Shown here in pieces: positions 1-50,268 of a stretch of DNA of 50,268 nt (positions within the stretch are counted from its first letter, which is position 1; each line of letters starts with the position of its first letter). The position numbers and the translations under genes are program-made. The DNA is from Erysipelotrichaceae bacterium (lineage in GTDB: Bacteria; Bacillota_I; Bacilli_A; Acholeplasmatales; Anaeroplasmataceae): the NCBI GenBank assembly GCA_015059145.1, contig SVAZ01000013.1:1-50268 (forward strand). The letters run 5' to 3'. A model generated the notes under the pieces. The model was given only the letters and a program-made list of their open reading frames with translations. It ran no database searches and was not told the origin of the DNA.

Positions 1-71
1 AGATATTAATATTTCGTTAAAATAGGCGAATGCCTAGATGAATAAGTTATTTTTTAAATAAATTATTAATT

Positions 72-99
72 TTGTTCTTTATGGTTTATATGTTATAAT
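72..99 (+). promoter_or_regulatory. Candidate sigma-A promoter for the FAD-dehydrogenase operon
   Basis: A TTGTTC -35 (72-77) and TATAAT -10 (94-99) are 16 bases apart, and TG one base before the -10 makes it an extended -10. The first start codon follows 18 bases later. The bases before it (1-71) hold only a short inverted repeat (TAGGC-GAAT-GCCTA) and no gene that I can see. Confidence 0.6.
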
Positions 100-117
100 T
101 TTATGTAGGTGATAATT

Positions 118-1179
118 ATGAAAGTAGCGATTATTGGAGCAGGTGCTTGTGGACTAATGCTTGCCACTCTTTTTGAACGTGAAGGAATTGAATATAAAAT
201 TTTTAACGATGGTAAGATTGGAAATAAAATTTTAGCAAGCGGTAATGGAAAGTGTAATATATCTAATTATATGTATGCTAGGGATAAGTATCATAATAAT
301 AGGCTTGCTGATATTATAGTTGGTACTAATCAAAAAAAACTATTTGAATATTTTAAAGAATTAAAGATTTATACTAAGCAGGACAACGAAGGAAGAATGT
401 ATCCTATTAGTGAGTCTTCGCTAAGTGTTTTAAATATCTTATTAAATAATATAAATGAAAATATTATCGATAAAAAGATAAATAGTATATCAAAAAAGAA
501 CGATAGGTATTATTTAGATGATTTAGGTTCATTTGATAAAGTAGTTATTGCTGTAGGATCTAATGCTTCTTATAAAAAGGATTTTTATTTTATAGATATT
601 TGTGATTTGAATTTACAATTTAATGATTTTAAACCATCTTTAGTTGGCTTTAAAACTAATATAAAGCTTAACCCTATTTCTGGTGTAAGAGCAAAATGTA
701 GAGTTTCATTAATTAATAAAAATAAATTAATCCATCAGGAAATGGGAGAGGTTATATTTAAGGATAATGGATTATCTGGTATTTGTGTAATGAATTTGTC
801 AAGCTATTATAATCATTTAATAGATAATAAAGATTCTAGTATTACAATTGATTTAATTCCAGATAATGAATTTGATGATTACCAATCTATATTACATCCA
901 AAGCTTTTAAAATATATTACTGATAATAAAATAGATGTACATAAATTTACAATACCTATTACATCTACCTATGATATGGATGTAGCACAGGTTGCTTCTG
1001 GTGGTATAGCTATTGAAGAAATCAATGACAACCTAAGCTTGAAAAAGGATAAGAATATTTATGTTGGTGGAGAAATTATTGATATAGATGGTGTATGCGG
1101 TGGTTATAATTTGATGCTAGCTTTTTGTTCAAGCTTAGTTATTTGTGAGGATGTAAAAAATGAAATATCAAATAAATAA
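118..1179 (+). CDS. HI0933/YhiN-family NAD(P)/FAD-dependent oxidoreductase
   Basis: This is a 353-residue flavoprotein of the HI0933/YhiN (COG2081) family; the physiological substrate is not established for most members. The N-terminus carries a dinucleotide-binding GAGACG loop right after the first beta strand, followed by an ASGNGKCN segment typical of the family. The C-terminus has the hallmark GGEIIDIDGVCGGYN, where the flavin is bound. It is shorter than the usual 390-420 residues. I chose ATG 118 over the GTG at 109 because AGGTGAT (107-113) is then correctly spaced and the Rossmann strand begins at once. The last 20 bases overlap the next gene, another flavoprotein, so the two are translationally coupled. 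Confidence 0.88.
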   Translation: MKVAIIGAGACGLMLATLFEREGIEYKIFNDGKIGNKILASGNGKCNISNYMYARDKYHNNRLADIIVGTNQKKLFEYFKELKIYTKQDNEGRMYPISESSLSVLNILLNNINENIIDKKINSISKKNDRYYLDDLGSFDKVVIAVGSNASYKKDFYFIDICDLNLQFNDFKPSLVGFKTNIKLNPISGVRAKCRVSLINKNKLIHQEMGEVIFKDNGLSGICVMNLSSYYNHLIDNKDSSITIDLIPDNEFDDYQSILHPKLLKYITDNKIDVHKFTIPITSTYDMDVAQVASGGIAIEEINDNLSLKKDKNIYVGGEIIDIDGVCGGYNLMLAFCSSLVICEDVKNEISNK

Positions 1180-2710
1180 TTTTAGAGTATCTCCTTTAAA
1201 GGATAATGAATTAGCTCAGGAAATAAAAGCTAGAATAGATTCTAATATTAATGATTTTAAGATATTACAAAAATCTATTGATGCAAGAAATAAAAATAAT
1301 GTATTTATAAATTATAAGCTTATGATAGATACACCTAATATATTAAAGGGTAAAAATATATCTATATATAATGATAAAGAAATAGAGCTTACGTATCCCA
1401 AATGGGATGGGTTACCTCCAGTTATTGTAGGCTTTGGTCCGGCTGGTATGCTTGCTGCATTATATCTAGCACGTTGTAATGCACAGCCAATAATTATTGA
1501 AAGAGGTAGTAAAATAGAGGATAGAAGGAAGCATGTTAATGACTTCTTTAAAAATAAGACATTAAATACTAATTCAAATATTCAATTTGGTGAGGGTGGA
1601 GCTGGTGCATTTTCTGACGGTAAACTTGTAAGTAATGTTAAGGATCCTTTAATAAAGTATATTTTAAATGAGTTCTATAAGCATGGTGCTTTAGAAAATA
1701 TTATATATGAATCAAAACCACATATTGGTACTGATTATTTAGAAAAGGTTGTTAGAAATATTAGATTAGAAATTGAAAGCCTTGGCGGCAAATTCTATTT
1801 TGAGCATACATTTTTAAATACTAATAAGATAGATGATAAGATTAGTGTTTCTATTTCTAATTTAGATGAATGTCTTATTACAAAACATTTATTATTAGGA
1901 CTAGGCCATTCAGCTAGGGATACTATTAGACATTTATTTAATAATATGAATATTAAGATGGAGCAAAAAGCTTTTTCAATGGGTGTAAGAATAGAACATC
2001 CAAAAGACCTTATTGATGAATCACAGTATGGAGAATTCCACAAGTATTTACCTGCTGCCTATTATAAATTAGCAGCTCATTATAATGATAGAGGTATATA
2101 TACATTTTGTATGTGCCCTGGTGGATATGTGCTTGCTTCACAATCTGAGGAAAACACAATTGTAACTAATGGAATGAGTAACAATGCTAGAGATAATCTC
2201 AATTCTAATAGTGCTTTATTAGTTGATATAAGACCAAGTGATTATAATAAAGGTAATGTACTAGATGGAATAGATTATCAGGAAAGATATGAAAAATTAG
2301 CATTTGAGATTAGTGGTGATTATAGAGCACCTGCAAATCTTGTAAAGGAATTTTTAAACGATGATATTGCATCAGATATAAGAAGTATTTCAACTTCATA
2401 TCCACACGGATTATGTATGACAAGGTTATCTAGATGCTTGCCTGATTTTGTTATTGAAGGTCTTAAATATGGAATTGTTGAATTTGATAAGAAGCTTAAG
2501 GGCTTTAATAACGATGATGCAATTATTATCGGAATAGAATCTAGATCATCATCTCCTGTTAGAATTCTTAGAGATGATAATAGAGAATCAAGTATTAAGG
2601 GAATTTATCCTATAGGAGAGGGTGCTGGATATGCTGGTGGTATTACATCGGCTGCCCTAGATGGATTAAAAACTGCAATGCTAATAGCGAAAGGAACTAT
2701 TAAAAAATGA
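1160..2710 (+). CDS. COG2509-family FAD-dependent dehydrogenase
   Basis: The 516-residue protein belongs to the uncharacterised FAD-dependent dehydrogenases of COG2509. An N-terminal alpha/beta region of about 85 residues precedes a Rossmann motif (VGFGPAGM, near residue 92), then the family signature GEGGAGAFSDGKL, and a C-terminal GIYPIGEGAGYAGGI segment that closes the FAD site. Length is normal for the family. It overlaps the upstream flavoprotein by 20 bases and its stop overlaps the next start as ATGA, so three genes form a tight operon. The substrate is unknown; a role in redox handling of a cofactor or in a biosynthetic pathway cannot be told from sequence. Confidence 0.88.
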   Translation: MKYQINNFRVSPLKDNELAQEIKARIDSNINDFKILQKSIDARNKNNVFINYKLMIDTPNILKGKNISIYNDKEIELTYPKWDGLPPVIVGFGPAGMLAALYLARCNAQPIIIERGSKIEDRRKHVNDFFKNKTLNTNSNIQFGEGGAGAFSDGKLVSNVKDPLIKYILNEFYKHGALENIIYESKPHIGTDYLEKVVRNIRLEIESLGGKFYFEHTFLNTNKIDDKISVSISNLDECLITKHLLLGLGHSARDTIRHLFNNMNIKMEQKAFSMGVRIEHPKDLIDESQYGEFHKYLPAAYYKLAAHYNDRGIYTFCMCPGGYVLASQSEENTIVTNGMSNNARDNLNSNSALLVDIRPSDYNKGNVLDGIDYQERYEKLAFEISGDYRAPANLVKEFLNDDIASDIRSISTSYPHGLCMTRLSRCLPDFVIEGLKYGIVEFDKKLKGFNNDDAIIIGIESRSSSPVRILRDDNRESSIKGIYPIGEGAGYAGGITSAALDGLKTAMLIAKGTIKK

Positions 2711-4194
2711 GTAAATTAGAAAGATATAATAAAATACAAGATGAATTAAAAAATTACAGATATGCGAGCTTCATTATATCTTTTGATCAGGCAACAGTAT
2801 GCCCTAAAAAGGATAAGGAAAATGCTTTATCTGTATGTGATTATTTTCAAAAACGAATTATACAAATAACTACAAGTGATGACTATTATTCTTTGCTTAA
2901 TGAATTGCTTGACGAGGAGCTAAATGAAGTAGATAGATTAGCTATCGAAAAGGAATATAAGGATTTAACAAAAATTCGTAAGGTTCCAAATGATGTTTTA
3001 TTTAGAGGACTAGATATTATGTCTAAATCTAGCTTGAGCTGGGAGCTTGCTAGAGACACATTAGATTATACTGATTTTGAAGCTAGGCTTAATGACTTAG
3101 TAAATTATTATAAGGAGTATATTACATATTTAGAGGGTAAATATTTCGGCTATAATGTTTTATTAGATGAGATGGAGGATGATTTTACAATAGATATGTA
3201 TGATGAATTCTTCAATCTTTTAGAAAGGGAAATTTTACCTTTAGTTAAGCAAATATTAAAAATGCCTAAGCTTTATAATGAATCTATTAAAAATGTTAAA
3301 TTTGATATAGATAAGCAAAGAAGGCTTACTAAAAGAATTTGTGAATTGATGGGCTATAATGATGAGGTTGGATATATTGGTGAAACAATTCATCCATTTA
3401 CTAATTCAGCTAATATTAATGATGTTAGAACTACCACTAGATATGATGAGAGCTTATTATTTTCAAATTTATATAGTGTAATGCATGAGGTGGGTCATGC
3501 CCTATATGAATTGCAAAATGATGAGCGTTATAATGAGACAGTATTATTTGGTGGTACCTCATGTGCTATTCACGAATCTCAATCTAGATTTTATGAAAAT
3601 TATTTAGGTAGAAGTAGAGAGTTTATTACTTTCATTTATCCGATATTAAAGGAGATTTTTGCTTCTGAATTAAAGGATTATACATTAGATGATATTTATT
3701 ATTATTGTAATGATGTATGTGCACAATTAACTAGAACAGAGGCAGATGAGCTTACTTATCCTTTTCATGTATTAATAAGATATAAGGTTGAAAAGATGCT
3801 GTTTAATAATGAGATAGAATCAAAGGATATAGATAGGGTATTTAACGAGCTTATGAATGAATATCTTGGCATTATTCCATCTAACAAAAAGGAAGGCTGC
3901 TTCCAAGATGTTCACTGGAGCGGAAGCTTCGGTTATTTTCCAACGTATGCTTTAGGTAGTGCAATGTCTGCTCAATTCTATTATGCTATGAAGAAGGATA
4001 TTAATGTTGATGATGAAATGCTAAATGGTAGATTTGGTTTGATTAATGAGTGGTTAAAAACTCATATTCATCAATATGGAGCAGCTAAGAAAAATTTAGA
4101 GATTATAAAGCTTGCAACTGGTGAGGAATTTAATCCTAAATATTACATTGATTATCTAAAAAATAAGTTTAAAAAGCTATATAATATAAAGTAG
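2707..4194 (+). CDS. M32-family (Taq-type) zinc carboxypeptidase
   Basis: This is a 495-residue cytoplasmic metallocarboxypeptidase of family M32, which removes C-terminal residues from peptides. The zinc site is visible as HEVGH at residues 260-264 with the third ligand in HESQSR (Glu290), the arrangement typical of M32. The protein is mainly helical and full length for the family (about 500). It starts inside the stop of the previous gene (ATGA), so it is co-translated with the flavoproteins. A general peptide-recycling role is the family expectation; no link to the flavoproteins beyond the operon is shown. No signal peptide is present. Confidence 0.93.
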   Translation: MSKLERYNKIQDELKNYRYASFIISFDQATVCPKKDKENALSVCDYFQKRIIQITTSDDYYSLLNELLDEELNEVDRLAIEKEYKDLTKIRKVPNDVLFRGLDIMSKSSLSWELARDTLDYTDFEARLNDLVNYYKEYITYLEGKYFGYNVLLDEMEDDFTIDMYDEFFNLLEREILPLVKQILKMPKLYNESIKNVKFDIDKQRRLTKRICELMGYNDEVGYIGETIHPFTNSANINDVRTTTRYDESLLFSNLYSVMHEVGHALYELQNDERYNETVLFGGTSCAIHESQSRFYENYLGRSREFITFIYPILKEIFASELKDYTLDDIYYYCNDVCAQLTRTEADELTYPFHVLIRYKVEKMLFNNEIESKDIDRVFNELMNEYLGIIPSNKKEGCFQDVHWSGSFGYFPTYALGSAMSAQFYYAMKKDINVDDEMLNGRFGLINEWLKTHIHQYGAAKKNLEIIKLATGEEFNPKYYIDYLKNKFKKLYNIK

Positions 4195-4211
4195 AAAAAA
4201 GTATTAAATTG

Positions 4212-4241
4212 TTGAATTGACCATCTTTCATGTGTTATACT
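4212..4241 (+). promoter_or_regulatory. Candidate promoter for the Wzz-like gene
   Basis: TTGAAT (4212-4217) and TATACT (4236-4241) are 18 bases apart, with an extended TG before the -10. A strong AAGGAGGT ribosome binding site follows before ATG 4271. The short gap after the carboxypeptidase has no clear terminator. Confidence 0.6.
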
Positions 4242-4270
4242 AATAAGGAAGTGTTTTAAGGAGGTCTACT

Positions 4271-5554
4271 ATGAACGAAACAGTTAATGAAGGAATTAGC
4301 CTGGGCGATATTTTTAAGGCTATATGGAAAAAGAAAATATTGATTTGTATAATCACAGCTATATCTTTGGTTGTTGTTTTTCTTGCTATTACATTTGGAT
4401 ATAATCCTTATAAGGTAAGCTATTCTTCGCAATTTGAGCTTTCATTTTCTGGGGCTGATGAGGGGCTTTATCCTACTGGTGAAATTTTTAATTTTAAGGA
4501 TATGGTTTCTAAAGATAAGCTTATTGCTGTAAAGGAATCTGATCCAAAGTACAATGGTATAGATGTAGAGAAAATGTATAAGAAGGATGGAGTCAAAATT
4601 CAAAAGGTTGAAACAGATTCTACAGAATTAGATGCTCAATTTTTGCAATACGTTATTACTATTGATCATAGTAGAGTTCAGGATACTGATTTAATGGCTG
4701 ATTTTGTAAGTGATTTAGTTAATATAACTATAGATGATATCACAGTTAAATCACAAAAAACTAATTATGTATCAGATTTGAAAAAATATAATGACAACAT
4801 ATTATATTCTGATGCTATTACTTATTTAATAGAACAAACTGAAGTTATTACAGATGGTTATGATAAATTAATTAGTGACTATAACGAGCTTTATGTTGTT
4901 AATGATGTAACATTAAAATCATATAAGGCTGAAGCATTAAAGGTTATCAAGGCAACTAACCTTGAGTATTATCTTTCTGAGGCTGAAAAGAATGTATATT
5001 TAACTTCTTCAACAGTTGAAGATGAATATGAAGCTTATGCTGAGGCTAGAGTAGCATCATTATTAAGAAAGAAGCAATTGAATGACCAAATTATTGATGA
5101 ATATAGTAAAATGATTGATACTAGTATTTCTGGTGTTAATTACACAGAGCAAATGAACCTGATTGCTAAAGAGAATGCTGAAATTATAATCGAGCTTTCT
5201 TCATTATGCTATTTTACTGCTGACTCTACTAATAAGGATTTTAAGAGTTATAGCTTATCTGATTACACTATTCGTGATGCAGTATATGATTCTACTTTTA
5301 ATGCGAAGGTTAACTCAATTTATAGTACTATTCAGGATATAATGACTACTTATGAAAATAATGTTAGAGAATCTAATTTAAAGTCTATTTTATTATCATA
5401 TGATACAAATCTAATAGTTGTTAGAACAGGTGTATTTAATATGGTTATTTCAGCTGTAGCTGGTATTTTTGTTGGTTTAGTTATTGGTGCAATTACAGCA
5501 ATGATAATTGAATTGCCAAAGTTAAGTAAGAAAGAAGAAAAAGAAGAAGCTTAA
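4271..5554 (+). CDS. Wzz/chain-length-determinant-like membrane protein
   Basis: The 427-residue protein has the topology of polysaccharide co-polymerases: a short cytoplasmic N-terminus (GISLGDIFKAIWKKK), a first membrane helix at about residues 24-45, a long extracytoplasmic region rich in helix and coiled coil (about 46-385), and a second helix at about 390-412 followed by a lysine/glutamate-rich tail. This matches the Wzz N-terminal domain family, whose members set the chain length of exported polysaccharides. No glycosyltransferase, flippase or tyrosine kinase gene is nearby, so the partner is unknown. It has its own promoter and a strong downstream terminator, so it is transcribed alone. 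Function is inferred from architecture only. Confidence 0.68.
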   Translation: MNETVNEGISLGDIFKAIWKKKILICIITAISLVVVFLAITFGYNPYKVSYSSQFELSFSGADEGLYPTGEIFNFKDMVSKDKLIAVKESDPKYNGIDVEKMYKKDGVKIQKVETDSTELDAQFLQYVITIDHSRVQDTDLMADFVSDLVNITIDDITVKSQKTNYVSDLKKYNDNILYSDAITYLIEQTEVITDGYDKLISDYNELYVVNDVTLKSYKAEALKVIKATNLEYYLSEAEKNVYLTSSTVEDEYEAYAEARVASLLRKKQLNDQIIDEYSKMIDTSISGVNYTEQMNLIAKENAEIIIELSSLCYFTADSTNKDFKSYSLSDYTIRDAVYDSTFNAKVNSIYSTIQDIMTTYENNVRESNLKSILLSYDTNLIVVRTGVFNMVISAVAGIFVGLVIGAITAMIIELPKLSKKEEKEEA

Positions 5555-5561
5555 AAATGGT

Positions 5562-5592
5562 AAAAATCATATATCGGCGATATATGATTTTT
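5562..5592 (+). terminator. Perfect 14-bp stem terminator
   Basis: AAAAATCATATATC (5562-5575) pairs perfectly with 5579-5592 around a GGC loop, and the right arm ends in five T. It separates the Wzz-like gene from the Nudix gene, whose ribosome binding site begins seven bases later. Confidence 0.8.
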
Positions 5593-5614
5593 ATTCTTGA
5601 GGGGACGTGGTTAT

Positions 5615-6028
5615 ATGTTAAAGGAATATTCATGTGGTGCTATTTTATATACGTACGAGGAAGGAATTAGAAAGTATATATTAGTTATGGAAGCAAGTGG
5701 AACATATGGATTCCCAAAAGGACATAAAGAAGGAAATGAGACGGATATGGAAACTGCTATCCGTGAAATTAAAGAGGAAACTGGTATTGATCCTGAATTT
5801 ATTCCAAATTTAAAAAGAACTATAAGATATAAGCTTATTAATCAGATTGAAAAGGAGGTAACATTTTTTGTTGCTAAATATCAAAATCAAGAGCTTAATA
5901 TTATGGATAAGACAATACTATCATTAAAGAAGCTTGATCTACAATCTGCATTAAATATATTAAAATTTCAGGAGCTTAAAAACATATTAATTGAAATAGA
6001 TTATATTTTAGACACTAAGGGTGAATAA
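5615..6028 (+). CDS. Nudix hydrolase, Ap4A-hydrolase-like
   Basis: This 137-residue protein has a complete Nudix box at residues 36-58 (G36, E42, R50-E51, E54-E55, G57), the metal-binding helix that hydrolyses nucleoside diphosphates linked to another moiety. The N-terminal SCGAILYTYE and the GFPKGH lead-in resemble the asymmetric bis(5'-nucleosyl)-tetraphosphatase (NUDT2-like) subgroup, so dinucleoside polyphosphates are the likely substrate. ATG 5615 was chosen over TTG 5597 because GAGGGG (5599-5604) then lies at ribosome-binding distance. It is followed at once by the PHP gene, with which it forms an operon that runs on to engB. Confidence 0.85.
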   Translation: MLKEYSCGAILYTYEEGIRKYILVMEASGTYGFPKGHKEGNETDMETAIREIKEETGIDPEFIPNLKRTIRYKLINQIEKEVTFFVAKYQNQELNIMDKTILSLKKLDLQSALNILKFQELKNILIEIDYILDTKGE

Positions 6029-6029
6029 T

Positions 6030-6842
6030 ATGAGAATTGATTTACATAATCATACTAATCATTCAGATGGAGTGTTGACGCCAAAGGAATTGTTAGATAG
6101 GGCGATAAAAAACAATGTTGATATTTTTGCCTTAACTGATCATGATTCGGTGTTTGGTTGTGATGAAATATACGAGCTAGCTAAAGATACTAATGTAAAG
6201 GTTATTAAAGGAATGGAGCTTTCTACTACCTATAAAGGGGAAAGTGTCCATATTATTTGTTTGTTTAAGGGCAATGTTGTTCCAGATATAATACGTGATT
6301 TTTCAGTTGATATGCTTAATAAAAGAAAAGAAAGAGCTATTAAAATGATAGAGAAAATAAGAGATATTTATAATGTTAACGTGGATGTTAAGGAATTATT
6401 AGAGGATGGTGAAATTATCACAAGAGCTAATATGTATCGCCACATTTTGAAGCATAATAATATTTCTGAATCAGATGCAAGCTTTATGGTTTCAACTGAA
6501 TCTAAAGGATATATTCAATCTACTAAGCTTTCGGTTGAGGATGGATTAATCTTGGCAAAATCAGGCGGATGTATTACTATATTTGCTCACCCATGCTTAG
6601 TTAAGGAAGCTTATGTAGAGGAAATTTTAGCCTATGGGTTTGATGGTATTGAAGCAAGATATCCTTCTATAAAAAATGATGAGCTTAAGTATCGTGAGCT
6701 TGCGAAAAAATATAATTTATTTATATCTGCTGGTAGTGATTGTCATGGAGATAAAACTCATGCAGATATTGGGACTTGTACGCTTGATGAGTATGAATTT
6801 GAGATAATTAAAAATAAATTACAAATAAAGGAGCTGATTTAA
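6030..6842 (+). CDS. PHP-domain phosphoesterase (TrpH/YciV-like)
   Basis: The 270-residue protein is a PHP-domain metal-dependent phosphoesterase of COG0613. The first metal motif HNHTNHSDG occupies residues 6-14, TDHDS follows near residue 40, and FAHPC and SAGSDCHGD supply further ligands towards the C-terminus. Known relatives hydrolyse 3',5'-nucleotide bisphosphates or act as 5'-3' exoribonucleases, so nucleotide or RNA turnover is the likely role. ATG 6030 follows AAGGGTGA at good distance; the GTG at 6021 would lie inside that ribosome binding site. Only two bases separate its start from the stop of the Nudix gene, and engB starts one base after its own stop. Confidence 0.88.
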   Translation: MRIDLHNHTNHSDGVLTPKELLDRAIKNNVDIFALTDHDSVFGCDEIYELAKDTNVKVIKGMELSTTYKGESVHIICLFKGNVVPDIIRDFSVDMLNKRKERAIKMIEKIRDIYNVNVDVKELLEDGEIITRANMYRHILKHNNISESDASFMVSTESKGYIQSTKLSVEDGLILAKSGGCITIFAHPCLVKEAYVEEILAYGFDGIEARYPSIKNDELKYRELAKKYNLFISAGSDCHGDKTHADIGTCTLDEYEFEIIKNKLQIKELI

Positions 6843-6843
6843 T

Positions 6844-7446
6844 ATGGAAATTAAATATGCTGAATTTGTAACGTCTGCAGTAAAGCTTGAACAAATGCCA
6901 GATGATAATCGTGTTGAATTTATGTTTTGTGGTAGATCTAATGTAGGAAAATCTTCTTTTATTAATATGCTTGTTAATAGAAAGAATTTAGCTAGAACAT
7001 CATCTAATCCTGGTAAAACTCAAACCTTAAATATTTTTGATATTAATAAGGAATTTTACTTTATTGATGTTCCTGGATATGGTTATGCAAGAGTTAGTAA
7101 ATCAATTAAGGCTACATTTGGTAAGATGATTGAGGAATATGTAGTTAATAGAGAAAATTTAAAAATGGTTTTCTTGCTAGTTGATTTTAGGCATAAGCCT
7201 AGTGAGGATGATGTGCTAATGTACAATTTTTTAAAGTATTATAATCATCCAGTAACTATTATTGCGACTAAATCTGATAAGATTAAAAATAGTGAAAGAG
7301 CTAGGTGTAAAAAACAAATTATCGATACTCTTAATCTTCAAGAGGGTGATAAGCTGATTATTACATCCTCTGAAAAAAGAGAGGGCTTAGGCTTGGTATT
7401 ACAAACATTAGATGATGTTTTAGCATTATATAATGAAGCTGAGTAA
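6844..7446 (+). CDS. engB: Ribosome biogenesis GTPase EngB (YsxC/YihA)
   Basis: The 200-residue protein is the small essential GTPase that helps late assembly of the large ribosomal subunit. G1 is GRSNVGKSS (30-38), the G2 threonine lies in the SNPGKTQT segment, G3 is DVPG (75-78), G4 is TKSD (142-145) and G5 is the TSSEKREG segment near 178. Length equals the family norm. A clear AAGGAGCTGA ribosome binding site overlaps the end of the PHP gene. In Bacillus, ysxC is encoded near hem genes, spoVID and ysxE; here SpoVID- and YsxE-like genes follow directly, which supports both assignments. Confidence 0.97.
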   Translation: MEIKYAEFVTSAVKLEQMPDDNRVEFMFCGRSNVGKSSFINMLVNRKNLARTSSNPGKTQTLNIFDINKEFYFIDVPGYGYARVSKSIKATFGKMIEEYVVNRENLKMVFLLVDFRHKPSEDDVLMYNFLKYYNHPVTIIATKSDKIKNSERARCKKQIIDTLNLQEGDKLIITSSEKREGLGLVLQTLDDVLALYNEAE

Positions 7447-7459
7447 TCAGCTTTTTTTT
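7436..7459 (+). terminator. Intrinsic terminator overlapping the engB stop
   Basis: AAGCTGA (7436-7442), loop GTAA, TCAGCTT (7447-7453) and a run of T to 7459 form a compact terminator. The engB stop codon TAA lies in the loop. Confidence 0.8.
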
Positions 7460-7503
7460 CATATTTATTTTTATTTTACATATAATCTAATGGTGATTAT
7501 TGT

Positions 7504-8187
7504 ATGGAATTAGAAATTGTTAAAAATACCTTTTTGGAAATAGAAAAAATTTCCAGTTTAAAAGGACATATTGGAAAGCTTGTTGATAACAAGTATGATG
7601 GTGACGATGCAATAGGAACGATTGAAATCGACATTTCTTATAAGGACATTAATGGAAATGAGTGCTTTAAATCAATGTCCTTTAATTATGAAATTGAGCT
7701 TGATGATTTAAATATATCTGATGTAAAGCTAAAAAGCTCTAATGTCTATGTTGTAGAGGGCAGAGGTATAAGTGTTGACTATGTTTTATCTATAACATAT
7801 GAAGCTAGTTTAGATGAGGAAATCGACATTATTAGCCTGGAGGCTGAAGATGAATATGTTGAAGAGGCTAAGAGTATAGAAGAGGTCTTAGAGGAAGAAA
7901 AAATAGAAAAAATTAAAGAGGATATTTCTAAGGATTATGAAAATAAGCTTGCAGATAATTTGAATCAAAGGGTTTCAATTGTATCAACTAAAAATAAGGA
8001 ATCAGAGATAGAATTTTTAAGATTTTTCGATGAAAAAGAATCATCATATTTTCATATTAAAACCCTTTTGTGTGAAAATGAAAAGGAGCTTAATAGTATT
8101 TCAAAGGAATATAAAATTTCTTTAAATGAACTTTTATTAGGCTATGATAAGGCTAATGGAAAAGTTACATTCAGATATACTAAATAA
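7504..8187 (+). CDS. SpoVID-like protein with C-terminal LysM-like segment
   Basis: The 227-residue protein shares the layout of SpoVID, the spore-coat encasement protein: a beta-rich N-terminal domain (residues 1-115) with EGRGISVDYVL near 97, an acidic low-complexity linker (about 116-155) and a C-terminal segment (about 172-220) patterned like the SpoVID LysM-type domain (ISKEYKISLNELLLGYD). It is much shorter than Bacillus SpoVID because the acidic middle is nearly absent. Position supports the call: engB lies directly upstream and a YsxE-like gene directly downstream, as in Bacillus. ATG 7504 follows GGTGAT, with a possible TATAAT at 7481-7486. The match is from remembered family patterns, not an alignment; a generic LysM envelope protein is the alternative. 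Confidence 0.6.
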   Translation: MELEIVKNTFLEIEKISSLKGHIGKLVDNKYDGDDAIGTIEIDISYKDINGNECFKSMSFNYEIELDDLNISDVKLKSSNVYVVEGRGISVDYVLSITYEASLDEEIDIISLEAEDEYVEEAKSIEEVLEEEKIEKIKEDISKDYENKLADNLNQRVSIVSTKNKESEIEFLRFFDEKESSYFHIKTLLCENEKELNSISKEYKISLNELLLGYDKANGKVTFRYTK

Positions 8188-9031
8188 ATTACCAATTAAA
8201 GTGGTTGAAGCAAAATTTAATTATAGATATTTTATAATTAAAGATAATATAGGAAATGTATATCATTTACATAAAATAAATAAAAATAGTTATTTAACAT
8301 ATTATGAGCTGATTAGATCTAAAAATGTACAAAAGGCAATTTTTGAACTTAAAAATGATGATACATATTTTTTATTGTTTGAAATGCCTTTTAAAAAATC
8401 AGAAAAAAAAGCAGTCTTAAAGGATATTTTAGAAACACTTGAACAAATACATAATGATTTTAAATTTAAAGTCACCTTAAAAAAAGAATACTTTAAAAAT
8501 TTACAAAACATTTATCGTGTTTTAGATAATCGTTTTTCATATCTTGAATTAAGAATTAGAGAAATAGAAACCTCGCCTAAAAAAAATGATACTTCTTGGG
8601 TGGTATTATCAAAATATAATGTTTTCTTAGATGCAAAAATATTCTTGTATGATTTACAGCAGGATATATTTAAAATCATTGATAATAATGAATCAATTAT
8701 ATATGGATTAGTCTATAATTATTTAAATACAGATATGTATAAAAATGGCGTAATAGAGCCAATTTTTGACTTGTATTACGCACCATATTCAAGCTTGCTA
8801 GTAAGGTATTTTTTAGAATTTGATGAATTAGATATTTACGAGCTTTTAATAGAAAAAATTAAAAAAATAGATAAATTTAATCAAAAGTATTTTTGTTTCA
8901 TGTGTTTATATATCTATGTGTTAAATGTGAGGCTTGATGTTATGCTAAATGAATTTAATATAAGCTGCTATTTGTTAATTGCCAAAAAAATCAAGTTTTT
9001 CTTAAATAAATTTGGAGACTATATGAAATAG
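8144..9031 (+). CDS. YsxE/CotS-like protein, degenerate kinase fold
   Basis: The 295-residue protein (291 if ATG 8156 is used) has no motif that proves its family. Its N-terminal beta-rich part (20-80) followed by helices fits the aminoglycoside-phosphotransferase-like fold of the spore-coat proteins CotS, YutH and YsxE. In the place of the catalytic HGD...N and metal-binding D motifs there are only YGLVYNYLN and IFDLYYAPYSS, so it would be inactive as a kinase. In Bacillus, ysxE follows spoVID directly, and here the gene overlaps the SpoVID-like gene by 44 bases. The start is uncertain: ATG 8144 has a poor AGG site and ATG 8156 a short-spaced AAGG. The stop lies inside a terminator hairpin. 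Confidence 0.5.
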   Translation: MIRLMEKLHSDILNKLPIKVVEAKFNYRYFIIKDNIGNVYHLHKINKNSYLTYYELIRSKNVQKAIFELKNDDTYFLLFEMPFKKSEKKAVLKDILETLEQIHNDFKFKVTLKKEYFKNLQNIYRVLDNRFSYLELRIREIETSPKKNDTSWVVLSKYNVFLDAKIFLYDLQQDIFKIIDNNESIIYGLVYNYLNTDMYKNGVIEPIFDLYYAPYSSLLVRYFLEFDELDIYELLIEKIKKIDKFNQKYFCFMCLYIYVLNVRLDVMLNEFNISCYLLIAKKIKFFLNKFGDYMK

Positions 9032-9046
9032 TCTCCATTATTTTTT
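9014..9046. terminator. Shared terminator between convergent genes
   Basis: GGAGACTAT (9014-9022) and ATAGTCTCC (9028-9036) enclose a five-base loop, followed by ATTATTTTTT on the plus strand. The plus-strand gene ends inside the right arm (stop 9029-9031) and the minus-strand gene ends two bases beyond the stem (9038), so one hairpin can serve both. Confidence 0.75.
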
Positions 9047-9235
9047 GAAAAAGCTAACTATATCATCCTTGTAATTCGCAAATAAAATATATCCAGCAAA
9101 TATAACGATTAATGCAGCTAAGATAATAAGATTTTCTGTTGAGAAGAAGAAAATAGTTAATATTAGTTGATATACAAGTATTGTAATAGCTATAATTTTA
9201 AAGTTATCCTTAAGGAATTGAATCAGATTAGACAT
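9038..9235 (-). CDS. Small two-helix membrane protein, unknown
   Basis: A 65-residue protein on the minus strand with two predicted membrane helices (about residues 12-31 and 35-53) and a charged tail (NYKDDIVSFFKK). I do not recognise it. It is probably real: on its own strand ATG 9235 is preceded by TGGTGATACT, a ribosome binding site, and by TATAAT about 20 bases upstream, and it ends exactly at a hairpin shared with the convergent gene. Nothing suggests a function. It could be a small envelope or stress protein. Confidence 0.6.
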   Translation of the reverse strand: MSNLIQFLKDNFKIIAITILVYQLILTIFFFSTENLIILAALIVIFAGYILFANYKDDIVSFFKK

Positions 9236-9325
9236 AGTATCACCATTATATTATATGCATTCAGGGTTAGAAAGTGATAAAAATTGTCATTTATTATATA
9301 AATATAATAATTTCCTTAAAATGAG

Positions 9326-9354
9326 TTGACATGTTTACTTTCCTGGATTATAAT
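9326..9354 (+). promoter_or_regulatory. Consensus sigma-A promoter for glyS
   Basis: TTGACA (9326-9331) and TATAAT (9349-9354) match the consensus exactly with the ideal 17-base spacer. GGAGGG and ATG 9393 follow. This promoter probably drives glyS-dnaG-rpoD-trmK, because no terminator appears before 15226. Confidence 0.9.
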
Positions 9355-9392
9355 TATAGAATGGAATTAATATGTATTTGGAGGGATTTAAT

Positions 9393-10778
9393 ATGCAAAA
9401 AATTACTTTAGAGGAGTTAGTTGGTTTTTTAAAGGAACAAGGATATGTATTCCAAGGTAGTGAGATTTATGGTGGTTTAGCTAACTCATGGGATTATGGC
9501 CCTTTAGGAGTTGAATTAAAAAATAATATTAAGCAAGCTTGGTGGAAGAAGTTTGTTAAGCAAAATAAATATAATGTTGGTTTAGATTCTGCAATTCTAA
9601 TGAATCGTGAGGTTTGGGTAGCATCAGGACATATTGGTTCATTTTCTGATCCTCTTGTAGATTGTAAGAAGTGTAATTCTAGATATCGTGCAGATAAGCT
9701 AGTTGAAGATCATTCTAATGGTACTATTAATGGAGATGGTATGTCTAATGAGGCTTTATTAGCTTACCTAAAGGACAATAATGTTGTTTGTCCTAGCTGT
9801 GGTGCTTTAGATTATACAGATATTCGTCAATTTAATCTGATGTTTAAAACTCATCAAGGTGTTATTGAGGAAGCTAAAAATGAGGTTTATTTGAGACCTG
9901 AAACTGCACAAGGTATTTTTGTTAATTTCAAGAATGTTCAAAGAACTACACGAAGAAAGGTTCCATTTGGAATTGGTCAAATCGGAAAAAGCTTCAGAAA
10001 TGAAATTACTCCAGGTAATTTTATTTTTAGAACTAGAGAATTCGAACAAATGGAATTAGAATTCTTCTGTAAGCCAGGAACTGAAATTGAATGGTTTACA
10101 TATTGGAGATCATTCTGTATGGATTTCTTAAAATCTATTGGTGTAGATGCAGATAAGCTCAGATTTAGAGACCATGATAAAGAAGAATTATCTTTCTATT
10201 CAAATGCAACTACAGATATTGAATTTGAATTCCCATGGGGATTTGGTGAGCTTTGGGGTATTGCAAGTAGAACTGATTATGATTTGAATGCTCATCAAAA
10301 TCATGCAAAGACTAATATGGAATATTTAGATCCTGAGGATAACACTAAATATTTACCATATGTTGTTGAACCATCTGTTGGTGTTGAACGTATGTTATTA
10401 TCTGTATTATTCAGTGCATATGATGAAGAGGTTGTAAATCAAGAAAAGGGAGATACTAGAACAGTATTAAGACTACATCCAGTATTAGCCCCTTATAAGG
10501 CTGCGGTTTTACCTTTAATTAAGAAAAATCACTCAGAAAAGGCAAATGAAATTTACGAAGAACTTTGTGAGCATTTCAGCTGTGTTTATGATGAGGCTGC
10601 AAACATCGGTAAGAGATATCGTAGACAAGATGCTATTGGTACTCCTTTCTGTATTACAATTGATGATAATACATTAAATGACGGTGTAGTAACCATCAGA
10701 AATAGAGACACAATGGAGCAGGATACTGTTAAGGTTTCTGAAATAGCTTCTTATGTAGAGGCAAAATTGAAATTCTAA
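9393..10778 (+). CDS. glyS: Glycyl-tRNA synthetase, single-chain dimeric type
   Basis: The 461-residue class II synthetase charges tRNA-Gly with glycine. It is the eukaryote/archaea-like homodimeric form also used by many Firmicutes and Mollicutes (about 460 residues), not the alpha2-beta2 form. Visible marks are the N-terminal GSEIYGG and DYGPLG segments, the motif 2 region [14 protein letters not shown], an internal cysteine-bearing insertion (CKKC and CPSCG), the PSVGVERM motif 3 and the C-terminal anticodon-binding domain. I chose ATG 9393 because GGAGGG (9380-9385) is well spaced and the conserved N-terminus begins there; an upstream ATG at 9372 has no such site. It heads the operon with dnaG, 23 bases on. 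Confidence 0.97.
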
Positions 10779-10801
10779 TATACTAAGAAAGGGTGGGTTC
10801 T

Positions 10802-12619
10802 ATGGCTAGCAAGCAAGAGTTAGAACAAATTGTTGATGCTACTGATATAGTATCGCTTGTATCTGAATATGTAAAGCTTGAACGTCAAGGAAAGAATTAC
10901 AAGGGCTTATGTCCTTTTCATAATGAAGATACGCCATCCTTTGTAGTAAATCAAGAAAAGAAAATAGCACACTGCTTCGGATGTGGAGGCGGTGGTGATC
11001 CGATAAAGTTTCTTATGCAAATTGAGAATATTGAGTTTAAGGATGCTGTAAATAGGTTGGCTGAAAGAGCTGGAATCAAGATTTCAGGATATGCTATAAA
11101 TAGTAAGCCTAATCCTTTGACAAAGTATTATCAAATTATGCAGCAAGCTCAAGCCTTCTACAAAAAATATTTGGAGAATACTGATAAAGGCGTTGAAGCG
11201 ATAAATTATTTGTATAAAAGAGGGCTTGATGATGAAACAATAAAAATGTTTGGAGTTGGTTTATCTCCAAATGAGCATAATTTTTTATATCAGGTTTTAA
11301 AGGAATCTAATATTCTTGAGCTTGATATGTCTGATTTAGCCTTGATTGATAAAAATGAGAAGGGCTATTATGATTTGTTCACTAAAAGAATTATGTTTCC
11401 TATTTGTAATGAGTCTGGAAATGTAATTGGATTTAGTGGTAGAATATTTAACTCTGATGATAAGAATCAGCCAAAATATGTTAATTCAAGAGAGACAATA
11501 CTTTTCAAGAAAAAGGATGTATTATTTAATCTTAATTTAGCTAAAGGTGATATTCTTAAAAAGAAAAGAGTTATTCTTCATGAGGGACAAATGGATGTTA
11601 TAGCATCCTATAGAAGTGGACTTAAGGAAGCTGTTTGTACTTTGGGTACTGCATTATCTATTGAGCAAGCAAATATATTACGCAAATATACTAATCATGC
11701 AGTTATTTGCTATGACGGTGATAAGGCTGGTATTAATGCCTCTTTAAAGGCAATTAAGGTATTTCAAAATGCCGGTTTTATAGTACATTTGGTATTGCTA
11801 CCTAATGGAAGTGACCCAGATGAATATGTTTTAAATAATGGTATAGATGCATATAAGAATTATTTTGAATCTCATATGATAGATGCTAATACTTATATTT
11901 TTGAGCAGGCTATATTAAATAAAAATTTAAATGATGAAACAATAGTTGATTCTGTCAAGTCTGAAATCTTTGGTATGATTTATTCGGCTAATAGTAAAAC
12001 TACTGAGGAAAGCTTTTTAGCAAAACTTTCTGAAAAGCTTAAAGTATCTTATCAAGCTATATCAAATGATTTTCAATCATATTGTAATACACATCAAAGA
12101 CCGAAGCGTGTCGAAAAATATGATGATTATGAAAATGATTATGAGACATTAGAAAAACCAATAAATAAATCTAAGCTTGATTTTAGATATGAAACTAGAT
12201 TGTTTATGTACGCTAAATCTAGTAGAGATAAGGCTTTATATATTGATAAGCTACTATTAAATAAAATGGATGCTTTATCTAATGATAGCCGTAATCTTTG
12301 GATTAAATTAATAAATGATTATTATGAGCATTATGAGGAATTTAATGAAACATTATTTATTAGCATGCTTGATGCAAATTGCTTTGCATATTATGCTACT
12401 ATAACTGAAACTTTAAAAAAAGATAAGGCTCCATATAATGATTCGGATTTAAATTGCTGTATTGAGCATTTAAATTCTACTATTTATGATAGGCATAATG
12501 AGAAGCTTAATGCTGATTTTAGAAAAACAGATTCAGAAATTGAACAATCAAATATTGTTTCTTTAAGGTTTGAAAATAAAAATAAAAAAGATAAATTACT
12601 AATAAACAGGAGGAAGTAA
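10802..12619 (+). CDS. dnaG: DNA primase DnaG
   Basis: The 605-residue primase makes RNA primers for DNA replication. The CHC2 zinc finger is complete (C37, H40, C58, C61). The TOPRIM core follows with HEGQMDV (Glu261) and YDGDKAG (Asp305 and Asp307), the metal-binding residues. The last 170 residues form a variable helical region corresponding to the helicase-binding domain, ending in a lysine-rich tail. ATG 10802 was chosen over GTG 10793 because AAAGGGTGG is then at ribosome-binding distance. rpoD begins one base after its stop, with the rpoD ribosome binding site inside the end of dnaG: the macromolecular-synthesis operon arrangement of Firmicutes. Confidence 0.97.
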
Positions 12620-12620
12620 A

Positions 12621-13817
12621 ATGGATTTTGAAGCTATTCTAAAGGAATTAATTGAATTAGGACAAAAGAATGATGGTTTTGTATATTCAAAGGATGTTTT
12701 AAAGTATTGTACTGAAGATAGTGATGAATACGATAATATTGAAAAGGAATTAACAAAGCTTAATATTGATATTCAGCCTAGCGAGATAGTTGATGATGAT
12801 TTTGATTTACCAGCAGGAGAAGAACCAAACCTTGCTGAAGTAGAAGAAATTGATATTTCAACATTCGACCAGCTTCCAGCATCAGTAAAGGTTGATGATC
12901 CTGTTCGTATGTATCTTAAGGAAATTGGTAATATTCAATTACTAAATTTAGAAGAGGAAACGGATTTAGCTAAGGATGTTGTTGATGGAAGAGAAGCAAA
13001 GGAAAAGCTAGATAAAATTGAGGCTGATGACCAAAATACTGTTTCAATTGAAGAATATAATGAGCTACAGGATATTGTAGATAAGGCTGAGCATGCTAAG
13101 GATAAGCTAGTTAATGCGAATTTACGTTTAGTAGTATCAATTGCTAAGAGATATTTAGGACGTGGTTTACAATTCTTAGATTTAATTCAAGAGGGTAACA
13201 TGGGCTTAATTAAGGCAGTAGATAAATTTGATCACCATAAGGGATTTAAGTTCTCTACATATGCAACATGGTGGATTCGTCAAGCAATCACAAGAGCTGT
13301 TGCGGATCAAGCTAGAACAATTCGTATTCCAGTTCATATGGTTGAAACTATTAATAAGCTAGTTCGTGTACAAAGACAATTAGTTCAAGAGCTTTCACGT
13401 GAGCCTTCTCCAGAGGAGGTTGCTGAAAGAATGGAAATTTCTGTTGAAAAGGTTCAACAAATTCAAAAGATTGCACAAGAGCCTATTTCATTAGAATCTC
13501 CTGTTGGTGAGGAAGAGGATTCATCTTTAGGTGATTTCATTTCAGATCCACATGCGTTAGATCCATATGAGTATACTGCTAAGATGAAGCTAAGAGAAGA
13601 ATTAGATTCTGTTTTAGCATCATTAACTGATCGTGAGGAAAGAGTTTTACGTCTTCGTTTTGGTTTGATTGATGGCCGTCAAAGAACATTAGAAGAGGTT
13701 GGACGTGAGTTCAATGTAACAAGAGAACGTATTCGTCAAATTGAAGCTAAGGCTTTACGTAAGCTTAAGCATCCATCTCGTAGTAGAAAATTAAAGGATT
13801 TTATGATTAAACATTAA
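12621..13817 (+). CDS. rpoD: Primary sigma factor RpoD (SigA)
   Basis: The 398-residue protein is the housekeeping sigma factor. Region 1.2 is seen as [12 protein letters not shown], region 2 as the [17 protein letters not shown] and [13 protein letters not shown] segments that melt and read the -10, region 3 follows, and region 4 carries the helix-turn-helix [20 protein letters not shown] that reads the -35. Region 1.1 is short and acidic (residues 1-90). The AGGAGG site at the end of dnaG gives efficient initiation at ATG 12621. The TTGACA/TATAAT promoters found through this window agree with this factor. Codons rich in TTC, ATC and CGT suggest high expression. Confidence 0.98.
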
Positions 13818-13818
13818 T

Positions 13819-15219
13819 ATGAAAAGAATAGAATTATTAGCTTCCCTTTCTAAGGGAAGCAAAATTTTATGTGATGTTGGCTGTGATCATGGGTATGCTT
13901 TAATTGAAGCTATTACTAAATATGGTGTAAAAAAAGGATTGGCCTGTGATATTAATGAAGGTCCACTTCAAATAGCAAAGAAGAATATAGAGGCTTCTGG
14001 CTTGGAAAATAAAATTAGCCTTATATTATCAAACGGCTTTAATAATGTTAATGTAGAGTTTGATACTGCAATTATTGCAGGAATGGGTGGTAGCCTAATT
14101 TGTGATATTTTAAGCAATGATATAATTAAGCTTAAGGATAAGAAGCTAATTTTACAAGCTAATAATGATAGATATAAGTTAAGAAGCTTCCTATATAGTA
14201 ATGGTTTTAAAATAGTAGATGAGCACTCTATTTTTGAACAAGGTAAATATTATGAGATTATAGTTGCTGAAACTGGAAATGAAGCTGCTAGTGATTTTGA
14301 TTTAAAATATGGTCCTATTTTAAGAAGAAATAGAAATGAGGCTTTTATAAAGCATTATACTACCTTATATAATCAGCTTTTAGAAATTTTACCAAGAATT
14401 TCTAATGCTTTGGCAAAAGAGGAAAAGTCTTCGTTATTTAGAGAACTAACCTCTTTATTAGGAGATGGAATTATGGAAAGACATAGTATTTTAAATACAT
14501 TAAATTATTATACGACATATTTTATAGATGATATGCCAAGACCAACAATCTTAGTTTCACCTGGCGGTGGTTATCAATATACATCACCTAGAGAATCAGC
14601 ACCTGTTGCTAAGGTTTTTAATACTTTTGGTTATCATGTTGTAATAGTCAATTATAGAGAAACAAAAGAAGAGTCTTACCCTAAGCCACAGGAGTATTTA
14701 GCTTATGCTATTAATGAGGTTAATAAGGATAAGAGAGTAACTAAATTAATAGGTTTAGGTTTTTCTGCTGGTGGACATAATATATTAGAGGTATCATTAC
14801 ATCCTGATAAATATAATGCAAAGCTTGATTTGTTAATGTTAGGGTATCCTGTTATCACATCAGATCCAAATTATTGGCATAAGGGATCATTTGAAAATTT
14901 ATTACATGATGATTTTAATGATGAAGAGCTTAAAGAATTATTATCGTTAGAAAAGCAAATTAATGAAAATGCCTTGGATTTATTCTTATGGGGAACATAT
15001 ACAGACGAATCTGTTGATGTTATGAATTCAATATTATTAATTGAGGCTTATAAAAAAAATAATAAAAATGTTGAATATCACATGTTTCCTATGGGTGGTC
15101 ATGGTCTAAGTGTTTCTAATGTTGATTCTGCAGAGGGGAATTCTAATAAACTAATTCCATATATAGCTAGATGGGCTAGTCTTGCAAATGAATGGATTAA
15201 AAATAAGTTAAGTAAATAA
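13819..15219 (+). CDS. trmK: TrmK tRNA (adenine-22-N1) methyltransferase fused to an alpha/beta-hydrolase
   Basis: The 466-residue protein joins two domains in one frame. Residues 1-210 are TrmK, which methylates N1 of A22 in tRNA: SAM-binding DVGCDHG (19-25), AGMGG (87-91) and the C-terminal helical part. Residues 219-466 are an acetyl-esterase/BD-FAE-like hydrolase with an oxyanion GGGY (249-252), the nucleophile elbow GFSAGG (Ser316), and probable Asp396 and His428. TrmK normally ends near residue 230 and is alone. No stop separates the domains, but AGGAGA at the join, eight bases before ATG 14473 (Met219), could start the esterase independently. trmK right after rpoD is the conserved Firmicute order, and the gene starts one base after the rpoD stop without a clear ribosome binding site, so it is probably coupled. 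Confidence 0.85.
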   Translation: MKRIELLASLSKGSKILCDVGCDHGYALIEAITKYGVKKGLACDINEGPLQIAKKNIEASGLENKISLILSNGFNNVNVEFDTAIIAGMGGSLICDILSNDIIKLKDKKLILQANNDRYKLRSFLYSNGFKIVDEHSIFEQGKYYEIIVAETGNEAASDFDLKYGPILRRNRNEAFIKHYTTLYNQLLEILPRISNALAKEEKSSLFRELTSLLGDGIMERHSILNTLNYYTTYFIDDMPRPTILVSPGGGYQYTSPRESAPVAKVFNTFGYHVVIVNYRETKEESYPKPQEYLAYAINEVNKDKRVTKLIGLGFSAGGHNILEVSLHPDKYNAKLDLLMLGYPVITSDPNYWHKGSFENLLHDDFNDEELKELLSLEKQINENALDLFLWGTYTDESVDVMNSILLIEAYKKNNKNVEYHMFPMGGHGLSVSNVDSAEGNSNKLIPYIARWASLANEWIKNKLSK

Positions 15220-15225
15220 TTTTTG

Positions 15226-15254
15226 GGGGAGAATATTCTCCCTAATTTTATTTA
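15226..15254 (+). terminator. Probable terminator after trmK
   Basis: The perfect palindrome GGGAGAATATTCTCCC (15227-15242) is followed by TAATTTTATTT. It ends the glyS-dnaG-rpoD-trmK unit. Confidence 0.7.
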
Positions 15255-15322
15255 TATAGATATAATATATATAAATTTTGTCGTTTTTGTGGTAATATAA
15301 ATTAGTCGAGGAAGTGATGATT

Positions 15323-16267
15323 ATGGAAAAGAAATTATTCGAAAAAATTGAAAAATATGATACTATAATTATTCATCGTCATTTTAGACCAGACTTGGAT
15401 GCATTAGGAAGTCAGTTGGGCTTAGCTTATACTCTTAAAAAAGCTTATCCAAAGAAGAATATATATGTGGTTGGAGATTCTTCAATGAAGTATTCATTTA
15501 TTGGTGCAATGGATTTAATAGATGATGATGTTTATTCTAATGCCCTTGTTATAATAGTGGATGTTGCTGTTTCTAGTATGGTTAGTGATGAAAGATATAA
15601 GCTTGCAAGTGAAATCTATGTAATAGATCATCATAAAAATGACTGTGACATAACTCATAATCATTTGTGTGATACATCGCGTGTTGCTGCCGCTGAATAC
15701 ATTACCCATTTATTATTAAAGTATGGGTATGATATTCCCGAATATGCTGCAACATGTCTTTATGCAGGAATAATTTCTGATAGTGGTAGATTTTTATATG
15801 GTAATAATTTATCTGACTCACTATTATATGCTTCAAAGCTTATAGGCTTTGGTGCAAAAAGTAAATACATATACGATAATATCTATACTGAATCATTAGA
15901 GGATAGAATGAAGAAAAATTATTTTTCTAATAAATTTGAAATCAATGGTAAGGTTGCATATATGAAAAATACTCAAGAGGTTTTTGAGAAATTTGGTGGG
16001 GAATTTAATGATATATCTCGTGGCATGTTAAGTGTTATGAGTGGTATTGAGGAAATTAAAATTTGGTTAAACTTCACATATGACATTTCTAAAAATGCAA
16101 TTATAGGAGAATTTAGAAGTAGAAGCATTCCAATTGTAGATGTTGCTAAAAAATATGGTGGTGGTGGTCATGAGTTAGCTTGTGGTGCTACTTTAGACAA
16201 TTGGGATATTGTAGATTTTGTTATTAATGATTTTGTTGAGCTATCAAAGCTGGAGGATATGGAATAA
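15323..16267 (+). CDS. nrnA: DHH/DHHA1 nanoRNase / pAp phosphatase NrnA
   Basis: The 314-residue protein is a DHH-family phosphoesterase that degrades oligoribonucleotides of a few bases and dephosphorylates pAp in Firmicutes. The metal motifs are present: RPDLDALGS (22-30), a central Asp in IIVDVA, and IDHHKND with DHH at 102-104. The DHHA1 substrate-binding domain ends in the GGGGHE motif (His283). Length is normal (about 310-320). ATG 15323 fits the AGGAAGTGA site better than ATG 15317 or GTG 15314. The gene ends as TAATG, overlapping the start of pflA by one base, so it is cotranscribed with the pyruvate formate-lyase activation genes. Confidence 0.93.
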   Translation: MEKKLFEKIEKYDTIIIHRHFRPDLDALGSQLGLAYTLKKAYPKKNIYVVGDSSMKYSFIGAMDLIDDDVYSNALVIIVDVAVSSMVSDERYKLASEIYVIDHHKNDCDITHNHLCDTSRVAAAEYITHLLLKYGYDIPEYAATCLYAGIISDSGRFLYGNNLSDSLLYASKLIGFGAKSKYIYDNIYTESLEDRMKKNYFSNKFEINGKVAYMKNTQEVFEKFGGEFNDISRGMLSVMSGIEEIKIWLNFTYDISKNAIIGEFRSRSIPIVDVAKKYGGGGHELACGATLDNWDIVDFVINDFVELSKLEDME

Positions 16268-17007
16268 TGGTTGGAAGACTTCATTCAGTATATGCAGGTG
16301 GAACTGTAGATGGGCCGGGTATAAGATTTGTTGTGTTTTTTAAAGGATGTCCACTTAGATGTCAATATTGCCATAATCCTGATACGTGGAGTATAGAAGG
16401 TGCTAAGGATTATACTGTTGATGAATTAATTAAAGAGGCTTTAAAATACAAGGGTTATTTCGCAACGGGCGGTGGTGTTACTGCTACAGGTGGAGAGCCT
16501 TTAATGCAAATTGATTTTCTAATTGAATTTTTTAAGGAATTAAAAAAGTACAAGATTCATACAGCAGTAGATACCTCAGGTATAATTTTTGATAAAAACA
16601 ATGAGGCTGTTATTAATAAGCTTAGAGAATTAATGAGTGTTACAGATTTATTTTTATTAGATATAAAGCATATTGATAATGAAGAGCATTTAAAGTTAAC
16701 TGGAAAAGGTAATTCAAATATTTTAGAATTTGCTAAATTTCTTTCAGATAATGATAAAAAGATGTGGATTAGACATGTTATAGTTCCAGGTATTACTTTA
16801 AATGATGAATATTTGACAAAAACTAAGGAATTTATTAATTCATTACGAACTGTTGATAAGATTGAGGTTCTTCCATATCATACAATGGGAACTGTTAAAT
16901 ATCAGCAATTAGGTATAGCATATCCCCTTGATGGAGTAGTTGCTCCAACTAAGGATGAGGTAAGACACGCTAAATATATGTTAGGAGTGATTAAAGATGT
17001 GGCTTAA
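16267..17007 (+). CDS. pflA: Pyruvate formate-lyase activating enzyme
   Basis: The 246-residue radical-SAM enzyme uses a [4Fe-4S] cluster and SAM to put the glycyl radical on pyruvate formate-lyase. The cluster ligands form CPLRCQYC (Cys28, Cys32, Cys35), and the SAM-binding GGGVTATGGEPL segment follows. Length and N-terminus (GRLHSVYAGGTVDGPGIRF) are typical of PflA proper. It sits upstream of the enzyme genes rather than after pflB as in E. coli. It overlaps nrnA by one base and the thioredoxin-like gene by 11 bases. In this organism its target glycine lies on a separate small protein (19527-19760). Confidence 0.97.
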   Translation: MVGRLHSVYAGGTVDGPGIRFVVFFKGCPLRCQYCHNPDTWSIEGAKDYTVDELIKEALKYKGYFATGGGVTATGGEPLMQIDFLIEFFKELKKYKIHTAVDTSGIIFDKNNEAVINKLRELMSVTDLFLLDIKHIDNEEHLKLTGKGNSNILEFAKFLSDNDKKMWIRHVIVPGITLNDEYLTKTKEFINSLRTVDKIEVLPYHTMGTVKYQQLGIAYPLDGVVAPTKDEVRHAKYMLGVIKDVA

Positions 17008-17317
17008 TGAGAAGAATTATAAAGAATTATTAAAAGGTATTTCAGTAATAGAAGTTTCAGGTGAATCATGTGCTAATTGTATTTCGCTTATGCCAGTATT
17101 AAATAGTATTATGTCGAATAGATCTGATGCTAAAATGTATCATATTGAAGCAAGTGAGGATACAGTTGAATTTATGGAAAAGTTTGAAATTACAACTGTT
17201 CCAACTATTTTAATAATGAATGATGATAAGGTATATGCTAGATGTAGAGGATATCAACCAGAAGAAATTTTAGAATTATGGTTAGATGCAAAAATTGAAG
17301 AAATTAAGAATATATAG
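16997..17317 (+). CDS. Thioredoxin-like protein
   Basis: The 106-residue protein has a thioredoxin fold with an atypical active site CANC (Cys25-Cys28) instead of CGPC and a cis-proline in TTVPTILIM. It lacks a signal peptide and so acts in the cytoplasm, probably as a thiol-disulfide oxidoreductase. It starts 11 bases inside pflA after an AGGAGTGA site, so it is cotranslated with the activase. Placement between pflA and pflB suggests a role in keeping the activase cluster or the PFL cysteine pair reduced, but this is inference from position only. A general redox protein is the alternative. Confidence 0.85.
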   Translation: MWLNEKNYKELLKGISVIEVSGESCANCISLMPVLNSIMSNRSDAKMYHIEASEDTVEFMEKFEITTVPTILIMNDDKVYARCRGYQPEEILELWLDAKIEEIKNI

Positions 17318-17347
17318 TAAATTATTGATGCTATGAAAACGTTTTAA

Positions 17348-17366
17348 ATTAAGAATAATTCTTAAT
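17348..17366 (+). promoter_or_regulatory. Perfect 19-bp palindrome upstream of the pfl promoter
   Basis: ATTAAGAAT, one central A, then ATTCTTAAT form a perfect palindrome. Its centre is about 61 bases upstream of the expected transcription start, the usual place for a class I activator such as a CRP/FNR-family protein. The regulator is not known. Confidence 0.5.
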
Positions 17367-17382
17367 AAGGAATAAAAATCTA

Positions 17383-17411
17383 TTGATATAGTTAATGTGT
17401 TGTTATATAAT
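17383..17411 (+). promoter_or_regulatory. Promoter for the split pfl genes
   Basis: TTGATA (17383-17388) and TATAAT (17406-17411) are 17 bases apart. A leader of about 60 bases precedes pflB. Confidence 0.75.
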
Positions 17412-17412
17412 G

Positions 17413-17438
17413 GTTAAGGATAATATAATTATCTTAAC
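17413..17438 (+). promoter_or_regulatory. Inverted repeat at the pfl transcription start
   Basis: GTTAAG-G-ATAAT (17413-17424) pairs with ATTATCTTAAC (17428-17438) around an ATA loop, with one bulged G. It covers the expected start site, so it may be a repressor operator or a 5' leader hairpin. Its TTAAG/CTTAA ends resemble the palindrome at 17348-17366. Confidence 0.45.
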
Positions 17439-17475
17439 GTGTATAAATTTTAGCGAAATGAAAGAGGGATTATTT

Positions 17476-19506
17476 ATGTACAAAGGATGGGAAGGCTTCG
17501 TACCAGGAAAATGGTCAAGCGACGAAGTAAATGTTCGTGATTTTATTCAAAGAAATTATGTTCCATATGAAGGAGATTCAAGCTTCTTAGCACCAGCTAC
17601 TGATGCTACAAAGAAATTATGGGATATAGTAATGGATTACTGTGCAAAGGAAAGAGCTGCTGGTGGTGTATTAAAATGTGATACAAGCATTGTATCTCAA
17701 ATTAATTCACATGAAGCTGGCTATTTAGATAAGAGCTTAGAAAAAATTGTAGGTCTTCAAACAGATGAACCATTAAAGAGAGCATTAATGCCATTCGGTG
17801 GTATTAAGATGGCTGAACAAGCTGCTGCTCAATATGGATATACTGTTGATCCAGAAATTCATACAATCTTTACTAAGTATCGCAAGACTCATAATGATGG
17901 TGTATTTGATGCTTATACTCCAGAAATGAGAGCTTGTCGTACAGCTCATATTTTAACTGGTTTACCTGATACTTATGGTAGAGGACGTATTGTTGGTGAT
18001 TACCGTAGAGTAGCATTATATGGTACAGACTACCTTATTAAGCAAAAGGAATTAGATAAGTCTTTAATCGGTGGAGATATGAGACCTGATGTTATTAGAG
18101 ATCGTGAAGAAATCTCTGAGCAAATCAAGGCTTTAAAGGAATTAGCTTTAATGGCTGAGCGCTATGGCTGTGATATTACTAAGCCAGCTGAAACTGCTAA
18201 GGAAGCTGTTCAAGCATTATACTTTGGATATTTAGGAGCTGTTAAGGACCAAAATGGTGCAGCAATGTCAATTGGTCGTAACACTACTTTCTTAGATATT
18301 TATTTCGAAAGAGATTTAGCTAAGGGTATTATTACAGAAGAAGAGGCTCAAGAAATCATTGACCACTTTATTATGAAATTACGTATTGTAAGATTTGCAC
18401 GTATTGAATCATACAATCAATTATTCTCAGGAGATCCAACTTGGGTTACTGAATCTATTGGTGGTATGGGTGTAGATGGTCGTACATTAGTTACTAAGAC
18501 TGCATTCCGTGTTTTACATACATTAGATAACTTAGGACCTGCACCAGAACCAAACCTAACAGTTTTATGGTCAAAGAGATTACCAAAGAACTTCAAGGCT
18601 TTCTGTGCTGATTTATCAATCCGTACTTCATCAATCCAATATGAATCAGACGAATTAATGCGTCCTGAAATGGGTGATGATTACTGTATCGCATGTTGTG
18701 TATCTTCAATGAGAGTTGGTAAGGATATGCAATTCTTTGGTGCACGTGCTAACCTAGCTAAGTGTTTATTATATGCATTAAATGGTGGTAAGGACGAATT
18801 ACATAAGGATAAGAAAACAGGTTTACCTTTACAAGTAGCACCTGAATATTCACCTATTACTTCTAATGAACCTTTAGATTATGCTGAGGTTGTTAAGAAG
18901 TATGAACAAATGATGGAGTGGTTAGCTAATGTTTATGTTAACACATTAAACCTAATCCACTACATGCATGACAAGTATTCTTACGAAGCATTAGAAATGG
19001 CTTTACATGATTCAAAGGTTGGTCGTTTCTTTGCAACAGGTATCGCTGGTTTATCTTGTGCAGTTGACTCATTATCAGCTATCAAGTATGCAAAGGTTAC
19101 TCCTGTTCGTAACGAATTCGGTTTAATTTCTGATTACAATATTGAGGGTGATTTCCCTAAATATGGTAATAATGATGACCGTGCAGATGATATCGCTGTA
19201 TGGTTAGTTAAGACATTCATGAATAAGATTAAAAAGCACTACACTTATCGTGAATCTATCCCTACTATGTCAATCTTAACTATTACTTCAAATGTAGTAT
19301 ATGGTAAGAACACTGGTAATACTCCTGATGGACGTAAGGCTGGTGAACCATTAGCACCAGGTGCAAACCCAATGCACGGACGTGATACTCATGGTGCATT
19401 AGCTTCATTAGAATCAGTTGCTAAGCTTCCATATGACTATTCTAGAGATGGTATTTCTAATACTTTCTCTGTAACACCTGCTTCTTTAGGTAAAGAAGAA
19501 GACTAA
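17476..19506 (+). CDS. pflB: Pyruvate formate-lyase core lacking the glycyl-radical domain
   Basis: The 676-residue protein is the catalytic barrel of formate acetyltransferase, which converts pyruvate and CoA to acetyl-CoA and formate. The catalytic cysteine pair is present in CIACCVSSM (Cys407-Cys408), at the position of Cys418-Cys419 of the E. coli enzyme. Typical PFL is about 740-760 residues; here the chain stops after [13 protein letters not shown], exactly where the linker to the C-terminal glycyl-radical domain would begin. That domain is the next gene. ATG 17476 follows GAGGG and begins the conserved N-terminus (YKGWEGF); upstream in-frame starts would add unrelated residues. Codon choice suggests very high expression. 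Confidence 0.95.
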
Positions 19507-19526
19507 TTTTTAGGAGGAAAAGAATT

Positions 19527-19760
19527 ATGTCAAATAGAGTTGAAAATTTAATTCAAATGTTAGATACATATGTAGCAGATGGTGGTTACCATTTAAATGT
19601 TAATGTTTTTGATAGAGAAACATTATTAGATGCTCAAAAGCATCCTGAAAAGTATCCACAATTAACAATTCGTGTTTCTGGTTATGCAGTTAACTTCATC
19701 AAGCTTACAAAAGAGCAACAAGATGATGTTATCAATCGTACAATTCACGAGTCTATGTAA
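19527..19760 (+). CDS. Separate glycyl-radical subunit of pyruvate formate-lyase (GrcA/YfiD-like)
   Basis: The 77-residue protein is the C-terminal glycyl-radical domain of PFL as its own gene. The radical glycine is Gly52 in RVSGYAV, preceded by GGYHLNVNV and followed by [13 protein letters not shown], all normal PFL C-terminal features. It starts 20 bases after the pflB stop, in another frame, behind a strong AGGAGGA site, so it is a clean gene split rather than a single lost stop. Together the two chains total 753 residues, a full PFL. It resembles the stand-alone E. coli protein GrcA, which replaces damaged PFL domains, but here no intact PFL is present in the window. A terminator follows. 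Confidence 0.93.
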
Positions 19761-19766
19761 TTAATG

Positions 19767-19798
19767 AAGAGCTATCGTTTGATAGCTCTTTTATTTTT
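19767..19798 (+). terminator. Terminator of the pfl operon
   Basis: AAGAGCTATC (19767-19776), loop GTTT, GATAGCTCTT (19781-19790), then TTATTTTT. The ten-pair stem is perfect. Confidence 0.88.
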
Positions 19799-19809
19799 GA
19801 AATTATTTG

Positions 19810-19838
19810 TTGAAATTTATGTTATATTCCTATATACT
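19810..19838 (+). promoter_or_regulatory. Promoter for the THF riboswitch and folT-like gene
   Basis: TTGAAA (19810-19815) and TATACT (19833-19838) with a 17-base spacer. The expected start near 19845 coincides with the start of the riboswitch. Confidence 0.75.
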
Positions 19839-19847
19839 TTACTTGTG

Positions 19848-19937
19848 ACAGAGTAGCAAGAGCGCGTTAAGTGCTATATCATGGGAAGTTGGATATGGAC
19901 GAACACAAATGTGGCGATTCTCTTGTGCATCCGCTGT
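19848..19937 (+). ncRNA. Tetrahydrofolate (THF-I) riboswitch
   Basis: The region carries the conserved parts of the THF aptamer: GAGTAG, GCGCGTTAAGTG, ATGGGA and GCATCCGCTGT. The helices can be drawn: P1 ACAG/CTGT (19848-19851 with 19934-19937), P2 CAAGAG/CTCTTG (19857-19862 with 19920-19925), and a stem CTATATC/GATATGG. No T-tract terminator lies between it and ATG 19978, so control is probably translational through the GGGAGG site (19966-19971). The downstream gene encodes a FolT-like folate transporter part, the classical target of this riboswitch class. Confidence 0.92.
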
Positions 19938-19977
19938 ACTTAGTTATAGTGGACTCTTCAGTATTGGGAGGCCGAAT

Positions 19978-21207
19978 ATGAAAAATAGAATAATAAAATC
20001 CTTTTGGGTATATAAGGCAATTGTCCTTATGTTTTTACTTGTTGGATTTCTTGTAGGATTTTTTGTTACAGAATATGTGTTTAATGAGAACTTTAGCTAT
20101 TACAGGTTCGAAATTACTTCAAATACTAATCCTAAGGAATTTATGAATGAAGATTTCTTTACAAAAACCTTAGAAGATATTTCCACTTATAATTCAAATC
20201 TGGAAGAAGGACAAAGTAAAATTAGTATCGCTAATATAGAAAATTATGCGAAGATGACTAAAAAGGCTAAGATAAAGGAAATAGGTGATAATGTATATAC
20301 TATCTCTATTCAAAGGAAATTTTTTCCTACAACCTTTAAGACATCTAGTGGTGAGCTTAATGAAGGATTAGCTAGATGTAGTAAATATATTAAAACAATT
20401 TTAACCTTTGATTCTACAGATAGTTTTGAAATTACATTTAATAATGATCCAATCGCAATCTATGTAGGTCATTTAAATCCTTATCTTTTTGGATTGTTAA
20501 TGATGGTTGTAATTCTAATATTTATAATTATTTTATTTGCGATAGGCTCTAAAGAAACAGAGGATAAGTTTCTTATTGATATTGCTGATAATGAGTTTAT
20601 ATTTAAAACTCCATTTCACAAAAAATATTGGACTTTTGCCAGCAAAGAATTTTCAACTGTTAAAAAGCTTTGTGGTATAAGCGTTACGTTTGCACTAATG
20701 TTTATTTGTAAGCTCGTAGTTATACCTTCAGGATTTGCAAATTTAGGAATTGGTATAACTTATCTAGTCTTTTCAATAATAGCAATGATATATGGACCTA
20801 TTTGTGGAATTACTATAGGCTTCTTATCTGATATTTTAGGATATTTTGTATTTCAATCTTCTGAGGTATTCTTTTTAGGATACACAGTAAATGCAATGCT
20901 ATCAGGATTAATGTATGGATTATGCTTTTATAAAACTAAGGTTACATTTACTAAATGCTTATATGCAAGATTATTTGTCAATCTATTTGTAAATGTATTT
21001 TTAGGTTCAATATGGTGGGCTATGCTTTATGATTTAAATTTCGAAGCAATGATGACATATATGTTATTTATTTCGTTGCCTAAAAATTTAATTTATTTGA
21101 TACCACAAAGTATAATTTTATATGTAATATTGAAGGCTGTTGCAAGGCCACTTTCTGCATGTGGAATCATAGATCAAAAAATTGGTGAAAATATTACTCT
21201 AATTTAA
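19978..21207 (+). CDS. FolT-like ECF folate transporter S component with extra N-terminal domain
   Basis: The 409-residue protein has two parts. The C-terminal part (about 225-409) is a multi-helix S component of an energy-coupling-factor transporter (GITYLVFSIIAMIYGPICG, LSDILGYF, SLPKNLIYLIPQS); the THF riboswitch in front identifies folate as the probable ligand. The N-terminal part (1-200) is a membrane helix (11-32), an extracytoplasmic domain of about 125 residues and a second helix (about 165-195). Normal FolT is about 170-190 residues without this. The added topology recalls Wzz-type proteins such as the one at 4271. ATG 19978 follows GGGAGG; the upstream in-frame sequence belongs to the riboswitch. 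The A and T components of the transporter are not in the window. Confidence 0.8.
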   Translation: MKNRIIKSFWVYKAIVLMFLLVGFLVGFFVTEYVFNENFSYYRFEITSNTNPKEFMNEDFFTKTLEDISTYNSNLEEGQSKISIANIENYAKMTKKAKIKEIGDNVYTISIQRKFFPTTFKTSSGELNEGLARCSKYIKTILTFDSTDSFEITFNNDPIAIYVGHLNPYLFGLLMMVVILIFIIILFAIGSKETEDKFLIDIADNEFIFKTPFHKKYWTFASKEFSTVKKLCGISVTFALMFICKLVVIPSGFANLGIGITYLVFSIIAMIYGPICGITIGFLSDILGYFVFQSSEVFFLGYTVNAMLSGLMYGLCFYKTKVTFTKCLYARLFVNLFVNVFLGSIWWAMLYDLNFEAMMTYMLFISLPKNLIYLIPQSIILYVILKAVARPLSACGIIDQKIGENITLI

Positions 21208-21216
21208 ATTAATTTA

Positions 21217-21245
21217 TTGTAATTTATCTTAATAAATAGTATAAT
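21217..21245 (+). promoter_or_regulatory. Promoter for the S-box leader
   Basis: TTGTAA (21217-21222) and TATAAT (21240-21245), spacer 17. The expected start is at about 21251, at the edge of helix P1 of the riboswitch. Confidence 0.75.
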
Positions 21246-21249
21246 TATT

Positions 21250-21335
21250 ATGTCATAAAGAGAAGGGTAGAGGCAAGCTCGTTGATCCTTCAGCAACCTA
21301 CAATATGCAAGGTGCTAAAGCTTGATGGATGGCAT
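21250..21335 (+). ncRNA. SAM-I (S-box) riboswitch aptamer
   Basis: Conserved S-box elements are visible: AGAGAAGGGTAGAGG, CAGCAACC (21291-21298) and GGTGCTAAA (21311-21319). P1 pairs ATGTCAT (21250-21256) with ATGGCAT (21329-21335). The 3' strand of P1 overlaps GATGGC (21328-21333), which can pair with the left arm of the terminator at 21350-21355. SAM binding would hold P1 together and free the terminator, so high SAM stops transcription. The controlled operon starts with priA and ends with metK. Confidence 0.9.
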
Positions 21336-21349
21336 GAATATAAAATAAC

Positions 21350-21376
21350 GCCATCGTAAGATGGCTTATTTTTTTT
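21350..21376 (+). terminator. SAM-controlled attenuator
   Basis: GCCATC (21350-21355), loop GTAA, GATGGC (21360-21365), then TTATTTTTTTT. Its left arm is complementary to GATGGC at 21328-21333 in the riboswitch, giving the mutually exclusive antiterminator. Confidence 0.9.
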
Positions 21377-21392
21377 GTAAAGGAGGGATTGT

Positions 21393-23720
21393 ATGATAGC
21401 TGAAATAATAATTGATATTAAGAATAAGCAGGTTAATCGAAGCTTTGATTACATCGTTCCTAAGTTTCTAGAGGATATTATTGACGTTGGCTATAGAGTT
21501 ACAGTTCCTTTTGGAAATACTAAAAGAGTAGGCTTTGTAACAAAGCTAAAGGATTCAACTGAGTTTAAAAGTAATCTTAAGGAAATCCTAGAGCTTGTTG
21601 ATGTTTATCCAGTTTTGAATGAGGAATTTATTGGTATAGCTAAGTATATTGCTGAAAACAATTTTTCCTTTTATGCAACTGCATTACAGACAATGATTCC
21701 TACATCACTTAAGGTCAAATATAAAAGAGTTGCAAGAGTTATTAATAGAGAAGATATTACACAGGAGTGTAAAGAAATACTAAAAAGAAATGAATGCCAA
21801 ATTGATGGGTTTGATAATAATAAGCTTAAGATAGTATATGCTGAGGTTAAAAAAGGAAATGTTATTTTAGATACAATACCTAAAAAGAAAAAGGATTCTA
21901 ATGAGATAGCATATGTTAGATTAAATGATACAGATATTAAGCCTTCAAGCAAACAAGGTGCAGGACTTGTATCATTTTTAGAGGAAATTAATGATTCAAT
22001 AGAGCTTAGTGTTTTACTTGAGGATTCAGGATATTCTAAATCTGTAGTTGATACATTAGCTAGAAAAGGAATTATAAGCATTTATACTAAAGAAATTATT
22101 CCACTTAAGGAAAAGAATATTGATTATCCTAATAAAGTAATTGAATTTAATAAATATCAATTAGCAGCATATAAGGCATTAAAGCTTAATGAGTATAAGA
22201 CATACTTGCTTCATGGTATTACTGGAAGTGGTAAAACAGAGGTTTATATGAAGTGGATTGAGGATGCAATCAAGGCTAACAAGACTGCTATTATGCTTGT
22301 TCCTGAAATCTCTCTTACTCCACAAATAACAGGCTTGTTTCAAAACAGATTTGGTTCTGAAATAGCAATTTTACATTCTAGATTGACCTTGAATGAAAAA
22401 TATAATGAATGGAAGAGAATATATAATAAGTCTGTTAAAATTGTAGTAGGTGCTAGATCTGCAATATTTGCTCCACTTGATAATTTAGGAATTATTATTA
22501 TTGATGAATGTCATGAGCAATCTTATATTCAGCAAAATAATCCTAAATATAATGCGATTGAAATAGCAAAGCTTAGAGGTGCTAATCATAGCTGTTGTGT
22601 TGTTTTGGGTAGTGCTACGCCTAATGTTTCAGATTATTATTATGCCACTAATGGTGAGTATGAGCTTTTGTCAATGCCTGTTCGTGCTAATGGTAAGCTT
22701 TTACCTAGAGCTAAGGTTATTGATTTGAAGGAGGAGCTTCAAAGTGGAAATAGAAGTGTTTTATCAAGAGAGCTACAACGAAAGCTAAAGTCATGTTATG
22801 ATAAGCGTGAGCAATCTATTTTATTTTTAAATAGAAGAGGCTACTCTTCATTTGTTATGTGTAGAAGCTGTGGTGAGTCTGTTAAATGTCCTAATTGTGA
22901 TATTTCACTTACCTATCATGCAAATACTCAAAGCCTTAAATGTCATTATTGTGGCTTCCATCAACCAAACGTTATGAAGTGTCATAGCTGTGGCTCTGAT
23001 AAGATACGTTTTGTTGGAAGTGGTACTGAAAAAATTATAGAGGCTGCACAGGATTTAATTCCTGGTGCTAAGATATTAAGAGTTGATTTAGATACTGCAG
23101 CTAAAATAGAAGATTATGAAGCCGCATTTTATAAATTTAAAAATCATGAGGCTGATATATTAGTTGGTACACAAATGATTACTAAGGGATTAGATTTTAA
23201 GGATGTAACATTAGTAGGTGTTGTTAATGCTGATCTAGCACTATCTTATCCGTTGTTTGATGCTTCACAGGTGGCTTTTAATTTGATAGAACAGGTGTCA
23301 GGTCGTGCCGGTCGAGCTGACAAGGATGGAGAGGTTATTATTCAAACCTATAATCCAAAGCATTATGTGATTGAATGTGCAAAGAATCATGATTATGAAA
23401 GCTTCTATAATTTTGAAATTCGTAATAGAAGAGTTACTCAAATGCCACCATATTCAACAGTGATTGAAATTATGGTTCAGTCTAAGGATGCAAATAAGGC
23501 ATATGAGGAGGCAAAAATTATTGTTGAGAATTTAAAAAAGGAAGCAACTGATTCTATTATTTTAGGTCCAGCTGAGGATATGATATTTAAGAAAAATAAT
23601 GTATTTAGATTTGTGATTCAAATTCAAGCAGTAGAGGATAGAGTATTAAATAAGATTAAATATCTTTATCCGTTATATCAAAATAATAAGGATATAAGCT
23701 TATCTATAACAAGGATGTGA
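21393..23720 (+). CDS. priA: Primosomal protein N', replication-restart helicase PriA
   Basis: The 775-residue superfamily 2 helicase reloads the replisome at stalled forks. An N-terminal DNA-binding domain (1-110) is followed by the Walker A motif GITGSGKT (275-282), the DECH box (371-374), the zinc-binding insertion with paired CxxC motifs from Cys490 (CRSCG, CPNC, CHYCG, CHSCG) and motifs V and VI (VGTQMITKGLDF, EQVSGRAGRA). All catalytic parts are present. An AAGGAGGG site precedes ATG 21393. The gene is the first of an operon under a SAM riboswitch, which is unusual for a DNA repair gene; fmt follows four bases after its stop. Confidence 0.97.
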   Translation: MIAEIIIDIKNKQVNRSFDYIVPKFLEDIIDVGYRVTVPFGNTKRVGFVTKLKDSTEFKSNLKEILELVDVYPVLNEEFIGIAKYIAENNFSFYATALQTMIPTSLKVKYKRVARVINREDITQECKEILKRNECQIDGFDNNKLKIVYAEVKKGNVILDTIPKKKKDSNEIAYVRLNDTDIKPSSKQGAGLVSFLEEINDSIELSVLLEDSGYSKSVVDTLARKGIISIYTKEIIPLKEKNIDYPNKVIEFNKYQLAAYKALKLNEYKTYLLHGITGSGKTEVYMKWIEDAIKANKTAIMLVPEISLTPQITGLFQNRFGSEIAILHSRLTLNEKYNEWKRIYNKSVKIVVGARSAIFAPLDNLGIIIIDECHEQSYIQQNNPKYNAIEIAKLRGANHSCCVVLGSATPNVSDYYYATNGEYELLSMPVRANGKLLPRAKVIDLKEELQSGNRSVLSRELQRKLKSCYDKREQSILFLNRRGYSSFVMCRSCGESVKCPNCDISLTYHANTQSLKCHYCGFHQPNVMKCHSCGSDKIRFVGSGTEKIIEAAQDLIPGAKILRVDLDTAAKIEDYEAAFYKFKNHEADILVGTQMITKGLDFKDVTLVGVVNADLALSYPLFDASQVAFNLIEQVSGRAGRADKDGEVIIQTYNPKHYVIECAKNHDYESFYNFEIRNRRVTQMPPYSTVIEIMVQSKDANKAYEEAKIIVENLKKEATDSIILGPAEDMIFKKNNVFRFVIQIQAVEDRVLNKIKYLYPLYQNNKDISLSITRM

Positions 23721-23724
23721 TAAT

Positions 23725-24639
23725 TTGAAAATTGTTTTTATGGGAACTCCCACGTTTGCAGTTCCAATTTTAAATGAATTATATAAGAAATATGAAATAG
23801 TATTGGTTGTTAGTCAACCAAATAGAGTTAAGAAAAAAGGAGTGTTTATTCCTACACCAGTTGCTGAGGCTGCTTCAATGCTTAACCTAAAGCTATTTCA
23901 ACCAGAAAGAATAAAGGATGATTATGACGCTATAATAAATTCGGGAGCAGATATTTTAATTACTGCTGCTTATGGACAGTATGTTCCTTCTAAGATATTA
24001 AATAGCTTTAAATATTGTCTAAATGTTCATGGTTCACTGTTGCCATATCATAGAGGTGGTGCTCCAATTCAAAGATGCCTAATTAACGGTGATGAAAAAA
24101 CAGGTGTATGTATAATGGAAATGACTAAGAGGTTAGACGCTGGTAAGGTTTATGCTTTTAAGGAATATGATATTTTACCTGAGGATAATAATAGTATACT
24201 TTTTGAAAAGCTATCAATGATTGGTAGAGATTTATTAATGAATTGTATTGAAGATATTTATAATGGTAATAATCAAGGTGTTTCTCAAAACGAAGAAGAA
24301 GCGACATATTCTCCAAATATCTCACCTGAAGAGGAGATTATTGATTTGAATAATACCTCTAAGAATATCGTTAATCAAATTAGAGGTCTTTCGTATGAAC
24401 CGGGAGCCTATTTAAAAATTGATGATATAAAGCTTAAAGTCTTTAAGGCAAGAGAGATAAGCTATATTGGTGAGGAGCTGCCTGGTACTGTTTTAGATAC
24501 GAAAAAAAGAATCGTTTTAAAAACTAAGGATTCTGCCATTGAGCTTTTAGAGGTTTTATATCCAGGCAAACGAATCTTATCAGGAAAAGATTTCTCTAAT
24601 GGTCAAAAGATATTTGTTACAGGTGATATATTAAAATGA
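23725..24639 (+). CDS. fmt: Methionyl-tRNA formyltransferase
   Basis: The 304-residue enzyme transfers the formyl group of 10-formyl-THF to initiator Met-tRNA. The conserved start (KIVFMGTPTFAVP) shows that the TTG at 23725 is the initiator, with AGGATGTGA upstream; the next ATG would remove the first strand. The catalytic HGSLLPYHRGGAPIQ segment and the C-terminal tRNA-binding domain are present. In Bacillus the order is priA-def-fmt-rsmB; here def and rsmB are missing. Formyl-THF use fits with the folate and SAM riboswitches on either side of priA. Confidence 0.96.
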   Translation: MKIVFMGTPTFAVPILNELYKKYEIVLVVSQPNRVKKKGVFIPTPVAEAASMLNLKLFQPERIKDDYDAIINSGADILITAAYGQYVPSKILNSFKYCLNVHGSLLPYHRGGAPIQRCLINGDEKTGVCIMEMTKRLDAGKVYAFKEYDILPEDNNSILFEKLSMIGRDLLMNCIEDIYNGNNQGVSQNEEEATYSPNISPEEEIIDLNNTSKNIVNQIRGLSYEPGAYLKIDDIKLKVFKAREISYIGEELPGTVLDTKKRIVLKTKDSAIELLEVLYPGKRILSGKDFSNGQKIFVTGDILK

Positions 24640-24681
24640 TAAAAAATATGATAAAATAATAAAGAATGGAGGTGAATGATA

Positions 24682-25986
24682 ATGGGTATTAAGGATTTGA
24701 AAAATAAAATCCAACAAAAGATTAAAAATAATAATTTCTTTCAAAGTAAATTTGGTTTTGAAAGCGGAATAGATATTACTAATGATAATCAGGTTTTATA
24801 TAGAAAGAATGTTGTTATCAAAAATATAGTCTTTGTTTCGAACTTAATATATACCTTAATATTTACTATCATTTCATTCTCTGAGCCTTCAAACTGGCTA
24901 TTAACAGTTTTACTATTCCCTGTTACATTTATTGTTAACAGTGGTTTAAAAAAGATGATAAATAAGGGTCCTGAGGACAAAATGGCTCAAATCATAGCCA
25001 TGTATATATCCAGCTTTTATTTGTTTTTATCAACTATAGTAATTTATATTAAGCTTAAGGTTGGTGAATCTACTTATCTACAGGAATGCGGATACATATT
25101 GCTATATTATTCTTTAGCAGTATGTGCATTCTATCAAGATAAAAAAATGCTTAAAAATGTTTTTCTATGGGTATTTATAATTGTAACTATTTTACACTTT
25201 ACAGTTACCTATTCATTATTAAATACTAACATGGCTACAAACATTTCTGAATTTATAAGTAAATTCTTTGTGTCTAATGAATTTAAGGATATATTTATAA
25301 GGACCATTTTACTTTTGCTATTTATGCTGGTGCTTTATATAAGTGTTGCGATGGCAAATTATATGCAGGACGAACGTAAGAAAGAGCTTATGAAACGTAG
25401 ACAGGTACAAGAGGATTTTACTAATGTTGTTACTAAAATATTTGATGTTACCTTATCATCAAATGAATTATCAAGTGATGAAAGAAATAATATAGAGATT
25501 TTGGCCTTAATGGCTAAAAAGCTTGGTTCTCTTTTAGGCTTAAAGCCAGATGCATGTGAAAGAATTTATAACTTTACTAGAATCCATATTGAAAAGAAGG
25601 TTTATTTTGATAAGGATTACTATAATAATGAGGATGATAAATTCGAAGCTCTTAGAATGGAAACTGAGTTAGGTAGTGAGCTTATTTCAAGATTACAGCT
25701 TGAAAGAAAATGTGAGGATATAATTCGTGCAACATTTGAAGGTTCTAACACAGATGACTTTGTTAAGAAGATGAGAGATATTCAAAGTAATATGGAATCA
25801 CAAATTATTTTAATATGTGATATATATGTTTCTATGCGAAGTGTTAAGTCGTATAAGAAGGCGTATAATCATAAGCTTACAATGAATTATTTAGAGGAGC
25901 ATTTTAAAATTTATTTTGATCCTGTAATATTTGATCGTTTTGTAAGATTTAGTTCAGATTTTGAAAATATATATAATGAGATGTAG
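24682..25986 (+). CDS. Membrane protein with degenerate HD-GYP-like domain
   Basis: The 434-residue protein has about six membrane helices (45-65, 70-90, 103-125, 135-155, 163-180, 210-230), then a cytoplasmic domain of about 200 residues. The latter follows the pattern of HD-GYP cyclic-di-GMP phosphodiesterases: LAKKLGSLLGL-like and ELGSELISRL segments and, near the end, ICDIYVSMRSVKSYKKAYNH and IYFDPVIFDRFV, equivalent to the AD-Y-A-PYR-A and HFDP region. The metal ligands are lost: the HD position reads IHIEKK and no HHE or GYP triplet remains. It is therefore probably a non-catalytic sensor. ATG 24682 is spaced correctly from GGAGGTGA; ATG 24676 is too close. It lies between fmt and metK in the SAM-controlled operon, possibly with an internal promoter near 24647. 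Confidence 0.6.
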   Translation: MGIKDLKNKIQQKIKNNNFFQSKFGFESGIDITNDNQVLYRKNVVIKNIVFVSNLIYTLIFTIISFSEPSNWLLTVLLFPVTFIVNSGLKKMINKGPEDKMAQIIAMYISSFYLFLSTIVIYIKLKVGESTYLQECGYILLYYSLAVCAFYQDKKMLKNVFLWVFIIVTILHFTVTYSLLNTNMATNISEFISKFFVSNEFKDIFIRTILLLLFMLVLYISVAMANYMQDERKKELMKRRQVQEDFTNVVTKIFDVTLSSNELSSDERNNIEILALMAKKLGSLLGLKPDACERIYNFTRIHIEKKVYFDKDYYNNEDDKFEALRMETELGSELISRLQLERKCEDIIRATFEGSNTDDFVKKMRDIQSNMESQIILICDIYVSMRSVKSYKKAYNHKLTMNYLEEHFKIYFDPVIFDRFVRFSSDFENIYNEM

Positions 25987-26001
25987 TAGGAGGAATAATA
26001 T

Positions 26002-26247
26002 ATGAATTATGAATATTTAACAAATGGTGTTTGTGCAAAAAAAATAACTTTTACAATTGATGAGGATAAAAAGGTTAGAAATGTTTCGTTCCTTGGTGGT
26101 TGTAATGGTAATTTAAAGGCTATTTCAAAGCTTGTAGAGGGTATGGATGCAGATAAGGTTATTGCTATACTTGAAGGTAATGTTTGTGGTATGAAAGGTA
26201 CAAGCTGTGCAGATCAATTAACTAAAGCTTTAAAGGAGAACTTATAA
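26002..26247 (+). CDS. TSCPD-domain protein (TIGR03905-type)
   Basis: This 81-residue protein matches the small TSCPD family often seen in Firmicutes. Conserved features are the cysteine in NGVCAKK, the GGCNGN turn, and the C-terminal [12 protein letters not shown], where TSCADQL corresponds to the name-giving TSCPD motif. Four cysteines (near 11, 34, 61 and 67) could bind metal. The biochemical role is unknown; the domain is also found at the end of some ribonucleotide reductases. It overlaps metK by one base, and AGGAGG precedes its start. Confidence 0.85.
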
Positions 26248-27401
26248 TGAGAAGATTTTTTACGTCAGAATCAGTAACTGAAGGACATCCTGATAAAATT
26301 GCAGATCAAATTTCTGATGCTGTTTTAGATGATATATTAGCACACGATCCTAATGCTCGTGTTGCATGCGAGACTATTTGTACTACAGGTATGGTGATGG
26401 TCTTTGGTGAAATCACTACAGATCATTACGTGGATGTTCAAAAAATTGTTAGAAATAAAGTAAGAGAAATTGGATATGTTAGAGGTAAGTTTGGCTTTGA
26501 TGCTGATAATTTAGCTGTTATGTGTGCAATTGACCCTCAGTCACCTGATATTGCTATGGGTGTTGATGAAAGTGATGAACATGAGCAAGGTGCTGGTGAC
26601 CAAGGTATTATGTTCGGTTATGCTTGTGATGAGACTGATGAATATATGCCAATGGCTATTACATTAGCTCATAAGCTTGCAAAGAGATTAACTGATGTTA
26701 GAAAAAATGGGACATTAGATTATTTAAGACCAGATGGTAAAACTCAGGTTACTGTTGAATATGATGAAAATAATAATATTAAGAGAATAGATACAGTTTT
26801 AATATCAACACAGCATTCACCTGAGGTTGAAATGGATAAGCTAGCTAAAGATATAAAGAAGCATGTTGTTGATTTTGTTATACCAAAAAAATTAGTTGAT
26901 AAGGATACAAAATTCCTATTTAATCCAACAGGAAGATTCGTAATTGGTGGTCCTCAAGGTGATAGTGGATTAACTGGTAGAAAGATTATTGTTGATACAT
27001 ATGGTGGTGCTGCTTGTCATGGTGGTGGAGCATTCTCTGGTAAAGATCCATCTAAGGTAGATAGATCTGCTTCATATATGGCTAGATATATTGCAAAAAA
27101 TATTGTCGCAGCTGGATTATGTAGGAAGTGTCAAATTCAGTTATCATATGCAATTGGTGTAGCGGAGCCTACATCAGTTTTAGTTGATACATTTGGTACA
27201 AGCTTTGTTTCAGAGGAGAAAATTTCTAATAAGGTTTTAGAGCTGTTTAAGCTTACACCAAAGGGTATTATTTCAACATTAGATTTAAAGAGACCAATTT
27301 ATCAGCAAACAGCTGCTTATGGTCATTTTGGTAGAAATGATTTAGATTTACCTTGGGAAAAGCTTGATAAGGTAACAGAACTTAAGACTCTATTAAAATA
27401 G
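26247..27401 (+). CDS. metK: S-adenosylmethionine synthetase
   Basis: The 384-residue enzyme makes SAM from methionine and ATP. Signature segments are [13 protein letters not shown] near the N-terminus, [12 protein letters not shown] in the ATP-binding middle, and [16 protein letters not shown] in the C-terminal third, all intact. Its start overlaps the TSCPD stop (TAATG), with AAAGGAGAA as ribosome binding site. No S-box stands directly in front of it, although metK is a standard S-box target; the S-box at 21250 lies five genes upstream at the operon head, which would give SAM feedback to the whole unit. Confidence 0.98.
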
Positions 27402-27446
27402 TTGTATTGAAATAAAGTATAATAATAGTAATAAGGAGGAAATGAA

Positions 27447-28040
27447 ATGGGTTCAAGTAATGTTAGTGGAATAGGTTCTACAGGATTTGTTGTTTTAATT
27501 GTTATTGGTGGAGTTGCTTTATTGTTGTTAATTATTGGTATATGGTTTATTTCAACTCGAAATAGATTTATTCGCATGGAGCAGGATGTTGAAAATTCTG
27601 AATCAAGAATAGATGTATACCTAACAAAGAGATATGATTTATTAACAAAGATGATAGATGCTACTAAAGGCTTTATGAAGCATGAGAAGGGCACTTTAAA
27701 GGAGATAGTTGAAATGCGTAATCCTGGTGCAAATGCGTCATTAAAGGAAAAGGCGGAATTTAATGAACAAATGGATGCTGTATCTAAACAGTTAAATGTT
27801 GTTGTAGAGCAATATCCAAATTTGAATTCTGATAAGGTATTTTCTAATTTACAAGCTGCAATTAGTGATGTTGAAGAAAATCTTCAAGCAGCTAGAAGTA
27901 ATTATAATTCTAACGTTGCAGCGTTTAATAAAGCTATATTAGTATTCCCAGCTTCTATTATTGCAGGCTCTAGATTTATTAAGAAGGAGTACTTTGAAGC
28001 AGAAGAAGGCAAACGCCAAGATATTAAAATTGAATTTTAA
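27447..28040 (+). CDS. LemA family protein
   Basis: The 197-residue protein has an N-terminal membrane helix (about 15-37) followed by a long helical domain, with the family pattern RNRFIRMEQDVENSESRIDVYLTKRYDLL and a C-terminal NKAILVFPASIIAG segment. LemA proteins are membrane-anchored helical bundles of uncertain function. AAGGAGGA at 27434-27440 selects ATG 27447; the ATG at 27442 is out of frame. A terminator follows the gene. A possible TATAAT at 27418-27423 suggests its own promoter after metK, but no good -35 is seen. Confidence 0.92.
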   Translation: MGSSNVSGIGSTGFVVLIVIGGVALLLLIIGIWFISTRNRFIRMEQDVENSESRIDVYLTKRYDLLTKMIDATKGFMKHEKGTLKEIVEMRNPGANASLKEKAEFNEQMDAVSKQLNVVVEQYPNLNSDKVFSNLQAAISDVEENLQAARSNYNSNVAAFNKAILVFPASIIAGSRFIKKEYFEAEEGKRQDIKIEF

Positions 28041-28066
28041 AAAGTATATTTAAAAAAAACATAAAA

Positions 28067-28097
28067 GTCTTCTATATTTATATAGGAGGCTTTTTTT
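28067..28097 (+). terminator. Terminator that also covers the next ribosome binding site
   Basis: GTCTTCTATA (28067-28076), loop TTTA, TATAGGAGGC (28081-28090), with G-U pairs, then seven T. The right arm contains AGGAGG, the only ribosome binding site for ATG 28098. Confidence 0.7.
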
Positions 28098-28487
28098 ATG
28101 GAATGTAAAATTTGTAAGAGATTTTTTTATATTAGGAGAAATTTTGTCGATTTATTTAGTAGAAGAATAGAGTATATTTGTGATAAATGCTATAATTTGT
28201 ATCCTATTAAACTTCAGCTAGAATCTATTGAGCTAGAAGATTATAGCTGCCGTATATTATCAATTTTTGATAAGCAATATTTTATTGAATATAATTGTTA
28301 TATAAAGGAGTATAATCAAATAGCTATGAGGTATATTAATAATGATAATTATCAATTTATGTTTTTTGATACTATTGTTATTGATGATTATAATTTAGAA
28401 CTGCTGAATATGGCTAGTAAGCTATTTCAAAATAATCTTTTTATTCTATGCTTTTATTTGAAAAAGCAGTCGAACTTTTTGGTTTGA
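28098..28487 (+). CDS. Truncated ComFC-like protein with N-terminal zinc finger
   Basis: The 129-residue protein begins with a four-cysteine zinc finger (C3, C6, C28, C31) like the start of ComFC, the competence-associated protein. A segment IEYNCYIKEYNQIAMRYINNDNYQ corresponds to the region following the finger in ComFC (tyrosine-rich, before the phosphoribosyltransferase domain). The phosphoribosyltransferase domain, with its phosphoribosyl-pyrophosphate loop, is missing; ComFC is usually about 220-240 residues. Genomic place fits: in Firmicutes comFC lies just before hpf and secA, as here. It is probably a reduced or decaying comFC; the upstream comFA is absent. Its ribosome binding site sits inside a terminator hairpin, so expression may be low. 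Confidence 0.55.
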   Translation: MECKICKRFFYIRRNFVDLFSRRIEYICDKCYNLYPIKLQLESIELEDYSCRILSIFDKQYFIEYNCYIKEYNQIAMRYINNDNYQFMFFDTIVIDDYNLELLNMASKLFQNNLFILCFYLKKQSNFLV

Positions 28488-28492
28488 TTTTT

Positions 28493-28536
28493 CTTGTGTA
28501 TATATTAACTTTAAGAGTATTATTTAATTACACAAG
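28493..28536 (+). promoter_or_regulatory. Promoter and inverted repeat before the cold-shock gene
   Basis: CTTGTGTA (28493-28500) and TACACAAG (28529-28536) form an eight-base inverted repeat whose right arm touches the AAGGAGG site. The same stretch holds TTGTGT (28494-28499) and TATTAT (28518-28523) with an 18-base spacer, a possible promoter. If transcription starts there, the repeat is a DNA operator; if upstream, it is an mRNA hairpin. Confidence 0.4.
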
Positions 28537-28548
28537 GAGGAAAATTTT

Positions 28549-28749
28549 ATGTTAGTAGGAAAAGTAAAATGGTTTAACAATGAGAAAGGATATGGCTTTA
28601 TAGTCAAGGAAAATTATGATGATATTTTTGTTCATTATAGTTCTATTCTTGATGAAGGATTTAAAACATTAAACGAAGGTCAGCTAGTTGAATTTGATCT
28701 TGTATTTGGTGATAAAGGACTTCAAGCACAAAATGTTTATAAGCTTTAG
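28549..28749 (+). CDS. Cold-shock protein (CspA family)
   Basis: The 66-residue protein is a single cold-shock domain that binds single-stranded RNA and DNA and melts RNA structure. RNP1 is KGYGFIV (13-19) and RNP2 DIFVHYS (25-31), both intact; Trp8 in KWFN is the usual stacking residue. Length is standard. A strong AAGGAGGAAAA site precedes ATG 28549. It is inserted between the ComFC remnant and hpf, where most Firmicutes have nothing. Confidence 0.96.
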
Positions 28750-28784
28750 CTGTATTTTAAAGTCTTAATAAATTTATTTCTTTA

Positions 28785-28813
28785 TTGAAACCGTATAATG
28801 TAAATGGTATAAT
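28785..28813 (+). promoter_or_regulatory. Promoter for hpf
   Basis: TTGAAA (28785-28790) and TATAAT (28808-28813), spacer 17, about 18 bases before the AAAAGGAGTGA ribosome binding site. Confidence 0.8.
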
Positions 28814-28837
28814 AAAGATAGAAAAGGAGTGATATAT

Positions 28838-29362
28838 ATGAAGGTAGAAATTGTAGGAAAAAATGGATTCAATCCATCAGATGCCAACAAGGAATATGCC
28901 ATTAAAAAACTAGGAAAGCTAGAGGGACTTTTACAAGATTACGATAATGTTTCTGCTAGAGTAGTATGTAAGGTTTATAAGGCATACCATAAGGTAGAGG
29001 TTACAATACCATCTAAAAATATCATACTTCGCGCTGAAGTAATGGAGGCTGATGTTTATGCAGCCATTGACCTTGCCGTTGATAAGCTTCTTAAGCAAGT
29101 TCGTAGATTCAATGATAAGGTTAAGGATAAGCTAGGTAGAGCAGGAATTAGAAGTGTTGAAGAGGAGATGCCTAGAAATGAAAAGGTTGTTCGTGATAAG
29201 CAAATTGATTTAGAGCCTATGAGTGAAGAAGAGGCAATAGATCAAATGGAAATGCTTGGACATGATTTCTTTATATATTTAGATAAGGCAACTAGAAAAA
29301 CAAATGTAATTTACTTAAGAGAAGATGGCGATTACGCTGTTATCGAAACTACAAATAAATAG
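28838..29362 (+). CDS. hpf: Long-form ribosome hibernation promoting factor
   Basis: The 174-residue protein is the long HPF that dimerises 70S ribosomes into 100S particles in stationary phase. The N-terminal ribosome-binding domain (1-100) includes YAIKKLGKLEGLL and the AAIDLAVDKLLKQVRRFNDK helix; the C-terminal dimerisation domain (about 118-174) includes EEAIDQMEMLGHDFFIYLD and NVIYLREDGDYAVIE. ATG 28838 is spaced well from AAAAGGAGTGA; the GTG at 28829 lies within that site. It is monocistronic, with its own promoter and a strong terminator before secA. Confidence 0.96.
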   Translation: MKVEIVGKNGFNPSDANKEYAIKKLGKLEGLLQDYDNVSARVVCKVYKAYHKVEVTIPSKNIILRAEVMEADVYAAIDLAVDKLLKQVRRFNDKVKDKLGRAGIRSVEEEMPRNEKVVRDKQIDLEPMSEEEAIDQMEMLGHDFFIYLDKATRKTNVIYLREDGDYAVIETTNK

Positions 29363-29370
29363 CTTTTGTT

Positions 29371-29401
29371 GAAATGGGGCATTTAGCCCCATTTCTTTTT
29401 C
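29371..29401 (+). terminator. Terminator of hpf
   Basis: GAAATGGGGC (29371-29380), loop ATTTA, GCCCCATTTC (29386-29395), then five T. The stem is a perfect ten pairs. Confidence 0.9.
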
Positions 29402-29410
29402 CTTTAAAGG

Positions 29411-29439
29411 TTGAAAAAAATTTTAAATTATAGTATGAT
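29411..29439 (+). promoter_or_regulatory. Promoter for secA
   Basis: TTGAAA (29411-29416) and TATGAT (29434-29439), spacer 17. The leader then contains the palindrome AAAGGATTAATCCTTT (29458-29473) and a competing hairpin TAATCCT/AGGATTA (29465-29480) that covers the weak AGGA ribosome binding site. Confidence 0.65.
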
Positions 29440-29488
29440 TTAAATTAGAGATTTTAGAAAGGATTAATCCTTTAGGATTACTTGATTT

Positions 29489-32074
29489 ATGGGCTTAAAG
29501 AAATTATTTGATTCTGGTTATAGGGAAATGAAGCGCTGTGATAAGCTTGCCACTAAGATAGAAGCATTAGATGAAGAAATGCAAAAGCTTACTGACGAAG
29601 AGCTTAAAGCGAAAACTCCTTATTTCATGGATTTAGTAAAAAATGGAAAAAAATTAGATGATATATTAGTAGAAGCATACGCTGTTGCTAGAGAGGCCGC
29701 ATATCGTGTTACTGGTATGAAGGCATACCATGTTCAATTAGTAGGTGCTGCCGCAATACACGGTGGTAATATTGCAGAAATGAAAACAGGTGAAGGTAAG
29801 ACTTTAACTGCTGTATTCCCTGCGTATTTAAATGCATTATCTGGTGATGGTGTTCATATCGTTACAGTAAATGAATATCTAGCTGGTCGTGAGGCACATG
29901 GAGAAATTGGTGATATTTATAGATTTTTAGGTTTAACAGTAGGTTTAAATTTAAGAGAATATGACCGTAAAACTAAGAGAGAGCAATACATGTGTGATAT
30001 TATGTATTCTACAAACTCAGAGCTAGGCTTCGATTATCTTAGAGATAATATGGTTAACTCTTTTGATGAGGTAACACAAATTAGAGGTTTAAATTATGCG
30101 ATTATCGATGAGGTAGACTCTATCCTAATTGATGATGCAAGAACTCCACTTATCATTTCAGGGCCAACAAAGGATGATAATGGTTTATATGAAAAGGCTG
30201 ATACTTTTGTTAAGGCTTTAAATGAAGATGACTATTCTATTGACATTGAATCACGTTCTATTGCATTAACTCCATCAGGAGTTACTAAGGCTGAAAAGTT
30301 TTTTAAGGTTGAAAATATTTATGACGTTGAGCACACTTTATTAGTTCATAGAATTAATAACGCTTTAAAGGCTGTATATATTTTCTCTGATGGTAAGGAA
30401 TATGTAGTTCAAGATGGTGCTGTATTAATTGTTGATGCATCTACTGGTCGTATTCTTAAAGGACGACAATTCTCAGAGGGTCTACATCAGGCTATTGAAG
30501 CTAAGGAAGAGGTTGAAATTAAAAAGGAAACTATTACAGTTGCTACTATAACATATCAAAATTTCTTCAGAATGTATAAGAAGCTTTCTGGTATGACAGG
30601 TACAGCAAAAACTGAGGAAGAGGAATTTAGAAACATTTATAATATGTATGTTGTAGAGGTTCCTACTAATAGACCTGTTATTCGTAACGATATGCCGGAT
30701 TTATTATTCTTGACTCCTGAACAAAAGTTTAAAGCTATGATTGAAGAAATCAAGGTTAGACATGCTAATGGTCAACCAATCCTAATTGGTACTGCAAATG
30801 TAGAAACATCTGAGCTTGTTCATAGAATGCTTGTTAAGGAAAAGCTTCCTCATGAGGTGTTAAATGCTAAGAACCATGAGCGTGAGGCTGAAATTGTAGC
30901 TAAGGCTGGTGAAATTGGTGCTATTACTCTTTCAACTAATATGGCTGGTCGTGGTACCGACATCAAGCTTGCTGAGGGTGTTAGAGAGTTAGGTGGTCTT
31001 GCAGTATTAGGTACTGAAAGATTTGAATCTCGCCGTATCGATAATCAGCTACGTGGTCGTGCTGGTCGTCAAGGAGATCCAGGTTATTCAAGATTCTTTA
31101 TTTCTACTGAGGACGATTTAATTCAACGCTTTGGTGGTGACACTTTTAAGAATAGATTAGCTTTATGTATTCGTTGGATGAGCGATGATGAAAATGCACC
31201 ATTAGAAAACAAGATGCTTACTAAGCTTGTTACAATGGCACAAACTAAGATCGAAGGTATAAATTTTGATTCGCGTAAAAATGTTTTAAAGTATGACGAT
31301 GTTATTCGTAAGCAAAGAGAAATTTTCTATGCTCAACGTACACAGGTCATTAAAGCTGAAAAGCTAGATGAGGTTTTAAAAACTTTAATGAAATCTGCAA
31401 TTGCTGATGTTGTTGATCAATTTATGGAATCTGCAAAATTTGATGATGACAAGCTTGCTCAAACATTTAACGAAAAGCTATTTAGACCTAATATGGTTGA
31501 TGTTAATGTTATTCGTGAATATGAGGATGATAGTGATATCATAGAATATCTATATAAGATTGCATGTAATGATTTAGATAATAGAATTACTCAAATGAGA
31601 GAGATTCTTGGTGGAGTAATACCTGAAGAGGTTAAGAAGGAAAATCCAAATATTATTGAAGATACAGTAATGTTCCAATTAAAGAGAATTATTCTTCCAA
31701 TCCTAGATAGAAATTGGAGAGAGCATATTGATGATATGGCTGGATTCCGTCAGGGTATTCATTTACAATCATATGCTCAAAACAATCCTCTTGAGCTATA
31801 TCAAAGAGAAGGTTTCAATAAATTTGAAAGATTAACTAAGAGAATTAATAATGAAGTGTTGATTGCTGCAATGCATACTACTATTGCTGTTCAACGTAGA
31901 ATTGTAGAGCCACCTAAAGAAGAGGATGCTTTAAAGGGTTTATCTACTAATCAAGACCAAAATACGGTTAAAAAGAATACTCCTAAGAGAGCTGAGCCAA
32001 AGGCTGGAGCAAATGATCCATGTCCTTGTGGAAGTGGTTTAAAATATAAGTTCTGCCATGGTGTAAGAAGATAA
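29489..32074 (+). CDS. secA: Preprotein translocase ATPase SecA
   Basis: The 861-residue motor drives proteins through SecYEG. Walker A is GEGKT (101-105) within MKTGEGKTL, followed by DEVDS (Walker B), the TGTA motif, the GRGTDIKL segment, GRAGRQGD, the helical scaffold and wing, and a C-terminal SEC-C zinc site (CPCGSGLKYKFCH) that binds SecB-like partners or lipid. All parts are present and length is normal. The ribosome binding site is weak (AGGA at 29474-29477) and lies in a hairpin. The gene follows hpf as in other Firmicutes, but the usual next gene, prfB, is absent; an oppositely oriented permease follows. Confidence 0.98.
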   Translation: MGLKKLFDSGYREMKRCDKLATKIEALDEEMQKLTDEELKAKTPYFMDLVKNGKKLDDILVEAYAVAREAAYRVTGMKAYHVQLVGAAAIHGGNIAEMKTGEGKTLTAVFPAYLNALSGDGVHIVTVNEYLAGREAHGEIGDIYRFLGLTVGLNLREYDRKTKREQYMCDIMYSTNSELGFDYLRDNMVNSFDEVTQIRGLNYAIIDEVDSILIDDARTPLIISGPTKDDNGLYEKADTFVKALNEDDYSIDIESRSIALTPSGVTKAEKFFKVENIYDVEHTLLVHRINNALKAVYIFSDGKEYVVQDGAVLIVDASTGRILKGRQFSEGLHQAIEAKEEVEIKKETITVATITYQNFFRMYKKLSGMTGTAKTEEEEFRNIYNMYVVEVPTNRPVIRNDMPDLLFLTPEQKFKAMIEEIKVRHANGQPILIGTANVETSELVHRMLVKEKLPHEVLNAKNHEREAEIVAKAGEIGAITLSTNMAGRGTDIKLAEGVRELGGLAVLGTERFESRRIDNQLRGRAGRQGDPGYSRFFISTEDDLIQRFGGDTFKNRLALCIRWMSDDENAPLENKMLTKLVTMAQTKIEGINFDSRKNVLKYDDVIRKQREIFYAQRTQVIKAEKLDEVLKTLMKSAIADVVDQFMESAKFDDDKLAQTFNEKLFRPNMVDVNVIREYEDDSDIIEYLYKIACNDLDNRITQMREILGGVIPEEVKKENPNIIEDTVMFQLKRIILPILDRNWREHIDDMAGFRQGIHLQSYAQNNPLELYQREGFNKFERLTKRINNEVLIAAMHTTIAVQRRIVEPPKEEDALKGLSTNQDQNTVKKNTPKRAEPKAGANDPCPCGSGLKYKFCHGVRR

Positions 32075-32081
32075 TAAAACA

Positions 32082-32119
32082 AAAAGTTCACTAGCAATAG
32101 CAAGTGAACTTTTATTTTA
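32082..32119. terminator. Bidirectional terminator between secA and the permease
   Basis: AAAAGTTCACT (32082-32092) pairs with AGTGAACTTTT (32103-32113) around a ten-base loop, with A-rich left and T-rich right flanks, so it can stop transcription from both sides. The permease ends at 32117. Confidence 0.85.
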
Positions 32120-33418
32120 TATAATTAGTAATGCTATTGCTCCAGCAATTAATAATGTAAAAGTAATTATTACTCCATTTTTCATAAATGATTTAAATGA
32201 ATAATCAATTCCATTTATTTTAAGCATTCTAATCCACATTATTCCTGCAAGTGCACCTACAGGAGTTAGCATTGCTCCAATGTTAGAACCAATTATAGTA
32301 GCATAAACGAGCTTTAAATTTTCTGTATTTGAAAGAATAGAGCCATATGCTAATGTCATTGGAATGTTGTTTAATACATTACAGCTTAATGTAGAAGTAA
32401 GTAAATAGATTAGTGGTTCAGTAATATTATTAGATATTTCAGCAAATCCTTCTTGAATAAAACTAAAAACTGAGTAATGATTTAATGCCATAATAATGGT
32501 AAACATAGACAATATAAATGGAATTAAACTATATGGTACCCTTTTAATTGTAGATTCAAGATATTTAGAATTTCTTTTTACAATTGAATATACAGAAAGT
32601 ATTAACAATAATGATACTGCAAAGCATAAGCATATAATCCACATTTCAAGATTTATGTAGCTTGAAATAGCAAGTAAAATTGTTGTAAGAGCAAGGTGGA
32701 TTCCACAAATAATGCATAAAGGCTTATTTTGGATTTTTGCTTCATTCATTTCGAACACCTCAATAGGCTTTTTTAATTGCTTTCTAAACATTATTAATAA
32801 TAATATAAAAGAAGTTATACCACATAATAATGTTGGAATTATCATTGTTAATAAATAATCAATAAATGTTATATTAAAAGCACTCGCTAAATAGATGTTA
32901 GTAGGATTACCAATTGCAAGGAGCATAGAGTATGTATTTGCAGCGACAAATTCCATTACTAAATATGGTATTGGATTTATTTTGCCGCTTTTAGAAAAAT
33001 ATAAAATAAATGGAGTAAAGGTAAGTATAACTATATCATTTGAAGTAAATATAGTTAATATAGATATTAATATATATATGACTATAAATAGCTTTGTTTG
33101 GCTTGCCTTATATTTATTAATAAATATTGTTGCTATATAGCTAAAGAATCCTGTTTCATCTAAGGCAATAGATATTATTGAAACACATATAAATAAAACT
33201 AATATTTTAAGTGGGTTTAAATTTGAGTTTGTAGTTAATATATTAAATAATTCATTTTTGTCAAATATTGGAAATGTTAAAAAAATAATAGCTACAAATA
33301 AAATAGGTAAATAAAATGTATCCATTTGAAAATTTTTAATTCTAATACTTGGAAATCTCAAAATACATATAAACATTCCGATAATTGCAAGCATTGAAAG
33401 AACAATAGTTATAATCAT
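32117..33418 (-). CDS. ArsB/NhaD-type ion permease
   Basis: The 433-residue integral membrane protein has about 11-12 helices and the patterns of the ion transporter superfamily: ALDETGFFSY, TSNDIVILTFTPFI in the first inverted half, and NVLNNIPMTLA and GSNIGAMLTPVGALAGIMW in the second. These correspond to the ArsB/SLC13-like anion or Na+/H+ antiporter families; arsenite, sodium and dicarboxylates are all possible. No arsR, arsC or other ars gene is nearby, so I do not name it arsB. ATG 33418 is preceded on its strand by AGAGGTGAT and TATAAT; the longer frame upstream is not needed. It stands alone between secA and the divergent uronate operon. Confidence 0.8.
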   Translation of the reverse strand: MIITIVLSMLAIIGMFICILRFPSIRIKNFQMDTFYLPILFVAIIFLTFPIFDKNELFNILTTNSNLNPLKILVLFICVSIISIALDETGFFSYIATIFINKYKASQTKLFIVIYILISILTIFTSNDIVILTFTPFILYFSKSGKINPIPYLVMEFVAANTYSMLLAIGNPTNIYLASAFNITFIDYLLTMIIPTLLCGITSFILLLIMFRKQLKKPIEVFEMNEAKIQNKPLCIICGIHLALTTILLAISSYINLEMWIICLCFAVSLLLILSVYSIVKRNSKYLESTIKRVPYSLIPFILSMFTIIMALNHYSVFSFIQEGFAEISNNITEPLIYLLTSTLSCNVLNNIPMTLAYGSILSNTENLKLVYATIIGSNIGAMLTPVGALAGIMWIRMLKINGIDYSFKSFMKNGVIITFTLLIAGAIALLII

Positions 33419-33506
33419 AGAAATCACCTCTATAATTATAAATCTTTTGTGAAATTTTACAATAGAAAAACCTAAAATTATATTTGTAAAAACCACTTAT
33501 GCTTCA

Positions 33507-33535
33507 TTGACAAAAAAAGTAAATCATTTTATAAT
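33507..33535 (+). promoter_or_regulatory. Consensus promoter of the uronate operon
   Basis: TTGACA (33507-33512) and TATAAT (33530-33535), exact consensus with a 17-base spacer. It lies in the divergent gap after the permease start. Confidence 0.9.
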
Positions 33536-33547
33536 ATACATTGGTAT

Positions 33548-33564
33548 ATTTCATATAATGAAAT
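33548..33564 (+). promoter_or_regulatory. Candidate operator of the uronate operon
   Basis: ATTTCAT-ATA-ATGAAAT is a perfect palindrome located about +6 to +22 from the expected start site, a typical place for a repressor. The regulator is unknown; KdgR-like GntR, LacI or IclR proteins are candidates. I did not find a second copy in the operon gaps. Confidence 0.5.
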
Positions 33565-33588
33565 TAAATTTGAAAAGAGGTAGAAAAA

Positions 33589-34242
33589 ATGAAAAAATTT
33601 GATGTTTTAAATCGTATTGCTGCTGTAGGTGTTGTTGCAGTTGTACGTGCAGAAAACGAAGAACAAGCTAGAAACGTTTCTGCAGCATGTATTGAAGGTG
33701 GTATACCTGCAATCGAAGTAACATTTACAGTTCCTGGTGCTGATAGAGTAATCGCAGCATTAAAGAAGGAATTCCCAGCTGATAAGCTAATCGTAGGTGC
33801 TGGTACTGTTTTAGATTCTGAAACTGCTCGTGCAGCTATTTTAGCTGGTGCTGAGTATATCGTTTCTCCAGGATTCGATTTAGAATCTGCAAAATTATGT
33901 AATAGATATCAAGTTCCTTATATGCCTGGATGTATGACTATTACTGAAATCGTTCGTGCTATGGAAGCAGGATGCGATATCGTTAAGTTATTCCCTGGAT
34001 CACTTCCTGGTCCATCTTATGTTAAGGCTGTTAAGGGTCCACTTCCACAAGCTAACATTATGCCTACTGGTGGTGTTGATTTAGATAACGTTGCTGAATG
34101 GATTAAGGCTGGTGTAGTAGCTGTTGGTTCAGGCTCTCACTTAACTGGTCCTGCAACTAAGGGTGATTTAGCTAAGACTACTGAGTTAGCTAAGCAATAT
34201 GTTAAGGCTGTAGCTGATGCTAGAGCTGCATTAAAGAAGTAA
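33589..34242 (+). CDS. eda: KDPG/KHG aldolase
   Basis: The 217-residue class I aldolase splits 2-keto-3-deoxy-6-phosphogluconate into pyruvate and glyceraldehyde-3-phosphate. The Schiff-base lysine is Lys133 in KLFPGS, and the acid-base glutamate is Glu43 in AIEVTF. The single TIM barrel is complete. Its codons (frequent GCT, TTC, ATC, GTT) suggest high expression. It is the first gene of the uronate operon, an arrangement that provides the last step first, and is under the consensus promoter 33507-33535. Confidence 0.96.
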   Translation: MKKFDVLNRIAAVGVVAVVRAENEEQARNVSAACIEGGIPAIEVTFTVPGADRVIAALKKEFPADKLIVGAGTVLDSETARAAILAGAEYIVSPGFDLESAKLCNRYQVPYMPGCMTITEIVRAMEAGCDIVKLFPGSLPGPSYVKAVKGPLPQANIMPTGGVDLDNVAEWIKAGVVAVGSGSHLTGPATKGDLAKTTELAKQYVKAVADARAALKK

Positions 34243-34269
34243 TAAAATAAAAAAGAAAGAAAGTTGTCT

Positions 34270-35301
34270 ATGGAAAAAATTATTACATTTGGAGAGATTA
34301 TGCTAAGATTATCAACTCCAGATTATGCTACAATTAATCAAACTCATTCATTTATGGTTAATTATGGTGGTGGAGAAGCAAATGTTGCTGTTGCTTTAGC
34401 TCACATGGGTCATAAAGCTTACTTTATGAGCAAGCTTCCTCCTAATCAATTAGGTGATGGAGCAATTACTCATCTTCTTAGTCATAATGTTGACACAAGA
34501 TACGTTGTAAGAGGTTCAACAACTATTGGTATTTACTTTTTAGAGACTGGCTTTGGTGGTCGTCCATCAAAAGTAATTTATAATAGAAAGCACTCTGCAA
34601 TCACTCGTATTCAAGAAGAAGAGTTTGATTGGGAAGAAATATTTAAAGATGCTACATGGTTCCATTTATCTGGTATCACTTTAGCACTAGGTGACAGAGT
34701 TCGTAAAGTTGCCCTTCGTGCATGTAAAGAGGCTAAAAAATATAATGTCAAGGTTAGCTTTGATTTCAACTATCGCTCTAAGCTATGGACAGTAGAAGAG
34801 GCTAGACCGGTATATAAAGAATTTATGAATTATGTAGATATCGTATTTGCAAGCTTCTATGATGCTAATACTATTTTAGAAATTCCACTAGATGATGACT
34901 TTACAGGAACTACATTATCTGAAAAGAGAAGAAATGTTTTCCCTAAAATGATTAAGAAGTACAGCTTAAATTATATATTTGGTACTGATAGAGTTGTATA
35001 TTCTGCTACTGAAAATTCATTAGCTGGATATTACTTTAAGCTAAATGGTGAAGAATTAAGCTGGAAGCTAACTGATCCAATTCGTTTCAATATTTATGAT
35101 AGAATTGGTGGAGGAGATGCGTTTGCTTCAGGAGTTATCCATGGTTTATTAAAAAATTATGATGATCCTGATTATGCTGTAAAATATGGTTTAAATACTT
35201 CTGTATTAAAGCATACTATTTATGGTGATGCATCAGTATTATCATGTGAAGATATTGAGAATTTTATGGCTGCTAATGGTAGTGCTGAGGTTGTAAGATA
35301 A
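34270..35301 (+). CDS. kdgK: 2-keto-3-deoxygluconate kinase, first copy (PfkB family)
   Basis: The 343-residue protein is a ribokinase-family sugar kinase closely patterned on KDG kinase: GEIMLRLSTP at the start, the GGGEANVAVALA substrate segment, GIYFLETG, and the GGGDAFASG anion-hole motif with catalytic Asp283. It parallels the second copy at 35799 over its length but differs in the nucleotide-binding part (IFGTDRVVYSATENS versus ISTLRESFSATHNG), so it may prefer another sugar. ATG 34270 is used rather than TTG 34264; the upstream site is weak (AAAGAAAG). It follows eda by 27 bases. Confidence 0.85.
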   Translation: MEKIITFGEIMLRLSTPDYATINQTHSFMVNYGGGEANVAVALAHMGHKAYFMSKLPPNQLGDGAITHLLSHNVDTRYVVRGSTTIGIYFLETGFGGRPSKVIYNRKHSAITRIQEEEFDWEEIFKDATWFHLSGITLALGDRVRKVALRACKEAKKYNVKVSFDFNYRSKLWTVEEARPVYKEFMNYVDIVFASFYDANTILEIPLDDDFTGTTLSEKRRNVFPKMIKKYSLNYIFGTDRVVYSATENSLAGYYFKLNGEELSWKLTDPIRFNIYDRIGGGDAFASGVIHGLLKNYDDPDYAVKYGLNTSVLKHTIYGDASVLSCEDIENFMAANGSAEVVR

Positions 35302-35316
35302 TAAAGGGGTAAAATT

Positions 35317-35775
35317 ATGATAGTAGGAAAATTAGTTGATTTATATCGTTATAAGGGAATTGCTAAAAATATTGATACTGCAATTAACTATATTGAAACT
35401 CATGATTTATTAGCATTACCTAAGGGTAAGACTATAGTAGATGGTGATAACGTATTTATTAATCGTGACACATATGTAGCTAAGCCTTTAGAGGAATGCT
35501 TCTATGAAAATCATGAAAACTATATGGATTTACAAATTGTTTTAAAGGGTCAAGAATTATTTGCATATACACATATTTCTAACCCTACATTAAAGGTTAC
35601 AACTCCTTATAATAGTGAAAAGGATGTAACTAAATATTCATGTGATGGCGGAGTATTCTTCACACTTGAAGAAGGGTTCGCACTAGTTTATACTGAGGAT
35701 ATCCATTTAGCTAAATGTAAGGCTAATGATGATATTGTTGAAAAAGCTGTCATTAAAATTAAGATAGAAAAATAA
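35317..35775 (+). CDS. YhcH/YjgK/YiaL-family sugar anomerase-like protein
   Basis: The 152-residue protein belongs to the YhcH/YjgK/YiaL (DUF386) family of small cupin-like enzymes. Visible marks are KTIVDGDNVFINRDTY near 40 and the central HENYMDLQIVLKGQE, in which the histidine and aspartate probably bind metal. Relatives act on acid sugars, for example as an N-acetylneuraminate anomerase, and are often found in uronate gene clusters. A role in interconverting forms of unsaturated uronate or 5-keto-4-deoxyuronate is likely here but is inferred from position. AAGGGG precedes the start. Confidence 0.88.
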   Translation: MIVGKLVDLYRYKGIAKNIDTAINYIETHDLLALPKGKTIVDGDNVFINRDTYVAKPLEECFYENHENYMDLQIVLKGQELFAYTHISNPTLKVTTPYNSEKDVTKYSCDGGVFFTLEEGFALVYTEDIHLAKCKANDDIVEKAVIKIKIEK

Positions 35776-35798
35776 TAATTAGAAGGAGATTTAAAAAA

Positions 35799-36821
35799 AT
35801 GGCAAAAGTTGTTACAATGGGCGAAATTATGTTAAGATTATCTACACCAGGTAATACTCGTTTCGTTCAATCAGATTCATTTGATGTTGTATATGGTGGA
35901 GGAGAAGCAAACGTTGCAGTAAGCTGTGCTAACTATGGTCATGATGCTTATTTCGTTTCAAAGCTTCCAACTCATGAAATTGGTCAATCTGCAGTTAATG
36001 CATTAAGAAAGTATGGTGTAAATACTGAATTCATCGCTCGTGGTGGTGACCGTGTTGGTATTTATTATTTAGAAACAGGTGCTTCAATGCGTCCTTCAAA
36101 GGTTATCTATGACCGTGCTGGTTCAGCTATTGCTGAGGCAGATCCTAAGGATTTCGATTTTGATGCAATTATGAAGGGTGCTGACTGGTTCCACTGGTCA
36201 GGAATTACTCCTGCAATTTCTGATAAGTCTGCTGAATGCTTAAAGTTAGCTTGTATCGCTGCTAAGAAGCATGGTGTTACAGTATCTGTTGACTTAAACT
36301 TCCGTAAGAAATTATGGACTTCTGAAAAGGCAATTTCTGTTATGAGACCTTTAATGGAATATGTTGATGTATGTATCGGTAACGAAGAGGATGCAGAATT
36401 ATGCTTAGGCTTCAAGCCAGAGGCTGACGTTGAAGCTGGTGAAACTGGTGCTGCTGGTTACTATAAGATTTTCGAGCAAATGGCAAAGGAATTCAACTTC
36501 AAATATGTAATTTCTACATTACGTGAATCTTTCTCTGCTACTCACAATGGTTGGAAGGCTTTAATCTATAATGGTAAGGAATTCTATGAGTCTAAGAGAT
36601 ATGATATTAACCCAATCATCGATCGTGTTGGTGGTGGTGACTCTTTCTCTGGTGGTGTTATCCATGGTTTATTAACTAAGCCAAATCAAGGTGAAGCTTT
36701 AGAGTTTGCTGTTGCAGCATCTGCATTAAAGCATACTATCAATGGTGACTTCAACTTAGTATCTGTTGCTGAGGTTGAATCATTAGCTGGTGGTAATGCT
36801 AATGGACGTGTTCAACGCTAA
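35799..36821 (+). CDS. kdgK: 2-keto-3-deoxygluconate kinase, second copy
   Basis: The 340-residue PfkB-family kinase phosphorylates KDG to KDPG for the aldolase encoded three genes upstream. GEIMLRLSTPG, YGGGEANVAVS, IYYLETGASMRPSKV and the catalytic GGGDSFSGG (Asp281) are all present, and the ISTLRESFSATHNGW segment matches KDG kinases of gut Firmicutes and Bacteroidetes. It has an AGAAGGAGAT site and codons typical of high expression, unlike the first copy, so it is probably the main enzyme. The two copies bracket the YhcH-like gene, which suggests an old duplication. Confidence 0.92.
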   Translation: MAKVVTMGEIMLRLSTPGNTRFVQSDSFDVVYGGGEANVAVSCANYGHDAYFVSKLPTHEIGQSAVNALRKYGVNTEFIARGGDRVGIYYLETGASMRPSKVIYDRAGSAIAEADPKDFDFDAIMKGADWFHWSGITPAISDKSAECLKLACIAAKKHGVTVSVDLNFRKKLWTSEKAISVMRPLMEYVDVCIGNEEDAELCLGFKPEADVEAGETGAAGYYKIFEQMAKEFNFKYVISTLRESFSATHNGWKALIYNGKEFYESKRYDINPIIDRVGGGDSFSGGVIHGLLTKPNQGEALEFAVAASALKHTINGDFNLVSVAEVESLAGGNANGRVQR

Positions 36822-36840
36822 TTAAAAAATATTTCAGGCT

Positions 36841-36870
36841 AGTGCCACTTTATATAGGTGGCACTATATT
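36841..36870 (+). terminator. Partial terminator or processing hairpin inside the operon
   Basis: AGTGCCAC (36841-36848) and GTGGCACT (36858-36865) form an eight-pair stem followed only by ATATT, a poor T-run. It may lower expression of the downstream genes or stabilise the upstream mRNA. Confidence 0.5.
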
Positions 36871-36896
36871 GAGGTAAAAGACCTTTGGAGGTTTAT

Positions 36897-37730
36897 ATGA
36901 AAATAGGTGTAAGAGTACATGATTTTGGTAAGTCTGATGCTAAAACTTTAGCTCAAAAGGCTAAGGCTATTGGCTTTGATTGTGTTCAATTGGTTTTAAA
37001 TAAAGCAATAGAAGGTGAAACTGGACTTGCTGGTACCCTGACAAAAAAGAAAGCAAAGTCTTTTTATAAGGCTTTTAAAAAAGAAGGATTAGAGATTGCT
37101 ATGCTTGGTGCATATTTTAATCCTGTTCATTCAAACAAGGAATTAGTTGCCAAGATGGTTGCAAAATTTAAGGAGCATTTAGAATATGAGAAAGCTTTTC
37201 ACGCAGGTTATGTCGGTAGTGAAACTGGATCATATAATGATGATAAATGGACCTATAATCCATTAAATAGAACTGAAGAAGCATTTAATGAAAATGTGAG
37301 AATCTTTAGCGAGTTAGCATCTGTAGCTGAAAAGAGTAAAGCGAAGATTGCTTTAGAGGGGGCATACGGTCATTGTATGTTTGAGCCTAAGGCTTTAAAA
37401 AGATTAGTAGATACAATTGGTAGCGATAGTATTTATTATACTGTTGATATTTATAATTATTTATCTATTGACAATTATGCTAATCATACTCAAATTTTCG
37501 ATGAATGCCTTGAATTGTTTAAGGATAGAATAGTAATATTCCATATTAAGGATTTTATCATTGAAGATGGTGCTTTAAAGCAATGCTGTATTGGCAAGGG
37601 TGTGATGAATTATGATTATATCATGCCTAAAATTAAAGAGAATTGTCCTAATGCCTATTTAATATTTGAAGGCTCTAAACCAGATGATATGGAATTCTCT
37701 TATAAATTTGTTCAATCTAAATTAAAATAG
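36897..37730 (+). CDS. TIM-barrel sugar phosphate isomerase/epimerase
   Basis: The 277-residue protein is of the AP-endonuclease-2-like sugar isomerase/epimerase family. Metal ligands are probably the glutamate in IALEGAYGH, the aspartate in TVDIYNYL, the histidine in FHIKDF and the glutamate in IFEGSKP. The substrate cannot be told; in this operon a keto-uronate or related acid sugar is plausible. ATG 36897 is five bases after GGAGG; the in-frame TTG at 36885 would sit within that site. It follows a weak terminator, and kduI follows 11 bases later. Confidence 0.82.
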   Translation: MKIGVRVHDFGKSDAKTLAQKAKAIGFDCVQLVLNKAIEGETGLAGTLTKKKAKSFYKAFKKEGLEIAMLGAYFNPVHSNKELVAKMVAKFKEHLEYEKAFHAGYVGSETGSYNDDKWTYNPLNRTEEAFNENVRIFSELASVAEKSKAKIALEGAYGHCMFEPKALKRLVDTIGSDSIYYTVDIYNYLSIDNYANHTQIFDECLELFKDRIVIFHIKDFIIEDGALKQCCIGKGVMNYDYIMPKIKENCPNAYLIFEGSKPDDMEFSYKFVQSKLK

Positions 37731-37741
37731 GAGATTTAATA

Positions 37742-38578
37742 ATGAAACTACAAGTTAGATATGCGAATCATCCAGATGATTCAAAGCATTATACAACTGA
37801 AGAATTACGTAAGCATTATTTAATGGAACGTGTTTTTGAAGAAGATGAAATTTTATTAGTATATTCTCATCAGGATCGTATTGTATCTGGTGGTATTATG
37901 CCAGTTAAGAAGGCTCTTCCTTTAGAAACATCTGATGAATTACGAGCTAAATATTTCTTAGAACGTCGTGAATTAGGTATTATCAATATTGGTGGTGCTG
38001 GTAAAGTAACTCTTGACGGTAAGGTTTACGATGTTAAATCTAAGGATGGTATGTATGTTGGTATGGGTACAGTAGAGGTTATTTTTGAATCTGTAGATCC
38101 AAAGAATCCTGCTAAATTCTATATTTCTTCTTGTCCAGCTCATACATCTTATCCTACATATTATATTGATTTTGAAAAGGCAAATCATCGTCCATGTGGT
38201 GAGGCTAAGACTTTAAATAAGCGTGTTATTAATCAATATATTCACCCAGATGTATGTAAGTCTTGTCAATTAGCAATGGGTATGACTGAGCTTGCAGAGG
38301 GTTCAGGATGGAATACAATGCCATCTCATACACATGAAAGAAGAATGGAAGTGTATTTTTACTATAATATCCCACAGGATAATGTAGTATTCCACATGAT
38401 GGGTCAACCACAAGAAACTCGTCACATTGTTATGAATAATGAGCAATTAGTTATTTCTCCAAGCTGGAGTATTCACTCTGGTATTGGTACATCTAACTAT
38501 AATTTCATTTGGGCAATGTGTGGTGAAAACCAAGAGTTCGATGATATGGATCATATCAAAACAACTGATTTAAAATAA
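37742..38578 (+). CDS. kduI: 5-keto-4-deoxyuronate isomerase KduI
   Basis: The 278-residue enzyme isomerises 4-deoxy-L-threo-5-hexosulose uronate, the spontaneous product of unsaturated galacturonate or glucuronate, into 2,5-diketo-3-deoxygluconate. It has the family length (278) and the zinc site in the SHTHERRMEVYFYY segment. The N-terminal RYANHPDDSKHYTTEELRKH pattern is typical. An AGGAGAT site overlaps the end of the epimerase gene. The next enzyme of the pathway, a KduD-type reductase, is encoded 90 bases downstream. It shows that the cell uses pectin- or glycosaminoglycan-derived disaccharides, although no lyase or hydrolase is in the window. Confidence 0.96.
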   Translation: MKLQVRYANHPDDSKHYTTEELRKHYLMERVFEEDEILLVYSHQDRIVSGGIMPVKKALPLETSDELRAKYFLERRELGIINIGGAGKVTLDGKVYDVKSKDGMYVGMGTVEVIFESVDPKNPAKFYISSCPAHTSYPTYYIDFEKANHRPCGEAKTLNKRVINQYIHPDVCKSCQLAMGMTELAEGSGWNTMPSHTHERRMEVYFYYNIPQDNVVFHMMGQPQETRHIVMNNEQLVISPSWSIHSGIGTSNYNFIWAMCGENQEFDDMDHIKTTDLK

Positions 38579-38668
38579 TAATTAGCATTATTGTAAATGG
38601 TTAGAAACTAGCCTGATTATTTAATCGAAGCTTAAAGCAGTTATCAAATAATAGGAGGAAAGTTTAAA

Positions 38669-39466
38669 ATGAAAATTAATTTTAGATTAGACGGTAAGGT
38701 TGCATTAGTTACTGGTGCATCTTATGGTATCGGTTTTTCAATTGCATCAGGTTTAGCAGATGCTGGTGCTACTATCGTATTCAACGATATTAATCAAGAG
38801 TTAGTAGACAAGGGTTTAGCAGCTTATAAGGAAGCTGGTATTAAGGCTCACGGTTATGTTTGTGACGTAACTGATGAGGATGGCGTTAATGCTATGGTTG
38901 CTAAGATTGAAAAGGAAGTAGGAGTAATTGATATTTTAGTTAATAATGCTGGTATTATTAAGCGTATTCCTATGCATGAAATGACTGCAGCACAATTCCG
39001 TCAAGTAATTGATATCGACTTAAATGGTCCATTCATCATGGCTAAGGCTGTAATTCCTGCAATGATTAAGAAGGGCGGCGGAAAAATCATTAACATTTGT
39101 TCAATGATGTCTGAATTAGGTCGTGAAACAGTTTCTGCTTATGCAGCAGCTAAGGGTGGTTTAAAGATGTTAACTCGTAATATTTGTTCAGAATATGGTG
39201 AGTTCAATATTCAATGTAATGGTTTAGGACCTGGTTACATTGCAACTCCACAAACTGCTCCATTACGTGAAAGACAAGCTGATGGCTCTCGTCATCCATT
39301 TGATTCTTTCATTGTTGCAAAGACTCCTGCAGGACGTTGGTTAAATCCAGATGAGTTAGCTGGTCCAGCTGTATTCTTAGCTTCTGAAGCTTCTAATGCA
39401 GTTAACGGTCACATTTTATATGTTGACGGTGGTATCTTAGCATACATTGGTAAGCAACCTAAGTAA
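38669..39466 (+). CDS. KduD/gluconate-5-dehydrogenase-like short-chain dehydrogenase
   Basis: The 265-residue SDR has the cofactor motif TGASYGIG, NNAG, and a catalytic Ser-Tyr-Lys set (the ICSMMSE serine and YAAAK). It most resembles gluconate 5-dehydrogenases of gut bacteria; after kduI the expected reaction is reduction of 2,5-diketo-3-deoxygluconate to KDG (KduD). Sequence alone does not settle which, so no symbol is given. The 90-base gap before it has no terminator; it contains an ATTATTT/AAATAAT repeat before the AGGAGGAA site. Codon use suggests high expression. It is the last gene of the operon. Confidence 0.88.
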   Translation: MKINFRLDGKVALVTGASYGIGFSIASGLADAGATIVFNDINQELVDKGLAAYKEAGIKAHGYVCDVTDEDGVNAMVAKIEKEVGVIDILVNNAGIIKRIPMHEMTAAQFRQVIDIDLNGPFIMAKAVIPAMIKKGGGKIINICSMMSELGRETVSAYAAAKGGLKMLTRNICSEYGEFNIQCNGLGPGYIATPQTAPLRERQADGSRHPFDSFIVAKTPAGRWLNPDELAGPAVFLASEASNAVNGHILYVDGGILAYIGKQPK

Positions 39467-39476
39467 TTAAAATAAT

Positions 39477-39507
39477 AAGCACATATTATATGTGCTTTTA
39501 TTTTTTT
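39477..39507 (+). terminator. Terminator of the uronate operon
   Basis: AAGCACATA (39477-39485), loop TTA, TATGTGCTT (39489-39497), then TTATTTTTTT. Confidence 0.88.
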
Positions 39508-39573
39508 GTCTATGTCGATTTATCTTTATAAAAGTAGTGTTTTGTGTTATGATAAATGAAAGGGGGCAATGAT

Positions 39574-39999
39574 ATGGCATATTTTGGCTTTATTTTATCT
39601 ACGATAATATATTTGACTGTTATTGTTACACTTATATATTATATCGTTAATGTGATAATGAAGAAGTATCATTTTGCTAATAATTTATTACCCTTTTTAT
39701 TTTTGTATTTCTTTTTTTCGATAATGATATTATCATGGGGATTAATATTAATGAATGGTGGATTTGATATATTTTTCTCAATAAAAGTAGATTATACTTT
39801 TATCTTTGTTTTATCCATTATATTATTATTCGGAATTCCTGTATTAGATTATTTTGTGAAAAGAAATGCATATGTAGCTAAAAATGTAATTTCAGCAATG
39901 TATAGGTCATCACTACCTATGCTTACAGTTATTTTGTTTTTAGGCTCTACATTAATATATTATTTTATTTGTCATTATTTTGCGTTTTTAATTGCTTAA
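39574..39999 (+). CDS. Four-helix membrane protein, unknown
   Basis: The 141-residue protein has four predicted membrane helices (about 4-27, 37-60, 71-92, 112-138) and almost no soluble part. I do not recognise a family. ATG 39574 is correctly spaced from AGGGGG; the ATG at 39556 is upstream of that site. An extended -10 (TGTTATGAT, 39545-39553) lies before it. It ends 26 bases before the ACT-domain gene, with which it may be cotranscribed. Confidence 0.6.
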   Translation: MAYFGFILSTIIYLTVIVTLIYYIVNVIMKKYHFANNLLPFLFLYFFFSIMILSWGLILMNGGFDIFFSIKVDYTFIFVLSIILLFGIPVLDYFVKRNAYVAKNVISAMYRSSLPMLTVILFLGSTLIYYFICHYFAFLIA

Positions 40000-40025
40000 T
40001 GAAAGAAGAAATGAGGTATGTAAAA

Positions 40026-40295
40026 ATGAATGCAATTTTATCTGTAGTAGGAAAGGATACTGTTGGTATTTTAGCAAGTGTATCTGGAAGATGTGCTGAA
40101 TACCAAGCAAATGTAATTGATGTTTCTCAAACAGTAATTAATGATTATTTTGCAATGTTTATGATTATTAATATTGATGCACTAACAATTGAATTTAACG
40201 ACTTTGTTGATGTATTAACTGACCTTGGGAAATCTAAATCATTAGATATTCATGTAATGCATGAGGATATCTTTAATTTAATGCACAAAATTTAA
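40026..40295 (+). CDS. ACT-domain protein, UPF0237 family
   Basis: The 89-residue protein is a single ACT domain, a ligand-binding fold that usually senses amino acids. The pattern AILSVVGKDTVGILASVSGRCAEYQANVIDVSQTV and the length match UPF0237. ATG 40026 follows GAGG with a nine-base gap; the longer reading frame from 39969 would overlap the membrane protein gene. In many Firmicutes this gene directly precedes a UPF0210 gene, as here, which suggests that the ACT protein regulates or assists it. The function of the pair is unknown. Confidence 0.93.
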   Translation: MNAILSVVGKDTVGILASVSGRCAEYQANVIDVSQTVINDYFAMFMIINIDALTIEFNDFVDVLTDLGKSKSLDIHVMHEDIFNLMHKI

Positions 40296-40307
40296 TGGTG
40301 GTATATT

Positions 40308-41666
40308 ATGTTTAATAAAAGAGAGATAATGGAAACTATCCAAATGATTCAAGATCAGCATTTGGATGTTAGAACTATTACAATGGGAATTTCACTTGTA
40401 GACTGTATGGATACTGATATCAATAAGTCTTGTGAAAAGGTATATAATAAAATATTCAATTATGCTAAGGATTTAGTCAAAACTGGTGAGTCTATATCTA
40501 AAAAATATGGCATTCCTATTATAAATAAAAGAGTAGCAGTAACTCCAATTTCAATGCTTGTAGGTGTATCTGGCGGTGATCCAATTTTATATGCTAAGAC
40601 TTTAGATAAGGTTGCCAATGATATAGGTATTGATTTTATTGGTGGCTATTCTGCACTTGTACAAAAGGGATTTGCTCCTGGTGATAGAGAATTGATAGAT
40701 TCAATTCCACAGGCTTTAGCTCAAACATCTAAGCTTTGCTCATCTGTTAATATTGGCTCAACTAGAGCAGGTATTAATTTGGATGCAGTTAAACTTATGG
40801 GTCAAAAGGTTAGAGAAGCAGCAGAAATTACACAAGATAGAGAATGCATTGGTGCATCTAAGCTTGTAGTATTTTGTAATGCTGTTGAGGATAATCCTTT
40901 TATGGCTGGTGCGTTCCATGGAGTAGGTGAGGCTGATTGTGTTATTAATGTAGGTGTTTCTGGTCCTGGTGTTGTTCGTGCTGCAATAGCTAATGCACCA
41001 AAGGATGCTTCGATTGCAGAGATTGCTGACATTATTAAGAAGACTGCATTCAAGGTTACTAGAATGGGTCAATTAGTTGGTGTAGAAGCTTCTCAAATGC
41101 TTGGTAAGCCTTTTGGTATTGTTGACCTATCATTAGCTCCAACACCTGCAGTTGGTGATTCAGTTGCTCATATTTTAGAGGAAATCGGTCTTGAACAATG
41201 CGGTGCATGTGGAACAACTGCTTGCCTTGCTATGTTAAACGATGCAGTTAAAAAGGGTGGCGTTATGGCATCTAGCCGTGTAGGTGGATTGTCTGGTGCA
41301 TTTATTCCTGTAAGTGAGGATGCTGGTATGATAGCTGCTGCTGAATCTGGTGCTTTATCTATTGAAAAGCTAGAGGCTATGACTGCGGTATGCTCTGTTG
41401 GATTAGATATGATTGTTATTCCTGGTGATACATCTGCAGAGGTTATTTCTGCTTTAATTGCTGATGAGGCCGCTATTGGTATGATCAATTCTAAAACTAC
41501 AGCGGTTCGTGTTATTCCTGCCATCGGAAAGAAGGAAGGCGAATCACTTAACTTTGGTGGATTATTAGGCTATGGTCCTATTATGAAAATATCTAAAGTT
41601 AAGCCTAATGTATTTATTAATCGTGGTGGTCAAATTCCAGCACCATTAAACAGCTTAAAGAATTAG
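40308..41666 (+). CDS. UPF0210 (DUF711) family protein
   Basis: The 452-residue protein is of the UPF0210 family, which has a fold related to pyruvate formate-lyase-type barrels but no glycyl radical site. Conserved segments include GISLVDCMD near the start, [58 protein letters not shown] and the C-terminal [13 protein letters not shown]. The length is normal. It follows the UPF0237 gene by 12 bases with GGTGGT as ribosome binding site. The reaction is unknown; the cysteine cluster near residue 305 is a candidate active site. Confidence 0.94.
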
Positions 41667-41672
41667 TTTATT

Positions 41673-41700
41673 AAGTTCCCTATTTTAGGGAACTTTTTAT
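41673..41700 (+). terminator. Terminator after the UPF0210 gene
   Basis: AAGTTCCCTA (41673-41682), loop TTT, TAGGGAACTT (41686-41695), then T residues. The stem is a perfect ten pairs. Confidence 0.88.
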
Positions 41701-41708
41701 TTTTAAAA

Positions 41709-41737
41709 TTGAATATATTTGTTAAATAAAGTATAAT
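41709..41737 (+). promoter_or_regulatory. Promoter for the TIR-Sel1 gene
   Basis: TTGAAT (41709-41714) and TATAAT (41732-41737), spacer 17. Confidence 0.75.
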
Positions 41738-41781
41738 TATAATGTATAAATATTCGATAAACAAAAGGTTTGGTGAGATTT

Positions 41782-43800
41782 ATGAAATTTGATGTGCTTA
41801 TATGTCCTATTTGTGGAAATCAAAATTTAGAAATTGAGCATGATAGATGTAAATGCCCTTATTGTGATTCAGTGCTACATGTTGATTATTGTAAGGATAT
41901 TGTTGAAAATATAAATAGCTTATTAGAATCTGATAAGGAATGTGATTTAAAGAATTTAAGAAATCAATTATCTTTTGAGCTTAAGAATACCTTTTTAAAC
42001 GTTGATAGAATAATTGAAATTTGTAATGATTTATTATTAATAATTCCTAAAGATACTGTTGCTAGATTTATTAAAGCCTTTTTAGAAAGAAATACATATA
42101 GATTAACATATGAGAAATTAATCAAGGAGCTTTCTAAAGTTGATATACAGCCATATGAGATGAATATTATTCTTCCACTTATGGTTAAATATTGTGATAT
42201 GAATAATCAAAGCGTTGTTGTAGATTTTTTAAATGCTAAAAATTTATATGAGGATTATAAGCTTGATATTGAAGAGGCTTTAAAGGATAGAGAAGAAGAA
42301 ATGGATAGATTTTATGGTCAAAAGGATATATTCATTTGTCATAAATCTGATGATATAGAGGTTGTAAGGCAAATTGCAAAAATTCTTGAGGAGAATGATT
42401 GTAGCTGCTGGTATTCAGAAAGAAATTTACCTTTTGATACTAAGAATTATTGGGATAATATTACTGATGCAATTAGAAATTGTAAATTATTTTTATTTGT
42501 TTTATCTAACAAGTCTAAGCTAAGTCATGATGCTTTAAATGAGGTAAAAATTGCTTCTAATTTAAATATTAAAAAGAGATTAGAATATAGAATAGATTCT
42601 AGTACTAATAATATTCCTCTTAAGCAATTTTTTAATGGCATTGAGTGGATTGATGCTTCAAAGGAATCAAAATTTGAATATTTAGCAGAATTAGTATATC
42701 AAACTTTAAATGAGGATGACATTGAAGAGGTAAAACAGGAAGACATTAAAAATGATGAAGAAGATGATAATTTAGATGAAGCAATAAACAATGCTAAGCT
42801 ATTAGTTCTTCTTAAGAGGTATGATGAGGCTATTGAGGAAATAACGAAAATAATTCCTAATGATATTAATAATCCTCATTTGTGGGAGCTATTATTAGAA
42901 GCTAAATCTAGAGGTGAAAAGATAATCACTTCTGAAAATGATGCTATTTTTGAGCACTTATTAACTTTATTATCTCCTGCTGAGCAAAACGCTTTAAGAA
43001 AAGAATATAATGTTCCTATCAATAAAATTCAGTTTAATGAAAACGAAACTAAGCCTAAGGGTCCACTTAATTCTTTAAAACAAACATTTAAATCTGCAGT
43101 TGAAGATTTTAAAAGCTTTGCTGGGTTTGGGGCAAAAAAGGAAGAAGTTAAGGTTGATATGCAAAAGCTTGAGGAGGTTGACGAATTAATTAGACTTCGC
43201 AATGATAAAGCTTATGCAAAATTAGCAGATCTATTATATTTAGATCACGCCTACTATCAATATTTGGTAGGTAAATGCTATGACTTAGGTATTGGTGTTG
43301 AGCAATCTAAGACTGATGCATTTAACTGGTTTGAAAAGTCATCTAAACAAGGATTTGTCAGAGCAAGAAATGCTTTAGCAAATTGTTATTTTAATGGTAG
43401 TGGTGTAAATCAATCTTATGAAAAGGCATTTGATTTATATAAGAAATCTGCAGCTGAGGGTAGTGCTGTGGCACTATATAATATAGGCGTATTTTATTAC
43501 AATGGAATTTATGTTGGTAAGTCATTTGCTGAAGCTGTTGTATGGTATAGAAAAGCTGCTGAAAAGGGTTATGCTAAGGCTCAATATGCTTATGGATATT
43601 GTTATTACTATGGCAAAGGGGTTAAGCAATCATTTATTGATGCTGCTAAATGGTATGAGAAGGCAGCAACACAAGGTAGTATTCAGGCTATGGATAGATT
43701 AGCTGATATGTATAAACATGGTCATGGTGTAGTTAAGGATTTATCTATTGCTAATACATGGGAGAAGCGTTATATTGAAGAAAAAACTAAGGTTAAATAA
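41782..43800 (+). CDS. Zinc-ribbon, TIR and Sel1-repeat protein
   Basis: The 672-residue soluble protein has an ordered set of domains: a zinc ribbon (C8, C11, C25, C28), a helical region (40-175), a TIR domain (about 180-315: DIFICHKSDD at 182, CWYSERNLP, FLFVLSNKS, NEVKIA with Glu254 at the place of the catalytic glutamate of NADase TIRs), an acidic helical and TPR-like linker, and about five Sel1 repeats (about 480-655) with AFNWFEKSSKQG, AVVWYRKAAEKG and AAKWYEKAATQG ends. Bacterial TIR domains often cleave NAD in antiphage defence, but others are signalling adaptors; no partner defence gene is adjacent. It has its own promoter. ATG 41782 follows GGTGAG. Confidence 0.85.
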   Translation: MKFDVLICPICGNQNLEIEHDRCKCPYCDSVLHVDYCKDIVENINSLLESDKECDLKNLRNQLSFELKNTFLNVDRIIEICNDLLLIIPKDTVARFIKAFLERNTYRLTYEKLIKELSKVDIQPYEMNIILPLMVKYCDMNNQSVVVDFLNAKNLYEDYKLDIEEALKDREEEMDRFYGQKDIFICHKSDDIEVVRQIAKILEENDCSCWYSERNLPFDTKNYWDNITDAIRNCKLFLFVLSNKSKLSHDALNEVKIASNLNIKKRLEYRIDSSTNNIPLKQFFNGIEWIDASKESKFEYLAELVYQTLNEDDIEEVKQEDIKNDEEDDNLDEAINNAKLLVLLKRYDEAIEEITKIIPNDINNPHLWELLLEAKSRGEKIITSENDAIFEHLLTLLSPAEQNALRKEYNVPINKIQFNENETKPKGPLNSLKQTFKSAVEDFKSFAGFGAKKEEVKVDMQKLEEVDELIRLRNDKAYAKLADLLYLDHAYYQYLVGKCYDLGIGVEQSKTDAFNWFEKSSKQGFVRARNALANCYFNGSGVNQSYEKAFDLYKKSAAEGSAVALYNIGVFYYNGIYVGKSFAEAVVWYRKAAEKGYAKAQYAYGYCYYYGKGVKQSFIDAAKWYEKAATQGSIQAMDRLADMYKHGHGVVKDLSIANTWEKRYIEEKTKVK

Positions 43801-43802
43801 TA

Positions 43803-43831
43803 TTGTATATTTTTAATAGTTTATGTATAAT
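43803..43831 (+). promoter_or_regulatory. Promoter for the phosphohexomutase gene
   Basis: TTGTAT (43803-43808) and TATAAT (43826-43831), spacer 17, right after the TIR-Sel1 stop codon. Confidence 0.7.
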
Positions 43832-43855
43832 TTTTGTGAAGGAATGGTGATTTAA

Positions 43856-45547
43856 ATGAGCTATATTGATAAGGTTAAACTATGGAAGGAAAATGAAAAT
43901 TTAGATTCAAATTTACGTAAAGAATTAGAAGCAATGACTGATAAGGAATTAGAAGAGGCATTTGCTGTTGATTTAGAATTTGGTACTGGTGGATTAAGGG
44001 GTATTTTAGGTGCTGGTACTAATCGTATGAATATTTATATTGTAGCAAAAGCAACATTAGGCTTTGGAAGATATTTGTTATCTCAAAGTGATGTTGCAGG
44101 GGCTAGAGGAGTTGCGATTGCTCATGATAATCGTCATCAATCTAAAGAATTTGCAAGAATCTCTGCTGAGGTTTTAGCATCATTAGGATTTAGAGTATTC
44201 CTATTTGAGGAATTAAGACCAACTCCTGAGCTATCATTTGCAGTGCGTCATTTCAATTGTATTGGTGGTATTATGATTACTGCAAGTCATAATCCTAAGG
44301 AATATAATGGTTATAAGATTTATGATGAAACAGGCTGCCAATTAGTACCTAAGGATGCTGATAAGGTAATTGCTGAGATTAATAAAATTGATAATTACTT
44401 TAATATTGAAACATCTAAAAACCATGAATTAATTCATTACATTGGTAAGGAAGTAGATGAAGTATATATTAATGAAATTAAGAAAATCATTTTAAGACCA
44501 AATTTAAAGAAGGACTTTAAGCTAGTATATACTCCACTTCATGGTACTGGTCAAGTGTTTGCACCTCAAGTGTTACAAAATGTAGGATATGATGTATATC
44601 CTCTTGCATGTCAAATGACTAATGATCCTGATTTCTCTGGTGTTAAAACTTCAAATCCAGAAAATAAGGAAGCTTATGATGAGGCGATTGAATATGCTAA
44701 GGAAATCGGCGCTAAGATTGTACTTGCTACTGACCCAGATGCTGACCGTTTAGGTATTGCTGTTGAGCATAATGGTGAATATGTATTATTTACAGGTAAC
44801 CAAACTGCTGCATTAGTATTAGACTATATCTTAAAGACTAGAAAGGAATTAAATACATTACCAGAGGATGGATATGTATTTACAACTAATGTATCATCAA
44901 CATTACCTTCAGCAATTGCTGAAAAGTATGGTATGAAGGTTGAAATTACTTTAACTGGATTTAAGTTCATTGGTGAAAAGGCACGCGAAATGGAGAAGGG
45001 TAAAGGAACATATGTATTCGGATTTGAAGAATCATATGGCTGCTTAATATCTGATTGTGTTCGTGATAAGGATTCAATTCAAGCAATTTTAATGCTTTGT
45101 GAAACTGCTGCATATTATCGTGAAAAGGGTATGGATTTAGTTGATGCATTAAACGCTGTTTATGAGGAATATGGATATTATAAGGAAGGAATTACTAATA
45201 TCGGTCTTAAGGGATTAGAGGGTGCTGCAAAGATTCAAAGAATTATGAATTTCTTTAGATCTACAGATATTTCTTTAAAGAACTTCAAGATTTTAGCTAA
45301 GGATGATGTAAAGCTTGGATTCAAGACTGATTATGTAGCTGACACAACTTCTAAGATTGATTTACCATCTAGTAATGTTATTAAATATTATTTAAATGAT
45401 AATATGTGGTTTGTATTACGTCCTAGTGGAACTGAGCCTAAGCTAAAGGTTTACTATGGTGTAAATGGTAAGGATCATGCTGATGCTGATAGCAAGCTAG
45501 ATGCATTATCAAAAGAAGTATTATCTATTGTAGAATTAATCAAATAA
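43856..45547 (+). CDS. Phosphoglucomutase/phosphomannomutase
   Basis: The 563-residue alpha-D-phosphohexomutase interconverts glucose- or mannose-1- and -6-phosphates. The phosphorylated serine is Ser144 in TASHNP, the magnesium loop is DPDADR (293-298), the sugar loop is GFEESYG, and the C-terminal phosphate-binding loop is RPSGTEPK. The length places it in the longer PgcA-like group of Firmicutes (about 560-580). It feeds precursors for envelope polysaccharide and glycogen. It is monocistronic, with a terminator after it. Confidence 0.95.
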   Translation: MSYIDKVKLWKENENLDSNLRKELEAMTDKELEEAFAVDLEFGTGGLRGILGAGTNRMNIYIVAKATLGFGRYLLSQSDVAGARGVAIAHDNRHQSKEFARISAEVLASLGFRVFLFEELRPTPELSFAVRHFNCIGGIMITASHNPKEYNGYKIYDETGCQLVPKDADKVIAEINKIDNYFNIETSKNHELIHYIGKEVDEVYINEIKKIILRPNLKKDFKLVYTPLHGTGQVFAPQVLQNVGYDVYPLACQMTNDPDFSGVKTSNPENKEAYDEAIEYAKEIGAKIVLATDPDADRLGIAVEHNGEYVLFTGNQTAALVLDYILKTRKELNTLPEDGYVFTTNVSSTLPSAIAEKYGMKVEITLTGFKFIGEKAREMEKGKGTYVFGFEESYGCLISDCVRDKDSIQAILMLCETAAYYREKGMDLVDALNAVYEEYGYYKEGITNIGLKGLEGAAKIQRIMNFFRSTDISLKNFKILAKDDVKLGFKTDYVADTTSKIDLPSSNVIKYYLNDNMWFVLRPSGTEPKLKVYYGVNGKDHADADSKLDALSKEVLSIVELIK

Positions 45548-45558
45548 TACAATTTATT

Positions 45559-45590
45559 AAAATCTCCAGATATTTGGAGATTTTTTATTT
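45559..45590 (+). terminator. Terminator after the phosphohexomutase gene
   Basis: AAAATCTCCA (45559-45568), loop GATATT, TGGAGATTTT (45575-45584), continuing in T. Confidence 0.88.
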
Positions 45591-45672
45591 ATTAGTAAAA
45601 TATTATATGATATAATGTTTTTGTGAGAAATTAGTTAAAATATGAAAAAAAATGTATAAATGGGAGGTATTT

Positions 45673-46526
45673 ATGGAAGGGTTTAATGAATTATTCGGTA
45701 AAATTGGTGATTTTTTTGTTAATAACTGGTTTAATATTGTAGGAGCATTTGCAATATTTATTATAGGAGGTATATTAATCACATTACTTTCTAAGCTATT
45801 AATGAAAATAATATATTCAACTAAAATTGATAATGCATCGGGTGGCTTCTTTGTTGCCTTGATAAAGGTTATTTTATGGTTTTTCTTAATCTTTTCATGT
45901 GCAAGTATTTTAGGAATTGAAGGTAATAGCTTTTTAGTTGCATTTTCATCTGTTGCACTAGCTATTGGTTTAGCATTAAAGGATTCTCTAGCAAATATTG
46001 CTAATGGTATATTGATTGTTATTAATAAGCCATTTAAGAAGGGAGATTATATTGTTGTTTCTTCAGTTGAAGGAGTTGTAAGAAAAATATCTATCCTAAA
46101 TACTGAGCTTACAACTGCTGATAATAAAAGAGTAATAGTTCCTAATAGCACTATTTATAATAATAATCTTATAAATTATTCTGCTAATCCTACTAGAAGA
46201 TTGGATATGATTTTTTCTGTAAGCTATGATTCTGATATTAAGAAGGTAAAGCAGGTATTATATGAAGCAATTTTAAATTATGAATATACACTATCTACTC
46301 CAGCACCTTTTATATATTTAGATGCTCAATCTGCATCATCTTTGATTTTAAGGTTAGATTTTGGGTTGAAAATAGTGAATATTGGAATGCTTATTTTGGA
46401 TTAAATGAATTAGTATTTGAAGCATTAAAGGCTAATGATATTGAAATTCCATATAATAAGCTTGATGTTAATTTGTTTAAAGCTATGGAAGGTAATAAAA
46501 AGGAGAATAATGATGAAGATAATTAA
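45673..46526 (+). pseudogene. MscS-family mechanosensitive channel, frameshifted near the C-terminus
   Basis: The protein has the small-MscS plan: three membrane helices (about 18-45, 60-82, 86-110), with the pore helix in SSVALAIGLALKDSLANIANG, followed by the beta domain (KPFKKGDYIVV, NTELTTADNKRVIVPN). In the starting frame it ends at 46404 after 243 residues with an unrelated tail (GLKIVNIGMLILD). One base added in the T-run at 46359-46362 (or a -1 slip on TTTT) restores the family C-terminus, FWVENSEYWNAYFGLNELVFEA, to a stop at 46524-46526. So there is a one-base deletion, an assembly error, or ribosomal slippage. ATG 45673 follows GGGAGG. The restored frame overlaps the next gene by 14 bases. 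Confidence 0.82.
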
Positions 46527-49500
46527 AAGATTTTTTGTTTTCTCATTCTTCATCATTCTTGGATTAATTTCTATAAATCCAATATTTGCTAAAAAAGATG
46601 AAGTCAATGAGAATGACTCAAGTAGGGTTTCATTAAGCACTGGTTTTGAGCTTTTAGCTGATAGTGTAGAAAATAATGATAAGCCTGCCTCAAGTAATTT
46701 AGAAAAGTTATATGAATCAAATATTCCAGATCAGTGGTATGATCCAGAACAAAACTATGGTTGTAATGTAGAGGATGATATAAATCTAACTCCATACATG
46801 TATATGGATTTTATTGATAGCGAAAGAACTACAAATTATTTTACTGATGAAAATCCTATAGTATTAAATATCCCATATGGCGAAACAAAGGATTTTTATT
46901 TAGAAATAGCTCATTTAAATTGGACTTCTTATAATGCACCAATGGAATTGTATTCTATTTCAGGAGAAGGCTTTGATTTCTTTCAATTAGAAGTTACGCA
47001 ATATTATACAGATGATGGTAATTCATTCGAAACATTCGATTTTTTTAATTCTAGTAGTGGTGAAACTTCATTTTCTACCTCTTCTGACACACCTAGAAAA
47101 ATGTCATGCTCACGAAATTCTGATACTGGATTATTAGAACCAATTGTAAATAATAACTATTATATGCCAAAATTTAGTTTTACAGGTAATAATGTTGGTT
47201 ACGGTAAACTTAACTTTACTCTAAATGCCTATGCAAGTGGTGGTCCTGAGGCTGTATCATACGAAGTATTAATTTGTGTATCTGAGCATGATACAGTTCC
47301 AACAGATTATAGCATTTTAACGATAAAAGATTATTATTTTGAATATAATGATGCTTCCGCAAATTATAGATATATGCCATTAATATTTGATGCGGATGAT
47401 TACAAGGATACTCCAATTCCTGTTAATGTGCATGAAGATTATCCAATAGTGATAGATGGTTATACTATTTCATATTCGAATTTAGAATATTCTTATAGTT
47501 TTTTATCACCATCAAATGATTTAGAAATAAATGGTAACTCTATTACATTTACTAAGCCTGGCATATATGATATATATTACTCCGTATACATGTCAATTGA
47601 TTTTGATTCTGGAGCACATACAAAATTATTTTCACAAAAATTTAAGGTTTTAGCATATTCGGAAGAAATTGTTGATTTTGAGGAAGGAATATTTGATAGT
47701 GATGGTGGTATTCTTTATCTTCAACAGCAGGATATACAATCAATATATGTTAAGGATATAGATAATCCAGGATTAGAGGTTACATACAAGATTGACGGCG
47801 TTGAAACAGGTTATATATTGGAAAATTATTATCCTGGTGAATACGCATTAACTATTGAAATTTCAGAACCTGATTATAACATTAGTATTTATAGAAACCT
47901 TACATTGATCATTAAAAATGATGATATTTATGAAAAGATTAGTCTTGAATGTGGGGATACGAAGGATTTAACGATTGGCTCATTTGATTTTGATAATCCT
48001 ACAAAAATAGAGATAACTAATTATAATTATATAAATAAATTAGCTATGGTTAAAATTAATGTTGTATCAGGTGATGCAAATGTATCCATTTCAGATGGAT
48101 TCCTTAATATTGCATCTGCAGCTTATGGTAAAAATACAATTGAATTCATTGTATATTATGAAAATAAAACAGTCAAATCATATTTCACCATAAATGTATT
48201 AAATGAATTTGTTTTTTGTGTAAATGTTGATCATGTAAATATGGCAACTAATTCAACTACCTCAGTAAGTATAGGCTATTTGGCAAATTCACAATTTCAC
48301 AATTTACCAGTTGAAGAGTATAGGTATACAATTCCATCTAATTCAGATTTACTTGAAATATCTATGGATGGAAGTGTTATTAATCTGAATTCTTTTGAAA
48401 ACACTGGCACAACAACAATTGCGGTTGGTATCATTCATATACCTTCAGATAATACAGTTGTTTCAATTGTATCTTTTAATGTAACTGTTGGTGAGGAAGC
48501 AGAGGTCGTTAATGCGACAGTTGATATCATGGAAGGAAGCTTAATTAAGGTTTTATTAAGTAATAAGACTAAAACTGTAACATTGACATTAGATCCAATT
48601 ATAAATAATTATAACTACAATTTCACGTGGATGAGCTTAAATACTAAGGTAGTAACAGTAATGAAAACATCTGAAACAACGGCATTAGTTACAGGATTAG
48701 GTGTTGGAACGACTGAGGTTATTGCGATTAGTCAAAATGATGATGGCTCTACAGTTACTGCAAGAACTACTATAACTGTATTTAATGAATCGCCTTCAAT
48801 TTCAATTGACTTTAATAAGGCTGATGAAACAACTACAGCGTTTACCATCTATGATTTGATTAATATTTCTTTAAACAATAATCATTTTATATTTTCTTCA
48901 GATATAGGGTTAAAATGGTATATAGATAATGTTGAGGTACAATCAGCTTTATCTAACAGTAGTGAAAGCATAACTGTAGGCTCTAAAACTAATAATTTTT
49001 ATTATAAGTTTACTGAAGGTATTCATACTATTAAGGTTGAATTGATAGATAATACATATGATTTAAGTTTATTTGCTACTAAAGAAATATCTATTTCAAG
49101 TGTAGAAAATCAGGATAGAGAATTATCATTTAAGGATGACGAGCTTTATTTGGCATTATCAGGTGACATGTATTTGTTACATGCTTATTTAGATAATGTT
49201 GAGAATACGGATTATACATATTCATGGAGTATTGATGATACCAAGGTAGTATCTATTTACATGAGTGAGAATAATACCGTTTTATTGAAACCTGAATCTG
49301 TTGGTGAAACAATATTAAACGTATTTACAAATATAGGTAAATATGAGGATAAGATTATTAGAGCACAAATTACAATAAAAGTAGAGGAAGTAACTACTAT
49401 AGAACTATCTACTGTTAATAGCTTTAATAGACCAGGTGATAATGTTGAAATAATAGTATTACTAAATGGTAAAGATAATTTTTCTAACATAAATCCAAAA

Positions 49501-50250
49501 ATTGATATAAAAAATTCGGCCAATCAAAGCGTTGAATTTGAATATAACAATGGAAAAATTATAATTAATAATGCTCAAAAGGCTAAGCTAAGTATTAATG
49601 CATCTATAAATGAATTATCAAATTCCATTTCAGTTAATGTTACAAATTTTGATATCACACAAATTATGCTTCAGCTATTACCATATCTTATTATTTCTTT
49701 AGTAATTGTTTTAGGTGGATTTATAATTTTCAGGGTTAGAAGTAATCCGTTTGTAAATTCTTTAAAATCAATTGAAAAGATTAGAGATAGAGTAGAGGAG
49801 GCTATTAAATCAACTAAGCAAATTAAGGATATAAAGCATGCTAAAAAGGAATATAAGACGATATTAAGAAAGTGTATAAAGCTTAAAAATCAATTAGCAT
49901 ATTACACTGATGAAGGTATAGATGAATTTAAGCATACAGTAAATAAAATAGAATCAGTAATTAAGATTTTTGAGGTTTTAATAAATTCTTCAGATGATAA
50001 AATTAAAAAAACATCTAAGGTTTTAGCTAATATTAAGAGAATGCATATTAATGTAATTCATTCTATGATAAAGGAAGTAATTGATGCTAGAAAGAAATAT
50101 CAAAATATAATTAATATTAATAATTCAAAGACTGAGGTAACATCTAATGGTAAAAAGAAGAAGAGAAAATTAACATCAGATGAAATTGATGATTATTTAA
50201 TTCAAAATGGTATTACTGTTTATCCTGAGGATGTTGATGAGGATGATTGA
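46513..50250 (+). CDS. Large secreted, membrane-anchored protein with bacterial Ig-like domains
   Basis: The 1245-residue protein starts with a signal peptide (KIIKRFF basic end, hydrophobic core, cleavage probably after IFA at about 24-26). About 1020 extracellular, beta-rich residues follow, including at least two BIG2-type domains: one with NTKVVTVMKTSETTALVTGLGVGTTEV (written here as NTKVVTV...GVGTTEV in the chain near 720-760) and one with DDTKVVSI...ESVGETILNV near 910-940. A membrane helix (about 1051-1075) leads to a lysine-rich, coiled cytoplasmic tail of about 170 residues. It is therefore type I, outside to inside. AAGGAGAA sits before two ATGs (46510, 46513), both inside the end of the restored MscS frame, so the genes are coupled. 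The ligand is unknown. Confidence 0.78.
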   Translation: MKIIKRFFVFSFFIILGLISINPIFAKKDEVNENDSSRVSLSTGFELLADSVENNDKPASSNLEKLYESNIPDQWYDPEQNYGCNVEDDINLTPYMYMDFIDSERTTNYFTDENPIVLNIPYGETKDFYLEIAHLNWTSYNAPMELYSISGEGFDFFQLEVTQYYTDDGNSFETFDFFNSSSGETSFSTSSDTPRKMSCSRNSDTGLLEPIVNNNYYMPKFSFTGNNVGYGKLNFTLNAYASGGPEAVSYEVLICVSEHDTVPTDYSILTIKDYYFEYNDASANYRYMPLIFDADDYKDTPIPVNVHEDYPIVIDGYTISYSNLEYSYSFLSPSNDLEINGNSITFTKPGIYDIYYSVYMSIDFDSGAHTKLFSQKFKVLAYSEEIVDFEEGIFDSDGGILYLQQQDIQSIYVKDIDNPGLEVTYKIDGVETGYILENYYPGEYALTIEISEPDYNISIYRNLTLIIKNDDIYEKISLECGDTKDLTIGSFDFDNPTKIEITNYNYINKLAMVKINVVSGDANVSISDGFLNIASAAYGKNTIEFIVYYENKTVKSYFTINVLNEFVFCVNVDHVNMATNSTTSVSIGYLANSQFHNLPVEEYRYTIPSNSDLLEISMDGSVINLNSFENTGTTTIAVGIIHIPSDNTVVSIVSFNVTVGEEAEVVNATVDIMEGSLIKVLLSNKTKTVTLTLDPIINNYNYNFTWMSLNTKVVTVMKTSETTALVTGLGVGTTEVIAISQNDDGSTVTARTTITVFNESPSISIDFNKADETTTAFTIYDLINISLNNNHFIFSSDIGLKWYIDNVEVQSALSNSSESITVGSKTNNFYYKFTEGIHTIKVELIDNTYDLSLFATKEISISSVENQDRELSFKDDELYLALSGDMYLLHAYLDNVENTDYTYSWSIDDTKVVSIYMSENNTVLLKPESVGETILNVFTNIGKYEDKIIRAQITIKVEEVTTIELSTVNSFNRPGDNVEIIVLLNGKDNFSNINPKIDIKNSANQSVEFEYNNGKIIINNAQKAKLSINASINELSNSISVNVTNFDITQIMLQLLPYLIISLVIVLGGFIIFRVRSNPFVNSLKSIEKIRDRVEEAIKSTKQIKDIKHAKKEYKTILRKCIKLKNQLAYYTDEGIDEFKHTVNKIESVIKIFEVLINSSDDKIKKTSKVLANIKRMHINVIHSMIKEVIDARKKYQNIININNSKTEVTSNGKKKKRKLTSDEIDDYLIQNGITVYPEDVDEDD

Positions 50251-50268
50251 TAAAAACGGCTTATTAAA

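Follow-up and report, generated by a model that had tools for sequence, protein, structure and literature searches.

Oxygen exposes a weakness of pyruvate formate-lyase (PFL), because it cuts the enzyme at its own radical glycine. In the window analyzed here (the whole 50,268-nucleotide stretch of DNA, contig C13 of a 1.43-Mb source assembly that is 94.4% complete), a PFL gene ends without this glycine, and a short reading frame just behind it carries one. This locus raises the question of whether the two frames are remnants of a damaged gene or encode the subunits of a two-part PFL, and whether a separate radical-bearing protein relates to oxygen. Based on the sequence comparisons below, we favor an obligate two-subunit PFL (probability of roughly 0.83), in which a 676-residue core and a 77-residue radical protein would assemble, become activated, and act as one enzyme.

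Two reading frames covering one PFL

The first-pass annotation had described a core with an adjacent cysteine pair and, 20 nt behind it, a separate RVSGYAV protein with its own AGGAGGA site, and both frames were recovered as described (Table 1). The core scored 1071.8 bits against TIGR01255, passing the equivalog cut-off of 994.2. Along the 744 positions of this profile, the core matched 2 to 664 and the small protein 665 to 744 with no overlap, so that together they cover the model end to end, in agreement with the earlier proposal that the two parts equal one normal PFL. By itself, the core lacks the radical glycine expected in the same polypeptide, which sits on the next ORF. The core had also been proposed to end exactly before the radical domain. 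The glycine-bearing part is indeed absent from the core, but the break falls inside Pfam Gly_radical (106 positions), with the core retaining the first half (positions 2 to 50) and the small protein matching 52 to 106.

Table 1. Features of the PFL locus, with positions numbered along the window
Feature	Position	Strand	Remarks
pflA, radical-SAM PFL activase, 246 aa	16267..17007	+	TIGR02493, 298.7 bits (cut-off 231.75)
Thioredoxin-like protein, 106 aa, CANC motif	16997..17317	+	Pfam Thioredoxin_2/Thioredoxin; overlaps pflA
Palindrome TTAAGAATAATTCTTAA, predicted PerR/Fur-family operator	17349..17365	.	exact match
Promoter-like TTGATA-17-TATAAT	17383..17411	+	11 of 12 consensus positions; 3' of the palindrome
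PFL core subunit, 676 aa, Cys407-Cys408, without the radical glycine	17476..19506	+	
Ribosome-binding site AGGAGGA of the small subunit	19512..19518	+	in the 20-nt gap after the core stop
Glycyl-radical subunit, 77 aa, RVSGYAV, Gly52	19527..19760	+	ATG start at 19527
Intrinsic-terminator-like hairpin 3' of the small subunit	19766..19791	+	11-pair stem, 4-nt loop, T-rich tail

Residues 17 to 77 of the small protein align to residues 699 to 759 of E. coli PFL, placing Gly52 at Gly734 and the break at about residue 679. Counted along the printed alignments, Arg171, Trp323, and Arg424 of the core correspond to E. coli Arg176, Trp333, and Arg435, which we take to be substrate-binding residues. These three positions and the Cys407-Cys408 pair were invariant in all 30 aligned cores (the window plus 29 chosen from the best 80 of 586 relatives in a named genome collection), and Gly52 and its flanks were invariant across 30 aligned small proteins. 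A model of the core fits the E. coli PFL fold, with 62% identity to 2pfl in the fold comparison. The small-protein model was too poor to use (pLDDT of 66), and overall the fold comparison contributed little.

The locus thus resembles one-piece PflB (E. coli, TIGR01255) in core sequence, cysteine pair, radical glycine motif, and adjoining PflA, and differs in having the radical glycine on a separate protein. In the proposed two-subunit enzyme, the 77-residue protein would dock in the pocket vacated by the missing C terminus of the core, PflA would install the radical on Gly52 of the core-bound small protein, and the small protein would pass the radical to the core cysteine pair for pyruvate cleavage, as the C terminus does in E. 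coli. According to Table 1 of PMC12338860, an E. coli PflB-G734A variant made formate with GrcA and none without it, indicating that a radical domain can function from a separate chain.

Separate core and small genes in relatives

We surveyed 55 genomes of the window's family, including the source. The small protein was encoded as a stand-alone frame in 43 of these genomes and as part of a fused PFL in two (G018 and G019); ten genomes gave no match, three of which (G011, G022, and G048) carry part of a core. Among the 49 small-protein loci examined in the family (48 fetched plus the window), 41 had a measurable separate core just 5' on the same strand, with three of these cores cut by a contig end. 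Of the remaining eight, five were stand-alone copies, two sat at contig edges, and one had a broken core. Gaps between core and small gene in the 41 pairs ranged from -8 to +54 nt, and the small gene lay in frame 0, 1, or 2 relative to the core in 15, 13, and 13 pairs, respectively. Of the 38 family loci with complete cores, 33 had a small gene whose computed Shine-Dalgarno pairing, for which we assumed the anti-Shine-Dalgarno string, exceeded that of the core in strength (p = 7e-6, a value overstated by the relatedness of the genomes). The first-pass annotation had anticipated that a continuous frame in related genomes would speak against the split, and both outcomes occur: separate adjacent genes at 41 of the 49 family loci and fused genes in G018 and G019. 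No PFL core was seen in 7 of 25 chosen genomes, some of which are incomplete.

The split form extends beyond the family. In a class survey of 296 genomes, we considered frames shorter than 200 residues outside the window's family among the matches listed (n = 34), and 28 of these adjoin a separate core. The other six were a stand-alone extra copy (L178), a small gene with its core elsewhere (L183), two broken frames (L191 and L192), and two frames that were not typical PFL or lay at a contig edge (L193 and L194). Outside the family, the gap between core and small gene reached 427 nt, and in G387 the two genes lie about 3.5 kb apart. We also found three single-contig genomes, G218, G453, and G371, in each of which one core and one small gene were detected, separated by about 99, 97, and 469 kb, respectively; from seven in-frame TGA codons in the core, these genomes probably use genetic code 4.

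The search suggested by the earlier annotation, for short PflB proteins beside a small RVSGY protein, therefore returned the split form in 43 of the 55 family genomes and in 74 of the best 80 of 586 relatives in the named collection. Because these 80 were chosen by likeness to the split core, they are not a census; the other six were three fused genes (L217, L227, and L260) and three loci cut by a contig end. We counted L236 as split despite an automatic fused call, as it matches L082, a pair with a 1-nt ORF overlap. Split loci include those of Ruminococcus albus 8, R. albus KH2T6, and R. bicirculans 80/3, as well as Gastranaerophilales and Acholeplasmatales/Anaeroplasmataceae metagenome-assembled genomes. 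The small protein also matched 1539 phage records, and 12 of the 15 rows examined were unannotated or called hypothetical or unknown.

Two gene orders are seen at split loci: pflA-(trx)-core-small, which is that of the window, and core-small-pflA. Many split loci carry a thioredoxin-like (CANC) gene between pflA and the core, and others have pflA directly 5' of the core. pflA could be located for 37 fused PFLs, and it lies downstream in 34 of them. The three with pflA upstream include L217 and L227, which fall inside the split clade, and a third gene in another, fused clade. Approximately unbiased (AU) tests rejected trees that set 32 split rows apart from L217 and L227 (p = 1.4e-5), as well as trees holding out L217 alone (p = 0.00058) or L227 alone (p = 1.3e-6); these p values are optimistic, since they come from quick trees of 40 rows chosen with the first tree already in view. 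L217 and L227 are thus probable independent re-fusions. The pflA order requires two changes on a 173-row FastTree. A single origin of the split was rejected, as the same tree needs at least eight changes between split and fused forms, an estimate that exceeds the true count given that at least three rows labeled split are unsafe (L191, L192, and L290, the last of which is probably two tandem fused genes). The fused PFLs of G018 (L084) and G019 (L083), which belong to the same genus as the window, are distant (65% identity) with pflA downstream, and they probably replaced the split form.

The only PFL in view and its relation to GrcA-type proteins

Across the source genome, we found a single PFL core and a single radical tail of PFL type, and no second PFL-like gene was detected in this 94.4% complete assembly. 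The sole other glycyl-radical match was weak and corresponds to NrdD, with an NrdG-like radical-SAM gene adjoining. These results extend to the whole genome the earlier view that the two-part form is the only PFL, and a full-length pflB elsewhere, which the first-pass annotation had named as evidence that would overturn its reading, was looked for and none was found. The genome also encodes a pyruvate:ferredoxin oxidoreductase, which offers another pyruvate route beside PFL, so supplying formate and one-carbon units may be as much a task of PFL as forming acetyl-CoA.

Like GrcA/YfiD and phage T4 Y06I, the small protein carries the C-terminal radical motif of PFL on a short chain and serves a core without that motif. 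YfiD, in contrast, has 127 residues including an N-terminal half that the 77-residue protein lacks, and YfiD serves a one-piece PFL damaged by oxygen, whereas the small protein is the only radical donor found in this genome. Against TIGR04365 (GrcA/YfiD), the small protein scored 96.2 bits (cut-off of 170) and matched only positions 59 to 126 of 126, placing it outside that model. A closer match was NCBIfam NF038360, GrcA3 (78 residues), at 152.4 bits against a cut-off of 158, and the protein of G028, a genome of the same family, reached 158.3 bits. By sequence, the small protein and GrcA3 are the same family; the name GrcA3 implies an autonomous spare, whereas the gene context here is that of a partner for a glycine-less core.

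PMC8683613 reports that YfiD activation was detectable only with cleaved PFL present, that truncated E. coli YfiD showed no clear binding to cleaved PFL, and that PFL residues 696 to 733 aided binding. Because the core stops at about 679, without residues 696 to 733, and the small protein lacks the YfiD N-terminal half, docking in the two-subunit enzyme would have to differ from that of YfiD.

The first-pass annotation could not tell whether such a split had already been described in relatives. The form is widespread, its small part carries the name GrcA3, and two PDB entries resemble the core: 38la and 38lb (formate acetyltransferase chains of 687 and 739 residues) match it to the LGK end without a radical domain. 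The final residues of 38lb (about 702 to 739) aligned with nothing, and where its match ends it looks like the extended split core found in Ruminococcus albus. Neither entry was returned by a PDB search with the small protein. From these chains, some group is probably working on split-type PFLs. Among the literature matches listed, a set mostly outside subscription papers, we found no description of a natural split PFL in print; prior knowledge of it is nonetheless likely.

Several other explanations for the two frames can be weighed against a two-subunit PFL. A sequencing error, a frameshift, or a decaying pseudogene of a one-piece PFL has in its favor that a few relatives do show broken frames (L191, L192, and L047). 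The annotation had argued against a missing or wrong base from the placement of the ribosome-binding site and start alone, and the relatives make this argument much stronger: the spread of pairs over all three frames, a separate start for every small gene, gaps that vary, genes unlinked in the three single-contig genomes, and strong conservation of both parts exclude sequencing error or chance, leaving an artefact virtually no probability. A programmed frameshift or read-through producing a fused PFL from both ORFs would suit the 10 of 41 family pairs with overlapping ORFs or a gap of at most 3 nt. The even spread over frames, the longer gaps within and beyond the family, and the unlinked genes all argue against it, and we hold such recoding to be very improbable. 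The small protein could instead be a GrcA-type spare only, with the core activated by something else, as the NCBIfam name for an autonomous glycyl radical cofactor implies and as the extra, spare-like copies described below might suggest. We found no intact PFL in the genome for a spare to repair and no other PFL-type radical domain to activate the core, and the core has no radical glycine that could be damaged, which makes a spare-only role improbable. An obligate two-subunit PFL is therefore the reading that we carry forward, and it would call into question labeling the small protein a repair factor wherever a genome has no intact PFL.

A palindrome shared with PerR-like and rubrerythrin genes

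The palindrome TTAAGAATNATTCTTAA has exactly two exact copies in the source genome, one in the interval separating the core from the thioredoxin gene and the other just 5' of a Fur-family (PerR-like) gene, with genes for rubrerythrin and a Dabb stress protein behind it. We searched for it in 55 genomes, including the source (33 of the window's family and 22 of other families), counting only exact matches because at two mismatches a reversed control gave nine sites against five for the pattern in the source genome. Exact copies numbered 20, spread over 12 genomes that all belong to the window's genus, and the reversed pattern had none. Eleven sites precede perR-like/rubrerythrin genes, six precede a split PFL core (the window and five relatives, at the same place), one precedes an extra small-subunit gene in G007, and two lie near what is presumably a YggS-type gene (L117, site 3387; L122, site 2971), these two being the only ones away from perR-rubrerythrin and PFL genes. 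At ten fused PFL loci tested, the palindrome was absent, with best matches at four to seven mismatches. The palindrome does not mark split PFLs in general, as it is absent from most family loci. In G008 and G009 (L051 and L057), it occurs with one mismatch about 100 nt 5' of pflA and not before the core, and the only exact copy in G018 and in G019 is at perR-rubrerythrin.

At the core, the palindrome lies 17 nt upstream of the -35 element. The promoter-like element itself is weak evidence alone, as 16 such sites were found in the region against 15.1 expected; by eye, a similar hexamer pair appeared in six of seven aligned upstream regions. Inspection by eye puts the palindrome 3' of a -10-like element, where a repressor would sit, for most perR genes and for the extra small gene. 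With the box upstream of its promoter, PFL could be either activated or repressed through it.

The two best PDB matches of the PerR-like regulator are PerR proteins, and NCBIfam PerR was its best model at a score under the cut-off. At the PerR ligand positions His37, Asp85, His91, His93, and Asp104, all 20 orthologues have H, E, H, H, and D. In PMC4866751, Asp at the last position is given as a mark distinguishing PerR from Fur, and Glu at the second position is found in the peroxide-reactive PerR3 of B. licheniformis. The arrangement may resemble a PerR regulon in its Fur-family regulator with four of five PerR ligands, its location beside rubrerythrin, and its shared palindrome, and it differs in the Glu at the Asp85 position, like that reported for PerR3.

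At least eight genomes carry more small genes than cores (G007, G028, G032, G034, G038, G311, G471, and G436), with the G038 core visible only as two contig-edge pieces; most loci have a single small copy. Three of the extra genes lie in a stress-related setting. In G007 (L052), the exact palindrome begins 31 nt before the start of the extra gene; in G028 (L035), the extra gene lies 28 nt past the rubrerythrin stop; and in G311 (L178), about 110 nt separate it from a downstream Fur-family gene, behind which rubrerythrin lies, and this interval holds two variant palindromes identified by eye. With the queries used, and with L047 of G034 left out, no perR-like or rubrerythrin neighbor was found in the other five genomes.

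These observations bear on the earlier suggestion that an oxygen-damaged radical part could be replaced without remaking the large subunit. With the radical carried by a small protein that is translated separately from its own start, and with extra gene copies tied to oxidative-stress genes in some relatives, fresh radical subunits might take the place of oxygen-cut ones on a retained core. The palindrome shared with PerR-like/rubrerythrin genes and the three stress-linked extra genes favor this idea, the five extra-copy genomes without such a setting do not, and we put its chances slightly below even. Somewhat more tentative is the broader proposal that Bacillota in large part possess a two-subunit PFL with a consumable radical subunit, whose supply in some lineages would be under peroxide control beside rubrerythrin as an evolved answer to oxygen cleavage, so that what is a spare part in E. 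coli would here be the standard architecture. The alternative for this part of the argument accepts the two-part PFL as real and treats the split as ordinary gene fission with no oxygen link. Interconversion of fission and fusion, the few split loci with the palindrome, the single small copy at most loci, and the extra-copy genomes lacking a stress neighbor are what a neutral split predicts. Wide retention of the split, a palindrome common to the split core and perR-rubrerythrin, and the setting of the three extra genes are harder to reconcile with it. We regard a neutral split as a substantial minority possibility, a judgment that concerns only the benefit of the split and overlaps with that on the two-subunit enzyme itself.

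The exact palindrome linking the PFL core with PerR-like/rubrerythrin genes, the stress-linked extra small genes, and the apparent re-fusions seem to be new. With the two-subunit PFL as a natural and widespread form that places its glycine on a cheap separate protein, the spare-part idea would become testable in its native state, and the links to the PerR-like gene and rubrerythrin yield a direct prediction of regulation.

Two riboswitches follow the operon. A THF riboswitch (window 19847-19938, plus strand; 69.4 bits) lies right behind it and 5' of an ECF-transporter S-component gene, whose ORF is listed at 19909-21207 and whose true start is probably 3' of the riboswitch. A SAM riboswitch (window 21250-21346, plus strand; 51.9 bits) precedes ORF 21393-23720, which we take to encode a PriA-like helicase, an unusual-looking target.
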